Below are positions 1 through 64,000 of a DNA stretch of 64,000 nucleotides, piece by piece. A program made the translations under genes and the position numbers. Numbering within the stretch: position 1 is the first letter of the stretch; each line of letters opens with the position of its first letter. Source of the stretch: Variovorax sp. PAMC28562 (GTDB lineage Bacteria > Pseudomonadota > Gammaproteobacteria > Burkholderiales > Burkholderiaceae_C); the NCBI RefSeq assembly GCF_014303735.1, contig NZ_CP060296.1:1127501-1191500 (forward strand), given 5' to 3'. Below the pieces are notes generated by a model. That model was given only the letters and a program-made list of their open reading frames with translations. It made no database searches and was not told where the DNA came from.

Positions 1-202
1 GAGCCGCATCCTGCATCCCGGCATGGTGCTGACCATCGAGCCCGGCATCTACGTGCGGCCGGGCGAAGGCGTGCCCGAGCGCTTCCACAACATCGGCATC
101 CGCATCGAGGACGATGCGATCGTCACCGCGACGGGCTGCGAATTGATCTCGCGCGGGGTGCCTGTGAACGGGGACGAGATCGAGGCGTTGATGCGGGCTT
201 AG
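1..202 (+). CDS. pepP: Xaa-Pro aminopeptidase (aminopeptidase P), C-terminal fragment
   Basis: Only the last 66 codons are present; the reading frame enters at base 2 and ends at TAG 200-202. The visible part holds the conserved '[11 protein letters not shown]' segment of the pita-bread metallopeptidase fold, in which the Glu is a metal ligand, followed by 'NIGIRIEDD', which supplies the last metal-binding Glu. This is the normal end of an M24B proline aminopeptidase, which removes N-terminal residues preceding proline in the cytoplasm. The rest of the gene lies left of the window, so its start and operon cannot be judged. Confidence 0.85.
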
Positions 203-203
203 G

Positions 204-1277
204 TCAGGCCGCCAATGCGGCTTTCACCCGTGCTGCGACCGTTACGGGATCAACCGCCTTCAGCAGCACGCTCCCCCGGACGATCAGGTCGGCGCCGACC
301 AGTATCTTGACGGCAGGATTGCTCATCTGAGACCGGGTTTGTTCGGCGAGCAGCGTGATGGCGAGATAGCCGATCTTTTGCTTGGACACGTCGATGGTCG
401 TCAACGGCGGGTCCATGGTTGCGCTCATCGGCAGGTTGTCGAAGCCGATCAGGGAAAGATCCTGGGGAATCCGGATGTCGAACTCGCGCAATGCCTTGAT
501 GCATCCGTACGCAATGATGTCGTTGGTGCAGAAGTAACACTCCGGAACCGTCAGGCCGTCCTGCAGCTTTCGCAACATGTCTTGGTACGCGCCCTCGTAG
601 GTCGAATCGACCGTGACGATATCGCGCGGACTGAACTTGAGGCCGAACGCTTTCATGCCCTCCACGAATGCTTCGCGGCGCAAATGAAAATTGATCGTCT
701 TGACGTTGCTTGCAATGAAGCCGATTCGCCGGAACCCACGCTCCACGAAGTGCGACAGGATCTTGTAGACCGCGTCCTTGTTGTTCATGTTGACGAAATT
801 GCACTCGAGCACGTCATAGAAGGTGTCGATGACGACGAGCGGAATCTCTGTGGCCTGAAATAGCTGAATATCCCCTTGCGTCAACTCCGTGCCCAACACC
901 ACGACGCCACTCAGGTTTGCACCCGCAAGCGAGGCCACGACGTCCTCGATCGACTGGCCCTCATGGCTCACAACCTCCAGCTTGAAGCCACGTTCGGTCG
1001 CGTGTTGGGACATGCCATCGATGTAGTCGGAGATAAAGGTGTTGTGGTCGCGGTTCACGGTGTGGCCGTGCTTGGCGATCTTTAAAAAACGCAAGGTGCC
1101 GACGTGACCCGCCTTCGCGGCTTTGGCCGGTTTCGGCATGTAGTTCAGCCCTGCCGCGGCCACCAAAACTTTCGCGCGGGTCTCGTCCGAGATTGCACCT
1201 TTGCCGTTCAGGACGAGCGATACGGTGGCCGGTGAAACCTGGGCAGACAGGGCAATGTCTTTGATGGTCGGCGTCAT
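204..1277 (-). CDS. LacI-family transcriptional regulator
   Basis: A 357-residue repressor. I start it at ATG 1275-1277, because 'MTPTIKDIALSAQVSPATV' is the canonical first helix-turn-helix of LacI proteins; the reading frame stays open for 29 more codons upstream but those do not resemble the family. The helix-turn-helix (about residues 3-25) and hinge are followed by a periplasmic-binding-protein-like sensor domain ending in 'LSLIGFDNLPMSATMDPPLTTI', the usual LacI C-terminal motif (split here across ordinary spacing). It is divergent from the ABC transporter and DAK kinase genes, so it most likely represses them and is relieved by the imported sugar or its phosphate. The ligand is unknown. 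It ends one base after the pepP stop region, convergent with that gene. Confidence 0.9.
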   Translation of the reverse strand: MTPTIKDIALSAQVSPATVSLVLNGKGAISDETRAKVLVAAAGLNYMPKPAKAAKAGHVGTLRFLKIAKHGHTVNRDHNTFISDYIDGMSQHATERGFKLEVVSHEGQSIEDVVASLAGANLSGVVVLGTELTQGDIQLFQATEIPLVVIDTFYDVLECNFVNMNNKDAVYKILSHFVERGFRRIGFIASNVKTINFHLRREAFVEGMKAFGLKFSPRDIVTVDSTYEGAYQDMLRKLQDGLTVPECYFCTNDIIAYGCIKALREFDIRIPQDLSLIGFDNLPMSATMDPPLTTIDVSKQKIGYLAITLLAEQTRSQMSNPAVKILVGADLIVRGSVLLKAVDPVTVAARVKAALAA

Positions 1278-1456
1278 GCGATCGGTGCTTTCCGTGTTCG
1301 CGACTTCGCGCGAACACAATTTTATTTTAGTAAATAGTAGCTGAACGACCCCGTTATCAACCAACTGTTCTCACTAATTTTCCAATTGACTGTGTTTTCA
1401 GTCGACTGATAGTTTGAGCATCTCCATTGGTAATCCACAAGGGTTTTTACCGATTC

Positions 1457-1492
1457 TTGACGTAGCTCGACATCCTAGGATATTAACTAAAC
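1457..1492 (+). promoter_or_regulatory. Candidate promoter and operator of the sugar-transport operon
   Basis: TTGACG at 1457-1462 and TATTAA at 1481-1486 are separated by 18 bases and sit just upstream of the GTG start at 1512, a plausible sigma-70 promoter with a short leader. TATTAACTAAAC (1481-1492), overlapping the -10, resembles in reverse complement the segment TTTTAGTAAATA at 1325-1336 on the repressor side. Both could be operator sites for the divergent LacI protein. This is inference from sequence only. Confidence 0.35.
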
Positions 1493-1511
1493 GTCAATAG
1501 GTTTTAGCAAA

Positions 1512-2546
1512 GTGAGTGCCAAGCGCGATCCGCAACTGCTGTTCCTTGTCGGCATCAACCTCGTTGTGTTGCTGGCCGGAGCCGTCATGTCGCGCGGGGC
1601 TTTCATCGACCCGTACAACCTTCAGTCGATGGCCGGCCAGTTGCCCGAGCTCGGCTTGCTCGCAATGGGCGTGATGTTGGCAATGAGCTCCGGCAACGGC
1701 GGCATCGATCTGTCGGGCATCTCGTTGGCCAATCTGGCCGGCGTCACTTCGGCGTTGTTGGTGTCGCCGCTTATCTCCGCCGATGACGCCCCGATACTCT
1801 TCACGGCAGCCTTCGCAGCGGTCGCCCTCGTCGTCGGATTGGTCGGCGGCATCGTCAACGGGCTTCTGATCGCACGAATCGGCCTGACTCCGATTCTGTG
1901 CACGCTGGGTACCCAACTCGTGTTCACCGGGCTGGCCGTGGTCTTGTCGGGCGGGCCGTCGGTCAGGGTCGGGAGTGCCGGGCCATTGATGGAAATCGGC
2001 AACGGCTTGGTTTTCGGGGTGCCAATTTCGTTTCTCATCTTCTGCGCCGTCATGGTGTCGGTCGGCGCGGTTCTGAAGTTCAGTCCCTTTGGCATCCGCT
2101 TGTTTCTCATGGGCACGAATCCCAAGGCGGCGCGGTACGCAGGGTTCGGACAGACCCGCCTGCTCGTCACGACCTACGGTCTTTGCGGCGTGCTTGCCGG
2201 GGTCGCCGGTGTGCTGATCGCTTCGAGAAACGTCAACGTGAAGTGGGACTACGGCCAGTCGTATCTGCTGATCGCGATTTTGATTACCGTCATGGCGGGC
2301 GTGAAGCCGGAAGGTGGCTATGGCCGGATGACTTGCCTCTTCCTGTCTGCGACGGCGCTGCAATTGCTGTCGAGCATGCTCAATTTTGCCGACGTTTCGA
2401 ACTTCTTTCGCGACTGCGCCTGGGGTGCTCTGCTTCTGGCGTTTCTCGCCATCAGCCGCTACGACATCGGCAGCCTTTTCAGACGACCGATTCGATCTGT
2501 CACCTCCTCGCTGCAGACCCCTCCTGCATCGAAGACTCTGTCCTGA
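1512..2546 (+). CDS. Sugar ABC transporter permease (first)
   Basis: A 344-residue hydrophobic protein of the RbsC/LsrC/LsrD branch of BPD_transp_2 permeases, starting at GTG 1512. About eight to ten membrane segments can be read, with the family landmarks 'GGIDLSGISLANLAG' near residue 60 and 'GGIVNGLLIARIGLTPIL' near 115, which are characteristic of inner-membrane permeases for pentoses, AI-2 and related polyols. It is the first gene of the operon and is followed after 23 bases by the binding protein. A second permease (5155-6186) suggests a heterodimeric channel. The tail after residue 325 is polar and low in similarity to the family. Confidence 0.88.
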   Translation: MSAKRDPQLLFLVGINLVVLLAGAVMSRGAFIDPYNLQSMAGQLPELGLLAMGVMLAMSSGNGGIDLSGISLANLAGVTSALLVSPLISADDAPILFTAAFAAVALVVGLVGGIVNGLLIARIGLTPILCTLGTQLVFTGLAVVLSGGPSVRVGSAGPLMEIGNGLVFGVPISFLIFCAVMVSVGAVLKFSPFGIRLFLMGTNPKAARYAGFGQTRLLVTTYGLCGVLAGVAGVLIASRNVNVKWDYGQSYLLIAILITVMAGVKPEGGYGRMTCLFLSATALQLLSSMLNFADVSNFFRDCAWGALLLAFLAISRYDIGSLFRRPIRSVTSSLQTPPASKTLS

Positions 2547-2569
2547 GGGTTTAGAAATTGGAGACTCGC

Positions 2570-3568
2570 ATGAAACGCATTTCTTTCAAGGCTTCCGTCA
2601 TCGGAGCGGCATTGGTTGCCACCGTCGGCGTGCTGAGCGCGCAAGACAAGCCCGTGATCGCGACCGTGGTCAAGATCAGCGGGATTCCATGGTTCAACCG
2701 GATGGACGTGGGTGTCAAGGAATTCGCCGCATCGAACCCAACGCTAGTGGCAAGCCAAAGCGGCCCCGCTACGGCCGACGCCGCACAGCAGCTGAAGATC
2801 ATCGACGATCTGGTCGCCAGAAAGGTCAGCGCGCTGGCCGTGGTGCCGATGGACCCGGCGGTGATCGAAGGCGTGCTCAAGCGCGCCATGGACCGCGGCA
2901 TCGTCGTGGTCACTCACGAAGCCGATAACCAGAAGAACACCAACGCCAACATCGAAGCGTTCGACAACGCCGCCTACGGCACCGCGTTGAACGAGAAGCT
3001 CGCCAACTGCATGGGCAAGCAGGGCAAGTGGACATCGTTTGTCGGATCGCTGGGAAGCCGCACCCATCTGCAGTGGGTCGATGCGGGGGCCGCGAATGCC
3101 AAGAGCTACCCGGGCATGACACTGGTCGACGCCAAGAACGAGTCATTCGACGACGCCAACAAGACCTATGAGAAAGCCAAGGAGATCCTTCGCAAGCACC
3201 CCGATATTCGCGGTTTCCAAAGCTCTGCGGGCAACGACGTGCTCGGCATCGGACGCGCCATTGAGGAGGCTGGTCTGCAAGGCAAGGTCTGCTTGGTCGG
3301 GACCGGTCTGCCCAACCCTTCTGCCAAATTGCTCGACTCTGGCGCCATCACGGCGATTGGCTTCTGGGATCCAAAAGATGCCGGCATCGCGATGAACACC
3401 GTTGCCAAGATGCTGCTTGAAAAGAAGGCTTTGACCGATGGCATCAACCTTGGCGTGAAAGGCTACGAAAAAGTCTCGGTCACCAAGGGACCCGGAACAG
3501 GATTGCTGCTCGTCGGTAACGCCATGGTCATTGCCGACAAGGTGACTTACAAGAACTACCTGTTCTGA
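2570..3568 (+). CDS. Sugar ABC transporter substrate-binding protein (LsrB/RhaS-like)
   Basis: A 332-residue periplasmic protein. The start is ATG 2570 with GGAG at 2560-2563. Residues 1-24 form a signal peptide (charged MKR, hydrophobic core, cleavage near SAQ-DK). The mature part is a type-I periplasmic binding fold with 'VVPMDPAVIEGVLKRAMDRG' and 'VVVTHEADNQ', typical of the LsrB/RhaS group that binds AI-2, rhamnose or small polyols. It delivers substrate to the permease pair encoded on either side. The exact ligand cannot be read from sequence, but the downstream dihydroxyacetone-kinase-like genes point to a ketose or a polyol oxidised to one. Confidence 0.88.
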   Translation: MKRISFKASVIGAALVATVGVLSAQDKPVIATVVKISGIPWFNRMDVGVKEFAASNPTLVASQSGPATADAAQQLKIIDDLVARKVSALAVVPMDPAVIEGVLKRAMDRGIVVVTHEADNQKNTNANIEAFDNAAYGTALNEKLANCMGKQGKWTSFVGSLGSRTHLQWVDAGAANAKSYPGMTLVDAKNESFDDANKTYEKAKEILRKHPDIRGFQSSAGNDVLGIGRAIEEAGLQGKVCLVGTGLPNPSAKLLDSGAITAIGFWDPKDAGIAMNTVAKMLLEKKALTDGINLGVKGYEKVSVTKGPGTGLLLVGNAMVIADKVTYKNYLF

Positions 3569-3595
3569 TCCGATAGAAGCAAAGCGGGCCAGACG

Positions 3596-5158
3596 ATGGA
3601 ACCACGGCAAAGCTCAGACGAGGTTGCGACTGCGCCCGCATTTCTTAAAGTACAAGGCATCCACAAACGGTTTGGGGGCGTGCATGCGCTGCGTGGCATC
3701 GACCTTCGCATTGAACGGGGTGAGATCTATCACCTGCTTGGTGAAAACGGCTGCGGCAAGAGCACGCTGATCAAGATCATCTCGGGCGCGCAGCCGCCCG
3801 ATGAAGGCGTCATCTGGCTCGACGGCACCGCTTTCAGTTCACTGACGCCGATCGAGTCGCTGACGGCGGGCATCGAAACGGTATATCAGGACTTGTCGCT
3901 GATACCCAATATGACGGTCGCCGAAAATGTGGCCTTGTCGGAGCAATTGGTGCGCTACGGCGGCCGGCTGGCACGGCGTCTGGATCGCAATGCGATGCGA
4001 TCGACAGCGCGCCGCGCCCTCGCCTCGGTCGACCTGGCGACGGACGACGTGTTTCTGGACACGATCGTCGCCGACTTGCCACTGGCCGTTCGGCAACTCC
4101 TGGCCATCGCGCGCGCCATTGCCACACGGGCCAAGCTGGTCATCATGGACGAGCCCACCACCTCGCTTACCCGAAAGGAAGTGGACAACCTGATCCGCGT
4201 GGTGGACGAACTTCGGCGAGAACGGGTGGCCGTTCTATTTGTGACCCACAAGCTCGACGAGTGCTATCGAATCGGTGGCAACGCAATCGTTTTTCGTGAT
4301 GGGCAATGCGTGGCCCAAGGACCCGTCCACAGTTACTCGAAGTCCGAGCTCGGCCACCTGATGACCGGCAAGGTCATCGATGGAAGCCGATACCGGCGCG
4401 GCAGTCCGGATGGGCAGCTTTTGTTGCGTGTCGATAACCTGGGTTGTGGAGACTCTTTTCGGGGCGTGAGTTTTCAGGTCGAGCGCGGCGAAGTGCTTGG
4501 CATTACAGGGTTGATGGACTCCGGGCGAAACGAACTGGCATTGGCCATCGCCGGCGTACTCGGTGCAACTTCCGGCGTCATCAGCATGGACGGGACGCCT
4601 ATCGCATTGACTCGACCGTCGGACGCGATCGAACACGGGATCGGTTACGTGCCGGAGGATCGACTGGCTGAAGGACTGTTCCTGGACAAGCCCATCCTGA
4701 TCAACATGAGTGCACTGATCCTGGACCGCTTGAAAAACCGCCTGGGTTTGCTCGACAGGCCCAAGGCGCGATCGATTGCAGAAGGGCTGGTCGCCGAGCT
4801 GCGCGTCATGACACCGAGTGTCGATCTCCCGGTGCAATCGCTTTCCGGCGGCAACCAGCAACGCGTTCTGATCGGACGATGGCTCACCATCCAACCCAAA
4901 CTGCTGCTGCTCCACGGTCCGACTGTCGGTGTCGACGTCGGCTCCAAAGACACGATCTACAAAGCCATCCAGGCGTTGGCCGAAAAAGGAATGGCGCTCA
5001 TCGTCATCAGCGACGATCTCCCGGAACTGCTGCAAAACTGCGACCGCATTCTGGTGATGCGTCACGGCGAGGTCGCGCGGGAATTTGCGGCCAACGATGC
5101 CGACGAAGAAAGCCTGTACGACACCATGGTGGCTGCGCAACGAGAGACCGCTTCATGA
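3596..5158 (+). CDS. Sugar ABC transporter ATP-binding protein, two NBDs
   Basis: A 520-residue fused double ATPase of the RbsA/LsrA type. NBD1 has Walker A 'GENGCGKSTL' (about residue 50) and Walker B 'LVIMDEPTT' but a weak signature ('LPLAVRQLLAIARA'). NBD2 has a degenerate Walker A ('GLMDSGRNEL'), a good signature 'LSGGNQQRVLIGRWL', and 'LLLLHGPTVGVDVGS' where the usual Asp-Glu of Walker B is His-Gly. So the only complete ATP site should combine NBD1 Walker motifs with the NBD2 signature, as is usual in this family. It overlaps the following permease by 4 bases (ATGA at 5155-5158), indicating coupled translation. Confidence 0.92.
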   Translation: MEPRQSSDEVATAPAFLKVQGIHKRFGGVHALRGIDLRIERGEIYHLLGENGCGKSTLIKIISGAQPPDEGVIWLDGTAFSSLTPIESLTAGIETVYQDLSLIPNMTVAENVALSEQLVRYGGRLARRLDRNAMRSTARRALASVDLATDDVFLDTIVADLPLAVRQLLAIARAIATRAKLVIMDEPTTSLTRKEVDNLIRVVDELRRERVAVLFVTHKLDECYRIGGNAIVFRDGQCVAQGPVHSYSKSELGHLMTGKVIDGSRYRRGSPDGQLLLRVDNLGCGDSFRGVSFQVERGEVLGITGLMDSGRNELALAIAGVLGATSGVISMDGTPIALTRPSDAIEHGIGYVPEDRLAEGLFLDKPILINMSALILDRLKNRLGLLDRPKARSIAEGLVAELRVMTPSVDLPVQSLSGGNQQRVLIGRWLTIQPKLLLLHGPTVGVDVGSKDTIYKAIQALAEKGMALIVISDDLPELLQNCDRILVMRHGEVAREFAANDADEESLYDTMVAAQRETAS

Positions 5159-6186
5159 CATCGGCCAACATCGTGATCGTCGCTCCGCCGACACGCGTGC
5201 CGTGGCCGATCCGGCTGCGGATTCGCCTCGACCGCCGCCCCGAGCTTTTCACCTTGTTCCTGCTGGTGTGCCTGTGCGCATTCGTAGGGATTGCCAATCC
5301 GGACTTCTTCCAGGCCGCGACTCTTTTCGACCTCGCGCGCTCGAGCGTGGTCACCGGGCTGTTTGCGCTGGGCGTGTTCGTTATTTTGGCGGCGGGTGGC
5401 ATCGATGTGTCCTTCACGGCAATCGCCGCACTCTCGATGTATTCGGTCACGCAACTGGTGGTGACGCACTTCCCGAGCGCGCCACTGATACTGGTGTTCG
5501 CCGCCGCAGCGCTGGGCGGCGGCGTGCTCGGCCTGATCAACGGCTTCCTGGTCCACGAACTCAAAGCGCCATCGCTCATCGTCACCATCGGCACTCAGTA
5601 CTTGTTCAGAGGATTTCTTCTGACCTTCATCGGTACGGCATGGGTCGCTTCGTTACCCGATCAAATGGACCATTTCGGCAAACTCGCCTTGATCGAGTTC
5701 GTCTCCGTACGCGGCACCAAAGCCATGTTGCCGGCGTTCTTCCTGGCGTTGCCTGCAGTCGCCGGCCTCACTTGGTGGATCCTCAATCGGACCCTCATGG
5801 GGCGCGCCATCTTTGCCACTGGCGGCAGTCGCGATGTCGCAGAGCGCCTGGGCTACAACTTGCGCGCGGTGCACTTCTTCATCTTTGCCTACACCGGCGC
5901 TCTTGCCGGGGTGGCGGGAATGATCCACGTCTGCAGCAGCCGAATGGCCAACCCGTTCGACCTGGTCGGGATGGAGATCGACGTCATCGCCGCGGTCGTA
6001 CTGGGCGGTGCGCGCATCACCGGCGGTACCGGGACCGTCACCGGCACTGTGCTGGGCGTGGTGCTGGTCGTGGTCATCAACAACGTGCTGATCATGGCGG
6101 GCGTGCCGAGTACCTGGCAGCGCCTGGTGGTCGGCGCCTTCATTCTGGTTGCAGGTGCGTTCTTTGTGGTGCGCCGCCGGCGTTGA
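5155..6186 (+). CDS. Sugar ABC transporter permease (second)
   Basis: A 343-residue inner-membrane permease of the same BPD_transp_2 family as the first, starting at ATG 5155 inside the ATPase stop codon. It has a cytoplasmic N-terminal stretch of about 30 residues, then eight or more membrane segments. Landmarks are 'GGIDVSFTAIAALSMYSV' and, late in the protein, 'VLGGARITGGTGTVTGT', the conserved cytoplasmic loop that contacts the ATPase. It is followed after 40 bases by dhaK with its own strong ribosome binding site (AAGGAG 6215-6220). Confidence 0.9.
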   Translation: MTSANIVIVAPPTRVPWPIRLRIRLDRRPELFTLFLLVCLCAFVGIANPDFFQAATLFDLARSSVVTGLFALGVFVILAAGGIDVSFTAIAALSMYSVTQLVVTHFPSAPLILVFAAAALGGGVLGLINGFLVHELKAPSLIVTIGTQYLFRGFLLTFIGTAWVASLPDQMDHFGKLALIEFVSVRGTKAMLPAFFLALPAVAGLTWWILNRTLMGRAIFATGGSRDVAERLGYNLRAVHFFIFAYTGALAGVAGMIHVCSSRMANPFDLVGMEIDVIAAVVLGGARITGGTGTVTGTVLGVVLVVVINNVLIMAGVPSTWQRLVVGAFILVAGAFFVVRRRR

Positions 6187-6226
6187 CCGTGCCAAGCGCA
6201 AGAACGAAAAACATAAGGAGAAGAAT

Positions 6227-7234
6227 ATGAAGAAGTTTTTAAATCAAGCTGAAGACTTCGTCGACGAAATGCTCGACGGCATCTACACCGCGCACCCAAA
6301 GCAGGTCGGCTTCGTAGCGCAGGATCGCCGATGCCTCGTGTCAACGCAGCCGCGTATCAAGGGCAAGGTCGGCCTTGCGACCGGCGGTGGCTCGGGGCAC
6401 TTGCCGTTGTTCCTGGGCTTCGTGGGCGCGGGTCTGCTGGACGGCGCCGCTGTCGGCGGCGTCTTCCAATCGCCGAGCGCCGACCAGATGTACGAAGTTA
6501 CCAAGGCCATCGATCAGGGTGCCGGTGTGCTCTATATCTACGGCAACTACACCGGCGATATCCTGAACTTCGACATGGCCACCGAAATGGCCGAAATGGA
6601 AAATATCCGGGTGTTGTCGGTGGTCGGCAACGACGACGTCGCTTCTTCGCCGCCAGGGCAGGAACACAAGCGGCGTGGCGTTGCAGGCACGTTCTTCGTC
6701 TTCAAGGCAGCTGGCGCCGCAGCGAGTGAAGGCATGGCCTTGGACGAAGTCAAGCGCGTTGCCGAAAAGGCCAAGGCCAATACGCGCACCATGGGCGTGG
6801 CACTGAGCAGCTGCATCGTGCCGGAGGTCGGCCACGCGACGTTTTCCATTGGTGAAGAGGAGATGGAAATCGGTATGGGAATTCACGGCGAGCCAGGCAT
6901 TCGGCGCGGCCCGTTGTTGTCGGCCGACGCGGTGGTCGACGAGATGATGCGACCCATCCTGGCTGAACGTCCTCTGGGCAAAGGCGACGAAGTCGTCGTG
7001 CTGGTGAACGGTCTCGGCGCGACACCCAAGGAGGAGTTGTACATCCTCTTTCGGCGAGTCTCGGGGATTCTGAAAGAGCGCGGAGTTTCAATCTTTCACG
7101 CCTACGTAGGCGAGTTCGCCACCGCGATGGAAATGGCGGGTGCATCGATCTCTCTGCTCTATCTGGACGATGAACTCAAGCGACTGATTGCGGCGCCAGC
7201 GCAGTCTCCGTTCTTCATGCAGAACCCGTTGTGA
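6227..7234 (+). CDS. dhaK: Dihydroxyacetone kinase-like subunit DhaK
   Basis: A 335-residue protein matching the K domain of dihydroxyacetone kinases. The start ATG 6227 is set by AAGGAG six bases upstream. 'ATGGGSGHLPLF' (near residue 50) holds the substrate-contacting Gly-Ser-Gly-His, and 'MGIHGEPGI' (near 220) holds the His that forms the covalent hemiaminal with the ketone substrate. K binds the ketose and presents it to the L subunit for phosphorylation. Its place at the end of an ABC sugar operon suggests that the imported molecule, or its oxidation product, is a short ketose such as dihydroxyacetone or erythrulose; the substrate is inferred, not proved. No PTS DhaM gene is nearby, so ATP is the likely phosphoryl donor. 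Confidence 0.88.
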   Translation: MKKFLNQAEDFVDEMLDGIYTAHPKQVGFVAQDRRCLVSTQPRIKGKVGLATGGGSGHLPLFLGFVGAGLLDGAAVGGVFQSPSADQMYEVTKAIDQGAGVLYIYGNYTGDILNFDMATEMAEMENIRVLSVVGNDDVASSPPGQEHKRRGVAGTFFVFKAAGAAASEGMALDEVKRVAEKAKANTRTMGVALSSCIVPEVGHATFSIGEEEMEIGMGIHGEPGIRRGPLLSADAVVDEMMRPILAERPLGKGDEVVVLVNGLGATPKEELYILFRRVSGILKERGVSIFHAYVGEFATAMEMAGASISLLYLDDELKRLIAAPAQSPFFMQNPL

Positions 7235-7241
7235 GGCTTGC

Positions 7242-7895
7242 ATGATGCAAAGCATCGGAAAGACTGATCTGGCCGGACTGTTCGAACGCCTGCGTGACGT
7301 TTTTGCCCAGCAACGCGCATTCCTGATCGAGCTCGATGGAAAGGTCGGCGACAGCGACTTGGGCATCACGATGAACAAGGCCTTCGCCGCTGCCTTCGTC
7401 TCGGTCCAGGCCAACACGGGCGACTCGATCGGCAAGACACTGCAGCTTGCCGGTATGGCGATCGCCAAGGCAGCGCCATCGACCATGGGCACGTTGACTG
7501 CGACCGGTTTCATGAGTGGCGGCAAGGCTCTGGGCGAATGCCTCACGCTTTCCACTGCCGAATGGAGTGTTTTCTGGCGGGCCTATCACGATGCCGTAGC
7601 GCAGCGCGGCAAGGCGCAGCCGGGCGACAAGACGGTGGTCGATGTGCTCGGTCCGATTGCAGCCTCGCTCGAATCGTCAGCAAAGACGCAATCGCCGCTG
7701 CCGGATGCGCTGACGCTGGCAACCGAGGTCGCGGCGCAAGCACTCGAAGCGACCCGCACGATGGTGGCTCAGCATGGCAAAGCCGCCTGCTTCCAGGAGC
7801 AGTCGCTGGGCCTGCAGGATGCGGGCGCGACGGTAGCGTTCCTGCTCATCGACACGCTGCGTGCTTTCGCCACGCAAGACGAAAGCACGAAATAA
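7242..7895 (+). CDS. dhaL: Dihydroxyacetone kinase-like subunit DhaL
   Basis: A 217-residue helical protein of the DAK2/DhaL family that carries the nucleotide in the kinase. 'DGKVGDSDLGITMNKAF' (near residue 33) contains the acidic residues that chelate Mg-ATP, and 'APSTMGTLTATGF' (near 78) and 'LQDAGATVAFLLID' (near 195) are the other nucleotide-site segments. It begins 7 bases after dhaK at ATG-ATG 7242, so the two subunits are surely co-translated. Unlike fungal or Citrobacter enzymes, the two domains are separate polypeptides. A 3-hydroxyisobutyrate-dehydrogenase-family remnant follows immediately. Confidence 0.85.
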   Translation: MMQSIGKTDLAGLFERLRDVFAQQRAFLIELDGKVGDSDLGITMNKAFAAAFVSVQANTGDSIGKTLQLAGMAIAKAAPSTMGTLTATGFMSGGKALGECLTLSTAEWSVFWRAYHDAVAQRGKAQPGDKTVVDVLGPIAASLESSAKTQSPLPDALTLATEVAAQALEATRTMVAQHGKAACFQEQSLGLQDAGATVAFLLIDTLRAFATQDESTK

Positions 7896-7905
7896 GTCGC
7901 TGGCC

Positions 7906-8082
7906 ATGGCCAAGAAGTCCGGTCGCGACGGCCACGAACTGATCACGCTGTGGGGCGAATCGGACTTCCGCTCGCCGATGATCGACGGCGACTTCGCGGT
8001 GTCGTTTCACCTGCGGACGATGGTGAAGGACACGGAGTTGATCCGCAACCACTCAGAGAAATTCGGCGTACCGGTCATGTGA
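7906..8082 (+). pseudogene. Remnant of a 3-hydroxyisobutyrate dehydrogenase-family gene
   Basis: A 58-codon frame beginning 10 bases after dhaL. Its sequence, including 'MIDGDFAVSFHLRTMVKD' and ending 'GVPVM', resembles the start of the helical C-terminal domain (NAD_binding_11) of beta-hydroxyacid dehydrogenases, where the typical form is 'xMLxxDFxPGFxLDLxLKD...xxGVPLPL'. The whole Rossmann domain and the last 60 or so residues are missing, so it cannot be an active enzyme. It probably marks a deletion that removed a dehydrogenase once belonging to this catabolic operon. A functional short peptide cannot be excluded. Confidence 0.55.
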
Positions 8083-8109
8083 TGCCGCCGCCCTGAAGAG
8101 CCGCTGTCT

Positions 8110-9696
8110 TCAAGACTCGAGTCCCGCGAAGTGGCCGCGCGTGAAGGCCTCTTCGAAGATCGAATAGCCCGACCAGTCGGCGTGCGCGAAGGCCAGTCGG
8201 CCGCTCACGATGCGTTCTCTTCTTTGCGCGGCACCCAATTGGGTCAGCAGCCCCGGCGTCGGCATTGCCATGGCATGCCCGTAGCGCGTGATGTCGATGC
8301 GCGTCGTGAGCGAAGGCAAGTCCGGATGCGGCACCGACAACTCGGCGAGCAGGTCGTCACGCCAGCCGCTCCATGGCCGGTCGAGCAACAGCTTTCGACC
8401 ATCGCCCGTATCGCTCGCGCTCGGGCCTAACGGGCGGTACCAGCTCAGCACGGTCGGTGCGGGCGTCGGGTCGAGCGTCTGATGGCGCGCATCGACGTAG
8501 CCCAGGCCGGGCGTATCGTAGACGAGGTTATCCCAGCTCGGCGCAGCGCCGTGCCCGTTGTCGCCGAGCGGCGCGCGCAAATGCACGTTGGCGACGAGCC
8601 ACGGTGCGTAGCGCACGTTGGCCGCTGCATTGCGAAGTACGGCGGGCGAGTTCTCGACCACACGTGCCGCGATGAAGACCGGCAGCGCGACGATGCAACG
8701 CTCGGCCTCCCAGCGCATCGTCGTATTCGTCGCGGCATCGAATGCATCGACCTCGACGCCGGATCGCGATTCGGCAATGCGCGTGACAGCATGTGCCACT
8801 TTGATCCGGTCGCCGAGTGGCCCGACCATACGACGCGCGAGCCACGCATTGCCTTCGGGCCATGTCAACACAGCGTCGCGTTCTCCGCTGTCGTCGCCCG
8901 GCGCATGGAAGCCGTGTCGGCTTGCAAAGTAATGGATGCCAGCCCAGGCCGAGACGTGTGCGAGGCCAGCGCCGTAGTCGTCGCGGCAGCAATAGTCGAG
9001 GTACCAGCGCAGATGCGTGTCACCGAGGCTTTCCTGGTCGAGCCATGCCGCGAAGCTGACCGCATCGAGCGCCAGCATCTCGGGCGTCGCTGCCATCTTT
9101 GCCATTGGGATGGCGAACCGCGTCTTGCGCTGCGACGCTTCGACGCGGGAAGCAAAGAGCCTGTACTGCGCGAGCGTCGACTCGGTCACGCCATGCACCG
9201 GCAGCAGGCCTTCTTGCCACTCGCCTTGAAAGAACAGCCGCTCCTGCGGGCTGTGGCACAAGTTGCGCTCGTCGTACTCCCAACGGCCACTCACGCGCTT
9301 GCGCAAGCCGAGTTCTTCGAGCAGGTCTTGCACTTCGCTCGCGTCATCGCCGGGCACCGGCAGGTAGTGGGCACCGAGTGGGCAGGCGATGCCTTCCAAC
9401 ATCCCACCGCGGCTGTTGCCGCCAGCGCTGTCTTCCAGTTCGAGCAGCACGAAGTCATCGATGCCGGAGAGTCGCAGTGCGCGCGCGGCGGCCAGGCCCG
9501 CCACGCCGCCGCCAGCGATCACGACACGTGTGCGGAACACTGTTGTCGGCGTCGATGCCTTCAGCGCACCGTCCCGCAGCGCATGGCCTCGTGCCACTTC
9601 GATGCCGGTGAAGCCGCCCTCGATCGACTGTGGGGCGTCGCAGCCGGCGAGCGCCAGGGCGCCTGCGGTCGCCGCGATGAAATCTCGCCGCTTCAA
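8110..9696 (-). CDS. Tat-exported FAD-dependent amine oxidase-like lipoprotein
   Basis: A 528-residue flavoprotein. I place the start at TTG 9694-9696, overlapping the TGA of the upstream gene and preceded by AAGGTGG, because it gives an N-terminus 'MKRRDFIAATAGALALAGC': a twin-arginine-like signal with a lipobox (LAGC). The frame continues open to 9717. The dinucleotide-binding motif 'VVIAGGGVAGLAAARAL' follows at about residue 58, then 'ELEDSAGGNSRGG', as in monoamine and polyamine oxidases. It likely acts at the outer face of the inner membrane. Being last in an operon with a spermidine-synthase-like gene, it may oxidise a polyamine product, which is inference. The substrate is unknown. 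Confidence 0.72.
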   Translation of the reverse strand: MKRRDFIAATAGALALAGCDAPQSIEGGFTGIEVARGHALRDGALKASTPTTVFRTRVVIAGGGVAGLAAARALRLSGIDDFVLLELEDSAGGNSRGGMLEGIACPLGAHYLPVPGDDASEVQDLLEELGLRKRVSGRWEYDERNLCHSPQERLFFQGEWQEGLLPVHGVTESTLAQYRLFASRVEASQRKTRFAIPMAKMAATPEMLALDAVSFAAWLDQESLGDTHLRWYLDYCCRDDYGAGLAHVSAWAGIHYFASRHGFHAPGDDSGERDAVLTWPEGNAWLARRMVGPLGDRIKVAHAVTRIAESRSGVEVDAFDAATNTTMRWEAERCIVALPVFIAARVVENSPAVLRNAAANVRYAPWLVANVHLRAPLGDNGHGAAPSWDNLVYDTPGLGYVDARHQTLDPTPAPTVLSWYRPLGPSASDTGDGRKLLLDRPWSGWRDDLLAELSVPHPDLPSLTTRIDITRYGHAMAMPTPGLLTQLGAAQRRERIVSGRLAFAHADWSGYSIFEEAFTRGHFAGLES

Positions 9697-11243
9697 TGCG
9701 CGACCACCTTGCCCCACTCGCTCTCGTAAGTGGTCACCAGGATCTGGTTCGACAGCCGGTTGACCTCAGTCGGCACGCGTGCCATGTCGAGTGGAAAGTC
9801 GAACATCAGCGGCAGCGTCGCCGCCGACAAAAAGCGCAGGCCGCCAGGCAGCGCGTCAGGTGCGCGCCATGGCCGGCGGCTCGCGATGATGAAGCCCCAT
9901 TCGCCAAAGCTTGGCACATGCACGTGATACGGCGTGGCCGTGAGCCCCACCGATTCGATGGTCGTCGCGACGGTCCAGAAACTCTTGCGCGCAACCAGCG
10001 GGGACGTGGTCTGGATCACTGCATAGCCACTCGCAGAAAGCCGCTTTTCGAGCAGCGCGTAGAAGCTGTTCGTGTAGAGCTTGCCGATCGCGAAGTTGGT
10101 CGGGTCCGGGAAGTCGACGACGATGACATCGAACATGTCGCCGGGTTGCTGCAGCCATTGGAAGGCATCGGTGTTGACGATCTTCACCTTGGGCGATTTC
10201 AGAGAACCACCGTTAAGCGCAGCCAGCGTCTCATGGTCGGTAAAGAGCTTCGTCATGTTCGGGTCGAGCTCGACCAGCGTGACCTCTTCGACCGACGGGT
10301 ATTTGAGGATTTCGCGCACGGCCATGCCATCGCCGCCGCCCAGCACCGCAACGCGCTTTGGCGCACCTTGCGCCGCCATGACCGGATGCACCAGCGCTTC
10401 GTGATAGCGGTACTCGTCACGCTCGGCGAATTGCAGATTGCCGTTCAAGAACAAGCGATGCCCGAGCAGGCCACGCGTGACGACGATGCGCTGGTACGGT
10501 GACGTGGTGCTGAACACGATGCGGTCTTGATAAAACTTGTCTTCGGCCAGCGTCGTGATGTGGTTAGCAAACACGAAGGCGGTGCCGATCGCGATCAGCG
10601 CCAATGCACAAGCCGTTGCATGCGCGCCGATGCCGCGCAGCTCATGCCGGAACAGCCAGAGCGTCCACACGGCCACCGCCGCATTCATGAATCCGAACAG
10701 CAGGCCGGTGCGGATCATGCCGAGCTGCGGCACCAGCACCAGCGGAAAAGCGATCGATACAGCCAGTGCGCCGAGGTAGTCGAAGGTCAGCACCTGCGAC
10801 ACCAGATCTTTCAGCAGCACGTTGCGCCGAAGGATGCGCATGACCAGCGGAATCTCCAGCCCTACCAGCGTGCCGACAATCATCACGAGCCCGTAGAGCA
10901 GCAGTCGAAACGAACCCGGCAGGTACGCGTTGGCGAGAAAGAGGATGGCCGGCAACGAGCCGCCGACAACAGCCACCAGCAGTTCGATGCGCAGAAAGTG
11001 CGCGGGCAACTGCCGATCGAAATAGCGCGAGAGCCACGAGCCCACGCCCATGGCAAACAGATAGGTGCCGATGATGGTGCTGAACTGCAGCACCGAGTCG
11101 CCGAGCAGGTAGGAACTCAGCGCTGCCGCGCTCAGTTCGTACACCAGCCCGCAGGCCGCGACGACGAAGACGCTCGCGAGCAGCGCAATTTCGACCGGCT
11201 GCGGGCCTGTCGAGCGAGGCCCGCTCAGCGCACTGTCGGTCAA
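9693..11243 (-). CDS. Membrane-anchored spermidine synthase-like protein
   Basis: A 516-residue protein with about seven membrane segments in its first 210 residues and a cytosolic SAM-binding domain after residue 250. The catalytic half has 'VAVLGGGDGMAVREIL' (nucleotide-binding Gly loop), 'VTLVELDPNM' (acidic residue for the aminopropyl donor) and 'VIVVDFPDPTNF', matching the DxxDP segment of aminopropyltransferases. Start is TTG 11241-11243, overlapping the TGA of the DUF350 gene in ATTGA; the upstream reading frame lies inside that gene. It likely transfers an aminopropyl or related group, but a change of substrate is possible because the membrane-fused class is little characterised. It overlaps the next gene by 4 bases. 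Confidence 0.75.
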   Translation of the reverse strand: MTDSALSGPRSTGPQPVEIALLASVFVVAACGLVYELSAAALSSYLLGDSVLQFSTIIGTYLFAMGVGSWLSRYFDRQLPAHFLRIELLVAVVGGSLPAILFLANAYLPGSFRLLLYGLVMIVGTLVGLEIPLVMRILRRNVLLKDLVSQVLTFDYLGALAVSIAFPLVLVPQLGMIRTGLLFGFMNAAVAVWTLWLFRHELRGIGAHATACALALIAIGTAFVFANHITTLAEDKFYQDRIVFSTTSPYQRIVVTRGLLGHRLFLNGNLQFAERDEYRYHEALVHPVMAAQGAPKRVAVLGGGDGMAVREILKYPSVEEVTLVELDPNMTKLFTDHETLAALNGGSLKSPKVKIVNTDAFQWLQQPGDMFDVIVVDFPDPTNFAIGKLYTNSFYALLEKRLSASGYAVIQTTSPLVARKSFWTVATTIESVGLTATPYHVHVPSFGEWGFIIASRRPWRAPDALPGGLRFLSAATLPLMFDFPLDMARVPTEVNRLSNQILVTTYESEWGKVVAH

Positions 11244-11458
11244 TGAATCGCAGCGGCAACGATGATGCAGATCCCGAGGCTCATGGCCGCGACCACCAAC
11301 CCCAAGGCCACGTTGTGCTTCTCGACGATTTCGTGCCAGAGGTCGTAGGGCGTGAGCTTGTCGATGATCAAAAAGCACAGCCAGAAGATCAGCACGCCGA
11401 TCAGCGCGAAGACCAGCGACGACAGGATCACGCCCGGCTTCAAATATTCAAATCCCAT
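11240..11458 (-). CDS. DUF350 small membrane protein (YjfL-like)
   Basis: A 72-residue inner-membrane protein with two hydrophobic helices: about residues 10-32 and 48-70. 'PGVILSSLVFALIGVLIFWL' and the charged linker 'DKLTPYDLWHEIVEKHNVAL' match the DUF350 domain, of which E. coli YjfL has two copies. A good site, GGAGGT, lies 8-9 bases before ATG 11458. It sits between the DUF4178 gene and the spermidine-synthase-like gene with stop-start overlap on the latter. Function unknown; family genes recur next to PspA, SPFH and polyamine-related genes, suggesting a membrane-stress role. Confidence 0.8.
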   Translation of the reverse strand: MGFEYLKPGVILSSLVFALIGVLIFWLCFLIIDKLTPYDLWHEIVEKHNVALGLVVAAMSLGICIIVAAAIH

Positions 11459-11485
11459 GATGAGGACCTCCGGAAAAAATGGATG

Positions 11486-12970
11486 TCATTTGTGGCCACC
11501 ACCACTCGAAAAACCGCCGTATGAGCCGCCCGAGCTCCGTGAGCCGCCCGACGAGCTGCTGCAAGTGCTAAGGATGATCAACAGAACAATGATCACCACA
11601 CCGATCAGGATGATGGTGCCGCAGCCCAGGCCAGATCCCAACGCCGCACTCACCGGCAGCACGTCGCCGCGCTTGAACATGTCCTTCTTCGCATCGAGCT
11701 TGAACGCGCTGGCCACTGTCGCGCTGTCGAGCTTGCCACCGGAAGACCATGTCAGCTCGTTCGCCGAACGCTCCATGGACAACAGTGTGGCGCCGGCCGC
11801 GAAGTCACGGTTGAAAGTCTTTTGCCCACGCTCAACTTTCCAGTAGAACTCCCCCGCCACATAGGTCGTCTCGGCGTTGTAGGCGTACTGCTGCTGAAAG
11901 CGCTTGCCCATGTACGTGGCAGCGGAACCGCTTTCGGCCATGGTGGGCGCGCCGGTGGTCGGCTGCACCATGCTCCAGCCGTCGGTCGCGTCGACCAGAA
12001 AGCTGAAGCCGCGCTTCTTGTTGTAGAGCAGGTATTCGTCCCAGCCGAACATCTCGTCGTCGCCGGGCTCCTGCCCCATTCGATGCTGAAACCCAACCAC
12101 CTGCCACGACGCGCCTTGCAGCTGCCCGAGTGCACCGAGCGCGATGAGCGGGCGCACCGGCTCGGCTTGCTCGGCGTGCTTCAGTTCACCGCCGATCCCC
12201 TGCGTCAGGTCGATGATGCTGTTGCATGCGCGGCAGGTAATGGTCTTGCTGTCGGCGAAGTTGACCGTGACCGGCGCGCCGCAGTTCGGGCAATTGAAGC
12301 CGCGGCCTTTTTCTTCTTTGCCCGATTCGTCGCGCAAGCCGGCGAGCTGCAGGTCTTCGAGCAGCACCGATCGACCCAGGCTGGCCGCGGGCGGCATGCT
12401 GCCGTAATCCAGGCTCAGCACCAGGCCCTGGTCGTTACGCAGTTCGACCATCGCGAACGGTTTGCCGAGATCGGGCAGCTTCGGCAGCTCGCCTTGCGCC
12501 GACACCAGCGTCACTTGCTGGTTCGACGCGACGGTGTAGTTCTGGCCGTTGAACGCGGTGGTCGCGCCGACGACCAATGCTCCGGCCGACGGCGCCGGCT
12601 GCTTCAGCTCGTACGGCAGCGTGAAGACGTAGGCGCCGTTGTCTTCGCTGAGCGTGCCCGTGCGGTCGCCGTCGAGTCGCGCGATCCACTCGGTCCAGCG
12701 GCCGCCTTCGTAGGCGTACTGCAGACGACCGACCAGCGTGAAGGGCTTGTCCTGGATGCGACCGGCGGCAAAGAGCTGCAACGGGCTGAAGTCGTCGAAC
12801 AGCTCGGCCATCTTGCCGATGCGCGCCAGCGTGTCGCCCTGTCGCACGACAGTGCTCTGGCAATAAGGGCAAATGGCGAACGTCGACTGCGCCGACCGGA
12901 ATTCGACCGGCGCGCCGCAGCCGGGACACGGCGCGCGGTAGTAGCGCTGGCTGCCGGTGGCGTCAGCCAC
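11486..12970 (-). CDS. Double zinc-ribbon DUF4178 protein with C-terminal membrane anchor
   Basis: A 494-residue protein with an internal duplication. Each half opens with a zinc ribbon: Cys15, Cys18, Cys34, Cys37 ('CPGC...CPYC'), and again near residue 226 ('CPNC...CRAC'). Each ribbon is followed by a DUF4178 beta-rich domain (about 55-190 and 275-420; 'GFSFLVDATDGWSM' in the second). A single strong membrane helix (about 445-468) is followed by a Ser/Gly-rich tail ending 'SSGGGHK'. There is no signal peptide, so the domains should be cytosolic and tethered at the membrane. It is the second gene of a five-gene operon. Its biochemical role is unknown. Confidence 0.72.
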   Translation of the reverse strand: MADATGSQRYYRAPCPGCGAPVEFRSAQSTFAICPYCQSTVVRQGDTLARIGKMAELFDDFSPLQLFAAGRIQDKPFTLVGRLQYAYEGGRWTEWIARLDGDRTGTLSEDNGAYVFTLPYELKQPAPSAGALVVGATTAFNGQNYTVASNQQVTLVSAQGELPKLPDLGKPFAMVELRNDQGLVLSLDYGSMPPAASLGRSVLLEDLQLAGLRDESGKEEKGRGFNCPNCGAPVTVNFADSKTITCRACNSIIDLTQGIGGELKHAEQAEPVRPLIALGALGQLQGASWQVVGFQHRMGQEPGDDEMFGWDEYLLYNKKRGFSFLVDATDGWSMVQPTTGAPTMAESGSAATYMGKRFQQQYAYNAETTYVAGEFYWKVERGQKTFNRDFAAGATLLSMERSANELTWSSGGKLDSATVASAFKLDAKKDMFKRGDVLPVSAALGSGLGCGTIILIGVVIIVLLIILSTCSSSSGGSRSSGGSYGGFSSGGGHK

Positions 12971-13013
12971 GGCACACGCGCCACGGGGGCGCTGTCAGGA
13001 CCATGTCGCGCGT

Positions 13014-14072
13014 CTAGACAAGCTTCTTGAGCAGGTCGGCCTTCTTGGCGTCGAACTCTTCCTGCGTGAGGATGCCCTTGGTCTTGAGCTCGCCGAGCTT
13101 TTCGAGCGTGGTCATGACATCGGCGGGGCTGACGACCGCGACCGACGGTTGCGCCGCTGCGGCAGCGCTCGCGGCGGCTGCGGCGTTGTTGTTCGGATTC
13201 AGGCCCTGCGCCAGGTTCTGCGCCATCACCTGGCCGAGCGCCACACCGGCCCCCAGGCCCATTGCGTCGCCCGCGATGCCACCGCCGCTGGCCGAGCCCT
13301 CGGCAAACTTCGGAATCGCCTGCGCGGTCTGGTATTGCATGAACTTGCCCATGTCGTTGCCGACCATGCCCATGCCGATCTTCTGGTCGAGGATCTTCTG
13401 CAGCTCCTCGGGCAGCGACACGTTCTGGACCGTGATGTTCTCGAGCTTGATGCCGATCTTCGCGAACTCGGGCACGAGTTGCGCGGCCAACGCTTGCGCA
13501 AAGCTGATCTGGTTGGCCGCCAGGTCGAGAAACGGCACGCCGCTGGAGGCGATAGCGTTGCTGATGTTCTGCAGCACGATGCCGCGCAACTGGCCATCGA
13601 GATCGGTCACGCTGTAGATGTCGCGCGTGCCCGAAATCTCGTTATAAAACAGCTTGGGGTCGGCAATCCGATAGCTGTAGTTGCCAAAGGCTCGCACACG
13701 CACCGCGCCGAAGTCCTTGTCGCGGATCGTGATGGGCTGCGGCGTTCCCCACTTCTGGTCGATCTGCTGGCGCGTGCTGAAAAAGTAGACGTCGCTTTTG
13801 AATGGCGACTCGAAGAGCTTGTCCCAGTTCTTCAGGTACGTGAGCACCGGCAGCGTCTGCGTGGTGAGCTTGTACATGCCGGGCCCGAAGACGTCGGCGA
13901 CCTTGCCCTCGTTCACGAACAGCGCGATCTGCGATTCGCGCACGGTAAGCGAGCCGCCGTTCTGGATTTCCATCTCCGCCATCGGGAAGCGCCAGGCCAG
14001 CGTGCCATCGCCGGTCTCGGTCCACTGGATGATGTCGATGAACTGTTTCTTGATGAAATCCATCAGCGCCAT
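13014..14072 (-). CDS. SPFH-domain protein (virion-core-protein-like) with C-terminal SHOCT motif
   Basis: A 352-residue protein. Start ATG 14072 has GGAG 7 bases upstream; the longer open frame to 14312 overlaps the divergent maeB gene and is not coding. The first 230 residues resemble SPFH/prohibitin-type scaffolds of the YdjI group ('GGSLTVRESQIALFVNEG', 'DVFGPGMYKL'). They are followed by an Ala/Gly-rich linker and a terminal SHOCT module ('LKTKGILTQEEFDAKKADLL') that is usually an oligomerisation helix. It has no signal peptide or membrane helix and probably assembles on the inner membrane face. As first gene of the operon it likely scaffolds the DUF4178, DUF350 and spermidine-synthase-like proteins. 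Confidence 0.75.
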   Translation of the reverse strand: MALMDFIKKQFIDIIQWTETGDGTLAWRFPMAEMEIQNGGSLTVRESQIALFVNEGKVADVFGPGMYKLTTQTLPVLTYLKNWDKLFESPFKSDVYFFSTRQQIDQKWGTPQPITIRDKDFGAVRVRAFGNYSYRIADPKLFYNEISGTRDIYSVTDLDGQLRGIVLQNISNAIASSGVPFLDLAANQISFAQALAAQLVPEFAKIGIKLENITVQNVSLPEELQKILDQKIGMGMVGNDMGKFMQYQTAQAIPKFAEGSASGGGIAGDAMGLGAGVALGQVMAQNLAQGLNPNNNAAAAASAAAAAQPSVAVVSPADVMTTLEKLGELKTKGILTQEEFDAKKADLLKKLV

Positions 14073-14262
14073 GGTCGCTCCTCGTCCGGAATGTGCCGGG
14101 GTGGTTTTTGAGCTGGGGATATTGCCACATTGCCCCGCACGGCCCCACGGATTTCGGGCGTGCTCGGCTCTGCCATGCGGCCTATGTCGGGCGGGGTCGA
14201 GGTCTACAATCGGCGCCCCCAGAAGAAGCGCGATTGCAGCGCAGCCCAAGGAGCCCAGGCCC

Positions 14263-16611
14263 ATGTTCGAATCGACCCCCGCCACCCCGTCCGCGCCTTC
14301 TGCCGAGGACAAACGCGCCGAGCTGCGGCGCGCCGCGTTGGAGTATCACGAGTTCCCGGTGCCCGGCAAGATCGCCATCGCGGCGACCAAGCAAATGGTC
14401 AACCAGCGCGACCTGTCACTGGCTTATTCGCCAGGCGTCGCCGCCCCTTGCGAAGAGATCGTCAAAGACCCGCTCAACGCCTTCAAATACACCTCGCGCG
14501 GCAACCTGGTCGGCGTGATCACCAACGGCACCGCTGTGCTCGGGCTCGGCGACATCGGCGCTCTGGCTTCCAAGCCGGTGATGGAGGGCAAGGGCGTACT
14601 CTTCAAGAAGTTCGCAGGCGTCGACGTGTTCGACATCGAGATCGACGAGAAAGACCCTGCCAAGCTGGTCGAGATCATCGCGTCGCTGGAGCCGACCTTT
14701 GGCGCCATCAACCTCGAAGACATCAAGGCACCCGACTGCTTCTACGTCGAGCGCGAGCTGCGCAAACGGATGAAGATCCCGGTGTTCCACGACGACCAGC
14801 ATGGCACCGCGATCACGGTTGCCGCCGCAATGCTCAACGGCCTCAAGGTCGCGGGCAAAGACATCGGGCAGGTCAAGCTCGTCACGTCAGGCGCCGGTGC
14901 CGCCGCGCTCGCCTGCTTGAACCTGCTGCTCAAGGTCGGCCTGAAGCGCGAGAACGTCTACGTGACCGACCTTGCGGGCGTCGTCTACGAAGGCCGCACC
15001 GAGCTGATGGACGACGACAAGCGCCAGTACATGCAGAACACCGAAGCGCGCTCGCTGTCGGACGTGATCGAAGGCGCGGACGTGTTTCTGGGCCTTTCTG
15101 CAGGCGGCGTGCTGAAGCCGGCGATGGTCGCCAAGATGGCGCCCCGCCCGGTGATCTTCGCGCTGGCCAATCCCAACCCCGAGATCGCACCGGAAGACGC
15201 GCATGCGGTGCGCGACGACCTGATCATGGCGACCGGCCGCACCGACTACCCGAACCAGGTCAACAACGTACTGTGCTTCCCGTACATCTTTCGCGGCGCG
15301 CTCGACTGCGGCGCGACGACGATCACCGACGAGATGGAAATTGCCGCAGTGCGCGCGATCGCTGAGCTGGCGCAAGCCGAGCAGAGCGAACGCGTGGCCG
15401 CAGCGTACGTCGGCGAGAAGCTCAGCTTCGGCCCCGAGTACCTGATCCCCAAGCCCTTCGATCCGCGGCTGATGATGAAGATCGCACCGGCCGTGGCGCA
15501 AGCTGCGGCCGACAGCGGCGTCGCGTCGCGCCCCATCAAGGACATGGACGCCTACCGCGACAAGCTGCAAAGCTTCGTCTACGCGTCGGGCACGACGATG
15601 AAGCCGATCTTCGACGCCGCCAAGCGCGCGTCGAAAAAGCGCGTGGCATTTTCGGAGGGTGAAGAGGAGCGCGTGTTGCGCGCCGTACAGATCGTGGTCG
15701 ACGAAGGCTTGGCGCGGCCGACGCTCATCGGCCGGCCGTCGATCATTGCGCAACGGATCGAGAAGTTCGGGTTGCGACTGAAGGAAGAGCTCGACTACGA
15801 CATCGTCAACGTCGAGCAAGACCACCGCTACCGCGACTTCTGGCAGACCTACCACCGCATGACCGAGCGCGAAGGCACGACCGTGCAAACCGCGAAGATC
15901 GAGATGCGCCGCCGCCTGACGTTGATCGGCGCGATGCTGCTGCACAAAGGCGAGGTCGATGGCCTGATCTGCGGCACTTGGGGCACGACGCACACGCATC
16001 TGCATTACATCGATCAGGTGATCGGCAAGCGACCTGGCGGATGCGAAAGTACACCGCAGGACGTGCCGGTCTATGCCTGCATGAACGGCCTGCTGCTGCC
16101 GGATCGCCAGGTGTTCCTCGTCGACACGCACGTCAACTACGACCCGAGCCCGGAAGAACTGGCCGAAATCACGACCATGGCGGCGGAGGAAATGCTGCGC
16201 TTCGGGCTCAAGCCCAAGGCCGCGCTGCTGTCGCATTCGAACTTCGGCACCAGCAACGAGCCCAGCGCCCTCAAGATGCGCAAAACACTCGCGCTGCTGC
16301 GCGTGCAGGCGCCCTGGCTTGAAGTCGACGGCGAAATGCATGGCGACGTGGCTCTGGACGGCAAGCAGCGCGACGCTGTCATGCCCCACAGCGCGTTGGC
16401 GGGAAATGCCAATCTGCTGGTGTTCCCCAACATCGACGCCGCCAACATTTCATACAACCTGCTTAAAACGGCAGCAGGCGGCAACATCGCCATCGGCCCG
16501 GTCCTGCTGGGTGCGGCCAAACCTGTGCATATTCTGACGGCGAGCGCGACTGTGCGTCGCATCGTCAACATGACGGCGCTGACAGTCGCCGACGCCAACG
16601 TCGAAAGATAA
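14263..16611 (+). CDS. maeB: NADP-dependent malic enzyme, fused to phosphotransacetylase-like domain
   Basis: A 782-residue MaeB-type enzyme that decarboxylates malate to pyruvate with NADP reduction. Start ATG 14263 is preceded by AAGGAG at 14249-14254. The first 430 residues are the malic enzyme: '[15 protein letters not shown]', '[11 protein letters not shown]' (metal and catalytic region) and '[16 protein letters not shown]' (NADP site). Residues 440 to the end form the phosphotransacetylase-like domain ('[19 protein letters not shown]'), which in MaeB is regulatory and binds acetyl-CoA. It is divergent from the SPFH operon and ends at a clear hairpin. Confidence 0.95.
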
Positions 16612-16662
16612 GGCGTCGCACCGAAAGCGGGCGCCAACTTAGCGGCGCACTGCAGTCTTTGC

Positions 16663-16698
16663 ACCCTGCTCAATCTTTGAGCAGGGTACTTGCTATTT
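16663..16698 (+). terminator. Intrinsic terminator of maeB
   Basis: ACCCTGCTCAA (16663-16673) pairs perfectly with TTGAGCAGGGT (16677-16687) around a 3-base loop, followed by a weak T-rich tail (CTTGCTATTT). Position 52 bases after the maeB stop. Confidence 0.65.
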
Positions 16699-16814
16699 GT
16701 GCCGAGCTGGTGCACACTGGTGGGCTTGAATTTTCGGGTTAACCCCAAGGTTAATCCACCAATTCGACTCCCGCTCTTTTCCCTCTGGTGCCCCTGGCGG
16801 TCACTGTCCAGTCA

Positions 16815-17228
16815 ATGGCCTCGATCACGTTTTTTGCCTCGAAGTTTGCGTTTACCGGCTTGTTGCTGGCGGCGCTGGCGACGGGAACATCCAGTGTCGA
16901 AGCCCGCGACTGGTTCGGTCGCCCAGCCGGTCAATCCACGAAGGAATCGATTGCACTGACCGAACTGCCGACGCAGGGTCAGCGAACTTACGAATCAATT
17001 TTGAACGGTGGCCCGTTTGCTCACGACAAAGACGGCATGGTTTTCGGCAACCGAGAACGCCAGTTACCCACAGTCCGTCGCGGAAACTACCGCGAATACA
17101 CGGTCGAAACCCCGGGGTCGCGTGATCGCGGCGCCAGACGAATCGTCTGCGCAGGCGAGCGCAGGACGCCCGACACCTGCTGGTACACGGCAGACCACTA
17201 TGCAAGTTTCCGGCGCATCGTCCCTTGA
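16815..17228 (+). CDS. Secreted barnase-type ribonuclease
   Basis: A 137-residue precursor. Residues 1-31 are a signal peptide with hydrophobic core 'FAFTGLLLAALATG' and cleavage near VEA-RD. The mature part has 'GGPFAHDKDGMVFGNRE' and the microbial RNase catalytic set: Glu in 'YREYTVETPG', Arg in 'ARRIVCAG', and His in 'TADHYASFRRI', corresponding to barnase Glu73, Arg87 and His102. It should cut RNA 3' of guanine outside the cytoplasm. The start ATG 16815 is chosen because it directly begins the signal peptide; an in-frame ATG lies 27 bases upstream. The barstar-like gene follows 7 bases later. Confidence 0.85.
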   Translation: MASITFFASKFAFTGLLLAALATGTSSVEARDWFGRPAGQSTKESIALTELPTQGQRTYESILNGGPFAHDKDGMVFGNRERQLPTVRRGNYREYTVETPGSRDRGARRIVCAGERRTPDTCWYTADHYASFRRIVP

Positions 17229-17235
17229 AGACCGC

Positions 17236-17727
17236 ATGAACGATGAACTGTTGAGGGGGGCGACGCCTCGAAGCGTCATGACGAAAGAAGACATGTTGAC
17301 GACAACTATGGAAAGACCAACGGAGATGACCTTATCCCTTCGTTCCGTGCGACCGAACATCGTGCAGTCGATTCGCGCATTCCGCGTCAACGATCTGCAG
17401 GAAGCAGCGCACGCGGCGGGCCAGCACTTTCTCTATGCGAATCTGGGCAACGCCCAGACCAAGCAAGACGTGCTCGACCTGATTGCCCAGCAGTTCACCT
17501 TCCCGGCGCATTTTGGGAAGAATTTCGACGCGCTGTACGACTGCATGACAGACCCGTTGCATAAATCAGGCCCGCAGCCCGGTTTCATCATCGTGCTCGA
17601 GCAGATTCCGGCCAACGCCAAGTTCGACAAGGAAGCACGCGAGCAACTGCTCGATATCTTCCGCGACGCCTCGGACTACTGGGGGGATCGAAAGATACCC
17701 TTCAGGTGCTTTTATTCTTTTCTGTAG
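17236..17727 (+). CDS. Barstar-family ribonuclease inhibitor
   Basis: A 163-residue cytosolic protein whose last 110 residues match barstar: 'DVLDLIAQQFTFPAHFGKNF' runs into 'DALYDCMTD', which keeps both barstar Asp residues (Asp35 and Asp39 equivalents) that plug the RNase active site. It lies 7 bases after the secreted RNase gene and should protect the cell from unexported enzyme. The start is uncertain: ATG 17236 is the first after the RNase stop, but ATG 17278 would also leave the full barstar fold. The first 50 residues have no family counterpart. Confidence 0.82.
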   Translation: MNDELLRGATPRSVMTKEDMLTTTMERPTEMTLSLRSVRPNIVQSIRAFRVNDLQEAAHAAGQHFLYANLGNAQTKQDVLDLIAQQFTFPAHFGKNFDALYDCMTDPLHKSGPQPGFIIVLEQIPANAKFDKEAREQLLDIFRDASDYWGDRKIPFRCFYSFL

Positions 17728-17921
17728 CCCGTTCTGCACACACCAGCCAAGCAGAACGGGCGAAAGAGGCTTCGCAGGGCACCGACGTGCTCTCGGGCAT
17801 CGACCTCACCGTCGACCCCACAGCGGAAAAGATGCCGACCGACAAACTCGTCGATGTGTCGCCACTGGCGCTGCGCATGAGCAGCCCATTCAACTCCAAC
17901 TATTGGCTTTCAGCTGCCTGA
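17706..17921 (+). CDS. Small hypothetical protein
   Basis: A 71-residue frame overlapping the 3' end of the barstar gene by 22 bases. Its codons keep the high third-position GC of neighbouring genes over most of its length, especially from 17760 onwards, which is the only reason to call it. The N-terminus is mildly hydrophobic and the rest is polar ('SGIDLTVDPTAEKMPTDKL'). A perfect 10-base inverted repeat (17728-17737 with 17751-17760) lies inside its 5' part. No family recognised; it may not be expressed. Confidence 0.35.
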   Translation: MLLFFSVARSAHTSQAERAKEASQGTDVLSGIDLTVDPTAEKMPTDKLVDVSPLALRMSSPFNSNYWLSAA

Positions 17922-17952
17922 AGTGCCCGAGGGCGGCCATAGAGGCCAAGAG

Positions 17953-17976
17953 GAAAAGCCCGCAATGCGGGCTTTT
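17953..17976. terminator. Bidirectional intrinsic terminator
   Basis: GAAAAGCCCGC pairs with GCGGGCTTTTC around AAT. The flanking A and T runs let it work in both directions. It lies 1 base beyond the rsmA stop (minus strand) and about 30 bases after the small hypothetical frame (plus strand). Confidence 0.85.
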
Positions 17977-17977
17977 C

Positions 17978-18775
17978 TCATTGTGTGACTTTCGTCGCGC
18001 AGTCTGGGGGCACGGCTTGGGCTAAAGCCACGTATTCCGCGACGGGTACTTCTTCAGCGCGGCGCTGCGCATCGAACTCGCCTTCGAAGCCATGCGTCTC
18101 CAGCCATTTGCCCAATGTGTGGCGCATGATTTTCCGACGCTGGCTGAAGGCCACCTGGACGATCTCTCCGAGCCGCTTGACATCGACTGCCGGCGGAAGG
18201 GCCAGCGGCACCATGCGCACGATGGCGCTGTCGACGCGTGGCGGCGGATCGAAGCTCTCGGGCGGTACGAACAGCACGTTGGCCATTTCGTAGCGCCACT
18301 GCAGCATCACGCTCAGGCGGCTGTAGTCGGACGTTGCCGGCTTGGCGACCATGCGATCGATCACTTCCTTTTGCAGCATGAAGTGCTGGTCAACCACCCG
18401 ATGCGCTGAATCGAGCAGGTGAAACAGGATCGGCGTCGAGATGTTGTACGGCAGGTTGCCGACCACGCGCAGCCCCGTTGCCGGCGGCACCGCCAGGCGA
18501 TCGGCCAAAGCACCGAAATCGACCTTCAACACATCCGACTCGATGACGTCGAGCTGGCCATGACCGCGCAACCTCACTGCCAGATCGCGATCGAGTTCGA
18601 TCACGGTAAGACGACCTAGACGCTCGACCAGCGGCTGCGTGAGTGCAGCGAGGCCTGGGCCGATCTCGACCATGGCGTCGCCCGGCTGAGGCCCGATCTC
18701 GTGCACGATCGCATCGATGATCCCGCCGTCGGTCAGAAAGTGCTGGCCGAAACGCTTGCGCGGGATGTGCTTCAC
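17978..18775 (-). CDS. rsmA: 16S rRNA (adenine1518/1519-N6) dimethyltransferase
   Basis: A 265-residue KsgA-type methyltransferase that dimethylates two adenines in helix 45 of 16S rRNA during 30S maturation. It begins '[15 protein letters not shown]', the family N-terminus, at GTG 18773-18775, one base after the surA stop; the open frame beyond that overlaps surA and is not coding. '[15 protein letters not shown]' is the SAM site and '[14 protein letters not shown]' is the NLPY catalytic motif that contacts the target adenine. Last gene of an lptD-surA-rsmA operon and closed by the terminator at 17953-17976. Confidence 0.95.
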
Positions 18776-18776
18776 A

Positions 18777-20192
18777 TCAACTTTGCGGCGGTTCGCGGTA
18801 CTCGACGTACGCGCGGGCACGGACTTCTTGCGCCCAGGTTTCGAATGCCTCGTCGGCCTTCTTCTCACGCAACTCGGCACGCGCCGTTTCGCGCTGCTCG
18901 GCCTGGCTGAGCTTGGATTCGCGGCGCCCCTCGACCTGGATAAGGTGCACCCCAAAACGCGAGACCAGCGGATCGCTGATCTGGCCGGGTGCCAACCGAT
19001 CCATCGCTTCTTCGAACTCGGGCACGAATTGACCCGGTCGCGACCAGCCCAGCTCGCCGCCGTCCTTCGCACTGCCGTCTTGCGAATTGTCTTTCGCCAT
19101 GGCGGCGAAATCAGCCGATCCGCTCTGGATGCGGCGCTTGAATTCGGCCAGTTTGGCCACTGCATCCGATGTCGGGAGCTTGGGGTCGCTGCGCAGCAGG
19201 ATGTGGCGCACTTGCGTTTGCGTGACCACGCCTTCGGCGGACCCGGCCTCGCCCTTGGCAAGCACCTTGATCACATGAAAACCAGCGCCCGAACGAACCG
19301 GCCCGGCAATGCCGTTGACCGCGACCGATTGCGTCGCCTCGACGAACAACGGCGGGTATTTGTCGGCGCTGCGCAAGCCGATGGCGCCGCCATTTACGCG
19401 TTCCGGAGAATCCGACAGGTCGCGCGCCAGCTTGGCGAAGTCTTCGCCCGCCTTGGCACGCTGCGCAATGCCCAGTGCCTTTTGCTGTGCCTTGGCGACA
19501 TCCGCCGCGCTGGCACCGTCCGGCACCGCGACCAGCACCTGAGCCAGATTGATATCGGGTGCATTCGCTTTCGGGCTCAGCTTTTGCTCGCGCAGGTACT
19601 GGTCGACATCCAGGTCGGTGATCTTCAGCTTGTTGTCGACTTCCCGGTCGCGCAGGCGCGTCAGCGTCAGCTGATTGCGCAGGTCGCTACGGAACTCGTC
19701 GAGCGTGATGCCATCGGCCTTGACGCGGGCGCGCAACTCGCTCAGGCTGAGCTGGTTCTGGCGCGCCACGGTCTGCTCGGCCTGCTCGATCGCGACATCG
19801 TCGACGTTGACTCGCGTCTCTTTCGCGAGCTGCAATTGCGCACGCTCCAGGACAAGCCGCTCCAGCACCAGGCGCGCAAGCTCAGCTCGCGGCACGCGCT
19901 CGGCCTCAGCGTTTTCTTTCATCACGCGAGACATCCGCGACTGCACTTCGGTGTTGGTGATCGGCTCCGAATTCACCAGCGCCACGATGTACTCCGCCGA
20001 GCGCTGCACGGCCGGGCCGGACGCCGCCGCTGCGGGTGCTGCCGCGCCCGGTGCGGGAGCCACACGCGGGCCGGTACGCATGATGTCGGTGATGCCGCGA
20101 CCGCTTGGGCGAAAGCCTTGCGCCTGTGCGCTGGACGTAACGACCAATGTCGCAAAACAGGCCAGAGTAAGGGTGGATCGGATGTGGTTCAT
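18777..20192 (-). CDS. surA: Periplasmic chaperone and peptidyl-prolyl isomerase SurA
   Basis: A 471-residue outer-membrane-protein chaperone. Residues 1-25 are a signal peptide ('[16 protein letters not shown]'). An Ala/Pro linker leads into the SurA N-terminal helical domain ('[19 protein letters not shown]'), then two parvulin PPIase domains: about residues 220-325 ('[13 protein letters not shown]...') and 335-440 ('[18 protein letters not shown]', '[19 protein letters not shown]'). It escorts unfolded porins and LptD through the periplasm. It lies 22 bases after lptD, its best-known client, in the same operon. Confidence 0.95.
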
Positions 20193-20214
20193 GGCAGATG
20201 TCCTGGCAGATGGC

Positions 20215-22617
20215 TCAGTCGTAATTGGTGAAGCGGCTCGCGCCGGGATAGGGCGCGCGCAATGGCTGATAACGCTGAATGTTTTGCGTCAGCGTGCGCA
20301 GCGGGCTGGTGCCCACACTGGCAAAACCGACGAACTCGAGCTGGAACATGAGCCGCGTCCCCGCTGAGACCTGGCCGGTGCTCAAACGTTCCAGCACCAC
20401 GCGGCCGATCCAGCAGCAGCCGTCGTATTCGAAGCCGAGCACGCCATCGGTCAAGGTCTTGTCCTGGATGCTGTAGTTGAGGCGGCCGACCGCGTACCAG
20501 CGCCCACCACCCGCGCCGCGCCCCGGCCCCAGGTCTTTGCCCTTGTCGCCCCACAGGTCGTTCAGCGGCCACTGGAAGCCGACGTCGATCGACTTGTTGC
20601 CGTCGCTACCGCCGGCCGTCGTCGGCGCCTGGAAGCGGTATGACGCAGTGAGGTTGTGATACTGCTCCGGGCTATAACGTGCCGTGACCGCGGTGCGCAC
20701 CGAACGGTGCGTGTCGGCGTTGTACTGGAACGTCGTGTCCAGGCTCCATTTCGACGTCCAGTTGATCTGGGCGCCCAGCAGCAGATCGCTCACCCCGGCC
20801 GGCGAGGCGACAGACGCAGCAGTCGATCCGGTGGCGGGCAGCGTCACGTCCTGGTCCCGGATGCGGTAGCGCTGCGCGATCCCGAAGCGCGCGGCCTCGG
20901 CACCGGTGTCGGCGTCGTACAGGCGCGTGGTCAGGCCGACCGTGAGCGCATTGGTGGCCGACACCCGGTCGTGTCCTGAAAACTCGTTCTCGGTGTAGAC
21001 GGTCGCGAAATTGAAGTCGTTGGACGCACTGTCGTAGACCGGCAAATTACTCTGGTTGCGGTACGGCGTGTAGACGTAATAAGCGCGCGGTTCCAGCGTC
21101 TGGCGGAAGGCACGCCCGAAGAAATTGGCATCGCGCTCGAAGATCAAGCCGCTGTCGAGGCTGAAGGTCGGCACAGTACTTGACGCGCTGGTCGAGCCGT
21201 TGGCCAGCGCTGAGTCGAGCTGGTAGCTGGCGGTGTGCAGCTTGAGCTTGGGGATGATGAAACCGCCCGACGACAAGAGCGGCCGGCTGATCTCGCCCTC
21301 GGCGAACACGCGGTCGCCGTTGGGCTGCAGCTGCACCGACGGATCGGCCCTGAAGCGCGTGTAGTCGGTCGCCAGCTTGATGTCCAAGCCGTGCCAGTCG
21401 TACTTGGCATAGTTGGCGGTGATTTGCGGCAGTCGATCGTACGGGGGCGTGATGGTCGAGGCGTCGTACTGCAGCGTCTGGTACTTGGTCGCGCCGAAAG
21501 CGCCGCTCCAGTCGTCCTTGCTCCAGTTGAGCGCGCCATTGGTCGCCAGGAGCCGCGAGGTCAGCGACGGGGTCCGCGTGAAATCGCGCCAATAGTTGTC
21601 GTCGCTCACGCGGTTGATGTTGAACACCATGCCGAGCGAATCGAGCCCGAAAGGCTTGGGATCGAAGGTTTGCTCATGGTGCGTCCAAAGACCCCAGCGC
21701 TTGCGATCGCGCAGCTCGTCCGTCGGCATGTAGTCGAAGCGGATCTGGCCGGAGTACTTGTCCTCGAGGTATCGAAATTCGCTGCCCAGATTGACGCCGC
21801 GCTTGCTCATCAGGTCCGGATAGAAGGTCGCATCCCGGTTGGGCGCGATGTTCCAGTAATACGGCGCCGTGATGTCGACTCCGTTGACACTGCTGATGCC
21901 CACCGTCGGCGGCAGGAAGCCGGTCTTGCGATCGTTGTTGAGCGGGAAGCTCATGGACGGCAGCGCCGGCGTGCTGATGCCCATGAAGCTAAGGCGAGCA
22001 TCGGTCGCCACGCCGACGTTTTCTTCGGAGTCGGTGGTGAGCGTCGCAGCGGTCAGGAGCCAGGCCGGCATCCAGCCGGGATAGTCCTCGCGCCGACACG
22101 TGGTGTATGTCGCCTGGCGAGCGACCGACACATTGCTGTCGACGAAATCGATTCGCTCGGCGTCGCCATGGGCACCCGTGGCGAGGAATCGATAACGCAC
22201 GTTGTTGAAAAAACCCTCGAAGGTTTCGAGCTTCAACTCGAGCTCGGGGCCCTCGTAGACATTGCCCGCCTGATTCACGCGGACATTGCCCCGGGCCTTG
22301 GCCAGATCGTCCGGCTGGTAGTACTCGAGACGGTCGGCGTTGATGACGGTATCGCCCCGCCGCATCGATGCATGGCCTTCGACGATCGTTTCAAGATCGG
22401 GTCGGCCCGACAGCTTGTCGCCATCGACAAAGCTCGGGAGCTGACCCCGCTCGGCTGGCGGCAATGTTTCGGTGAGCTGCGGCGTGCGCTTGAGCATGAG
22501 CGGCGGATCGACGGCGGGCGCATCCTGCGCCAGCGCGCCGTGCGCATGCAGCAACGCAAGTGACAGCGCGGCCAGAGGCAGCGGCGCGCGGCGACGACGC
22601 CACATGGCTCGTTTCAT
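20215..22617 (-). CDS. lptD: LPS-assembly outer-membrane protein LptD
   Basis: An 800-residue precursor of the beta-barrel that inserts lipopolysaccharide into the outer leaflet. Start ATG 22617 gives a charged N-region with four arginines and a signal peptide ending 'HAHGALAQ'. The N-terminal OstA/LptA-like jellyroll follows ('DTVINADRLEYYQPDDLAKA', 'GNVRVNQAG'), then a long beta-barrel rich in alternating aromatic strands up to the end. Cysteines are visible near 'TTCRREDYPG' and near the C-terminus ('GCCWIG'), consistent with the disulphides of LptD. The partner LptE is not in the window. Divergent from amgK. Confidence 0.95.
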   Translation of the reverse strand: MKRAMWRRRRAPLPLAALSLALLHAHGALAQDAPAVDPPLMLKRTPQLTETLPPAERGQLPSFVDGDKLSGRPDLETIVEGHASMRRGDTVINADRLEYYQPDDLAKARGNVRVNQAGNVYEGPELELKLETFEGFFNNVRYRFLATGAHGDAERIDFVDSNVSVARQATYTTCRREDYPGWMPAWLLTAATLTTDSEENVGVATDARLSFMGISTPALPSMSFPLNNDRKTGFLPPTVGISSVNGVDITAPYYWNIAPNRDATFYPDLMSKRGVNLGSEFRYLEDKYSGQIRFDYMPTDELRDRKRWGLWTHHEQTFDPKPFGLDSLGMVFNINRVSDDNYWRDFTRTPSLTSRLLATNGALNWSKDDWSGAFGATKYQTLQYDASTITPPYDRLPQITANYAKYDWHGLDIKLATDYTRFRADPSVQLQPNGDRVFAEGEISRPLLSSGGFIIPKLKLHTASYQLDSALANGSTSASSTVPTFSLDSGLIFERDANFFGRAFRQTLEPRAYYVYTPYRNQSNLPVYDSASNDFNFATVYTENEFSGHDRVSATNALTVGLTTRLYDADTGAEAARFGIAQRYRIRDQDVTLPATGSTAASVASPAGVSDLLLGAQINWTSKWSLDTTFQYNADTHRSVRTAVTARYSPEQYHNLTASYRFQAPTTAGGSDGNKSIDVGFQWPLNDLWGDKGKDLGPGRGAGGGRWYAVGRLNYSIQDKTLTDGVLGFEYDGCCWIGRVVLERLSTGQVSAGTRLMFQLEFVGFASVGTSPLRTLTQNIQRYQPLRAPYPGASRFTNYD

Positions 22618-22728
22618 TTCAGGCATCGGCACGGTGCAAGGGTTCGTCGGGAAACGGCGCAACTGGGCCGGTGGTTGCAAGGAGGTCGGCTGCGCGGCTG
22701 CGAGTCGGATTTGTAGAATCGATTATCC

Positions 22729-23892
22729 ATGACAGCCTCCTCGTCTCCCGCCCCTGAAAACACGACCCCGGTACAACCGTCGCAGCCCTTCGAAGCTGTC
22801 GATGCGATCGTCTGGCCAGACACGGCCCGGTCCGCAGCCTTCGACGGCTGGCTGGCGAACCTGGTGACAACACAACGGTTGCGTCCGGACACCGTGCGCC
22901 TCGCGTCCGCCGATGCGAGCTTTCGCCGGTATTTCAGGGTCGACACTGCCGACGGCACGACACGCATCGTGATGGATGCACCACCCGACAAGGAAGACAG
23001 CGCCCCCTTCGTGAAGGTCGCTGCCCTGATGCGCGAGGCCGGCGTGACAGCGCCCGCGGTGCTCGACTGGGATCAAAGGTACGGCTTTCTGCTGCTCGAC
23101 GATCTGGGCCACCGCACGATGCTCGACCTCGTCGACCCGGCGAATGCCAACGCCAGCCGGCCGCTATACGACGAGGCGATCGATGCGCTGATCCGCTGGC
23201 AGCTCGCATCGCGCCCGGACGTATTGCCGCCCTACGACCGCGCCTTGCTCGAACGCGAGCTCGCCCTTTTTCCGCAGTGGTACATCACGCAGCACCGCGG
23301 CATGGCGGTCACCGGCAAGTTGCAGGAGCGGCTGGAACGCAGCTTCAAGCTCATCGTAGAGAGCAACCTGGCCTCGCCCAACGTCTATGTGCACCGCGAC
23401 TTCATGCCGCGCAACCTGATGGTTCGCGACGGTGCTGCAAGCGGCTTGCTTGGCGCTGCCAACGACATCCAGGGCGGTACGCGCCTTGGTGTCCTGGACT
23501 TTCAGGACGCGGTCTACGGCCCGATCACCTATGACATCGCCAGCTTGTTGCGCGATGCTTTCCTGAGCTGGGATGAAGCGTTCGTGCTCGATGTCACCGT
23601 GCGCTATTGGACCGCCGCCCGCAAGGCCAAGCTGCCGGTCGATGCCGACTTCGGCGCCTTCTATCGTGCGGTCGAGTGGATGGGTTTGCAACGCCACCTG
23701 AAGGTCGCTGGCATCTTCGCGCGCCTCACCTTGCGCGACGGCAAGCCGAAGTACCTGGCCGACACGCCCCGCTTCATCGCCTACATTCGCGCCACTGCGG
23801 CCCGGTACACGGAACTGACGCCACTGCTGCGCGTGATCGACGAAGTCGAAGGCAACACGGCTTTGTCCGGCTTCGCGTACGGCCGCGTCTGA
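22729..23892 (+). CDS. amgK: Sugar kinase of the aminoglycoside phosphotransferase fold, AmgK-like
   Basis: A 387-residue kinase. 'VYVHRDFMPRNLMV' is the HxDxxxxN catalytic loop of the APH fold and 'LGVLDFQDAVYGPITYDIAS' holds the metal-binding Asp. N-terminal residues 50-110 form the nucleotide lobe ('ASFRRYFRVDTADG'). The close relatives divergent from lptD in Pseudomonas and betaproteobacteria are AmgK, which phosphorylates MurNAc and GlcNAc at the anomeric carbon for cell-wall recycling. The usual partner nucleotidyltransferase gene murU is not adjacent here; rsmE begins 1 base after the stop. Confidence 0.82.
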   Translation: MTASSSPAPENTTPVQPSQPFEAVDAIVWPDTARSAAFDGWLANLVTTQRLRPDTVRLASADASFRRYFRVDTADGTTRIVMDAPPDKEDSAPFVKVAALMREAGVTAPAVLDWDQRYGFLLLDDLGHRTMLDLVDPANANASRPLYDEAIDALIRWQLASRPDVLPPYDRALLERELALFPQWYITQHRGMAVTGKLQERLERSFKLIVESNLASPNVYVHRDFMPRNLMVRDGAASGLLGAANDIQGGTRLGVLDFQDAVYGPITYDIASLLRDAFLSWDEAFVLDVTVRYWTAARKAKLPVDADFGAFYRAVEWMGLQRHLKVAGIFARLTLRDGKPKYLADTPRFIAYIRATAARYTELTPLLRVIDEVEGNTALSGFAYGRV

Positions 23893-23893
23893 A

Positions 23894-24643
23894 ATGCCAC
23901 GGTTTCATTGTTCGGTACCGTTGAGTGCCCGTGTATCACTGGACCTGCCAGCAGGCGCTGCGCGCCATGTGCAGGTGCTGCGCATGCAGCCTGGCGATGC
24001 GCTGACGCTGTTCGACGGCAGCGGCGGCGAGTACGACGCGACGGTCGAGCGCATGGGCCGCAGCGATGTTGCAGTCATGGTCGGCGACCATCGTTCGATT
24101 GAGCGCGAAGCGGCGCGTGCCGTGCACCTCGTCGTCGGCATGCCGGCGAACGAGCGCATGGACTGGCTGGTCGAAAAGGCAACCGAATTGGGCGTCGCGA
24201 GCATCCAGCCGCTGATGACGGCGCACGGCGTGTTGCGCCTGGCCGGTGAACGTGCCGACAAGAAGCGCGCGCATTGGGAAGCCATCGCCATCGCCTCGTG
24301 CGAGCAATGTGGACGCAACGTCGTGCCGGTGATCCATCCGGTCCGGTCGTTCGCTGCGTGGCTCGGTTCGATGCCTTCAGAAGTGGCGCCGGCGGATGCA
24401 CCGGCACGCTTCGTCCTCAGCCTGGCGGACGGGACGCGTCCCTTGAACGCCGTGCTTCCGACGATCGGTGGCCGCGACGCACTGGTCTTGAGCGGGCCCG
24501 AAGGCGGCCTGAGCGGCAGCGAAGAGCAAGAGGCAATTGGGCACGGCTTCATGCCGGCCACGCTCGGTGCCCGCGTACTGCGCGCTGAAACCGCAGCGCT
24601 GGCGGCATTGATGTTGTTGTCCGACGCATCCGAAGCCCGCTAA
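23894..24643 (+). CDS. rsmE: 16S rRNA (uracil1498-N3)-methyltransferase
   Basis: A 249-residue SPOUT methyltransferase. The N-terminal PUA-like part starts 'MPRFHCSVPL' and includes 'HVQVLRMQPGDALTLFDGSG'. The C-terminal trefoil knot has 'LVLSGPEGGLSGSEEQEA' and 'LGARVLRAETAALAAL', the SAM-binding motifs of RsmE. It methylates U1498 of 16S rRNA in the assembled 30S subunit. One base separates it from amgK, so the two are co-transcribed. Confidence 0.93.
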   Translation: MPRFHCSVPLSARVSLDLPAGAARHVQVLRMQPGDALTLFDGSGGEYDATVERMGRSDVAVMVGDHRSIEREAARAVHLVVGMPANERMDWLVEKATELGVASIQPLMTAHGVLRLAGERADKKRAHWEAIAIASCEQCGRNVVPVIHPVRSFAAWLGSMPSEVAPADAPARFVLSLADGTRPLNAVLPTIGGRDALVLSGPEGGLSGSEEQEAIGHGFMPATLGARVLRAETAALAALMLLSDASEAR

Positions 24644-24674
24644 GCCCCTGAACCCTGTTCCGCCCGTTCCTCCG

Positions 24675-26060
24675 ATGCTTGCCCTCAAACTTCGTCGCCT
24701 CGCTTCTGTCACTTCCGCAATCGCGCTCCTTTGCTCGAGCGCGCTTCACGCCCAAGGCTTCAATGCCGTGGCGCCAACGCCGCTGCAGGTGCCACCCGCA
24801 GTCGACAAGGCGTTCGAACAACTGATGGCCTCACCGGTCATCAAGCAGTTGCTCGAAGCGGTGCAAGCCGACCACACCCGCTCGATCGAAGACCTGAAGA
24901 TGCTGACCGAGATAGAAGCGCCGCCTTTCAAGGAGCAGAAGCGCGCCGAGGCTTATCTCGCACGCATGAAAGCACTCGGCCTCGCCGATGCACGCATCGA
25001 CAGCGAAGGCAACGTCGTCGGCCTGCGCAAAGGCACCGGTAACGGTCCCAAGCTGTTGATCTCGGCGCACCTCGACACGGTGTTTCCGGCCGGCACCGAC
25101 GTCAAGGTGAAAGAGCGCGACGGCAAGCTCTACGCGCCCGGTATTTCAGACGACGTACGCGGCCTGTCGGTGCTGCTGTCATGGCTCAAGGTACTCAACG
25201 ACAACAAGGTGCAGACCGTCGGCGACCTGCTCTTCGTCGGCAATGTCGGCGAAGAAGAGCTGGGCAACCTGCACGGCATGAAGCACATTTTTGCCGAGCA
25301 TCGCGACATCGACGGCATGGTCGGCCTCGAGCCGGCACCCGATGGTGCCGTGCTCGTGCTGGGCACCGGCAGCCATCGCTATGAAGTGACCTTCAAAGGT
25401 CCGGGTGGGCACAGCTACGGCGCCTTCGGCCAGGTGCCGAGTGCCATCCACGGCATGGGCCGCGCCATCGCCAAGATCGCCGACATCCAGACGCCGAGCG
25501 TGCCGCGGACGACCTTCACTGTTGGCACCGTGGGCGGCGGCACCTCGGTCAACACCATTGCGCCCGACGCGCGCATGGCGATCGACATCCGCTCCGATGC
25601 GATGGCGCCGCTGCTCGAAACCGAGAAGAAAATCCTCACCGCTGTGGACGAAGCCGTCGCCGCGGAGAACAAGCGCTGGAACGTCGACACGCTGACCGTA
25701 TCGACCAAGCTCATCGGCGATCGCCCGGGTGGCCGCACGCCGGGCGATTCGGTCATCGTCGAAGCAGCAGTGCGATCGAACACCGCCTTCGGCCTCAAGA
25801 CGCTGATGTCCGGTGCCAGCACCGACGCCAATGTGCCGATGTCTCTCGGCATCCCCGCCATCGTCATCGGCGGCGGCGGAAAGACCGGCAACTTTCATGC
25901 GCTGTCGGAATGGATCGACGTCACCGATGCGTGGAAGGGTGCGCAGAACTCGCTCTTCACCGTGCTCGGGCTGGTCGGCGTGCAAGGCGTGAGCGAACCA
26001 CTGCTGGCAAAGCGCCCGCCTCGGACGGCTGTCGTCGGTCAGGCAACGGCGCCGAAGTAA
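24675..26060 (+). CDS. Secreted M20 family metallopeptidase
   Basis: A 461-residue di-zinc peptidase with a signal peptide (residues 1-26, 'AIALLCSSALHAQ'). The metal-site motifs of the M20/CPG2 clan are present: 'LISAHLDTVFP' (His and catalytic Asp), 'APGISDDVRG' (bridging Asp), 'VGNVGEEELGNLHG' (catalytic Glu and ligand), 'GLEPAPDG' and 'GNFHALSEWID' (last His). The lid domain follows 'KGPGGHSYGAFG'. It should hydrolyse peptides or N-acyl amino acids in the periplasm. The substrate is not predictable. It begins 31 bases after rsmE. Confidence 0.85.
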   Translation: MLALKLRRLASVTSAIALLCSSALHAQGFNAVAPTPLQVPPAVDKAFEQLMASPVIKQLLEAVQADHTRSIEDLKMLTEIEAPPFKEQKRAEAYLARMKALGLADARIDSEGNVVGLRKGTGNGPKLLISAHLDTVFPAGTDVKVKERDGKLYAPGISDDVRGLSVLLSWLKVLNDNKVQTVGDLLFVGNVGEEELGNLHGMKHIFAEHRDIDGMVGLEPAPDGAVLVLGTGSHRYEVTFKGPGGHSYGAFGQVPSAIHGMGRAIAKIADIQTPSVPRTTFTVGTVGGGTSVNTIAPDARMAIDIRSDAMAPLLETEKKILTAVDEAVAAENKRWNVDTLTVSTKLIGDRPGGRTPGDSVIVEAAVRSNTAFGLKTLMSGASTDANVPMSLGIPAIVIGGGGKTGNFHALSEWIDVTDAWKGAQNSLFTVLGLVGVQGVSEPLLAKRPPRTAVVGQATAPK

Positions 26061-26162
26061 TTGCAGCAAGACGGCGCGCCCGGTAGGGAAAAGACAGTTT
26101 CCTTTATTCCGCGCGTCGACCGACAATGCCAGCAGTTCTGTCACACGCACGAGGGGAAACTC

Positions 26163-26651
26163 ATGGGATTGTTCGATTCGATAGTCGGTCAGGTGTTGGG
26201 CGGGTTGCCTCAGTCGCAGTCGGCACCGCAGGGCGGTATGCCTGCCAGTGGCATGCCCATGGGTGGCGGCCTGGGCGGACTCGGTGACCTCGGCGGTTTG
26301 GCCGGCGCACTCGGCGGCCTGCTTGCCAACAACGGGTCGCAAGGCGGCCTCGGCGGCTTGGTCTCCAAGTTCGAGCAAGCCGGCCTCGGCGATGTCGTCG
26401 GCTCGTGGATCGGCAAAGGCGACAACGTGCCGATCTCTGGTGGTCAGCTCAATGACGTGCTCGGCAATGACACCGTGGCGAGCATCGCCAGCAAGTTGGG
26501 CATCAACGCGGCGACGCTGTTGCCTCTGCTGGCGACCATGCTGCCGCAGTTGATCGACCATCTGACGCCGCACGGACAAGTCCCTGCTCAGGGATTAGGC
26601 CAGCACGACGATTTGTTGTCGTCGTTGAGCGGATTGCTTCAAAAGGGCTAG
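26163..26651 (+). CDS. YidB-like DUF937 protein
   Basis: A 162-residue protein starting 'MGLFDSIVGQVLG'. A glycine-rich N-terminal third ('GGGLGGLGDLGGLAGALGG') is followed by the conserved DUF937 core: 'GDVVGSWIGKGDNVPISGGQ' continuing with 'LNDVLGNDTVASIASKLG' and 'LLPLLATMLPQLIDHLTP'. There is no signal peptide. In E. coli YidB the family has no proven function. The gene ends just before a strong terminator. Confidence 0.8.
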   Translation: MGLFDSIVGQVLGGLPQSQSAPQGGMPASGMPMGGGLGGLGDLGGLAGALGGLLANNGSQGGLGGLVSKFEQAGLGDVVGSWIGKGDNVPISGGQLNDVLGNDTVASIASKLGINAATLLPLLATMLPQLIDHLTPHGQVPAQGLGQHDDLLSSLSGLLQKG

Positions 26652-26681
26652 CAACGAAGCCCGCAGGTTTCATCGCAAGTC

Positions 26682-26708
26682 GAGCGCTCGGGAGGGCGCT
26701 CTTTTTTT
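26682..26708 (+). terminator. Intrinsic terminator after the YidB-like gene
   Basis: GAGCGC (26682-26687) pairs with GCGCTC (26696-26701) and is followed by seven Ts. It closes the plus-strand transcript before the convergent M20 peptidase gene. Confidence 0.85.
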
Positions 26709-26719
26709 GTCTATTGCGA

Positions 26720-28234
26720 TCAGGCGGTCGCAGCTGCACCTGCCGAATGCGCGGCATGCGCCACAGGCAATGCGGCGATGACTTCGGCCACGGCTGCCGT
26801 CAGCTTCTTCGCATACGGCACATGCAGGAACTCGTTGGGCCCGTGCGCGTTGCTCTTGGGGCCGAGCACGCCGCACACCATCATCTGCGCGGTCGGGAAG
26901 CCCGCACTCAGCATGTTCATGAGCGGGATGGTGCCGCCCTGCCCGATGTAGCCGCACGGCGCGCCGAAGTGCGCCTGGCTGGCCGCGTTGAGCGCCTGCT
27001 CGAACCACGGCGTGATGGCAGGTGCATTCCAACCAGTGGCACCGCCGCCGTGCTCGAAGGTCACCCTGGCCTTGTACGGCGCGTTGTCTTCGAGCAGCGC
27101 CTTCATTTCCGCCACCGCCGCACCCGCATCGACCAGTGGCGGCAGGCGCAGCGACAGCTTGAATGCGGTGTAGGGGCGCAGCACGTTGCCCGCATCTTTG
27201 AGGGCCGGAAAGCCTTCGGCCCCGGTCACGCTCAAGGTCGGCTTCCAGGTGCGATTGAGCAACGCCTCGAGCGGGTCGGTGGTGGTCGGCAGGGCGAAGG
27301 CGGTAGAGCCACCGCAGTCGTAATGCGCCCATGGAAAGCGCTTGTAGACCTCTTCGCCGAGGATCGCGGCTGTCGCCTTCGCCTGCGCCAGTCGGTCTGC
27401 AGGCACCTCGCAATGAAAGCTGGCCGGCAGCATGCGACCGGTGGCGCTGTCTTCGAGCCGGTCGAGTACCTGCCGCATGATCCGAAAGCTCGACGGCACC
27501 AGGCCCGACGCATCGCCGGAGTGGATGCCTTCGGTCAGCACTTCGACCTTGAGCGTGCCGCTCGCCATGCCGCGCAGCGACGTGGTCAGCCAAAGCTGGT
27601 CGTAGTTGCCGGCGCCGGAATCCAGGCAGATCACCAGCCCGACTTCACCGAGCCGATCTTTCAGCGCGGTGACGTAAGGCAGCAGGTCGTACGAGCCGCT
27701 CTCTTCGCAGGTTTCGATCAGGCCGACGATGCGTGGGTGCGCCGCGCCCTGCGCCTTCAGGGCCTGCAGCGCGGCGACGCTGGCATACACCGCGTAGCCA
27801 TCGTCCGCACCACCGCGGCCATACAACAGCCCGTCCAGATACTTGGGCGTCCAGGGGCCGAGGTCGTTGCGCCAGCCGGTGAACTCGGGTTGCTTGTCGA
27901 GGTGGCCGTACATGAGCACGGTGTCGGTCATCGTGGTGCCGGTTGCGGGTACCTCGAAGAACAGCACGGGCGTGCGGCCTTCGAGTCGGACGATCTCGAG
28001 CTTGAGGCCTTCGACCTTCTGCGCTTCGACCCAGTTCGCTGCGTTGCGCAGCACCGTGTCGAGATAGCCATGCGCTGACCAGTCTTCGTCGAAACCAGGT
28101 GACTTGGCCGGGATCTCGATGTAGTCGGTCAGTTGCTTGACGATGTCGGTGTCCCATTTGACAGTGACATCGGACAAGGCGCGGCCGGCGTCGAGCAGGC
28201 CGGTGGGAATTTCGCGGTGCAGGGGTGCATTCAT
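26720..28234 (-). CDS. Cytosolic M20 family dipeptidase
   Basis: A 504-residue metallopeptidase without a signal peptide, nearer to the carnosinase/CNDP group of M20 than its periplasmic neighbour. Metal and catalytic motifs are 'VLMYGHLDKQPE', 'LYGRGGADDGYAV', 'GLIETCEESGSYDL', 'VICLDSGAGNYDQ' and, near the end, 'GPNEFLHVPYAKKL', which carries the last His. The dimerisation lid includes 'TEGIHSGDASGLVPSSF'. It probably splits dipeptides in the cytoplasm. It is convergent with the YidB-like gene and divergent from the DUF72 gene. Confidence 0.87.
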   Translation of the reverse strand: MNAPLHREIPTGLLDAGRALSDVTVKWDTDIVKQLTDYIEIPAKSPGFDEDWSAHGYLDTVLRNAANWVEAQKVEGLKLEIVRLEGRTPVLFFEVPATGTTMTDTVLMYGHLDKQPEFTGWRNDLGPWTPKYLDGLLYGRGGADDGYAVYASVAALQALKAQGAAHPRIVGLIETCEESGSYDLLPYVTALKDRLGEVGLVICLDSGAGNYDQLWLTTSLRGMASGTLKVEVLTEGIHSGDASGLVPSSFRIMRQVLDRLEDSATGRMLPASFHCEVPADRLAQAKATAAILGEEVYKRFPWAHYDCGGSTAFALPTTTDPLEALLNRTWKPTLSVTGAEGFPALKDAGNVLRPYTAFKLSLRLPPLVDAGAAVAEMKALLEDNAPYKARVTFEHGGGATGWNAPAITPWFEQALNAASQAHFGAPCGYIGQGGTIPLMNMLSAGFPTAQMMVCGVLGPKSNAHGPNEFLHVPYAKKLTAAVAEVIAALPVAHAAHSAGAAATA

Positions 28235-28331
28235 GTGGGGTCTCCGCTGAAGGTGAGCAGGGGCAAAACATTATTCTGCGCCGCTTGGAGAGGTTGACGA
28301 AAGCGAAAGGCCGAACGCACCATGCAACCCC

Positions 28332-29120
28332 ATGGCAACTTCGAAACCAACCATCTCGAACATACGGGTCGGCATCGGCGGCTGGACCTTCGAACCCTGG
28401 CGCGACAACTTCTATCCCAAGGGCCTGTTGCATGCCAAAGAGCTCGGCTACGCCAGCCGGCACACGACCGCCATCGAGGTCAACGGCACCTACTACAGCA
28501 CCATGAAGCCCGAAAGCTTCAGGAAGTGGCACGACGAGGCGCCGGACGACTTCGTCTTTTCGCTCAAGGCCACGCGCTACGCAACCAACCGCAAACTGCT
28601 TTCGACCGCGGGCGAATCGATCGAGCGATTCATCGGCAGCGGCCTCACCGAATTGGGTGAGAAGCTTGGACCCATCGTCTGGCAGTTCATGCCAACCAAG
28701 CAATTCGATCCGGAAGACTTCGAAGCCTTTCTCGCCCTTCTGCCGAAGAAGGAAGGCAGCCATGCGTTGCGCCACGTGATGGACGTACGGCATCCGAGCT
28801 TCATCGTGCCCGAGTACCAAAAGCTCGCGAAAAGATACAAGGTGACGACGGTCTTCACCGACTCCGACAAGTTCCCTTCGTTCGAACAACCCGAGGGCGA
28901 GTTCACCTATGCACGGCTCATGATGAGCGATGCGAAACTGAAGACCGGCTACGCGCCAAAAGCACTCGATGCATGGGCCGAGCGTGCGCAGAAATGGGCA
29001 GCGCCGTCAGCCAGAAAGAGGAGCGACGTGTTCGTCTATTTCATCAACGGCGCCAAAGAAAAAGCACCTGCCGCAGCAGGTGCTTTGTTGAAACGTCTGG
29101 GATGGAAGCCCGCCGCCTGA
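28332..29120 (+). CDS. DUF72 TIM-barrel protein (YecE-like)
   Basis: A 262-residue protein of the DUF72 family, marked by 'RVGIGGWTFEPWRDNFYP' at the N-terminus, 'TTAIEVNGTYYSTMKPESF' and 'FVFSLKATRYATN', all placed as in YecE. The family adopts a TIM-barrel resembling sugar-phosphate isomerases and endonuclease IV, but no reaction is established. The last 20 codons contain a perfect hairpin that looks like the terminator of the convergent bactofilin gene, so the C-terminal 'EKAPAAAGALLKRLG' is partly dictated by that structure. Confidence 0.85.
   Translation: MATSKPTISNIRVGIGGWTFEPWRDNFYPKGLLHAKELGYASRHTTAIEVNGTYYSTMKPESFRKWHDEAPDDFVFSLKATRYATNRKLLSTAGESIERFIGSGLTELGEKLGPIVWQFMPTKQFDPEDFEAFLALLPKKEGSHALRHVMDVRHPSFIVPEYQKLAKRYKVTTVFTDSDKFPSFEQPEGEFTYARLMMSDAKLKTGYAPKALDAWAERAQKWAAPSARKRSDVFVYFINGAKEKAPAAAGALLKRLGWKPAA
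29056..29086 (-). terminator. Intrinsic terminator of the bactofilin gene, inside the DUF72 gene
   Basis: On the minus strand AAAGCACCTGC pairs with GCAGGTGCTTT (11 bp, 4-base loop) and is followed by TTTCTTT-type tail, about 60 bases after the bactofilin stop. The structure lies within codons of the convergent DUF72 gene. Confidence 0.7.
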
Positions 29121-29144
29121 GAACGCTCGTGAAAGCGTTCCGGA

Positions 29145-29684
29145 TCAGGCTGATTGCAGCGGCTTGTTGGTCTCGACGCTCTTGGCACCAGAGGCACCGA
29201 AGCTGATTTCGCCAGACAGCTGGCCGCCTTCTTCGATCACGATCTTGCTGTAGCGAACCTTGCCGGTGACCTTGCCAGTGGCGTGGATCACGAGCTTCTC
29301 ACGCACCGTGAGGTTGCCGTCGAACAGGCCATGGATCTCGGCAATGTCGATCTCGGCTGAGCCCTTGAAGGCGCCCTGCTCGGCGATCTGCATCACACGC
29401 GAGTCCATCGTGGCTTCGACCAGGCCTTCGACGATCAGCGTATCGCAATCGGTGATCTCGACGCCCTTGAGCTTGATGTTGGGGCCGACGGTGAGCTTGC
29501 TGCCGCCTTCCTTCATCGGCGAACCGCCGGCTGCGGCATTGGCGGCTTGCGCGTTGACGAGGGACGAAGGATGTACGGGGCTGCCCGACAGATTGGTCGG
29601 CGTGCCGACCAATGGAGCAGGACGGGAAGTGAGCGAATCGGTGTCGCCGGTGCGTTTGCCGAAGAAGGGGGACTGTGTGGCCAA
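29145..29684 (-). CDS. Bactofilin (polymer-forming cytoskeletal protein)
   Basis: A 179-residue bactofilin. Start is TTG 29682-29684, backed by AGAGGAG eight bases upstream; there is no ATG in a sensible place, and the open frame beyond is not family-like. The N-terminal 60 residues are a disordered Ser/Pro/Thr arm ('GDTDSLTSRPAPLVG'), then the right-handed beta-helix of DUF583: 'LIVEGLVEATMDSRVMQI', 'DIAEIHGLFDGNLTVREKLV', 'HATGKVTGKVRYSKIVIEEG'. Bactofilins form membrane-bound filaments that organise cell-wall enzymes or polarity. It stands alone in its transcription unit. Confidence 0.85.
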   Translation of the reverse strand: MATQSPFFGKRTGDTDSLTSRPAPLVGTPTNLSGSPVHPSSLVNAQAANAAAGGSPMKEGGSKLTVGPNIKLKGVEITDCDTLIVEGLVEATMDSRVMQIAEQGAFKGSAEIDIAEIHGLFDGNLTVREKLVIHATGKVTGKVRYSKIVIEEGGQLSGEISFGASGAKSVETNKPLQSA

Positions 29685-30052
29685 GGGTAGCTCCTCTAGA
29701 AAGATGCCTATCGTAAGAACGCAGTCGGGCGGTTCGGCGCTTCTTGGACAAATTTTGAGTAACTGAATAAAACGACTGGGCCTGCGTTGCATACTTTTGG
29801 CTGCGTGGGATTTCCATCGAATGCCTCGGCCGCCTGGCCCGCATGCTGCGGCCGGTGGGTAGTCCCCTGAACTCAATCCTCGACACGATCGATCCACCCG
29901 ATACGACCTTGCGATCCGGCACGGGCTGCACGCATCCCACGAAGCGGCTCTTCCTGACGAACAGCTCGCTGTGGACCGGCGCTGCGCGCGGTAACGCCGT
30001 CATCAGTTCGACGAGAGAGAGACCTTCATGCGTATGCCTTCATCGATGCGGT
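29685..30052. other. Gene-free stretch between bactofilin and hyi
   Basis: 368 bases with no supported gene. It should hold the bactofilin promoter on the minus strand (an AT-richer segment spans 29745-29775) and the 3' untranslated end of the metX-metW-hyi unit. No hairpin with a T-run, repeat or tRNA was seen. Confidence 0.4.
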
Positions 30053-30856
30053 TCACCGGACGACTTTCATCGCCGTCTTCCAGCCGAGCCCTTCGTGCGC
30101 CGTGGTGCGCGGCCGGTATTCGCAACCCAGCCAGCCGTCCCAGCCACCATTGGCCGACAACTCGTCGATGAGCGCGAACAGATAGGCGTAGTTGAGCTCG
30201 CCCTGATCAGGCTCGTTGCGCTCGGGCACGCTGGCGATCTGCAGATGCCCGACGCGCCCGGTCGGCAGGTACTTGCGCAACTTCATCGCGACGTCGCCCT
30301 CGACGATCTGGCAGTGGTACAGGTCCATCTGCACTTGCAGATTGAGCGCACCGACCGCATCGATGATCTCGTGCGCATGGTCTTGTCGGTTCAAGAAGAA
30401 ACGCGGTATGTCGCGCGTGTTGATGGGTTCGATCAACAACCCAGTGCCCTGTTTCGCCGCCTCGACCGCGGCCCAATGCAGGTTCGCGATGTAGGTCGGC
30501 TGCAAGGTATCGCGCTCGATGCCTTCGGGTACCAGGCCGGCCATCACGTGGATGCGTGGGCACGACAGCGCCTTCGCATAGCCCAAGGCCTTGTGGATGC
30601 CAGCGCGAAAATCAGCCTCGCGCCCGGGCAAGCAGGCGATGCCGCGTTCGCCGCCATCCCAGTCGCCCGGCGGCGCATTGAAGAGCACTTGCTGCAGGTC
30701 GTTGTCGCGCAATCGAGCTGCCAGATCGGCCTCCGGCCACTCGTACGGGAAGAGGTACTCGACCGCTTTGAAGCCATCTTTCGCCGCTGCTTCGAAGCGA
30801 TCGAGAAACGGAAGCTCGTTGTAGAGAAAACTCAGATTGGCCGCGAATTTCGGCAT
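30053..30856 (-). CDS. hyi: Hydroxypyruvate isomerase
   Basis: A 267-residue TIM-barrel isomerase. Start ATG 30856 ('[21 protein letters not shown]') has the AACTLSF-like opening of the Hyi family and a GGAG site upstream; the longer frame to 31057 overlaps metW. Catalytic glutamates sit in '[12 protein letters not shown]' and '[10 protein letters not shown]', and '[14 protein letters not shown]' is the conserved metal-site strand. It interconverts hydroxypyruvate and tartronate semialdehyde in glyoxylate use. The usual neighbours gcl and glxR are absent; it is 55 bases after metW in the same direction. A 2-oxo-tetronate isomerase (OtnI) role is an alternative. Confidence 0.82.
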
Positions 30857-30911
30857 GGCAAAACTCCTGTCTCGTTGTTGTTTGGTGGCTGGTCTTCGCG
30901 CCGGCGTCGCC

Positions 30912-31496
30912 TCAGGCGCGCTCGAACTTGAACACCGCCGTGCTGGCGCGCGCATTGGGCATCCAGCGTACCTTACGGTCCTCCTGCACGCCAAAAGAGT
31001 CGAGCACGCGCAGCTGGTTCTTCCCGGCAAGCACCTCGAAATCCTTGAAGGTGCCAACGCGGATATTGGGCGTGTCGTACCACTGATACGGCAGGCGTCG
31101 CGTCACAGGCATGCGGCCACGCGCCACGCTCAAGCGATTCGGCCAATGCGCGAAATTTGGGAAGGCGACGATGCCGATACGCCCGACGCGCGCGGTCTCG
31201 CGCAGCATCACTTCGGCATTGCGCAGGTGTTGCAGCGTGTCGATCTGAAGCACCACATCGAAGGAGGCGTCGTCGAACATCGCCAGGCCTTCATCGAGGT
31301 TGAGCTGGATGACATCGACACCGCGGTGAATGCACTTGAGCACGTTGCCGTCGGCGATCTCGACGCCATAGCCGCTGCAACCGCGCTCGCGTTGCAACAG
31401 GTCGAGCAGGGCACCGTCGCCGCAGCCCAAGTCGAGCACGCGCGCGCCGTGAGGCACCAGACGGGCGATCAGTTGTTGGGTGTCGCTATCGCTCAT
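30912..31496 (-). CDS. metW: Methionine biosynthesis protein MetW
   Basis: A 194-residue SAM-dependent methyltransferase-fold protein. '[18 protein letters not shown]' is the SAM loop, '[18 protein letters not shown]' and '[14 protein letters not shown]' follow as in MetW. In proteobacteria MetW is always paired with MetX and is required for, or tunes, homoserine acylation. It overlaps the metX stop by 4 bases (ATGA at 31493-31496), so the two are translationally coupled. Confidence 0.93.
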
Positions 31497-32728
31497 GCCG
31501 GCAACCCCAGCTCGGTTGCGACGCGCTCGAAGTAGGAACGCACGACGCCGACGTAGCGCACATCGTCGAGCAAGAAGGCATCGTGGCCGTGCGGCGCATC
31601 GATCTCGGCGTAGCTTACGTTGCGACGGTTGTCGAGCAAGGCCTTCACCATTTCGCGGCTCCGGGCCGGGGAAAAGCGCCAGTCGGTCTTGAAGCTGACC
31701 AACAAGAACTTCGCCGTGGCCTGGGCGAAGGCAAGGCTCAAGTTGCCGCCGTGGTCACGTGCCGGATCGAAATAGTCCAGCGCGCGGGTGATGAGCAAAT
31801 AGGTATTGGCGTCGAAGTACTCGCTGAACTTGTCGCCCTGGTAGCGCAAGTAACTTTCGATCTGGAATTCGACCTCTTGCGTCGAATAGCGATAAGTCGT
31901 CGGGTCGGCCTCGCCTTTGACGGCGCCGAGCGCCGCTGGGCCGCCCGGAGGCGCGAGCGCCCCCTCGGGGGGCAGCGAACCACGCGCAGCGGGTAGCGTG
32001 GGGGCCCGCGGCTGCAGCATTCGCCCGAACTTCTCGTTCATCACGTCGTCGCTGAGGTAGGTGATATGGCCGATCATTCGCGCGATCCGCAAACCGCGCT
32101 TCGGGATGACGCCGTGCTCATAGAAGTGGCCGCCATTGAAGTCCGGGTCGGTCACGATGGCGCGGCGAGCGACCTCGTTGAAGGCGATGTTCTCGGCCGT
32201 GAGGTTGGGCGCGCTGGCGATGACGACGGCATGACCAACGCGCTCCGGATATTGCAAGGTCCACGACAAGGCCTGCATGCCGCCCAGGCTGCCTCCCATA
32301 ACGGCAGCGAGCCGCTGAATGCCAAGTCGGTCGAGCAACGCAGCTTGCGCATCGACCCAGTCTTCGACCGTCACCACCGGGAAGTCGGCGCCGTAGATGC
32401 GGCCGGTCGCCGGATCGGTGTGCATGGGACCGGTCGAGCCGAAGCACGAGCCCAGGTTGTTGACGCCGATGATGAAGAAGCGATCGGTGTCGAGCGGCTT
32501 GCCCGGGCCGATCATGTTGTCCCACCAGCCTTCCGACTTCTCCTGACCTTCGTACATGCCCGCGACGTGGTGCGAAGCATTGAGCGCATGGCACACGAGC
32601 ACCGCGTTGCTCTTGTCGGCATTGAGCTTGCCGTAGCTTTCCCAGGCGAGCGAGTAATCGCTGATCGACGCACCGCTTCGCAGAGCAAGCGGCCCCGTAA
32701 ACGACATCGACTGAGAAATAACGATCAT
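31493..32728 (-). CDS. metX: Homoserine O-acyltransferase MetX
   Basis: A 411-residue alpha/beta hydrolase that acylates homoserine in methionine synthesis. Start ATG 32728 is chosen, with GAGG upstream; TTG 32749 would add seven residues. '[14 protein letters not shown]' carries the nucleophilic Ser, '[11 protein letters not shown]' the oxyanion loop and '[13 protein letters not shown]' the catalytic Asp-His. The lid is interrupted near residue 240-275 by an extra segment ('[16 protein letters not shown]') that other MetX proteins lack and that is encoded by a palindromic GC-rich repeat. Whether acetyl- or succinyl-CoA is the donor cannot be settled by eye. Confidence 0.92.
31930..32008. repeat. 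GC-rich palindromic repeat inserted in frame in metX
   Basis: About 80 bases that code for the family-foreign segment of MetX. It contains nested inverted repeats: GCCCCC-TC-GGGGGGC at 31959-31972, and a GGGCCGCCCGGAGGCGC block next to it. Its length is a multiple of three, so the reading frame of metX is kept. I recognise it as the type of dispersed palindromic element common in Comamonadaceae genomes, from memory. No second copy was found in this window. Confidence 0.55.
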
Positions 32729-33109
32729 GAAGGAACTCGGCCTCGCCAAAAACGAGCCGGGTCCGGCATCCGTCTTTAGCAGTATTTGTTAAGCGCCCGC
32801 AAGCTGGAAGCAAATCGGCGCGTCGGGAAAGTATAGCAACGCATTCGCTATCAGGGCGGCGGCACCATGCACCACGCCGAACGCCTATGTTGTAAGCGGG
32901 CGCTGACTTCACCAATCTTGCAGCGCAAGACACAAACACAAATTCCTCGTTGCATTTATAAGATTTCACTCATAATAAAAATGCTTCCCGCCAACTTCCG
33001 GGGCGGCGAATTCGGTGATCGGCCAGCTGCGCGCGACACAACGGTTCGTTGGGTCACGCCTTCAGGGCTCCATCGCTTTTGTGTTTGTGTTGATATCAGG
33101 AGTCCATCG
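32729..33109. other. Intergenic region between metX and the RRM protein gene
   Basis: 381 bases without a supported gene. It must hold both divergent promoters. The segment 32895-32985 is markedly AT-rich for this genome. No SAM-type riboswitch could be recognised upstream of metX by reading, although one cannot be excluded. Confidence 0.4.
32950..32978 (+). promoter_or_regulatory. Candidate promoter of the RRM protein gene
   Basis: TTGCAT (32950-32955) and TAATAA (32973-32978) are 17 bases apart within an AT-rich block; CATAAT at 32971-32976 is an alternative -10. This would give a leader of about 125 bases before ATG 33110, as in cold-inducible RNA-binding protein genes. Confidence 0.3.
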
Positions 33110-33610
33110 ATGGGCAACAAACTGTACGTCGGCAATCTGCCGTATTCGGTCCGCGACGGTGATCTGGAACAGGCGTTCGGTCAGTTCGGCGCGGTGACCA
33201 GCGCCAAGGTGATGATGGAACGGGATACCGGCCGTTCCAAGGGCTTCGGTTTTGTCGAAATGGGCAGTGACGCTGAAGCGCAAGCAGCCATCAACGGCAT
33301 GAACGGCCAACCGCTCGGTGGCCGCAGCGTCGTCGTCAATGAAGCCCGGCCGATGGAAGCCCGTCCTCCGCGCAGCGGTGGCGGCTACGCCGGTGGTGGT
33401 GGATATGGCGGCGGCGGTGGAAGTGGTGGCGGAGGAGGCTACGGCGGTGGTGGCGGTGGCCGAAGCGGCGGCGGTGGTGGCGATGGTGGTTTCCGCAGCC
33501 CTTACGGTGCCGGCCCGCGCGGTGGCGGTGGTGGCCGCAGCGGTGGCGGTGGTAGCAGCGGCGGTGGCAGTGGTGGCGGCTACGGAGGCGGTGGCAACAG
33601 CGGCTACTGA
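33110..33610 (+). CDS. Glycine-rich RNA-binding protein (RRM domain)
   Basis: A 166-residue protein. Start ATG 33110 has AGGAG 9 bases upstream. Residues 3-78 are a single RRM: RNP2 'KLYVGNLPY' and RNP1 'KGFGFVEM'. The rest is a Gly-rich arm with many GGGGY, GGGGGR and Ser repeats ('GGYAGGGGYGGGGGSGGGGG'). Such bacterial RRM proteins bind single-stranded RNA and are often cold- or stress-induced. The long leader and terminator suggest a monocistronic unit. The low-complexity tail may drive condensation, which is inference. Confidence 0.88.
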   Translation: MGNKLYVGNLPYSVRDGDLEQAFGQFGAVTSAKVMMERDTGRSKGFGFVEMGSDAEAQAAINGMNGQPLGGRSVVVNEARPMEARPPRSGGGYAGGGGYGGGGGSGGGGGYGGGGGGRSGGGGGDGGFRSPYGAGPRGGGGGRSGGGGSSGGGSGGGYGGGGNSGY

Positions 33611-33630
33611 GCAGCAGGTTGCTCAGAACG

Positions 33631-33655
33631 AAAAGGCTCCTCGGGAGCCTTTTTT
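33631..33655 (+). terminator. Intrinsic terminator of the RRM protein gene
   Basis: AAAAGGCTCC pairs with GGAGCCTTTT around TCG and continues into a T-run. The A-rich 5' arm lets it also act on the convergent SDR gene. Confidence 0.9.
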
Positions 33656-33661
33656 GAATGG

Positions 33662-34459
33662 TTAGTGCTCCGTCTGCCGCTTTTTCCGCCCACGTCCTTG
33701 CACGAGCCGGTCGTACAGCGCGTTGGGCACCAAGCGCATGAGCTTGGCGATCATGCCCATCTGCCAGGGAATGACCCGGTAGCTGGTACCGGACTCGATC
33801 GTCTTGAAGGCCGCGTCCGCGAACTCGCTGGCCTGCATCAAAAAGGGCATGCCGTAGCGGTTGCCTTGCGTCAGTGGCGTGTCGATATAGCCGGGGCACA
33901 GCGTGACGACCTTGACGCCGCTCGGTCGCAATTCACCGCGCAAACTTTCGCAATACGCCACGACGCCGGACTTGCTGGCGCAGTAGGCGCCATGCCCCGG
34001 CAACCCACGGATTGACGCGACGCTGCCGATGCCAACCAGGCGCCCGCTGCCGCGCTTCGCCATGGCGGCGACGAACGGATGAAAGGTCGCTGCCAGACCG
34101 ATGTTGTTCACTGCGAAAGTGCGGGCCAGCACGTCGATATCGCCCCGCTCCGCAGTGTCGATCCCGACACTGATGCCGGCATTGGCGATCACCACGTCGG
34201 GCAGGCCCTGGCAGGCGATGCAATCCGCGCCGGCCGCCACGATGCTGTCGATTTGCGCGACGTCCGCGCCATAGATCTGAAAGCGGTTGGCGGCCAGTTG
34301 CCGGGTTTGCGCCCACGATTCGATCTCCGAGGTGCGGCGGGCCACCAGCGCGAGGTCGTAGCCGGCGTCGTAGAAGCGCGCTGCCAGCGCCTGGCCGATG
34401 CCGCTCGATGCACCGGTGATGAAGACAAGGGGTGCCATGGCGGTTCCGGTGGTGGTCAA
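33662..34459 (-). CDS. Short-chain dehydrogenase/reductase
   Basis: A 265-residue classical SDR. 'FITGASSGIGQALAARF' is the Rossmann cofactor loop, 'VIANAGIS' the NAG motif, 'GIGSVASI' the catalytic Ser and 'YCASKSGVVAY' the YxxxK pair. ATG 34459 or the in-frame ATG 34438 could start it. The C-terminus has 'VPNALYDRLVQGRGRKKRQ', a basic tail seen in SDRs acting on lipids or acting near the membrane. It is 7 bases after lptC, where lptA would be expected, and could be co-transcribed with the LPS genes. Substrate unknown. Confidence 0.85.
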   Translation of the reverse strand: MTTTGTAMAPLVFITGASSGIGQALAARFYDAGYDLALVARRTSEIESWAQTRQLAANRFQIYGADVAQIDSIVAAGADCIACQGLPDVVIANAGISVGIDTAERGDIDVLARTFAVNNIGLAATFHPFVAAMAKRGSGRLVGIGSVASIRGLPGHGAYCASKSGVVAYCESLRGELRPSGVKVVTLCPGYIDTPLTQGNRYGMPFLMQASEFADAAFKTIESGTSYRVIPWQMGMIAKLMRLVPNALYDRLVQGRGRKKRQTEH

Positions 34460-34466
34460 GAGACGG

Positions 34467-35117
34467 TCAATGTTTTTTGGCGGCAGCCGGCGCGGGGTTC
34501 GCGCCTGGCATCAGCACACCGCGCACTCGGCCGCGCAGCACGGCAACGCCGGTCATGTTGTCGTAGTCGAGGTTGTCGGCAGTGAACTTGTCGGCGCCGC
34601 GCGTGAGGGTCACGGGCTGGTTCGACGTCACGCGTTCGGTGTCGAGAAACGCGTAAAGGAACTCGCCGCGAAACTGCATTTCGGGCACCGGCTGACCACC
34701 GGCTGCGGTGCCCGGTTCACGGGTGACGATCGCGTCGCCGAAGAGCTGGACTTCGCTGCCGTCGGCGTTCGAGAGCCCGCGATTGGCAGTGGCACGCGTG
34801 GTAAAGCCGGTCGGAGAAATCGAGCGCAAGCGGACCTTGTCGACCTCGAGCGTGTCGGTGTCGGGGAAGTGCCGGCCTTCGGTGCCGAACAACTCGCTTC
34901 GCAAATCGCCGTTGGCAAGGTAGTTCTTGATGACGAAGCCGCGCATGAAGTAGTCGGGTTCGTGCACCGGCGCCACCTTGGCTGTGGGGGCGATCAAGCG
35001 CGGCGCGTTGCGCACCAGCCAGTAGGTGCCGAGTGCCAGCACCGCAGTCAGGATGATCGGCAGGTAGATCGTGACGCGATCGAAACCATCGCGCAGCAGC
35101 GCCCAGGTCGACTTCAT
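34467..35117 (-). CDS. lptC: LPS export ABC transporter periplasmic protein LptC
   Basis: A 216-residue protein with one N-terminal membrane anchor (about residues 17-36, 'TIYLPIILTAVLALGTYWL') and a periplasmic LptC domain: 'HEPDYFMRGFVIKNYLANGD', 'TDTLEVDKVRL', 'VTRGADKFTADNLDYDNMTG'. It forms part of the bridge that takes lipopolysaccharide from LptB2FG to LptA. It overlaps kdsC by 4 bases. The C-terminal tail is Ala/Pro-rich. lptA and lptB do not follow, which is unusual. Confidence 0.9.
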   Translation of the reverse strand: MKSTWALLRDGFDRVTIYLPIILTAVLALGTYWLVRNAPRLIAPTAKVAPVHEPDYFMRGFVIKNYLANGDLRSELFGTEGRHFPDTDTLEVDKVRLRSISPTGFTTRATANRGLSNADGSEVQLFGDAIVTREPGTAAGGQPVPEMQFRGEFLYAFLDTERVTSNQPVTLTRGADKFTADNLDYDNMTGVAVLRGRVRGVLMPGANPAPAAAKKH

Positions 35118-35662
35118 GCGGCCGGTCCGCGCGCGGCGTCGAGCAAGCGGCGGTAGTGGCCGTTTGCAGTCAGCAGCAGATCGCAGAACTCACGCGCCGC
35201 GCCCTCTCCACCGCGTGCTTTGGTGACATAGAGCGCCACCTCGCGAACTTCGATGTGCGCGTTGGCCGGCGCGACAGGAAGAGCGACCCGACCTAGCACC
35301 GGCAGGTCGGGCCAGTCGTCGCCGATGGCCGCGGCCTGCGACCAAGTGAATCCGAGCGCCGCGAGCATTGCCTCAGCCGCGGGCAATTTGTCTTCGGTGC
35401 CGAAGCGCACGTGTTCGATACCGAGTGCCGCCAGCCGCACGCGCAACGGCTTGGAGTCGCGACCGGTGATCACCGCCGGCGTGATGCCGGCCATTCGCAA
35501 CAGCTTGAGGCCATAGCCGTCGAGGATGTTGAAGCGCTTGAGCGTTTCTCCTTCTTCGGTGAAGTAAACGCCGCCGTCGGTGAGCACACCGTCGACGTCG
35601 AAGAAGGCGATGCGGATGTCCTGTGCGGCGAGCAGGGTTTCGGCCTTGAACAGGAACGGCAT
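35114..35662 (-). CDS. kdsC: 3-deoxy-D-manno-octulosonate 8-phosphate phosphatase
   Basis: A 182-residue HAD phosphatase without a cap domain. 'IRIAFFDVDGVLTDGGVYF' holds the two catalytic Asp residues, 'VITGRDSKPLRVR' is motif II and 'AAIGDDWPDLPVL' motif IV. It removes phosphate from KDO-8-P in lipopolysaccharide core synthesis as a tetramer. It shares one base with the stop of kdsD (35662) and overlaps lptC by 4 bases, so the three are one operon. Confidence 0.92.
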   Translation of the reverse strand: MPFLFKAETLLAAQDIRIAFFDVDGVLTDGGVYFTEEGETLKRFNILDGYGLKLLRMAGITPAVITGRDSKPLRVRLAALGIEHVRFGTEDKLPAAEAMLAALGFTWSQAAAIGDDWPDLPVLGRVALPVAPANAHIEVREVALYVTKARGGEGAAREFCDLLLTANGHYRRLLDAARGPAA

Positions 35663-36663
35663 CAGATGACTTTCGCCCGCATCAGGTCGTTGATGCTGAG
35701 CGCGCCAGTCAGCAAGCCGTCGGCGTCCACGACCAGCACGCTGGTAATGCGGTGCTGTTCCATCAGTTCGGCAGCTTCGACGCCCAGCGCATCGGCGCGG
35801 ATTGTGCGCGGTGTGTGGTGCATGACCTCGCTCGCCGTCAACGCACGCAGGTCGGCGCCGGTTTCGATCAGGCGGCGCAGATCGCCATCGGTGAAGACGC
35901 CGATGGCGTGGCCCTCTGCATCCACCACGGCGGCAGCGCCCAGGCCCTTGGAACTCATCTCGCGCATCAGCACGCTCATGCTCGCGTCGCGGGTTACGCG
36001 TGGCACGTTGTCGCCGCTGCGCATCAGGTCGGCCACATGCGTGAGCAGCTTGCGGCCGAGCGCGCCGCCCGGATGCGAGCGCGCGAAGTCTTCGGTACCG
36101 AAGCCGCGGGCGTCTAGCAGGGCCACCGCCAGGGCATCGCCCAGCGCCATTTGCGCAGTGGTGCTCGCGGTCGGTGCGAGGTTGAGCGGGCAGGCTTCTT
36201 TCTCGACACCGCTGTCCAGCAGGATGTCGGCGTGCCGGCCGAGCATGCTGTCGGCGCGGCCGGTCATGGCGATCAGCGGCACGCCTTGGCGCTTGACGAC
36301 CGGCAAGATGGCGGCGAGCTCATCGCTTTCGCCGCTGTTCGAAATGGCGATCACCAGGTCGACAGACTTGATCATGCCGAGATCGCCATGACTGGCTTCG
36401 GCCGGGTGCACGAACATCGCCGGCGTGCCGGTCGATGCCAACGTGGCGGCGATCTTGCGGCCGACGTGGCCGCTCTTGCCCATGCCCATCACGACCACGC
36501 GGCCGCGCACGTTCAGGATCAGGTCGATCGCCTCGACGAAGCTCGGGCCGATTCGGCTCTTCAGGCCGAGCACGGCGGCGGCCTCGATGTCGAACGTGGT
36601 CCGGGCACGCGCGAGCATCTTGTCGGGATCGGTCGGGGCGACCAGGGGAGGGCGGGAACTCAT
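35662..36663 (-). CDS. kdsD: D-arabinose 5-phosphate isomerase
   Basis: A 333-residue KpsF/GutQ-family isomerase making arabinose 5-phosphate from ribulose 5-phosphate, the first KDO-specific step. The SIS domain (about 30-185) has 'VVVMGMGKSGHVGRKIAATL' and 'HPAEASHGDLGMI' with the catalytic His. Two CBS repeats follow (about 215-330; 'VMHHTPRTIRADAL'). ATG 36663 is chosen as the start because the 14 codons upstream are not family-like. Divergent from the antiporter gene. Confidence 0.93.
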   Translation of the reverse strand: MSSRPPLVAPTDPDKMLARARTTFDIEAAAVLGLKSRIGPSFVEAIDLILNVRGRVVVMGMGKSGHVGRKIAATLASTGTPAMFVHPAEASHGDLGMIKSVDLVIAISNSGESDELAAILPVVKRQGVPLIAMTGRADSMLGRHADILLDSGVEKEACPLNLAPTASTTAQMALGDALAVALLDARGFGTEDFARSHPGGALGRKLLTHVADLMRSGDNVPRVTRDASMSVLMREMSSKGLGAAAVVDAEGHAIGVFTDGDLRRLIETGADLRALTASEVMHHTPRTIRADALGVEAAELMEQHRITSVLVVDADGLLTGALSINDLMRAKVI

Positions 36664-36711
36664 CGACCGGATTTTATCGGTCGCGCGCATGGTGCTTGCT
36701 AGCATCCGCCC

Positions 36712-38697
36712 ATGTCATCGTTCGAGCTTGCCCTGTTGTACTTGCTGGCCGCAGTGATCGGCGTGGTGGCCTGCCGAATGCTCAAGCTGCCGCCGATGCT
36801 CGGCTATCTGAGCGCAGGCGTGTTGATCGGGCCACACGCGTTCGCCTTTGCGCAAAACACCGAAGGCATCCAGCACCTGGGCGAGTTCGGAGTGGTCTTT
36901 CTGATGTTCGTCATCGGACTCGAGTTCAACCTGCCCAAGTTGCGGGCCATGCGGCAGCACGTCTTCGGGCTCGGGTTGCTGCAAGTGCTGTTGACGATGA
37001 CGATCGCGACCGCCGGCACGCTGGTATTGAGCATGGTGGTGCCCGTCGGCTGGCGACTCGGCTGGCAAACGGCGCTGGCCTTGTCGGGCGCGCTCACGAT
37101 GAGCAGCACCGCCATCGTCGTCAAGCTCATGGCCGAACGGCTGGAGCTGGAGAGCGAACACGGCAAGCGCGTGATGGGCGTTTTGCTGTTCCAGGATCTG
37201 GCCGTCGTGCCCTTGCTGGTGCTGATTCCTGCGTTGGGCGCGCCGCCCGAAGCGCTGGCCACCGCCCTTGGCATCGCGCTGGCGAAAGCGACCTTTTTGA
37301 TTGGCGTGCTGCTCTACGGCGGACCCCGCGTGATGCGCTGGTGGCTGACGATCGTCGCGCGGCGGCGCAGCGAAGAACTGTTCATCCTCAACGTGTTGCT
37401 GATCACGCTAGGCCTCGCGTGGATCACTGAATTCGCCGGGCTGTCGCTGGCTTTGGGTGCCTTTATCGCGGGCATGCTCATCTCGGAAACCGAATACAAG
37501 CACCAGGTCGAAACCGACATCCGGCCGTTCCACGACGTACTGCTCGGGCTCTTCTTCATCACTATCGGTATGGCGCTCGACTGGCACATCGTGCTGGACA
37601 AATGGGCATTGGTCGCAGTGCTGCTCGTGCTGCCGCTGCTCTTCAAGCTCGGTCTGGTGATGCTGTTGGCGCGCTTGTTGGGCGCAACTGCCGGCGTGTC
37701 GCTGCGAACCGGTCTTTACCTCGCGCAGGCTGGTGAGTTCGGCTTTGTCCTGTTGACGCTGGCGCAGGGTCGTGGGCTGTTGCCGCCGCAGTTGGCCAGC
37801 CCGGTGCTGGCGTCGATGGTGCTGTCGATGCTGGCCACGCCGTTCATCATCATGTACAGCGATGCGATCGTGCGAAAGCTGGTGGCCAGCGACTGGCTGC
37901 AGCAGTCGTTGCAAATGACCTCGATCGCGCGCAAAACCATCAACACCGCCAAGCACGTGATCATCTGCGGCTACGGCCGTTGCGGCCAGAACCTGGCGCG
38001 CATCCTGGAACGAGAAGGCATCCCTTACATGGCGCTCGACCTCGATCCCGACCGCGTTCGGCAGGCCGCCGCGGCTGGCGATTCGGTGGTGTTCGGCGAT
38101 GCGGCGCGGCTGCAGGCGCTGATGGCCGCGGGGCTGGCACGTGCAAGCGCTGTGGTGGTGACCTACCTGGACGTACCTGGGGCCCTCAAGGTGCTGGCCA
38201 ACACACGAGCGCACGCGCCGCAGGTGCCGGTGATCGTTCGCACCCAAGACGACCACGATCTCGAAAAGCTGCAGGCGGCCGGCGCGACCGAGGTGGTGCC
38301 GGAAGCGATCGAAGGCTCGCTGATGCTGGCGAGCCATGCGCTGGCGCTGGTCGGCGTGCCGATGCGGCGCGTGATCCGCGTGGTGCAAGACCTGCGCGAC
38401 GCGCGCTACAACCTGCTGCGCGGCTACTTCCACGGCGCCGACGACGACAACGCGGACGAACTCGACCACGAGCGGCTCAACAGCTTCACTTTGAATTCAG
38501 GCGCGCGCGCGGTCGGGCAGCCGCTGGCGCGGCTGGCGCTGCATGCGCTCGGTGTGCGAGTGGCGAGCATTCGGCGGCACGACGGTCGGGCGAGTGAACC
38601 GGGGGAAGACACCGTGCTGCTGGACGGCGATACGCTGGTGCTGTCGGGCAAACCGGGGAATCTGGCGATGGCCGTTGAACGGCTGCAGAAGGGTTGA
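36712..38697 (+). CDS. kefB: KefB-type monovalent cation:proton antiporter (CPA2)
   Basis: A 661-residue membrane transporter. About 12 membrane segments fill residues 5-390, with 'GVLIGPHAFAF', 'FLMFVIGLEFNL' (transport-site acidic residue) and 'FAGLSLALGAFIAGMLISET'. Residues 413-535 form a TrkA-N/RCK nucleotide-binding domain ('HVIICGYGRCGQNLARIL', 'VVFGDAARLQALMAAG'), and 575-660 a TrkA-C domain. It should exchange K+ or Na+ for protons under nucleotide control. YbaL is an equally good E. coli comparator. It ends 17 bases from the convergent zinc-ribbon gene. Confidence 0.88.
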   Translation: MSSFELALLYLLAAVIGVVACRMLKLPPMLGYLSAGVLIGPHAFAFAQNTEGIQHLGEFGVVFLMFVIGLEFNLPKLRAMRQHVFGLGLLQVLLTMTIATAGTLVLSMVVPVGWRLGWQTALALSGALTMSSTAIVVKLMAERLELESEHGKRVMGVLLFQDLAVVPLLVLIPALGAPPEALATALGIALAKATFLIGVLLYGGPRVMRWWLTIVARRRSEELFILNVLLITLGLAWITEFAGLSLALGAFIAGMLISETEYKHQVETDIRPFHDVLLGLFFITIGMALDWHIVLDKWALVAVLLVLPLLFKLGLVMLLARLLGATAGVSLRTGLYLAQAGEFGFVLLTLAQGRGLLPPQLASPVLASMVLSMLATPFIIMYSDAIVRKLVASDWLQQSLQMTSIARKTINTAKHVIICGYGRCGQNLARILEREGIPYMALDLDPDRVRQAAAAGDSVVFGDAARLQALMAAGLARASAVVVTYLDVPGALKVLANTRAHAPQVPVIVRTQDDHDLEKLQAAGATEVVPEAIEGSLMLASHALALVGVPMRRVIRVVQDLRDARYNLLRGYFHGADDDNADELDHERLNSFTLNSGARAVGQPLARLALHALGVRVASIRRHDGRASEPGEDTVLLDGDTLVLSGKPGNLAMAVERLQKG

Positions 38698-38713
38698 ACG
38701 GAAACCGACGCCT

Positions 38714-39553
38714 TTAAAGCGCCGCGCCCGCGCGCGCCGGCGGCAGATCCGCGATATCCCCCGGCACCCACTGCTCGTCGATGCGGACGAAGTTCTTGCG
38801 CTGCGTCAACTGCCATCCTTGCGCCGCCGGTTGCCAGCGCGCACTGCGCCAGGTCGGCAGCTCGCGTGCCAACGCCTCAGCGACGCCCGGGTTGTCGAGC
38901 CACGGTGCGGGTTGGTCGAGCACCCACCGAACGTCGGCTGGAACGCCGGTGTACGGCTTGCCACGCAGCCGCATGTCGTCGACACGACCGATGTTGGCCA
39001 CGCTTTCCAGCTTGACTGCGCGCGCGATGCACAGGCGTCGCGCGCCGGCCCAGTCGGCCAGTGTGGGCAACGGCTGGTACACCAAGAGCGCCTGCGACAC
39101 AGCACCGCCGGCGACGCCGTTGGCAGGCGCAGCATACAAGCCGGCCGCCACGAGGATGTTCATCCACGACACCGTGGCTGCGTTGTCGATCTCGACATTG
39201 ACCGGCTCCTGGTCGTAGGCCAAGCCGTTGGCTACGCAAATCGGATCTCGACCCGGGCTGTCGCCGCGCGCGATGGCGATGCGCATGGCGGTCTGCAGCG
39301 CATCCGAAGAAACCTCGGGAGGTCTCGGCCACCACAGCACCGCGGCAAACAGGGCGAGCAAGGTCGTGGCAACTCCAAACGCTGCGTGCCGTCTCCATTC
39401 GGCAGTGCCACGCGGTGTGGATTGATTTGTAGACGAACCAAGAGACGCAGCGACCGTCCGGGCGCGCTGCGAGCGCGGGCCCAGCGCAGCACCGCATGCG
39501 TCGCAAAACGGCGCCTTGTCATCGACCTGCTTCGAGCATGCTGCGCACAACAT
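38714..39553 (-). CDS. Zinc-ribbon single-pass membrane protein, function unknown
   Basis: A 279-residue protein. It begins with a tight zinc ribbon, 'MLCAACSKQVDDKAPFCDAC', followed by a 30-residue polar linker, one membrane helix (about 56-76, 'FGVATTLLALFAAVLWW') and a 200-residue outer domain. The latter has two cysteines ('DPICVANGL', 'RRLCIARAV') that could form a disulphide in the periplasm. I recognise no family for this domain. It is the last of three unknown genes that read away from mnmE; the preceding gene has the same zinc ribbon plus helix design. Confidence 0.6.
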   Translation of the reverse strand: MLCAACSKQVDDKAPFCDACGAALGPRSQRARTVAASLGSSTNQSTPRGTAEWRRHAAFGVATTLLALFAAVLWWPRPPEVSSDALQTAMRIAIARGDSPGRDPICVANGLAYDQEPVNVEIDNAATVSWMNILVAAGLYAAPANGVAGGAVSQALLVYQPLPTLADWAGARRLCIARAVKLESVANIGRVDDMRLRGKPYTGVPADVRWVLDQPAPWLDNPGVAEALARELPTWRSARWQPAAQGWQLTQRKNFVRIDEQWVPGDIADLPPARAGAAL

Positions 39554-39632
39554 CGACGTCGCTACCTTTCATATGCTCGCCACACGCCGGCTGCACCAGC
39601 GCGGTCGGTGTGGCAGGCGTTGTCGGCGCAGC

Positions 39633-40676
39633 TCAATTGGCCATGCTCGGGTTACGCTTTTCTTCGTCGATCCGCTGTTGCTTTCTTACTGCATCGCACT
39701 GCGGGTGCGATTTGAATTCGGCCTTGGCACATTGATTGACCATGCACTGCGCCATGGCGATGAAGTTGCGCCCGGCGCATTCCGCCTGCGGGGCGGCCGG
39801 CGGTGGCGGTGGTGGCTCAGGCGCCGGAACCGGCGTCGGCGCCGCCGTGGCCAGCGCGGCGGCGGCCACCACAGGCGCGGGTGCCTGAGCATTCTTCGCC
39901 TTTGCAGATGCGGTCGCTACAGCGGTGCGAGCGGGTGCCGCGCGGGTTTCGGAAGTCCCAAGCGCCGGCTGCGCCGTTGATGCGACTGACACAGGCGCCG
40001 AGGCTGCAGGGGATGCGACGGCCGTGGTTATTTCGGCAGGCGGCGCCGGTTCAACAGCGCCCGTAGCGGCCGGTGCGCCTGCCGCTGGCACCGCCGCCGA
40101 CAAAACCTCTGTTGCTGGACCCCGGCCTGAAAACCAGTACCAGCCAGCGCCTGCAACGATGGCCGCCAACAGCACGATCACGCCGATTCCTGCGCCGCTG
40201 GAAGATTTCGGCTCAGGCAAAGTCAGCGGCGCCTCCGGATGACGGCGCGCGACGGCGTCGTCCGCTGCGACGAAAGTCGATCGAGGCGAGCCGGGCGGCA
40301 CGAAAGGTACAGATGAAGAAAGCGATGAAGGCGCCGAGGTAGCGAACAGCGTCGATTCCGCCATGGATGGCTCCAGAAGAGTCACGTCCTCGGGCTGGTG
40401 CTTTGAGCGCGCAGCGGGGTTGACGATGACGGTTCTCTCGTCCTCGAATGGCACAGCGGGAGTAGTCGGTCGTATGGGCGCAGGACTGCCACGTTCCAGC
40501 GGACTGGCTGGCAATTTCCCTGTCTCCAACGGCGCGGGCTCGGTAGCAGGCCATTCGCTCACGTGCGCTGCTTCTGCACGCAGCGTGGAACCCGACGTCA
40601 GCCTGCCGCCGCAACCCTTACAAAATCTGGCGCCGTCTCGGTTTTCGGTGCCGCACGCGGGACATACCACAGCCAT
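39633..40676 (-). CDS. Zinc-ribbon membrane protein with Ala/Pro-rich periplasmic arm
   Basis: A 347-residue protein starting at ATG 40676. The N-terminus has the ribbon 'VVCPACGTENRDGARFCKGC'. A 120-residue polar linker follows, then one membrane helix ('GIGVIVLLAAIVAGAGWYWF', near 170), an Ala/Pro/Val-rich arm of about 115 residues ending 'APEPPPPPPAAPQ', and a compact Cys-rich end: 'CAGRNFIAMAQCMVNQCAKA' plus 'HPQCDAVR'. The four closely set cysteines suggest two disulphides. The proline arm could span the periplasm in the way TonB does. Function unknown. Confidence 0.6.
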   Translation of the reverse strand: MAVVCPACGTENRDGARFCKGCGGRLTSGSTLRAEAAHVSEWPATEPAPLETGKLPASPLERGSPAPIRPTTPAVPFEDERTVIVNPAARSKHQPEDVTLLEPSMAESTLFATSAPSSLSSSVPFVPPGSPRSTFVAADDAVARRHPEAPLTLPEPKSSSGAGIGVIVLLAAIVAGAGWYWFSGRGPATEVLSAAVPAAGAPAATGAVEPAPPAEITTAVASPAASAPVSVASTAQPALGTSETRAAPARTAVATASAKAKNAQAPAPVVAAAALATAAPTPVPAPEPPPPPPAAPQAECAGRNFIAMAQCMVNQCAKAEFKSHPQCDAVRKQQRIDEEKRNPSMAN

Positions 40677-40795
40677 ATCGCACCCCAAAGTATCTTTGTA
40701 ACTATGTTAAACCGCGGTCTGTCGGCTGTCATCACCCGATTCAGGCTTGTTACTGCTGACGCGCGCCGGCTGCGCAAGACTCCGGCCTGATGAGC

Positions 40796-41263
40796 TCAGG
40801 TGACCGCGACTCGCTTCGGCTTGTTCACCATGCGCCTGGCGATCACTGCACCTAAAGCCAGCACCAGCTCCAGCGCCAGTCCCGGTTGTCGATTCGACAT
40901 CTCGGAAAAGCGGATTGCCGTCAGTCTCCAGACGCGAGCCGGACCGGTCGCCACCACGTTGGCTGAGCGTGGCAGGCGCGAGAAAAATGAACCTTCTCCC
41001 ACGACCGAGCCGGGGTTGAGGATGGCCAATTGCATCTGCCCTTTGTCGCCGATGAGGTGAACACTGAGTGCACCGCTCTCGATGAAGAACAGAGTTCGGT
41101 CGTGCGCGTTTTGGTCGATCAGGACCTGGCCTACGGCCAGGTCGGACACTTGCAAATAGCTGGCAAGCATTTCCCATTGCGGCGGCGTCAGCGCTGGCGC
41201 AAAGGCGTCGTAGCTCGTGTTTTGCGAGACGGCGCGGCACAAATCCTGGATGGTCGATGACAT
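40796..41263 (-). CDS. Stand-alone cyclic nucleotide-binding domain protein
   Basis: A 155-residue protein that is almost wholly one cNMP-binding beta-barrel: 'LAVGQVLIDQNAHDRTLFFI', 'GALSVHLIGDKGQMQLAIL' and 'GSVVGEGSFFSRLPRSANVV' (the phosphate-binding cassette, in which the usual Arg-Ser/Thr-Ala appears as Arg-Ser-Ala). There is no helix-turn-helix, so it is not a CRP-like regulator. The start is set at ATG 41263; 20 more codons are open upstream. It may give cyclic-nucleotide control to the two zinc-ribbon proteins encoded after it. Confidence 0.75.
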   Translation of the reverse strand: MSSTIQDLCRAVSQNTSYDAFAPALTPPQWEMLASYLQVSDLAVGQVLIDQNAHDRTLFFIESGALSVHLIGDKGQMQLAILNPGSVVGEGSFFSRLPRSANVVATGPARVWRLTAIRFSEMSNRQPGLALELVLALGAVIARRMVNKPKRVAVT

Positions 41264-41349
41264 GGCTTCAACACCTGCGTTAGGTGGCGCAGTATGGCGG
41301 AGTGCCTGCCGGAACAGCGACAAATGTCACGTTTGCACACGGTTGGCTA

Positions 41350-42756
41350 CTACTTTCCAATGCAAAAGCGTGAAAAAATCACACCCAATAAATCGTCAGC
41401 CCCGAACTCGCCAGTGATTTCGTTCAACGCATTTTGCGCAAGGCGCAGCTCTTCAGCCAACAGATCGAGTTGCTGCGCCCGCGCAAGCAGATGCTCGTTG
41501 GCGATGCCGAGGTGCCCACTCACACGCTCGAGCGCCTGCACGTGTCGGGCGCGTGCCAGATAGGTCCCCTCGGGCACCGCCTGCCAGCCGGCGACTTCAA
41601 GCAGTTTGTCGCGCAGTGCCTCGACGCCATGGCCGGTCTTGGCGGACAACATGATTCCGGCGCGAGGGTGCGTGTTCGCGACCGCATCGCGCTTGTTCCA
41701 GACATCGACCACGGGTACCGACGATGAAAGCTTGGCTTGCAGGCCCTGAAGAATTTGATGGTCCGCCGCTGCGTAGATGTCTGTAGCCGCGCGCGTCAAG
41801 TCGTGCAGAAAAAGCACCGCGTCGGCGCCTTCGATCTGACCCCAGGCACGCGCGACGCCGATCTGTTCGACCTCGTCGGTGCTGTCGCGCAGGCCCGCGG
41901 TGTCGGCAACGTGCACGGGCACGCCGTGGATCTGAATCGTTTGCGAGACGACGTCCCGCGTCGTGCCGGGCACTGCGCTCACGATGGCAAGCTCGGCGCC
42001 CGCCAGTGCATTCAACAACGAGCTTTTTCCTGCATTGGGCTGGCCGGCGATCACCACCTTAATCCCTTCGCGCAGCAACGCGCCCTGGCGTGCACGCCGT
42101 TGCACTGCGGTCACTTGTGCACGCAATGAATCGAGTTTCCCCGTGGCATCTGCCTTCTGCAAAAAGTCGATCTCTTCCTCCGGAAAATCCAGCGTGGCCT
42201 CCACCAGCATTCGCAGATTGACCAGCGCATCGCGCAACGTGTGGATCTCTCGCGAGAACTTGCCCGAAAGCGATCGCGACGCGCTGCGCACCGCCGCTTC
42301 AGTGCTGGCGTCGATCAAGTCCGCAATCGCTTCGGCCTGCGCCAGATCGATCTTGCCGTTCAAAAAGGCGCGCTGGCTGAACTCGCCAGGTTCTGCGATA
42401 CGAAGATGGGGCAACCTCGGGAGACTCGTCGCCGTGTCGATCTCCATCGCAGCTTCGAGACAGCGCGCGACCAGCAGTTGCAGCACCACCGCACCACCAT
42501 GCGCTTGTAGCTCCAGCACGTCTTCCCCGGTGAACGAGTGCGGCGCCGGAAAATGAATGACGAGGCCACGATCGATCGGCTCACCCCGCGCGTCCCGAAA
42601 AGGCAGGTAGGTCGCTTCACGCGGCTTGAGTGAGCGTCCGCACAGCGCGTTGATCAGTGGCGCCAGGCGCGCGCCCGATACGCGGACGATACCCACAGCG
42701 CCTCGCCCCGGCGCAGTGGCGACGGCGACGATCGGATCGTTCGTGCGAGACAGCAT
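41350..42756 (-). CDS. mnmE: tRNA modification GTPase MnmE
   Basis: A 468-residue enzyme that, with MnmG, installs the 5-carboxymethylaminomethyl group at wobble uridine 34. The N-terminal folate-binding domain opens '[20 protein letters not shown]'. The inserted G domain has '[14 protein letters not shown]' (G1), 'DTAGLRDS' (G3) and 'NKRD' (G4). The C-terminus ends 'FCIGK', the catalytic-cysteine motif. It follows yidC, as in most proteobacteria, but a terminator separates the two. Confidence 0.97.
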
Positions 42757-42798
42757 GGCGCGATTCTTTCAGTTCTTGGAGCACGCTCGGAGCGCTCA

Positions 42799-42825
42799 CA
42801 AAAAAGGGCCGCTTTTGCGGCCCTT
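42799..42825 (-). terminator. Intrinsic terminator after yidC
   Basis: On the minus strand AAGGGCCGC pairs with GCGGCCCTT around AAAA, then a run of Ts. It lies 25-50 bases after the yidC stop, so mnmE probably has its own promoter between 42757 and 42799. Confidence 0.88.
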
Positions 42826-42849
42826 CAAGGTCGGGTATGTGCGCCGCGG

Positions 42850-44547
42850 CTACTTTTTCCCCAATACGCCGAGGCGCTTGTTGATGAACCACTGCTGTGT
42901 AATTGACAAGGTGTTGTTGGTAATCCAGTAAAGCACCAGGCCGGCCGGGAAGAATATGAACATCACGCTGAAGGCCAGCGGCATGATCCACATCAACTTG
43001 GCCTGCATCGGATCGGGCGGGGTCGGGTTGAGCCAGGTCTGAAACAACGAGGTGCCGGTCATCACGACTGGAAGGATGTACCAGGGGTCCGGCGCCGACA
43101 GGTCATGAATCCAGCCAATCCACGGCGCATGGCGCATTTCGACCGACGACAACAGCACCCAGTACAGCGCGATGAACACCGGGATCTGAATGACGATCGG
43201 CACGCAGCCACCCATCGGATTGACCTTTTCCTCGCGGTAGATGCGCATCATCTCTTGCTGCATCTCCTGCGGCTTGTCTTTCAGCCGCTCACGCATTTCA
43301 GTGACCTTCGGGCTTATGGACTTCATCTTGGCCATGCTGGCGTAGGCTTTGGCATTGAGCCAATAGAACGCTGCCTTCAGCAACACCACCAGTGCGACGA
43401 TCGACCAACCCCAGTTGCCCAGCAGTACGTGGATCTCGTTGAGCAACCAGTAGAGCGGCTTGGAGATGATGGCGAAGATGCCATAGTCCTTGACCAGGTC
43501 CAAGCCAGGCGCAGTCGCTTCAAGCGTGCGTTCGATTTCAGGGCCAGCGAACAAGCTGCTGCTGATGACCTGCGTGGTCCCGGGAGCAATCTTTGGCAAG
43601 GCGGCCACCATGGCGATCGAGTACAGGTTGTCGCCCAGATCGCGAACACGAAATTCACGCTTCAACTGGTCGCTGCCTGCCCCCGTCAACAGCCAAGCCG
43701 ACACGAAGTAGTGCTGGACCATCGCGACCCAACCATCATTTGCGGCTGGCGGTGGCTCGGCCTTCCCCTTGGCAATGTCCTTGAAGTCGAGCTTGTGGAA
43801 CTTCTTTTCGTTCGTATAAGCAGCCGGGCCTGTGAACGTATTGGTGCCGAACATCGTGCCTGCGGCCACCGTGCCGTGGCGCACCAGTTGCAGATAGAGC
43901 TGCGCGTCACGTGGCTGATCGCTCACGTTGACGACCTCGTGGCGAACGCCGATCGCATAGCTTCCGCGGTTGAAGATGTAGGTCTTGATGTACTTCAGAC
44001 CACCGACGGGCTGGCTCTCGAAGGTCACTTCAAGCGCGTTCTGACCATCGACCATCTCACGCGGGCCTGACTTGACGGCCATCGGCGTCAGATGGTTCGG
44101 AAACCTGTCGCCACTGTCGATGGGGTTGATCAGGCCGGTTTGGGCAACGTAACGCGTCGCTGGCGAGCCGTCTTCGAACAACACGACATGCTTGCTGCGA
44201 TCGCCGTTGTCTTCGTACTTAAGCAGCTCGAGGTGATCGACGGTCGCGCCCTGGCTGTCGATGTCAGCCTTGAAGAGGTCGGTGGTAATGGCAATGCGTT
44301 CGCTCGCAGCAGGCGCTGCGGCTTGCGTCGGCACCGCGCCGGCCGCACCCGAAGTAGAAGACGAGGCTGTTGGCACACCATTGGTTGCGCCGGTGGTGGC
44401 AGGCGCATTTGCAGCCGCCGTCGGTTTGCCCGAGGGCAAAAACGTCGGCTTGTTGCCGTTGAAGACTTGCCATTGGTCCCACAACAACACCAGTGAAAAG
44501 CCAAATATCACCCAGAGGATGGTTCGGCGGATATCGAGCATGTTCAT
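42850..44547 (-). CDS. yidC: Membrane protein insertase YidC
   Basis: A 565-residue insertase (Oxa1 family). ATG 44547 starts 'MNMLDIRRTILWVIFGFSLV', the family's first membrane helix; the frame upstream lies inside yidD. A linker of Ala/Pro/Thr leads into the large periplasmic beta-sandwich (about 90-350), followed by the five-helix core with 'GNWGWSIVALVVLLKAAFYW' and 'YREEKVNPMGGCVPIVIQIP' and 'QWFINKRLGVLGKK' at the end. It inserts inner-membrane proteins alone or with SecYEG. It overlaps yidD by 4 bases. Confidence 0.97.
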   Translation of the reverse strand: MNMLDIRRTILWVIFGFSLVLLWDQWQVFNGNKPTFLPSGKPTAAANAPATTGATNGVPTASSSTSGAAGAVPTQAAAPAASERIAITTDLFKADIDSQGATVDHLELLKYEDNGDRSKHVVLFEDGSPATRYVAQTGLINPIDSGDRFPNHLTPMAVKSGPREMVDGQNALEVTFESQPVGGLKYIKTYIFNRGSYAIGVRHEVVNVSDQPRDAQLYLQLVRHGTVAAGTMFGTNTFTGPAAYTNEKKFHKLDFKDIAKGKAEPPPAANDGWVAMVQHYFVSAWLLTGAGSDQLKREFRVRDLGDNLYSIAMVAALPKIAPGTTQVISSSLFAGPEIERTLEATAPGLDLVKDYGIFAIISKPLYWLLNEIHVLLGNWGWSIVALVVLLKAAFYWLNAKAYASMAKMKSISPKVTEMRERLKDKPQEMQQEMMRIYREEKVNPMGGCVPIVIQIPVFIALYWVLLSSVEMRHAPWIGWIHDLSAPDPWYILPVVMTGTSLFQTWLNPTPPDPMQAKLMWIMPLAFSVMFIFFPAGLVLYWITNNTLSITQQWFINKRLGVLGKK

Positions 44548-44831
44548 GGCGAAGACTTCTTGTCGGGAGACAGACCAGCGAACAGTGACCTGGTTGGGTC
44601 GCCTGGGCGCTTGCCTTTGGTGGGAACTGGGTCGTGTCCGCCGGCGCAAAAAGGCTGGCAGCGAACAAGACGCTTCAAAGTGAAATAGGTGCCCTGCGCT
44701 GCGCCGTGGACCTGGAGTGCTTCGATCGCATAGACGGAGCAAGTGGGCGTAAAGCGGCACGAGGCGCCGAGCCAGGGGCTCAACAGCAAACGGTAACCCT
44801 TGACCAGCCATATAAGCACGCCACGAATCAT
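44544..44831 (-). CDS. yidD: Membrane protein insertion efficiency factor YidD
   Basis: A 95-residue protein with the invariant core 'WLVKGYRLLLSPWLGASCRF' and 'PTCSVYAIEAL', plus 'HDPVP' near the end. ATG 44831 overlaps the rnpA stop (ATGA) and its own stop overlaps yidC. It helps YidC-dependent membrane insertion at the inner membrane. The tail after residue 80 is longer than the minimal family member. Confidence 0.93.
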   Translation of the reverse strand: MIRGVLIWLVKGYRLLLSPWLGASCRFTPTCSVYAIEALQVHGAAQGTYFTLKRLVRCQPFCAGGHDPVPTKGKRPGDPTRSLFAGLSPDKKSSP

Positions 44832-45217
44832 GCGCGTGCCCCTGCCGCCCGCTTCAAAAGCTGCTGCAGCTCTAGCCGCACAGCGGCCTTGAGCTTTTCG
44901 GAGGTCGCGCTGACGAATTCCTTGCGATCGAAGCCGGATCGCAAGCGAACGACGTGCGCCGCTATCGGCAGGGTAACTTCCGGCGCTGCACTCACGTTGT
45001 AGATCTGGCGTTTGATGGCGTTGCGGGTCACCGCGCGTTTCGCCCATCGTTTGGGGACCATGGCACCGAGCCAGACGTCTTGTACGTCGAACAGGGTCGC
45101 GACTTCACCGGCCGGCACATCGAGCGGGCAACGGTGCAATGCGAAGTGAGGAGTGCGCGCCACGGTGGAACCTGCGAGCACGGCTTGGAATTGCGCGCGG
45201 GTTTGGAGCCGCTGCAT
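44828..45217 (-). CDS. rnpA: Ribonuclease P protein component
   Basis: A 129-residue basic protein. It starts 'MQRLQTRAQFQAVLAGSTVA' at ATG 45217; a long upstream frame runs antisense-like through rpmH and is not coding. 'WLGAMVPKRWAKRAVTRNAI' with 'KRQI' is the RNR signature of RnpA, which binds the leader of pre-tRNA. It lies between rpmH and yidD in the standard order and is probably translated from the rpmH transcript. Confidence 0.93.
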   Translation of the reverse strand: MQRLQTRAQFQAVLAGSTVARTPHFALHRCPLDVPAGEVATLFDVQDVWLGAMVPKRWAKRAVTRNAIKRQIYNVSAAPEVTLPIAAHVVRLRSGFDRKEFVSATSEKLKAAVRLELQQLLKRAAGARA

Positions 45218-45297
45218 GGAAAGCAATCTCGACGCACCAGCAGCCGGGGCCGACGGATCGAAATCTCGACGGTCCGGCAGTGGCGCGCGGACCGGTT

Positions 45298-45432
45298 TCA
45301 GACAGCCAGGCGCTTGCGGCCCTTGGCGCGGCGCGCGTTGATGACGGCGCGGCCACCGCGTGTCTTCATGCGGACCAGAAAACCGTGGGTACGGGCGCGG
45401 CGGACTTTGGATGCTTGGTAAGTGCGTTTCAT
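45298..45432 (-). CDS. rpmH: 50S ribosomal protein L34
   Basis: A 44-residue protein starting '[19 protein letters not shown]', with '[16 protein letters not shown]' near the end, a full-length L34. It begins the rpmH-rnpA-yidD-yidC operon and is divergent from dnaA. AGGAA at about 45441-45445 (minus strand) is its ribosome binding site. Confidence 0.97.
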
Positions 45433-45754
45433 GATGGTTCTTCCTGATATGCCCGACAGGGTGCCGAGCCCCCCGAAACACACAAAGGGTTTTCAGGGAA
45501 ACCCGCGATTATCGCAAACATTTGTGTAAGCAACAACGATCACTTGTTTTGGCGTTGCTCTCGATGCGCTACAACTGCCTGCTGTCCCTGCGCTCCATCG
45601 ACATTCCTTACCACCTTCTGATGACCTTTCCAGGTGTCTTCAGGGGTGTGGATAAGGTTTTGACAAGTTAGAATGTCGGGCGGTTGCCGCAGAGAATATC
45701 CACAATACAAAGACAAGAGAATGCTCGAGGGATTCACCACCATTTACAGCACCC
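45433..45754. promoter_or_regulatory. rpmH-dnaA intergenic region with DnaA boxes
   Basis: 322 bases that hold the divergent promoters of rpmH and dnaA. TGTGGATAA at 45647-45655 is an exact DnaA box (TTATCCACA) on the minus strand. ATATCCACA at 45696-45704 is a one-mismatch box on the plus strand, 51 bases before the dnaA start. These fit DnaA autoregulation, and could contribute to origin assembly. Confidence 0.65.
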
Positions 45755-47134
45755 ATGTCGACTGACGGCATCGGTGAAAGCCTGTGGCAGGCCTGCGTCG
45801 ATCAGCTCGCTCAAGAGCTGTCGGAGCAACAATTCAATACCTGGATTAAACCGCTCACTGCACAGGTTGCGGACGATCTTTCGCGCATGACCGTGTTCGT
45901 CGCAAACCGCTTCAAGCTGGACTGGATACGTGCCCAGTACGCCGGCAAGATCGCGTCGATGGCAGAGAAAATGTACGGCCAACCTGTGGCTATTGAGTTA
46001 GCGCTCGCTCCGCGTGAAATGCCCGTGCGCTCTGCGCCAATGGCGGTGATGTCTGAAACCGATGTACCGCGCGACGTCGCTGGGCCAGGGGAAGATCCAG
46101 CCGCGGCGGCTTTCAAGAACCGGCTCAACTCCGGCCTTACTTTCGACACGCTGGTCGAAGGGACTGCCAATCGAATGGCGCGTGCCGCTGCCATGCACGT
46201 TGCCGGCATGCCGGGCCACTTGTACAACCCGCTTTTCATCTATGGCGGCGTTGGCTTGGGCAAGACCCATCTGATGCATGCTGTCGGCAACAAACTGCTC
46301 GCCGACCGGTCCGACGCCAAAGTTCTCTACATCCATGCCGAGCAGTTCGTGTCGGATGTGGTTAAGGCCTATCAACGCAAGACTTTCGACGAGTTCAAGG
46401 AGCGCTATCACTCGCTCGACTTGCTGCTCATCGACGACGTCCAGTTCTTCGCCAACAAGGACCGAACGCAAGAAGAGTTCTTCAATGCATTCGAGGCCTT
46501 GCTTGCCAAGAAGTCGCACATCGTGATGACCAGCGACACCTATCCGAAGGGCCTGGCCGACATTCACGAGCGCCTTGTTTCGCGATTCGATTCGGGTTTG
46601 ACGGTCGCCATTGAGCCACCTGAACTGGAGATGCGCGTCGCCATCCTTATCAACAAGGCCCGTGCCGAGTCAGCTGAAATGCCGGAAGAGGTCGCATTCT
46701 TCGTCGCGAAGAACGTGCGCTCCAACGTTCGTGAACTTGAAGGCGCGCTGCGCAAGATCCTCGCCTACTCGCGCTTCAACCAGAAAGAGATCTCGATCGC
46801 ACTGGCACGTGAAGCCCTGCGCGATTTGCTATCGATACAGAACCGGCAGATCTCTGTCGAGAACATCCAGAAGACGGTGGCCGACTATTACAAGATAAAG
46901 GTCGCCGACATGTACAGCAAGAAGCGCCCGGCCTCTATCGCGCGGCCACGGCAGATCGCGATGTACCTGGCCAAGGAACTGACCCAGAAGAGCCTTCCTG
47001 AGATCGGAGAACTCTTCGGTGGGCGTGACCATACGACGGTGCTGCACGCGGTGCGCAAGATCTCTGGAGAGCGCCAGCAACTGACCGAGCTCAATCAGCA
47101 ACTGCATGTGCTCGAACAGACGCTCAAGGGTTGA
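45755..47134 (+). CDS. dnaA: Chromosomal replication initiator protein DnaA
   Basis: A 459-residue initiator. Domain I spans about residues 1-80 ('[20 protein letters not shown]'), a variable domain II runs to 125, then the AAA+ domain III: Walker A '[18 protein letters not shown]', Walker B '[20 protein letters not shown]' and the arginine-finger box '[11 protein letters not shown]'. Domain IV ends with the DNA-binding signature '[15 protein letters not shown]'. It melts the origin by filament formation on single-stranded trios. It is followed by a 286-base gap and dnaN. Confidence 0.98.
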
Positions 47135-47420
47135 AAAGCGAGCATCGAAACCATGATCTATTTGTCATCACAGATTCAAGCAAGGCTGTCAAAGGACAAC
47201 TCTGGGGACAGTTCCGGCACAAGCAGGCAGTTGTCCACAGGCCAGACGCAAACCAAAAAGTTATGCGCTTTGGCACGACAGCAGAAAACACGGCTACACA
47301 CAGCCAGAGGGACGAGGCAAGTGCCTGTCAGGAAAGAAGAAAATGCCTCTTTCCACAGGGCAGCGCTGCCCTTATCTACTACTACTAAATTAAATTAAAG
47401 AAATAAGGAAGAGGTAAGAA
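47135..47420. other. oriC: Probable chromosomal origin (oriC) between dnaA and dnaN
   Basis: 286 bases. A near-consensus DnaA box TTGTCCACA lies at 47231-47239 and a weaker CTTTCCACA at 47349-47357. Directly after the latter come the perfect 14-base palindrome GGGCAGCGCTGCCC (47358-47371), four CTA trinucleotides (47376-47387; DnaA-trio 3'-GAT-5' on the other strand) and the AT run AAATTAAATTAAAG (47387-47400). Box, GC spacer, trios and AT-rich strand is the layout of a basal unwinding system. The dnaN ribosome site AGGAAGAGG is at the end. Confidence 0.72.
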
Positions 47421-48527
47421 ATGATCGTCCTGAAGGCAAACCAAGACAAAGTCCTCTCCGCGCTGCAGTCGGTGGCGGGCATCGTCGAACGCCGGCATAC
47501 GCTGCCGATCCTGGCCAACGTGCTGCTCCGCAAGACAGGCGGACAGTTGCAACTCACGACCAGCGATCTTGAAATCCAGATCCGCACGACAGCAGAACTT
47601 GGTGGCGACGAAGGCAACTTCACGACGACCATTGGTGCGCGCAAGCTCATCGACATCTTGCGCACCATGCCGGCGGACCAGACCGTGAGCTTGGAGTCGA
47701 GTGCGAGCAAGCTGGTGCTGAAGGGCGGCAAAAGCCGCTTCACGTTGCAGTCGCTGCCGGCCGAAGACTTTCCGCTGGTGCAGGAAGCCGCCAACTTCGG
47801 GCCCATGTTCAGCGTCCCGCAAAAGACGCTTAAAGACCTTCTCAGCCAGGTCTCGTTTGCGATGGCAGTGCACGATATCCGGTACTACCTCAACGGCATC
47901 CTTTTCGTCGCCGAAGGCAAGCAATTGAGCCTGGTCGCGACCGATGGTCACCGCCTTGCTTTTGCATCCGCCACGCTCGACGTCGAAGTGCCACGGCAAG
48001 AAGTCATCCTGCCTCGCAAGACCGTGCTCGAGATGCAGCGCCTGCTCTCCGATGCTGAAGGCGCGATCGAAATGCAGTTCGCCAACAACCAGGCGAAGTT
48101 CAGTTTTGGCGGCATGGAGTTCGTCACCAAGCTGGTCGAGGGCAAATTCCCCGACTACAACCGCGTGATCCCCAAGAACCACAAGAACAGCGTGACGCTG
48201 GGTCGTGCACCATTGCTCGCCAGCTTGCAACGCACCGCCATCCTGACGAGCGAAAAGTTCAAGGGTGTGCGCCTCAATCTCGAGCCCGGCACTTTGCGCA
48301 TTGCGTCGAGCAACGCCGAGCAGGAAGAAGCGCAAGACGAGCTCGATATCGACTACGGTGGGGACGCGATCGAGATCGGCTTCAATGTGACCTACCTGAT
48401 CGATGCATTGGCCAACATGGGCCAGGAGATGGTTAAGTTGGACTTGGCCGATTCGAACAGCTCGGCCCTGTTCACCATTCCCGACAACGCGAGTTTCAAG
48501 TACGTCGTGATGCCAATGCGAATTTAA
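47421..48527 (+). CDS. dnaN: DNA polymerase III beta sliding clamp
   Basis: A 368-residue clamp subunit of normal length. It starts 'MIVLKANQDKVLSALQSVAG' and 'ERRHTLPILANVLLRKTGGQ'; three clamp domains follow, and it ends 'SFKYVVMPMRI', the family terminus in which the last residues shape the hydrophobic pocket. The dimer encircles DNA and tethers polymerase III and repair enzymes. It lies between the presumed oriC and gyrB. Confidence 0.98.
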   Translation: MIVLKANQDKVLSALQSVAGIVERRHTLPILANVLLRKTGGQLQLTTSDLEIQIRTTAELGGDEGNFTTTIGARKLIDILRTMPADQTVSLESSASKLVLKGGKSRFTLQSLPAEDFPLVQEAANFGPMFSVPQKTLKDLLSQVSFAMAVHDIRYYLNGILFVAEGKQLSLVATDGHRLAFASATLDVEVPRQEVILPRKTVLEMQRLLSDAEGAIEMQFANNQAKFSFGGMEFVTKLVEGKFPDYNRVIPKNHKNSVTLGRAPLLASLQRTAILTSEKFKGVRLNLEPGTLRIASSNAEQEEAQDELDIDYGGDAIEIGFNVTYLIDALANMGQEMVKLDLADSNSSALFTIPDNASFKYVVMPMRI

Positions 48528-48558
48528 AAGAATGAGCCAGTCTGTTTGCCCGAGTTAG

Positions 48559-51222
<2,664 letters not shown>

Positions 51223-51253
51223 TCGCGACTAACGCGCCTTGGTTCAGACAAAG

Positions 51254-51276
51254 ACGCTACCTTCGGGTGGCGTTTT
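51254..51276 (+). terminator. Intrinsic terminator of gyrB with TTCG tetraloop
   Basis: ACGCTACC pairs with GGTGGCGT (one T-G pair) around TTCG, followed by TTTT. It is 32 bases after the gyrB stop. Confidence 0.82.
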
Positions 51277-51460
51277 ACTTGGTCATTCCGACCGAAGAGG
51301 GCGTTCGGTTTGAGAGCCGAGCGAGTTGAACAATCTGGGAATAGGTCTTGTGCAGCTTGCCGAAATGCAGTTGGCAATAAAGGTTGAATGCGGCGATTAA
51401 TTATTCGCCGGTCCATTCATGGCGCATAGCGGTTTAGGGCATTGAATATGTTGTCCGGCA

Positions 51461-52114
51461 TCATTGCCGACACTGCAGCCGAAACTGTCGACCGCGCGCG
51501 TCTTTCCGGTCTCGGGTCAGTTGATCCTGCGTCCATGCGCTCTGCGGCTGGCGCGCCATTGCATCGATCGACTTTATCTGTGCATCGAGCGTTGTGCATT
51601 CGTTGGAAGCGTTCTCAACGCTCAGTGCGATACGTTGTTCTTGTCTATGTATCTGGGCCAAGACAGCACTGTTATTTCGTGTCGATGCTTCCCTATCTGC
51701 GGCACTCAGCCCATCTGAGAGATTCACATCAGGCTGCACCCAGACGATAGTTGGGCGGCTGCCTTCCGGGCATGGGCCATCGGAGTACGCCGTTGTGCCC
51801 AAAGCGGAAATGCACTTGGTGACCCCGTAGCTTTCAGACGTGCGTGGGTTTGGCTTCGCCACAGGTTGAACTGATGCAGATGGGGGTGTTGGTTCTGTGG
51901 CGACGGCCGTAGGGGCACTCGATGTCGTGGCGGCAGGGAGTGGAGTTCGCCGCTCGAGCAACCATTCGCCGCCTCTATATGCAAGGAATACGACGGCCGC
52001 TGCAAGCGCCAGCCAAAGCATCCAGTGGCTGTCCTGCTTTGGTCGCAGGCTACGTTCCCAAACTGTCATCGCCTCTCGGCGGTCTTTCAAAGGGTCGTGA
52101 TCGTTTAATGCCAT
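51461..52114 (-). CDS. Single-pass membrane protein with DUF4124-like motif
   Basis: A 217-residue protein. A 30-residue cytosolic start ('DPLKDRREAMTVWERSLRP') leads to one membrane helix (about 31-53, 'WMLWLALAAAVVFLAYRGG'), an Ala/Thr/Pro-rich linker, then a periplasmic motif 'GVTKCISALGTTAYSDGPCP', which resembles DUF4124 with its Cys pair. The C-terminal 70 residues are predicted helical and include two further cysteines. Convergent with gyrB. No function assigned. Confidence 0.62.
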   Translation of the reverse strand: MALNDHDPLKDRREAMTVWERSLRPKQDSHWMLWLALAAAVVFLAYRGGEWLLERRTPLPAATTSSAPTAVATEPTPPSASVQPVAKPNPRTSESYGVTKCISALGTTAYSDGPCPEGSRPTIVWVQPDVNLSDGLSAADREASTRNNSAVLAQIHRQEQRIALSVENASNECTTLDAQIKSIDAMARQPQSAWTQDQLTRDRKDARGRQFRLQCRQ

Positions 52115-52645
52115 GCGGCGTAGTGTCTTCGCTCAAAACAGGCCCCGCCGCGCGCATTCGAAAAAATTGCCGCACCGCCCCCAAGCCCGACTAACGCGGT
52201 GGTTGCATCGCTGACTAGCTGCCGCATTAAAAGCGACCGGCTACGTCCTGCCGTCATGAGCTGCAACAGGCCGGCGGGTGTGGACTTCTTTGATTGCGTC
52301 GAGGGTGGATTGGGCGTTCGCCATGGGTGGAGGCTCTGTTTTGGGTGCGATTCGATCGATGTTGGTTCCTATCAAGACGGCTAGCGCACCGCTATAGATG
52401 TCGGCGAAATTCGCAGGCGGGAGATGGGCGGGCAAAAGGGGGGTCGATCGAGAGACAGAAGGGGTGACCAATCACCTGAAGCTGCTGCGAAGCGCTCCCG
52501 CGTTGGCGATGACGCTACAAAAAACATAGCGCACTGGTGTTAACGCTGTGGCTAGCCCGCTCCTTGCTAAGCAGAATCTCCTGCGGTAACGCTTGGCAAT
52601 CCCCCAACACCCTCTCTAACCACACCAGCGGCAAGGACTTCGGCA
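52115..52645. other. Gene-poor stretch
   Basis: 531 bases with no convincing gene. A 76-codon frame on the minus strand (52241-52471) has 'PPANFADIYSGALAVLIGTN' and a polar end but no family resemblance, and may be a decayed gene. The composition is slightly lower in GC than the flanks. No repeat, tRNA or hairpin with a T-run was seen. Confidence 0.35.
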
Positions 52646-53215
52646 GTGACCACACCTTCCAGGAATTCGCGACCTTCGTTCGATGCATCCAGCGCGCTGG
52701 CTTGCTTAGGACTCGCCTTTTTTGCCGCGCTGCCTGCGCATGCGCTATCGAGCAACCCGCCGATCCTCGTCGCGCAACAGGGCGTCGAGTACATGAGCGG
52801 TGGGGCGAACAAGGACGAGGCGGCCTTCATGGCCATGGTGTCGCCGCGCTGGGCGGCCACGTTCGAATTCGGCCTCAAGAACACCAGGCTGCCGGCGCCG
52901 GTCCGCGTGGTGGTGCACAACGCGTCGAATGGCGATCTGATCATGGACGCGCTGTCGTCAGGCCCCGTCATGCTGGCGCGGCTCGAGCCCGGCGCCTACG
53001 ACGTCGACGTGACGGTGGGCGGGCTCACGCTTACGCAATCGGTCAGCGTTTCCATCGATGTGCCGGGGCACGCAGTTTTCAACTGGCCTTCGAATTTCGA
53101 CATGGCAGCCGCGACCAAGGCAGCCGCACCTGTGACGGCGCAGACGTTGCCGACACCCGCGCCGCAAGTGACTGAGGCTTCACGGACTACGGCGATGTTG
53201 TCGGTGAGGCATTGA
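52646..53215 (+). CDS. Secreted protein, carboxypeptidase-regulatory-like fold (paralog A)
   Basis: A 189-residue precursor starting at GTG 52646 with AAGGA 9 bases upstream. The signal peptide (about 1-34) ends 'FFAALPAHA-LS'. The mature protein has 'GVEYMSGGANKDEAAFMAMV' and 'SPRWAATFEFGLKN', then a beta-sandwich-like stretch ('VVVHNASNGDLIMDALSSGP', 'LEPGAYDVDVTVGG') of the transthyretin/CarboxypepD-regulatory type, and a Thr/Ala/Pro tail. It is a paralog of the gene at 54415-54906. Function unknown; a cell-surface or periplasmic binding role is possible. Confidence 0.7.
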   Translation: MTTPSRNSRPSFDASSALACLGLAFFAALPAHALSSNPPILVAQQGVEYMSGGANKDEAAFMAMVSPRWAATFEFGLKNTRLPAPVRVVVHNASNGDLIMDALSSGPVMLARLEPGAYDVDVTVGGLTLTQSVSVSIDVPGHAVFNWPSNFDMAAATKAAAPVTAQTLPTPAPQVTEASRTTAMLSVRH

Positions 53216-53333
53216 CCGTCCTGCGCCGGGGTTCTGCACCGTCGCGGCGCGGGCCGCAAAACCGCGTGGCAGCAGCAGGCAAGCGGCCGCGCACCGACAA
53301 TCGGGCTCCGACGTTTTCCAATGCGAGCTGCCG

Positions 53334-54317
53334 ATGTTGATCAATTGCGTTGCCTACCAGCACGGCGCCAAGCTAGCCGATATCGATGTAGACAGCATCA
53401 GCGACTACATCGCGCGGCCCGACTGTTTCGTGTGGGTCGCACTGAGTGATCCGGAGCCTGAAGAGCTGGCGATGATGCAGTCGGAGTTCGGCCTGCACGA
53501 GCTGGCAGTCGAAGACGCGAGCCACGGCCATCAGCGGCCGAAGATCGAGGAGTACGGAGACTCGCTCTTCGTCGTGATGCATCTCGTTGAGCCGATCGCA
53601 GCGACCGCTGATAGCGAGGCGACCTTCAACGTCGGCGAGGTGGATGTGTTTGTGGGGCTGAACTACGTGCTGTCGGTGCGCAGCCGAAGCAGGTCGGGGT
53701 TTCTGGGCGTCCGCGAGCGTTGCGAACGCGAGCCCGAGCTGCTGCGCAATGGCTCCGGCTTCGTGCTGTACGCACTGATGGATGCGGTGGTCGACCGCTA
53801 CTTTCCAGTGATCGACGCGCTGGAGGTCGAGCTCGAAGAAGTCGAGCAGCAGATCTTCAGTCAGGGTGAGCCGCGCGCGAGCATCAAGCGGCTCTATGAA
53901 CTCAAGCAGCGCGCCATGGTGCTCAAGCACGCGGTCGCGCCGTTGCTCGAGGGCGCGGGCAAGTTGCATGGCGGACGCGTGCCGCAGATTTGCGCCGGCT
54001 CGCAGGAATACTTTCGCGACGTGGTGGACCACCTGAGTCGCATCAACGGCTCGATCGAGTCGATCCGCGACACCATCAGCACGGCGGTGCACGTCAATCT
54101 CTCGATGGTGACGATTTCGGATGGCGAAGTCACGAAGCGGCTGGCGGCCTGGGCCAGCATCTTCGCGGTGTGCACGGCCTTTGCAGGCATTTGGGGCATG
54201 AACTTCGAGGCGATGCCGGAGCTCAAGTGGCGCTATGGCTATCTCATGGCGCTTGGCCTGATTACTGCTACCTGCGGCGTGTTGTATTGGCGATTCCGCA
54301 AGGCCGGCTGGTTGTAA
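53334..54317 (+). CDS. corA: Magnesium/cobalt transporter CorA
   Basis: A 327-residue CorA. The N-terminal alpha/beta funnel (1-240) includes 'DCFVWVALSDPEPEEL' and long helices; the C-terminal two membrane helices contain 'FAGIWGMNFEAMPELKWRYG' with the invariant GMN at the pore mouth. It forms a homopentameric channel for Mg2+ uptake at the inner membrane. It lies between two paralogous secreted proteins, an arrangement I do not recognise from other genomes. Confidence 0.93.
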   Translation: MLINCVAYQHGAKLADIDVDSISDYIARPDCFVWVALSDPEPEELAMMQSEFGLHELAVEDASHGHQRPKIEEYGDSLFVVMHLVEPIAATADSEATFNVGEVDVFVGLNYVLSVRSRSRSGFLGVRERCEREPELLRNGSGFVLYALMDAVVDRYFPVIDALEVELEEVEQQIFSQGEPRASIKRLYELKQRAMVLKHAVAPLLEGAGKLHGGRVPQICAGSQEYFRDVVDHLSRINGSIESIRDTISTAVHVNLSMVTISDGEVTKRLAAWASIFAVCTAFAGIWGMNFEAMPELKWRYGYLMALGLITATCGVLYWRFRKAGWL

Positions 54318-54414
54318 CGCTGACCTGGACGCCCACTGAAGTCAGCCTCACCTAAGCCGCGCGCCGCACAGTGGCAAGTGGTGTGATTCGCGCCAGGAAG
54401 ACCCAGGGACTTTC

Positions 54415-54906
54415 ATGATGAAACCATTTTTCTCACCCGCTCGTTCCCTGCTCGTCGCGGCCGCTTGCGGTGTCGCGGTGCTGGGCGCGATATCGGCGCA
54501 CGCAGCCAATCCGCCGATCTTCATGACGCATGGCGTCGAGTACATGAGCGGCGGCATCGGTGCCGACGAGGCCGAGCTGATGCAAGTCGTGTCACCGCGC
54601 TGGGCAGCGACCTTCGAGTTCGCGGTCAAGGACCATAAAGGTGCTGATTTAGCGGCCAACGTGCACGTGACCGTGCGCGACAAAAGCGGCACCGCGCTGC
54701 TCGACAACGTGGTGTCGGGTGGCCCGTACTTTGTCGCGCGACTCGAGCCCGGCGAATACGAGGTCGAAGCCCAGCTCGGCGGCCAGAGCCTCAAGCAGCC
54801 GCTGCAAGTCATGGCTGGCGCGCCCGCCAAGGCGACGTTCCTGTTCCCTGCGGGCGCCGGCGTGGCCTCTTCTGTGACAGCTGCGGCGCCGACAGCAAAG
54901 CCGTAG
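54415..54906 (+). CDS. Secreted protein, carboxypeptidase-regulatory-like fold (paralog B)
   Basis: A 163-residue precursor with a signal peptide (about 1-31, ending 'GAISAHA-AN'). It shares with paralog A the blocks 'GVEYMSGG', 'VSPRWAATFEF', 'ARLEPGEYEVEAQLGGQSLK' and the Ala-rich tail. Conserved blocks fall in the same order and spacing, so the two arose by duplication. It starts at ATG-ATG 54415 and is 97 bases after corA. Function unknown. Confidence 0.7.
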   Translation: MMKPFFSPARSLLVAAACGVAVLGAISAHAANPPIFMTHGVEYMSGGIGADEAELMQVVSPRWAATFEFAVKDHKGADLAANVHVTVRDKSGTALLDNVVSGGPYFVARLEPGEYEVEAQLGGQSLKQPLQVMAGAPAKATFLFPAGAGVASSVTAAAPTAKP

Positions 54907-54993
54907 TGATAACCACCCGTGCCCGCGCCTTGAATGTGCGGCACGCGCCTTGCAGCTGTCTGTCCCCGGGCCGTGCCCGCTCCGACTGACCCG

Positions 54994-56190
54994 ATGCCTT
55001 TCCGTTCCATGAGTGTTTTGACAGCGCTGTTGCATGTGCTGATCGCCTTGCGTCTTGTGCCCGCGCTCGCATCGTCGAGGCCATTGTGGCCGCTCGCTGC
55101 GCTCGCGATCGTCGCGCTGCTCGTTTCAGCCGCCACCATCCCGCTGCCTTTTCTGTCGCGCGGCATCGCCAAAAAGACTTCCGCCGTCGACGTGCTGAAG
55201 TGGATAGGGCTCATCAGCATGGGCTGGTTCTCTTCGCTGTTCGTGCTCACGATCCTTAGAGACGTCGGCATGTTGCTGACCTGGGCTGTCGGCGCGGCCA
55301 GTGGCATGGTGATCGACTGGCCGGCGTTGCGGCAATGGAGCGCTGTGGCAGTCCTGGGCGTGGCGACGGCGATCTCTCTGATCGGCTTCGTCAATGCGCG
55401 CCGCACGGCAGGCATCAAGCGCGTCGACGTGCCGATCACCGGGTTGCCGGCGGCACTGGATGGCTTCACGATCGCGCAGCTGAGCGACATCCACGTCGGC
55501 CCGACCATCAAGGGCGGCTACATCCGACGCATCGTCGAGGCGGTGAACGGGCTCGACGCCGACGTGGTCGCCATCACCGGTGACCTGGTCGACGGTACGG
55601 TCCCGGAGCTGCGTGACCACATCGCGCCGCTCGCCGGCTTGCGTGCGCGGCACGGCACCTTCGTGGTCACAGGCAACCACGAGTACTACGCTGGCGCGCA
55701 CGCCTGGATCGTCGAGCTGCGCCGGCTCGGCCTTACGGTGCTGCTCAACGAGCATGTGGTGTTGCAGGGCCGACCGCCGCGAGGCGCACAAACCGACGAG
55801 GAGGTGAATGCCGATGCATTGGTGCTGGCGGGGGTCACCGACTTCACTGCTGGGCACTTCGACGCGGCACATGCCAGCGACCCACGCGCTTCATTGGTCG
55901 GCGCGCCGCTTGGGACGACGACCCGCGTGTTGTTGGCGCATCAGCCGCGCAGTGCCGCGGCGGCGGCCGATGCGGGCTTTCACCTGCAGTTGTCAGGTCA
56001 CACGCACGGCGGCCAGTTTTTTCCGTGGAACCTCTTTGTGCCCCTGCAGCAACCCTTTACGGCGGGGTTGCACAAGCTGAGTGACATGTGGGTCTATGTG
56101 AGCCGCGGCACCGGCTATTGGGGTCCGCCCAAGCGCTTTGGCGCGCCGTCTGAAATTACGCTGCTGCGATTGGTGCCCGAGCGGCTTTGA
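54994..56190 (+). CDS. Membrane-anchored metallophosphoesterase (YkuE-like)
   Basis: A 398-residue protein. The first 160 residues have four or so membrane helices. The calcineurin-like domain follows: 'IAQLSDIHVGPTIKGGYIRR' (DxH), 'VVAITGDLVDGTVPEL' (GDxxD), 'VVTGNHEYYAGAHAW' (GNHE) and 'LQLSGHTHGGQFFPWN' (GHTH). It could hydrolyse phosphodiesters such as UDP-diacylglucosamine or other lipid-linked phosphates at the membrane. ATG 54994 is the likely start; ATG 55009 is an alternative. Its 3' end overlaps the convergent phasin gene by 35 bases. Confidence 0.85.
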   Translation: MPFRSMSVLTALLHVLIALRLVPALASSRPLWPLAALAIVALLVSAATIPLPFLSRGIAKKTSAVDVLKWIGLISMGWFSSLFVLTILRDVGMLLTWAVGAASGMVIDWPALRQWSAVAVLGVATAISLIGFVNARRTAGIKRVDVPITGLPAALDGFTIAQLSDIHVGPTIKGGYIRRIVEAVNGLDADVVAITGDLVDGTVPELRDHIAPLAGLRARHGTFVVTGNHEYYAGAHAWIVELRRLGLTVLLNEHVVLQGRPPRGAQTDEEVNADALVLAGVTDFTAGHFDAAHASDPRASLVGAPLGTTTRVLLAHQPRSAAAAADAGFHLQLSGHTHGGQFFPWNLFVPLQQPFTAGLHKLSDMWVYVSRGTGYWGPPKRFGAPSEITLLRLVPERL

Positions 56191-56689
56191 CCACCACGGG
56201 CGCCAGGCGCTTCGCGTTCGACGTCGCCTTGGCGTGAATCGGGTGCAGCCCGCGCTGTGCCGCCAGGGCGGAGGCGCTCGACAGCTGGCTCACCGTGGCG
56301 GCGGAACGCGTGGCGGCATCGATAAAAGCGGAATGGTGCGCCATCGCCTGGGCTGGCGTGGTGCTGCTTGCCAGCGCGAAGAGTGCGGTGACGCTGCCGA
56401 TCCAGTGCTTGACGACGCTGTTCATGAGCATGAATTGCTTGTTGCCCAACTCGTCCGCCATGGCGGCGGTCGACTCGTTGGCAGCCTCGAACTTCTCCTT
56501 GCCCATCAATTGAAATTCGGCCATGTCGGCGGCGCTGGGCGCAAGCCCGGCGGAGGCCATGCGTTGCGTGCGGATCTGAATGACCGAGCCGGAGGACATC
56601 AGCATCTCCCCAGTCTTGAGCACGACGTCGGTCCACACCATCAGCGGGTTGACGAAGCGTGGCGAAGCAGAAGTAGAACGAGAGGACAT
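56156..56689 (-). CDS. Phasin-like granule-associated protein
   Basis: A 177-residue, mostly helical protein with 'PLMVWTDVVLKTGEMLMSSG' and 'FQLMGKEKFEAANESTAAMA' and 'FALASSTTPAQAMAHHS', as in polyhydroxyalkanoate granule phasins of the PhaP type. No signal peptide or membrane helix. It would coat PHB granules and regulate their number. It overlaps the tail of the convergent metallophosphoesterase. The Ala-rich, basic C-terminus ('AKRLAPVVVKAARAP') resembles the DNA-binding tails of some phasins. Confidence 0.7.
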   Translation of the reverse strand: MSSRSTSASPRFVNPLMVWTDVVLKTGEMLMSSGSVIQIRTQRMASAGLAPSAADMAEFQLMGKEKFEAANESTAAMADELGNKQFMLMNSVVKHWIGSVTALFALASSTTPAQAMAHHSAFIDAATRSAATVSQLSSASALAAQRGLHPIHAKATSNAKRLAPVVVKAARAPIAAA

Positions 56690-56901
56690 GGGAAGTGTGA
56701 CAGCGTTGATTTCGATTGATAACTATAGTCTCGGCGGACACCTTTTGCTGCGGTGCAGCATTCAACAAAGCTGCGATTGGTGAAAGCGTCCTACTTTGCA
56801 TTTGGAAACGTTCTCGTTGCGGGTGAAGCACTTCTCCAACGCCGCATCCAGGAGCCGAATCCGGACGAAACCTTCTACAAGGTTCGGTACGCGTACCGTT
56901 T

Positions 56902-58455
56902 CTAGACGGCGTGCTTGAGCCAATCCGTGGCAAGCGCCAAATCGTCCAACCACGCCTTGTAGGCCTGCTCGTGCTCGGCAGGGTCGCCGCGAAGCAATGC
57001 GGAAGGATGCAACGTCACCAGCACCTTGCGTCCGCGCGGACAGTCATGCCACTGGCCGCGCTCGCGCGTGACGGCGACGGGCCGGCCCAGTAATGCCTTG
57101 GCCGCTGTGGCACCGAGCGCAATCAAGGCACGCGGCTGAACCTGTTCGATCTCGCTTTCGAGCCAATGCAGACAGGCGGCAGCCTCGCGTTGAGTCGGCG
57201 TTTTGTGAATGCGCCGCTTGCCGCGAAGCTCGAACTTGAAGTGCTTGACCGCGTTGGTCACATAGAGCTGCTCGCGCGGCCAACCGAGCTGCGCGATGGC
57301 TTGATCGAACAAGCGCCCGGCAGGCCCGACGAACGGGCGACCACGCAGATCCTCTTGGTCGCCGGGCTGCTCTCCGACCACCATCAATGCAGCGTGGACC
57401 GGGCCTTCACCGAACACCGATTGCGTCGCGTGTTCACCGATGGGGCATTCACGGCACCGGTCGGTCGCCTTCTTGAGGGCGGTCAGCGCCTGCGCGGGGT
57501 GGGTAGCAGCAGTCGGCTCCGTGAAGGCGCCGCGACCAACGTCTTCTGGCCCCGCAATGCCCTCGTGCGGTGCATTCGATACCCTCGGCGCCACCTCACT
57601 TGCCAGGGGCACGATGCGCCGCGCAGGCTGCGTGGGCGCGGCTTCGACCATGCGCCCGCTACGTGCCATTGCGTCGGCCGCCAAGCCGCTGATGAGTTCG
57701 GCCTCCGGCAGGTTGTGCCAGTACTTGACCGGCATCTCCTTTTTCATCATCGCCATCTTGAGGCGCGCTGGATTGAAGATGTTGGCGTAGTAGGTGAGCC
57801 ACAGGGCTTCGCCCGCGTCGGGCGCGGGTGCATCACGACGCTCGCCGCCAGGGCCGAAGTGCAGGCGCTCGCCATCCCAGTGCACTGAACGCTCCGGCGT
57901 CAGGATGGCCCACTCCATCTGCGTAAAACGTCGCATGAAGAAAGGCGCCACGGCTTCGACGATGTGGTGATCGGGCTCGAACCACGCGACGTGCAACGGC
58001 GGCTTCCCCTCTCCGCGTTCAACGGTGCGAAAGCGCACGAAGGCTTTCATCTTGTGCATGTCGCGCCGCACCGATTGAGCCATGTGCTGCGCCTTGACAC
58101 GGCCTGCATCGAGCGGGTCGTGACGCAGCGCTGGCTCATGAACAAGTCTCCAGAGCAGGCTGTACAGCAGGCCGAAGCGAGCAGGGTCGTTGTGCAGGAT
58201 GACTGTTTCGCACAGCGTGACGAAAGACGACGGCACCACCAGGTTGATCGGACCATGCGCATGCGCTGCGACAAGTGGACTGGTCGGCGACACGTCGGAA
58301 TCCGAGAACAAATCTGCGGCGCCGCTTGCAGGCGTGTGCCATGCGACTTCTGCAGGAGAGATCAGTTTCGCAAGCAGCGCGCGGGCTTCGTTGCGAAAGC
58401 CCGGCCAGTCCGTTTCGCCTGCGAGTGTGATGTTCGTGACCGTGGGACCTGCCAT
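56902..58455 (-). CDS. udgX: DUF4130-UdgX fusion: uracil-DNA glycosylase family protein
   Basis: A 517-residue fusion. Residues 1-270 are a DUF4130 domain ('GLLYSLLWRLVHEPALRHD', 'PLHVAWFEPDHHIVEAVAPF', 'MPVKYWHNLPEAELI'). After a 60-residue linker, residues 320-515 are a family-4-like uracil-DNA glycosylase with an iron-sulphur cluster ('CRECPIGEHATQSVFGEGP'), 'VVGEQPGDQEDLRGRPFVGP' (motif A) and 'LRGKRRIHKTPTQREA'. The KRRIHKTP loop defines UdgX, whose His binds the abasic deoxyribose covalently. It is followed on the same strand by the radical SAM gene its family is usually paired with. Confidence 0.88.
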   Translation of the reverse strand: MAGPTVTNITLAGETDWPGFRNEARALLAKLISPAEVAWHTPASGAADLFSDSDVSPTSPLVAAHAHGPINLVVPSSFVTLCETVILHNDPARFGLLYSLLWRLVHEPALRHDPLDAGRVKAQHMAQSVRRDMHKMKAFVRFRTVERGEGKPPLHVAWFEPDHHIVEAVAPFFMRRFTQMEWAILTPERSVHWDGERLHFGPGGERRDAPAPDAGEALWLTYYANIFNPARLKMAMMKKEMPVKYWHNLPEAELISGLAADAMARSGRMVEAAPTQPARRIVPLASEVAPRVSNAPHEGIAGPEDVGRGAFTEPTAATHPAQALTALKKATDRCRECPIGEHATQSVFGEGPVHAALMVVGEQPGDQEDLRGRPFVGPAGRLFDQAIAQLGWPREQLYVTNAVKHFKFELRGKRRIHKTPTQREAAACLHWLESEIEQVQPRALIALGATAAKALLGRPVAVTRERGQWHDCPRGRKVLVTLHPSALLRGDPAEHEQAYKAWLDDLALATDWLKHAV

Positions 58456-58538
58456 GAGCCAAGGCTATGACGCAGCGGTCGCGGTCGATGTAGGGATTGA
58501 GCGCGCGCCATGGGCAGCGGTCACGCAACCACAGGCTC

Positions 58539-59816
58539 TCATGCGTCGAACAGCGAACCTTGCACGTGCGCGGGGCGCAACTGCGCCGCAAGCCGGTGAC
58601 TGGTGAGAGTGGGGTCGGGCCGATGATCGGCCGTCACGACGAAAGGCATCACTTTCTTGAGCGGCACATGCAGTCGCGAAAGATCGTCGCTGCGCAATTG
58701 CCGCACGCGCCGCGCGATGAGCAGCCGGTCGACCGCCTTCACGCCCAGGCCCGGCACGCGCAACAGCATGGCGCGCGGCGCCACATTGAGGTCCACCGGA
58801 AAGCGCTCGACATGCGCCAGCGCCCACGCCAGCTTGGGATCGACATCGAGCGCCAGCATGCCGCCTTGTGCTTTGGGCACGATCTCTTCGTGCGAAAACC
58901 CATAGAACCGCATCAACCAGTCGGCCTGATAGAGCCGGTGCTCACGCACCATCGGCGGCGACTTCAACGGCAGAGAAAACGAGGCATCCGGAATAGGGCT
59001 GAACGCCGAGTAGTACACCCGGCGCAAGCTGTAGGCGCCGTAGAGATTGGCGCTGGTCGACAGGATGGCGACGTCGTCGGCGGCGTCGGCACCGACGATC
59101 ATTTGCGTGCTCTGGCCCGCGGGCGCGAAGCGGGGCGGCTTGGCGCGGCGGGGTGTGGCGTTTGGCATCGAGACGATCGAGGTGACACTGCTGTCGCGTG
59201 CCGCACCTTTGGCGTCGTCGATGTGGACGGCCAGCCGCGCCATCGATCTGCGGATCGCCGTGCCGTCTTTCTCCGGTGCCAGCAATGCCAGGCCCTGCAG
59301 CGTCGGCAGTTCGATGTTGATGCTGAGCCGATCGGCATAACGGCCCGCTCTTTGCAGCAGCTCTGGCGACGCGTCGGGAATGGTCTTCAGATGAATGTAG
59401 CCGCGAAAGTCGTGGTCTTCGCGCAGCACGCGCGCGACCTCGACGACCTGCTCCATCGTGTAGTCGGGGCTCTGGATGATGCCGCTGGAAAGGAACAGGC
59501 CTTCGATGCAATTGCGGCGATAGAAGTCGAGCGTCAAGGTCACCACTTCGTTTACCGAAAAGCGCGCGCGCTGCACGTTGCTCGTCACGCGATTGACGCA
59601 GTACAAACAGTCGTACGTGCAGAAGTTGGTGAGCAGAATCTTGAGCAGCGAGATGCATCGGCCGTCAGGTGCATAGCTGTGGCAAATGCCGGAACCTTCG
59701 GTCGAGCCGATGCCTTTGCCGCCGACCGAATTGCGCTTGCTGGTGCCGCTCGATGAACACGAGGCGTCGTACTTGGCGGCGTCGGCCAGCACAGCGAGTT
59801 TCTGTTGAATATCCAC
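58539..59816 (-). CDS. Radical SAM protein, putative DNA modification/repair
   Basis: A 425-residue radical SAM enzyme. 'LTNFCTYDCLYCVNRVTSNV' holds the CxxxCxxC motif for the 4Fe-4S cluster, followed by 'LFLSSGIIQSPDYTMEQVVE' (GGE-like region). The C-terminus has a helix-hairpin-helix DNA-binding motif, 'LLRVPGLGVKAVDRLLIARR'. This combination matches the family annotated as putative DNA modification/repair radical SAM protein, typically beside the DUF4130 gene. Upstream of the DUF4130-UdgX gene by 83 bases. The reaction is unknown; binding of damaged DNA is a likely role. Confidence 0.87.
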   Translation of the reverse strand: MDIQQKLAVLADAAKYDASCSSSGTSKRNSVGGKGIGSTEGSGICHSYAPDGRCISLLKILLTNFCTYDCLYCVNRVTSNVQRARFSVNEVVTLTLDFYRRNCIEGLFLSSGIIQSPDYTMEQVVEVARVLREDHDFRGYIHLKTIPDASPELLQRAGRYADRLSINIELPTLQGLALLAPEKDGTAIRRSMARLAVHIDDAKGAARDSSVTSIVSMPNATPRRAKPPRFAPAGQSTQMIVGADAADDVAILSTSANLYGAYSLRRVYYSAFSPIPDASFSLPLKSPPMVREHRLYQADWLMRFYGFSHEEIVPKAQGGMLALDVDPKLAWALAHVERFPVDLNVAPRAMLLRVPGLGVKAVDRLLIARRVRQLRSDDLSRLHVPLKKVMPFVVTADHRPDPTLTSHRLAAQLRPAHVQGSLFDA

Positions 59817-59875
59817 TGGATGAATCTACAGTGGTTATCGAATTCAATCCATACCGTTCGTCTCGTCCGCCTGCC

Positions 59876-60892
59876 TCAAGCGGCTTGTTTTGACGCGGCC
59901 AGCTTCTTCGCGTTGAGTTCCATCAGCAGATACAGCGCCCCGGCGATCGCAAGCGGCGCCCAGTAGTACATCGCCCGATAACAAAGCACTGCCGCGATCA
60001 ATACGCTGTTGCCGAGCGGTGGCGAGAGCACGGCAATGAAGACCGCCTCGAGCACGCCGAGCCCGGCCGGTACACGCGACAGCAAGCCTGCCACGGCACC
60101 GATCAGCAACACGCCGAGCGCCATCGGAAAGCTCACCTTGCCGAGCAGCAGCACATACATGGTGGCGCCCATCACCGCCCAGTTGGCGCACGACATTGCC
60201 AGCTGCACCAGCGCGACGGGCAGCGCGGGCAATGCGATCTCGTGGTCGCGGATCGTCCACTCACGGCGTTTTGAAAACGCGCACAGCAGCAGGTACGCGA
60301 GCGCAATCAGCATCAGCACACCGCCGACCGCTCTCAACGCGGCCATCCCCAGATGCCATGTGTCCGGCAACTTGAGCGGCCAGAACAGAAAGGCCGTGCC
60401 CGCGAGCAGAAAGTAGCCGAGCCAGTTGGTCAGCATGCTGCTGCCGACGATGCGGGCGATGGTCGTCGGCTCGAGCCCTAGCCGCGAATACAAGCGAACG
60501 CGCATCCCCAGTGCACCGACCAGAGTTCCGAGGTTCAGGTTGAACGCATAACTTACGAAAGCGATGGCCATCACCGTTGCCGCCGGCAACTTGTGGCCGG
60601 TGTAGTGCCGGCCGACGAGATCGAAGGTGCTGTAGATCAGGTGACTCGACGCGGCCAGCGCGGCACCCAGCAGCAGCACGTGCAGCGGGTAGGCGCGCAG
60701 GGTCGTCATTACTTCCGACCAGTCGATGGACCGGGCCTGGACGACCAGCAGCGTGATGACGAAGGCCAGGAAGCCCAGCACCACGATGCGCTTGGCCCAA
60801 GGCCACCATGGCTTGCTCGTGATGTTGACGATCCATGATCGACGCGGAGGCATTGGCTGCGACCTGGTGGACCGGGCCGCGGCCGGGGTCAT
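59876..60892 (-). CDS. ybhN: Lysylphosphatidylglycerol synthase-like membrane protein (YbhN family)
   Basis: A 338-residue UPF0104 protein with about eight membrane helices. I use ATG 60892, which overlaps the clsB stop in ATGA, rather than the ATG at 60853; both give the same membrane part. Landmarks are 'SYAFNLNLGTLVGALGMRVR' and 'LSRVPAGLGVLEAVFIAVLS', as in the membrane half of MprF proteins but without the synthase domain. The family member in E. coli is encoded beside clsB and ybhP, as here. It may move or modify phospholipids. Confidence 0.87.
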   Translation of the reverse strand: MTPAAARSTRSQPMPPRRSWIVNITSKPWWPWAKRIVVLGFLAFVITLLVVQARSIDWSEVMTTLRAYPLHVLLLGAALAASSHLIYSTFDLVGRHYTGHKLPAATVMAIAFVSYAFNLNLGTLVGALGMRVRLYSRLGLEPTTIARIVGSSMLTNWLGYFLLAGTAFLFWPLKLPDTWHLGMAALRAVGGVLMLIALAYLLLCAFSKRREWTIRDHEIALPALPVALVQLAMSCANWAVMGATMYVLLLGKVSFPMALGVLLIGAVAGLLSRVPAGLGVLEAVFIAVLSPPLGNSVLIAAVLCYRAMYYWAPLAIAGALYLLMELNAKKLAASKQAA

Positions 60893-62145
60893 GCGGCTGT
60901 GTCCGTCTGCGTAGCGCCCGCCGTTGCGCTGCCGCTGCCTTGCGCACCGGACTCGACCCGTTGCAGGCGCGGCGCATGGCGCGGCAGCCAGCGAATCCAC
61001 GCGGGATACCAGCGCAGCAGGTGAAAGATGAAGAAGCTGCGCACCAGCCGCCATCCGCTCCACTCGGTAAGTTCCGATGTCTTGATCTGCTTGCAGCTCA
61101 GTGCGATCAGCGTGTCGAGTCGGTCGGCCAACACGCCGTTGAACTCACGGTCACGCACGATCACGTTGGCTTCCAGGTTGAGCGACAGGCTCAGAGGATC
61201 GAGGTTGCTCGAGCCGACCGTGCTCCAGCGATCGTCCATCACGGCGACCTTGCCATGCAGCGGTCGCTCGCAGTATTCGTAGACCCGCACCCCGGCATTC
61301 AGCAGGTGGTGATACAGCATGCTGGCGGCGGTCTTGACGATTGGCATATCGGGCTCGCCCTGCAGGATGAGCTTTACATCGACACCGCGCCGAGCGGCGC
61401 GCCGCATCTCCTGGATCAGGAGGTAGCCGGGAAAGAAGTACGCGTTGGCAATCACGACACGCTGCCTGGCCGCGCGAATCGCGGTGCGGTAGTGGCGCTC
61501 GATGTCGTTGGTATGACGCCGGTTGTCCCGGCTGACGAAGAGCACATCGGCCGTACCTGATGGTTGCGCAATGGTGACGTCCACATGTTCTTTCGCGGCC
61601 CGAAGCCGCCGCCTGAACCAGCCCGCACCTTTGCCACCCACCGCGATGGCGTGCAGCACGAAGCGATGGATTTCCACGACGATCGGACCCGTCAGCTCGA
61701 CCACATAGTCCTGCTTGGACTTGGGCCCGTGCGCGATCAGGTGATCGACCGCATAGTTGATGCCGCCGACGAAGGCGCGCGCCCTGTCGATGACGACGAG
61801 CTTTCTGTGCATGCGACGAAAGATGTTGAGTCGGTGCCCGAAGTACCGCTTGCCCGGATCGAAGACACGCACCCTGACGCCGACCGAGGTCAGCGACGCC
61901 ATGTACTCCGGCGACAGATCGGGTGAGCCGAAGCCGTCGATCATCAGGTCGACCTTGACGCCTCGGCTGGCGGCCGACACCAGCGCGTCACGCAGCCCCA
62001 GGCCGACTTCATCTTCAAACAGGATGAAGGTCTCGATGATCACTTCTCGCTCGGCCTTGGCAATGAGCTCGAAGACGCGCGGAAAAAACTCCTCGCCGTT
62101 TTCCAGCAACGCGATAGTGTTGCCGGCGATCCAATGCGCGCTCAT
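60889..62145 (-). CDS. clsB: Cardiolipin synthase B (phospholipase D superfamily)
   Basis: A 418-residue enzyme with two HKD motifs: 'MHRKLVVIDRARAFVGGINY' and 'LHGKVAVMDDRWSTVGSSNL', which make and resolve a phosphohistidine intermediate. It condenses phosphatidylglycerol with another phospholipid, giving cardiolipin on the inner membrane. No membrane helix at the N-terminus, which is typical of the ClsB group rather than ClsA. It overlaps the ybhN-like gene by 4 bases and follows the EEP gene by 17, forming the three-gene ybhP-clsB-ybhN order known from E. coli. Confidence 0.92.
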   Translation of the reverse strand: MSAHWIAGNTIALLENGEEFFPRVFELIAKAEREVIIETFILFEDEVGLGLRDALVSAASRGVKVDLMIDGFGSPDLSPEYMASLTSVGVRVRVFDPGKRYFGHRLNIFRRMHRKLVVIDRARAFVGGINYAVDHLIAHGPKSKQDYVVELTGPIVVEIHRFVLHAIAVGGKGAGWFRRRLRAAKEHVDVTIAQPSGTADVLFVSRDNRRHTNDIERHYRTAIRAARQRVVIANAYFFPGYLLIQEMRRAARRGVDVKLILQGEPDMPIVKTAASMLYHHLLNAGVRVYEYCERPLHGKVAVMDDRWSTVGSSNLDPLSLSLNLEANVIVRDREFNGVLADRLDTLIALSCKQIKTSELTEWSGWRLVRSFFIFHLLRWYPAWIRWLPRHAPRLQRVESGAQGSGSATAGATQTDTAA

Positions 62146-62162
62146 GGTTTGACCCCGATCGT

Positions 62163-62921
62163 TTACAGCGAGATGTCTGCGACCAGCGGCGCATGGTCGG
62201 ACAAATGCGACCAGGGCTTGCGCGGCAACACGATGGGCGAATGCACGCCGGCATTGCGCACATAGATACGGTCCAGTTGCAACACGGGAAAGCGTGCCGG
62301 AAACGTGCGCGCGGCGCTGCCATTGGCCTGCACGAAGACTTCGTGCAGCGCAGCGCCTTGTTCGAGGATTTCGTGCGCGCGGCCGCGCCAGTCGTTGAAG
62401 TCACCGGCAACGATCAGCGCCGCATCGGATGGCACTTCGTCTCGCACGATATGGCACAGCAGTTCGAGTTGCTTCTGACGATGTGCCTCGGCCAGACCCA
62501 GATGCGCACAGATGACATGCACATCGACCGGGCGACCCGGAAGGCGCAGCACGCAATGCAACAGGCCGCGTTTTTCCGGCCCGGTGATGGATACATCGTG
62601 GTTCTTGAAGTGCACGATCGGGAATTTGGAAAGCACCGCGTTGCCGTGATGTCCCTTGGGATACACCGCATTGCGGCCATAGGCAAATTGCGGCCACATG
62701 GTGTCCGCAAGGAATTCGTAGTGCGGTGCCTCGGGCCAGTTGTCGACTTTGCGCGAGTGCCGCGAATGCGTGCCCAGCACCTCCTGCAAAAACACGACGT
62801 CCGCGCCGACAGTCCGGACGGCATCGCGCAGCTCCGGCAGGATGAATTTGCGGTTGAGCGCAGTGAACCCTTTGTGGGTGTTCACTGTCATGACCTTGAG
62901 GGAAGTGGGTGCGGCTGTCAC
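62163..62921 (-). CDS. ybhP: Endonuclease/exonuclease/phosphatase family protein (YbhP-like)
   Basis: A 252-residue EEP-fold hydrolase. '[20 protein letters not shown]' opens the fold, 'VVFLQEVLG' has the metal-binding Glu, '[19 protein letters not shown]' carries the catalytic His, '[19 protein letters not shown]' the Asp-Asn pair and '[14 protein letters not shown]' the terminal SDH motif. The substrate is not known; DNA, nucleotide and phospholipid targets occur in this fold, and the operon with clsB favours a lipid-related phosphodiester. Confidence 0.88.
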
Positions 62922-63160
62922 AGATCTCAGTTGTAACGGTCACGCGCTCGATGGGCTGTAGGAACGCGCCACCTTCGCCCTCATTCCTTTCCGACCCTGA
63001 CAAAGCTTGGCGAAACCTTTCGTGCTCGCCCTCCTCGCTCCTACAACTCTGGCTGCTGCGCCCCGACACGGTGCGCGCCAACAGGGGCTACGGTGGAGCC
63101 AGAGCTTTTCGAGCGGAAGGGCTCATCCATCCATTCTGAAATTCAGTAAAGGACATCGCC

Positions 63161-63586
63161 ATGAAAAACCAACGTCTGTTATCCGTACTCACCGCCACCT
63201 TGTTGGGCGTCGGCAGCATCAGCGCAATGGCCCAGGACAAGCCTGCAGCACCGAATCCGTCCAAGGGCGGCGAAGGCAGCACGATCTCGCTCAAGAACGG
63301 TACGACCAACCCGCCTCAGCGACCTGACGGCACCGAACCGGTGTCGCGCGAAGCTGTGAAGGCAGAGACGCGCGCTGCTAACCGCGCGAAGACCATTCCA
63401 ACCGGAGAAGCGAGCACGATGGGCTCGATGACCAAGCAGCCCAACGAAACGATGCAGGCGACCGGTGACATGTCCCGCAAGGAAGTCAGCATGGCGGGGC
63501 GCAAGACCAAGCCGGTGCGTGGTGACAAGGTCGAACGTCCAGACGTTCCCACCAATCCAGCCGCAGGTGGCGGTACGCCGAAGTAA
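63161..63586 (+). CDS. Small secreted protein, DUF4148-like
   Basis: A 141-residue precursor. The signal peptide (about 1-25, 'LLSVLTATLLGVGSISAMAQ') is clear. The mature protein is polar and disordered-looking, with 'EPVSREAVKAETRAANRAKT' and 'IPTGEAS', which resembles the DUF4148 motif of Burkholderiales, and ends in Pro/Gly-rich sequence. No enzyme motif. It is closed by a bidirectional terminator. Function unknown. Confidence 0.65.
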   Translation: MKNQRLLSVLTATLLGVGSISAMAQDKPAAPNPSKGGEGSTISLKNGTTNPPQRPDGTEPVSREAVKAETRAANRAKTIPTGEASTMGSMTKQPNETMQATGDMSRKEVSMAGRKTKPVRGDKVERPDVPTNPAAGGGTPK

Positions 63587-63610
63587 TTCAGTGCTCGCCT
63601 GAGGCAAAAC

Positions 63611-63646
63611 AAAAGCCCGTAGCGCGATGAGCGCCACGGGCTTTTT
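63611..63646. terminator. Bidirectional intrinsic terminator
   Basis: AAAAGCCCGT (63611-63620) pairs with ACGGGCTTTT (63636-63645), enclosing a smaller GCGC hairpin, with A-run and T-run on the two sides. It separates the convergent DUF4148-like and LTXXQ genes. Confidence 0.85.
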
Positions 63647-63689
63647 ATTGACGTCGAGGCTGAGCTTTTATGCACTCAGCGTCGATGGC

Positions 63690-64000
63690 TCATCCCTTGA
63701 CAGGAGGCGGCGCGCGATGGGCATCCGGGCCGCCCTGACCGTGGTGACCGCGGTGACCGTCATGGCCCATGTGCGCAGTTTCCGCATCGAAGGTTTTTTG
63801 CTGTTCGGGATTCAGGCCCGCGTAGAAGGTCTTCGTTGCTTCCGCCCGCTTCGCGAACATGGCGGTGCGTTCGCTCTGACGGGCTTGCATGCGCTCGAGA
63901 CGCTGCGGCGTTGTCAGCTTGGCAAACTCAGCGCGGTCGGTCCGCTGTGGTGGTGGGCCTGCAGGGGGCTGCGTCGATGCGGTGAAGTTGGTCCAGGCAG
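63690..64000 (-). CDS. Periplasmic LTXXQ (Spy/CpxP-like) protein, C-terminal part
   Basis: The reading frame is open from the right edge of the window to the stop at 63690-63692, giving about 102 residues. 'KLTTPQRLERMQARQSERTA' is the LTXXQ motif region of the Spy/CpxP family, with 'FYAGLNPEQQKTFDAET' following as the second repeat. The end is His/Gly-rich ('GHDGHRGHHGQGGPDAHR'), a possible metal-binding tail. The start is beyond the window; the preceding Pro/Gln-rich segment suggests a longer N-terminus. Confidence 0.75.
   Translation of the reverse strand, partial: AWTNFTASTQPPAGPPPQRTDRAEFAKLTTPQRLERMQARQSERTAMFAKRAEATKTFYAGLNPEQQKTFDAETAHMGHDGHRGHHGQGGPDAHRAPPPVKG

Follow-up and report, generated by a model that had tools for sequence, protein, structure and literature searches.

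A PspA-less, SPFH-linked operon in Variovorax encoding a membrane-fused aminopropyltransferase and a putative exported flavoenzyme

The genome of the soil bacterium Variovorax sp. PAMC28562 carries five minus-strand open reading frames at positions 8110..14072 of the window (the entire stretch of 64,000 nucleotides that was analysed). These encode an SPFH-SHOCT protein, a DUF4178 protein, a DUF350 protein, a membrane-fused aminopropyltransferase (membrane-SpeE), and a Tat-signal lipoprotein flavoenzyme (Table 1). Their gene content, linkage, and co-occurrence are observed directly, as are the conserved catalytic residues and the export signals in the sequences, and the genes are supported as one operon and, by co-occurrence, as a module. 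Tentatively, as a reading that may well be right, we propose that this PspA-less, SPFH-linked module aminopropylates an acceptor other than putrescine in or at the inner membrane, and that the flavoenzyme acts in the periplasm; we infer the acceptor, the substrate of the flavoenzyme, the formation of a complex, and a role in stress.

Table 1. Positions (in the window) and family matches of the five genes and of the adjoining intergenic region.
Feature	Positions	Strand	Family match	Length (aa)	Likely start
SPFH-SHOCT gene	13014..14072	-	PF13421 (Band_7_1), 257.4 bits; SHOCT, 35.5	352	ATG 14072
DUF4178 gene	11486..12970	-	DUF4178, 99.9 bits, two stretches	494	GTG 12970
DUF350 gene	11240..11458	-	DUF350, 55.3 bits	72	ATG 11458
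Membrane-fused SpeE gene	9693..11243	-	PRK03612/NF002956, 680.8 bits	516	TTG 11243
Flavoenzyme gene	8110..9696	-	PF01593, 66.1 bits	528	TTG 9696
Divergent intergenic region, SPFH / malic-enzyme genes	14073..14262				malic-enzyme ATG 14263, picked by eye

The initial annotation described five leftward genes with short gaps or stop-start overlaps, and coordinates and strands bear this out: there is a 4-nt overlap (TTGA) between each of the membrane-SpeE and flavoenzyme starts and the TGA before it, and the remaining gaps are 27 and 43 nt. The families that it named (SPFH/SHOCT, DUF4178, DUF350, a membrane aminopropyltransferase, and an amine oxidase-like protein) were all recovered by profile matches that exceed the curated cut-offs (472 for NF002956 and 19.8 for PF01593). 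The start chosen for the flavoenzyme gives it the length of a 97% identical protein (P0121). Upstream of the SPFH gene lies a partly conserved TGTGGCAATAT-like stretch, the upstream alignment holding short conserved stretches only. A scan of the intergenic region between the SPFH and malic-enzyme genes found no sigma-70-type promoter, and five terminator-like sites were seen where 5.2 are expected. A plasmid origin was rejected, the one match being partial (covering 6%) and to a Burkholderia arboris entry 3.5 Mb long.

Linkage of the five genes, whose absence in relatives the initial annotation would have counted against its idea, extends to related genomes. In a neighbourhood survey of 80 loci, the best of 216 and mostly from Variovorax, 69 have all five genes contiguous, co-directional, and in this order; of the other 11, four end at a contig edge and seven are interrupted by an insertion, rearranged, or more widely spaced. 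This contiguity, together with shared presence and absence, rules out a chance neighbourhood. Co-occurrence was assessed in 121 genomes, PAMC28562 included, comprising 73 from the genus and 48 that each represent one further family of its order. DUF4178 was found in 74 of these (69/73 within the genus and 5/48 in other families), and all genomes with membrane-SpeE over the cut-off (72/121) or with the flavoenzyme (73/121) are among the 74, including the same five of other families. Fragmentary genomes aside, the three genes thus have one pattern of presence and absence: one genome that is 88% complete (G022) has no flavoenzyme and a piece of SpeE, scoring 339 bits, where a contig ends, and in another that is 58% complete (G068) the SpeE match is a fragment scoring 151 bits. 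In two genomes DUF350 has no SpeE next to it; membrane-SpeE occurs elsewhere in both, in one of them as a contig-end fragment. The flavoenzyme gene is separable, lying on a different contig in G104 and, at locus level, not adjoining SpeE at L122, L124, and L134; it was not found within the gamma loci L137 and L139. Split or stop-carrying matches occur for SpeE in three genomes (G025, G028, G085) and for the flavoenzyme in two (G019, G039). In a class-wide survey of 281 genomes, DUF4178 was found in six (own genome included; five over the cut-off) and SpeD in 161, which makes SpeD too common for its co-occurrence to be informative at that level.

At the level of the 121 genomes, however, SpeD belongs to the module by co-occurrence. 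The initial annotation stated that genes for SAM decarboxylase and PspA are not in the window, and neither is; the decarboxylase nevertheless lies just outside it, as the single AdoMet_dc match of the genome (G000:C1:1125117-1125470, approximately 2 kb to the left), whereas a genome-wide search for PspA (PF04012) gave no match (the control matched in 9 of 14). The SpeD motif (E67 S68 H69, H73 T74, E77) is present in 34/34 alignment rows, of which 30 have distinct C-terminal sequences; it should be noted that row counts here and below are not independent, since the alignments include several genomes twice (e.g., L046/L087, L047/L116, L048/L098, L051/L068). Rows shorter than approximately 70% of the reference length (56% for SpeE) were omitted, as was L056, a repeat of L045. 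SpeD was found in 80/121 genomes, 73 of which have DUF4178, while in the other seven a soluble SpeE adjoins SpeD or, in three, is fused to it. SpeD and DUF4178 are 6-46 kb apart in every one of the 56 genus genomes in which they share a contig; in 4/5 genomes of other families, the distance is 0.8-4.7 kb. Within the genus, SpeD is convergent to the operon, kilobases away, and not co-operonic, and the operon and nearby SpeD are mostly kept or lost together in close relatives. A genome outside the 121 (G299) carries the module, with no SPFH gene nearby, and a SpeD-soluble SpeE fusion elsewhere. The module can therefore occur with no dedicated SpeD, and membrane-SpeE would not simply be the spermidine synthase. 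The control Corynebacterium glutamicum matches DUF4178, DUF350, and PF01564, with no match to AdoMet_dc (PF02675).

Membrane-SpeE has approximately six membrane segments followed by the SpeE domain, and in a profile search it is the only PF01564 protein of the genome over the cut-off; a second canonical SpeE was rejected, as the only other match (in L142) is below the cut-off and lacks GGGDG. Its catalytic residues (GGGDG, DxxDP, Q292, Y321, and H322) are invariant in 92/92 rows (86 with distinct C-terminal sequences), and position 366 is Glu in 85 rows and Asp in seven. These residues support a predicted intact aminopropyltransferase site, and they and the flavoenzyme's equally invariant FAD glycines rule out the degeneracy of the two enzymes that the initial annotation had raised as grounds for dropping its idea. 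Five further positions (Asn308, Trp464, His481, Phe487, and Glu489) are fixed in 92/92 rows and differ in a contrast set of seven soluble SpeEs from the same order. Read through human SpdSyn positions, which we take to mark the acceptor side, these differences argue against putrescine as the acceptor, if not decisively. Further, a 2019 study by Li et al. in Biochem J reportedly found that membrane-fused SpdSyns of this type do not replace spermidine synthase, with no complementation and no spermidine. The earlier idea of a polyamine-like product that is made at the membrane and oxidised outside it thus survives in part: the export signals and the intact transferase site favour it, but a free polyamine product is doubtful because of the fixed residues and the result attributed to Li et al.

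The flavoenzyme carries a twin Arg (84/84 rows), a lipobox Cys (83/84), and an FAD GxGxxG motif (glycines in 84/84), 78 of the 84 rows having distinct C-terminal sequences; these signals support its prediction as an exported lipoprotein. Its PF01593 match indicates the FAD-binding fold of the amine oxidase family, and its best solved relatives are putrescine oxidases (E 1.8e-8). Flavin amine oxidases (MAO/PAO) have a conserved Lys near flavin N5. In the flavoenzyme, Asn377 aligns with Lys296 of putrescine oxidase 2yg6 and Asn is found in 83/84 rows, so that "amine oxidase-like" is apt while "amine oxidase" is unproven. These observations bear on an ordinary spermidine pathway, by which SpeD and a membrane-tethered SpeE would yield free, surface-exported spermidine and the flavoenzyme would be a periplasmic spermidine oxidase. 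We consider such a pathway fairly unlikely: NCBIfam names membrane-SpeE a polyamine aminopropyltransferase (above the cut-off), its catalytic residues are intact, the flavoenzyme is related to putrescine oxidases, and surface spermidine from a speD-speE pair is reported for PA4773-PA4775 of Pseudomonas aeruginosa in the available part of one source (PMC3572637), but the five fixed positions, the reported failure to complement, the Asn at the lysine position, and the additional soluble SpeD-SpeE fusion in G299 all stand against it.

The SPFH-SHOCT protein, with SHOCT at its C-terminus, is the only PF13421 match of the genome, and a simple hydropathy scan found no membrane segment in it; the PF13421 profile also matches Bacillus subtilis. 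The DUF4178 protein has two zinc ribbons (CPGC/CPYC at residues 15-37 and CPNC/CRAC at 227-249), whose cysteines are kept in 94-96 of 96 rows, and a C-terminal part with a membrane segment (449-467) and a Gly/Ser tail. The DUF350 protein, the sole DUF350 match of the genome, has two membrane segments. A mainly structural envelope-stress module, in which the SPFH, DUF4178, and DUF350 proteins hold the membrane together and the enzymes only tune local polyamine or dcAdoMet/MTA as a signal, is improbable. Stress-linked TelA and PF10112 genes sit between SPFH and SpeE at the gamma locus L137, and, as far as the available part of the report goes, YdjI and its membrane partners act in membrane stress in B. 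subtilis (PMC8581546), but the constrained enzymes co-occur tightly with the module, PspA is unmatched, and some distant members lack an SPFH gene in the vicinity (not found by similarity within the loci of G093, G173, and G299). An anti-phage defence system is very improbable: in its favour are the membrane theme, restriction genes that separate DUF350 from SpeE at L122 and L132, and a PADLOC mad2 match (56 bits) over the SpeE domain, but the latter spans residues 289-454 only and so may reflect the shared SAM-binding fold, the operon proteins otherwise match known systems weakly, and DUF4178 occurs nearly throughout the genus, whereas defence genes tend to be patchy.

Under the preferred reading of aminopropylation in or at the inner membrane, the nearby SpeD would decarboxylate SAM to dcAdoMet, from which membrane-SpeE would move the aminopropyl group to an inner-membrane acceptor rather than to free putrescine, releasing methylthioadenosine. 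The Tat-exported, lipid-anchored flavoenzyme would then work periplasmically on the product or a related amine, removing or maturing it. By analogy with YdjI/YdjG/YdjH, zinc-ribbon DUF4178 may anchor SPFH-SHOCT, which together with DUF350 could gather the enzyme into a membrane assembly. A bolder version, which we regard as unlikely, is that the module makes and turns over a membrane component, either a lipid headgroup or a membrane protein, whose aminopropylated form has not been described before; it would be made at the cytoplasmic face and oxidised at the periplasmic face without the classical lysine, as a reversible, PspA-independent positive-charge modification of the envelope on an SPFH platform. 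The genome's single AdoMet_dc match and its single PF01564 protein over the cut-off are both tied to the module, so dcAdoMet in these bacteria may be spent mainly on the module's product. If a membrane acceptor were found, it would amount to a new modification of the envelope and would go some way to explain why polyamine enzymes occur beside SPFH and PspA genes. The single-copy genes, the compact operon, and relatives with an ordinary SpeD-SpeE make the acceptor of a membrane-fused SpdSyn directly testable in a soil bacterium that is harmless.

Among known systems, the one that Li et al. are said to have described in 2019 comprises AdoMetDC with an MFS-fused SpdSyn and DUF350, for which a non-polyamine acceptor was reportedly suggested; no SPFH/DUF4178/flavoenzyme module is said to have been analysed. 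It reportedly shares with Variovorax a SpeD of class 1b size with an intact motif, a membrane-fused SpdSyn, and DUF350. The SpeE2 of P. aeruginosa is soluble. In the available parts of two sources (PMC3572637, PMC11107197), PA4773-PA4775 resembles the Variovorax genes in having a speD-speE pair that serves the cell surface, with reports of its product differing between authors; SpeE2 has 349 aa there, and SPFH, DUF4178, and DUF350 are not named. In the accessible part of the B. subtilis work (PMC8581546), YdjI is an SPFH protein that lacks an anchor and is brought to the membrane by YdjG and YdjH, and it recruits PspA. The Variovorax SPFH protein, whose family profile PF13421 also matches B. 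subtilis, resembles it in having no membrane segment by hydropathy and in being encoded beside putative integral-membrane partners, but aminopropyl enzymes are not described in that part of the work and the Variovorax genome has no PspA match.

The closest likeness is to operons predicted by Ravi et al. (2024; PMC11237479), the available part of which links these families to PspA and band-7 proteins, suggests monitoring of polyamines or of the aminopropylation of other substrates, and proposes that membrane dynamics are connected to polyamines or aminopropylation. The initial view that no pathway is established is consistent with the sources consulted, but the gene set itself had already been described there, in closely similar operons. 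The second major group, a PSP-associated spermidine-synthase operon, shares the membrane-fused SpdSyn, DUF350, DUF4178, and a lipoprotein in one operon; it has PspA and a CesT/Tir dyad, whereas the Variovorax operon, from a genome without a PspA match, is led by SPFH-SHOCT and its lipoprotein is a Tat-type flavoenzyme. In the band-7/SHOCT variant as given in that part of the paper, band-7 and SHOCT likewise replace PspA-CesT/Tir, and an AdoMet decarboxylase and a polyamine oxidase are named. That variant, however, belongs to the ATP-grasp group and has a band-7 protein with two membrane segments (Ravi et al., 2024; PMC11237479), whereas in Variovorax the SPFH protein has none by hydropathy, no ATP-grasp is found among the five genes, and SpeE is membrane-fused. 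The flavoenzyme is in the Variovorax operon, and SpeD is nearby outside it. Judged from sequence, the Variovorax operon is thus best read as a PspA-less, SPFH-linked variant of a kind of operon that had been predicted before.

The four queries, DUF4178, the membrane-fused aminopropyltransferase (membrane-SpeE), the flavoenzyme and the AdoMet decarboxylase (SpeD), were run on an identical set of 121 genomes (our own and 120 relatives): 73 belonged to the genus, and each of the remaining 48 represented another family within the same order. DUF4178 was found in 69 of the 73 genus genomes and in 5 of the 48 others. Membrane-SpeE exceeded its cut-off in 72 of the 121 genomes and the flavoenzyme (E up to 1e-30) was present in 73, all of which fall within the 74 genomes with DUF4178; the chance of the other-family pattern (5/5 versus 0/43) is about 6e-7, by arithmetic that assumes independent genomes. 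The SpeE shortfall comes from G022, whose match is a 339-bit contig-end fragment and which also has DUF4178 without the flavoenzyme, and from G068 (58% complete), with a 151-bit fragment. Matches that were split or contained a stop occurred for SpeE in three genomes (G025, G028, G085) and for the flavoenzyme in two (G019, G039). Two genus genomes, G003 (99% complete) and G057 (90%), had no DUF4178, flavoenzyme, SpeD or above-cut-off membrane-SpeE and are apparent absences of the whole module. DUF4178 was rare in a class-wide sample (6 of 281 genomes, our own included and one below cut-off).

The initial annotation had described five leftward genes with short gaps or stop-start overlaps, among them a double zinc-ribbon DUF4178 protein with a membrane tail, and had made its reading depend on their linkage in related genomes; all of this was borne out. 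In the source genome (4.69 Mb, one contig, with the window at bases 1127501-1191500), the genes begin at a divergent intergenic region adjoined by a malic-enzyme gene (named by eye), and two of their products are 98% (P0002) and 97% (P0121) identical to database proteins named Variovorax. SpeE and the flavoenzyme probably each start at a TTG codon with a 4-base overlap of the preceding stop, which suggests translational coupling to the preceding genes. DUF4178 recovered 216 named loci, and the 80 best of these were compared: order, strand and contiguity of all five genes were kept in 69, contig ends interrupted 4, and 7 deviated: by a wider gap (L100), by an insertion between DUF350 and SpeE, a recurrent insertion point (L122, L132, L134), or between SpeE and the flavoenzyme (L127), or by absence of SpeE at the locus (L124, L131). 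A full membrane-SpeE is present elsewhere in the L124 genome, and the L131 genome holds a contig-end fragment of membrane-SpeE (285.6 bits) and a soluble-type match (158.6 bits). The flavoenzyme is bound less tightly to the module than SpeE. It does not adjoin SpeE in L122, L134 and the L124 genome, lies on another contig in G104, and was found in one gammaproteobacterial locus (L138) and not in two others (L137, L139). Similarity searching recovered no SPFH gene at the G093, G173 and G299 loci, so that DUF4178 and membrane-SpeE look like the more constant pair.

Features of the operon, its surroundings and related loci
Feature	Coordinates	Strand	Length	Content
SPFH-SHOCT		minus	352 aa	no membrane segment
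DUF4178 protein		minus	494 aa	two zinc ribbons of four cysteines each, DUF4178 in two stretches, one strong membrane segment near the C-terminal end
DUF350 protein		minus	72 aa	two membrane segments
Membrane-SpeE		minus		about six membrane segments, then aminopropyltransferase domain
Flavoenzyme		minus		N-terminus M(TTG)KRRDF...LAGC, twin-arginine and lipobox signal
SpeD	C1:1125117-1125470	plus		about 14 kb from DUF4178, convergent with operon
Genes between operon and M24 peptidase/speD neighbourhood	window 1512-7895	plus		by eye sugar-type transporter and DhaK/DhaL; apparently missing from compact relatives, e.g. L049
DUF350-SpeE insertion	L122:11878-18175			type III-like DNA methylase, ResIII helicase, AlbA_2/Schlafen-like protein
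DUF350-SpeE insertion	L132:11846-19128			type III-like DNA methylase, ResIII helicase, GmrSD restriction enzyme
DUF350-SpeE insertion	L134:11969-16563			AlbA_2/Schlafen-like protein, TonB receptor
Small gene just upstream of SPFH	L122:8350-8595	opposite to SPFH		DUF2061
Small gene just upstream of SPFH	L131:8391-8783	opposite to SPFH		read by eye only
Small gene just upstream of SPFH	L132:8320-8652	opposite to SPFH		read by eye only
Genes between SPFH and SpeE, gammaproteobacterial member	L137:4333-6418			TelA and PF10112 (XpaC)

The window indeed lacks an AdoMet decarboxylase gene, as first annotated, but a SpeD gene exists nearby on the same contig. SpeD was detected in 80 of the 121 genomes, 73 of which also have DUF4178 (68 genus, 5 other), and in the remaining seven (G087, G090, G092, G094, G108, G110 and G120) a soluble SpeE adjoins SpeD or is fused to it (fused in G087, G092 and G110). 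Among the 48 other-family genomes, SpeD and DUF4178 are associated (Fisher p = 4.6e-4). For the 56 genus genomes whose SpeD and DUF4178 matches share a contig, the starts of the two are separated by 6.2-45.7 kb (median 12.3), and 12 more carry them on separate contigs; the distance is 0.8-4.7 kb in G076, G085, G093 and G104, with different contigs in G074. In Rhodoferax sp. OV413 (L127), SpeD immediately precedes SPFH and shares its strand. In the four genomes of the class-wide sample, besides our own, that have an above-cut-off DUF4178 match, SpeD is distant from DUF4178 or on another contig. SpeD keeps its pyruvoyl-site motif intact (E67, S68, H69, H73, T74 and E77 in 34/34 rows). Corynebacterium glutamicum, a control, gave matches for DUF4178, DUF350 and PF01564 and none for AdoMet_dc (PF02675); it may carry a related gene set without the usual decarboxylase, which may therefore not be a universal partner of the module. 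A same-family genome outside the 121 (G299; loci L140, L141) carries DUF4178, DUF350, membrane-SpeE (76% identity) and the flavoenzyme (50%) together, with no SPFH match within the 20-kb module locus, and elsewhere encodes a 448-codon SpeD-SpeE fusion of soluble type. This indicates that the module can use the decarboxylase of the ordinary pathway, and that membrane-SpeE and ordinary SpeE can coexist in one genome, the former not being a replacement for the latter.

Degeneracy of the aminopropyltransferase and FAD sites, raised in the initial annotation as a possible objection, was not observed. In 92/92 rows of the SpeE alignment (numbering of a 557-residue reference), Q292, Q312, E318, Y321, H322, D346, D368, D400, D418, D421, P422, S455 and W490 are fixed, and position 366 holds Glu in 85 rows and Asp in the other 7. 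Compared with seven soluble SpeEs of the same order, five further positions invariant in membrane-SpeE (92/92) differ: N308 (Asp in 7/7 soluble enzymes and in all five aligned solved relatives), W464 (R, Q, A or H), H481 (varied), F487 (Tyr in 7/7) and E489 (S, A or C). Q312 is Met in 7/7 soluble SpeEs, yet Gln is seen among solved relatives. Position 487, which corresponds to Tyr241 in the putrescine site of the human enzyme, carries Tyr in two solved relatives (6bq2, 1iy9) and Phe in three (1uir, 3anx, 7xif), and F487 alone is thus not diagnostic. At the level of sequence, this pattern fits an intact donor half and an altered acceptor half in membrane-SpeE. When the genome was searched with PF01564 for a second transferase, the operon SpeE came up together with a single protein scoring below the cut-off (in L142); this protein lacks the GGGDG motif, matches PRK04457 below cut-off and was rejected as a second canonical SpeE.

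In the flavoenzyme, the twin arginine (84/84 rows), lipobox Cys (83/84) and FAD glycines (84/84) are conserved and C244-R-D-D and D396 are likewise fixed, indicating strong constraint. Asn377 (Asn370 counted from the TTG start; Asn in 83/84 rows) occupies the alignment column of Lys296 in putrescine oxidase 2yg6, a position at which Lys is the usual flavin-contacting residue. With Asn in its place, the enzyme may catalyse a dehydrogenase-like or some other altered reaction.

Membrane-fused SpdSyn is reportedly no substitute for spermidine synthase (Li et al. in 2019). In the literature searched, DUF4178 appears in Ravi et al. (2024; PMC11237479) alone, who describe an operon group in which PspA-CesT/Tir accompanies membrane-fused SpdSyn, DUF350, DUF4178 and a lipoprotein. 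They also describe a variant that has band-7/SHOCT together with AdoMet decarboxylase and polyamine oxidase, and suggest that polyamine concentration, or aminopropylation of other substrates, is monitored. Taken together, these two studies make the module a variant of an already described kind of operon. Unlike the PspA-bearing group, our genome gave no PspA (PF04012) match, extending to the whole genome the absence first noted for the window; the same search matched 9 of 14 controls. The sections of Ravi et al. (2024) cited here do not describe the PspA-less five-gene form, the presence/absence pattern with SpeD, the contrast between membrane- and soluble-SpeE, or the Tat-lipoprotein, lysine-less nature of the oxidase. 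The SPFH family PF13421 has a single match in our genome and, among the controls, matches in Bacillus subtilis, Lactococcus lactis, Sulfolobus acidocaldarius and Methanosarcina acetivorans. In B. subtilis, the SPFH protein YdjI is predicted to be soluble and needs YdjG and YdjH for membrane localisation, and PspA in turn requires YdjI for its localisation at the membrane (PMC8581546). By analogy, SPFH-SHOCT and the DUF4178 protein may parallel YdjI with YdjG/YdjH.
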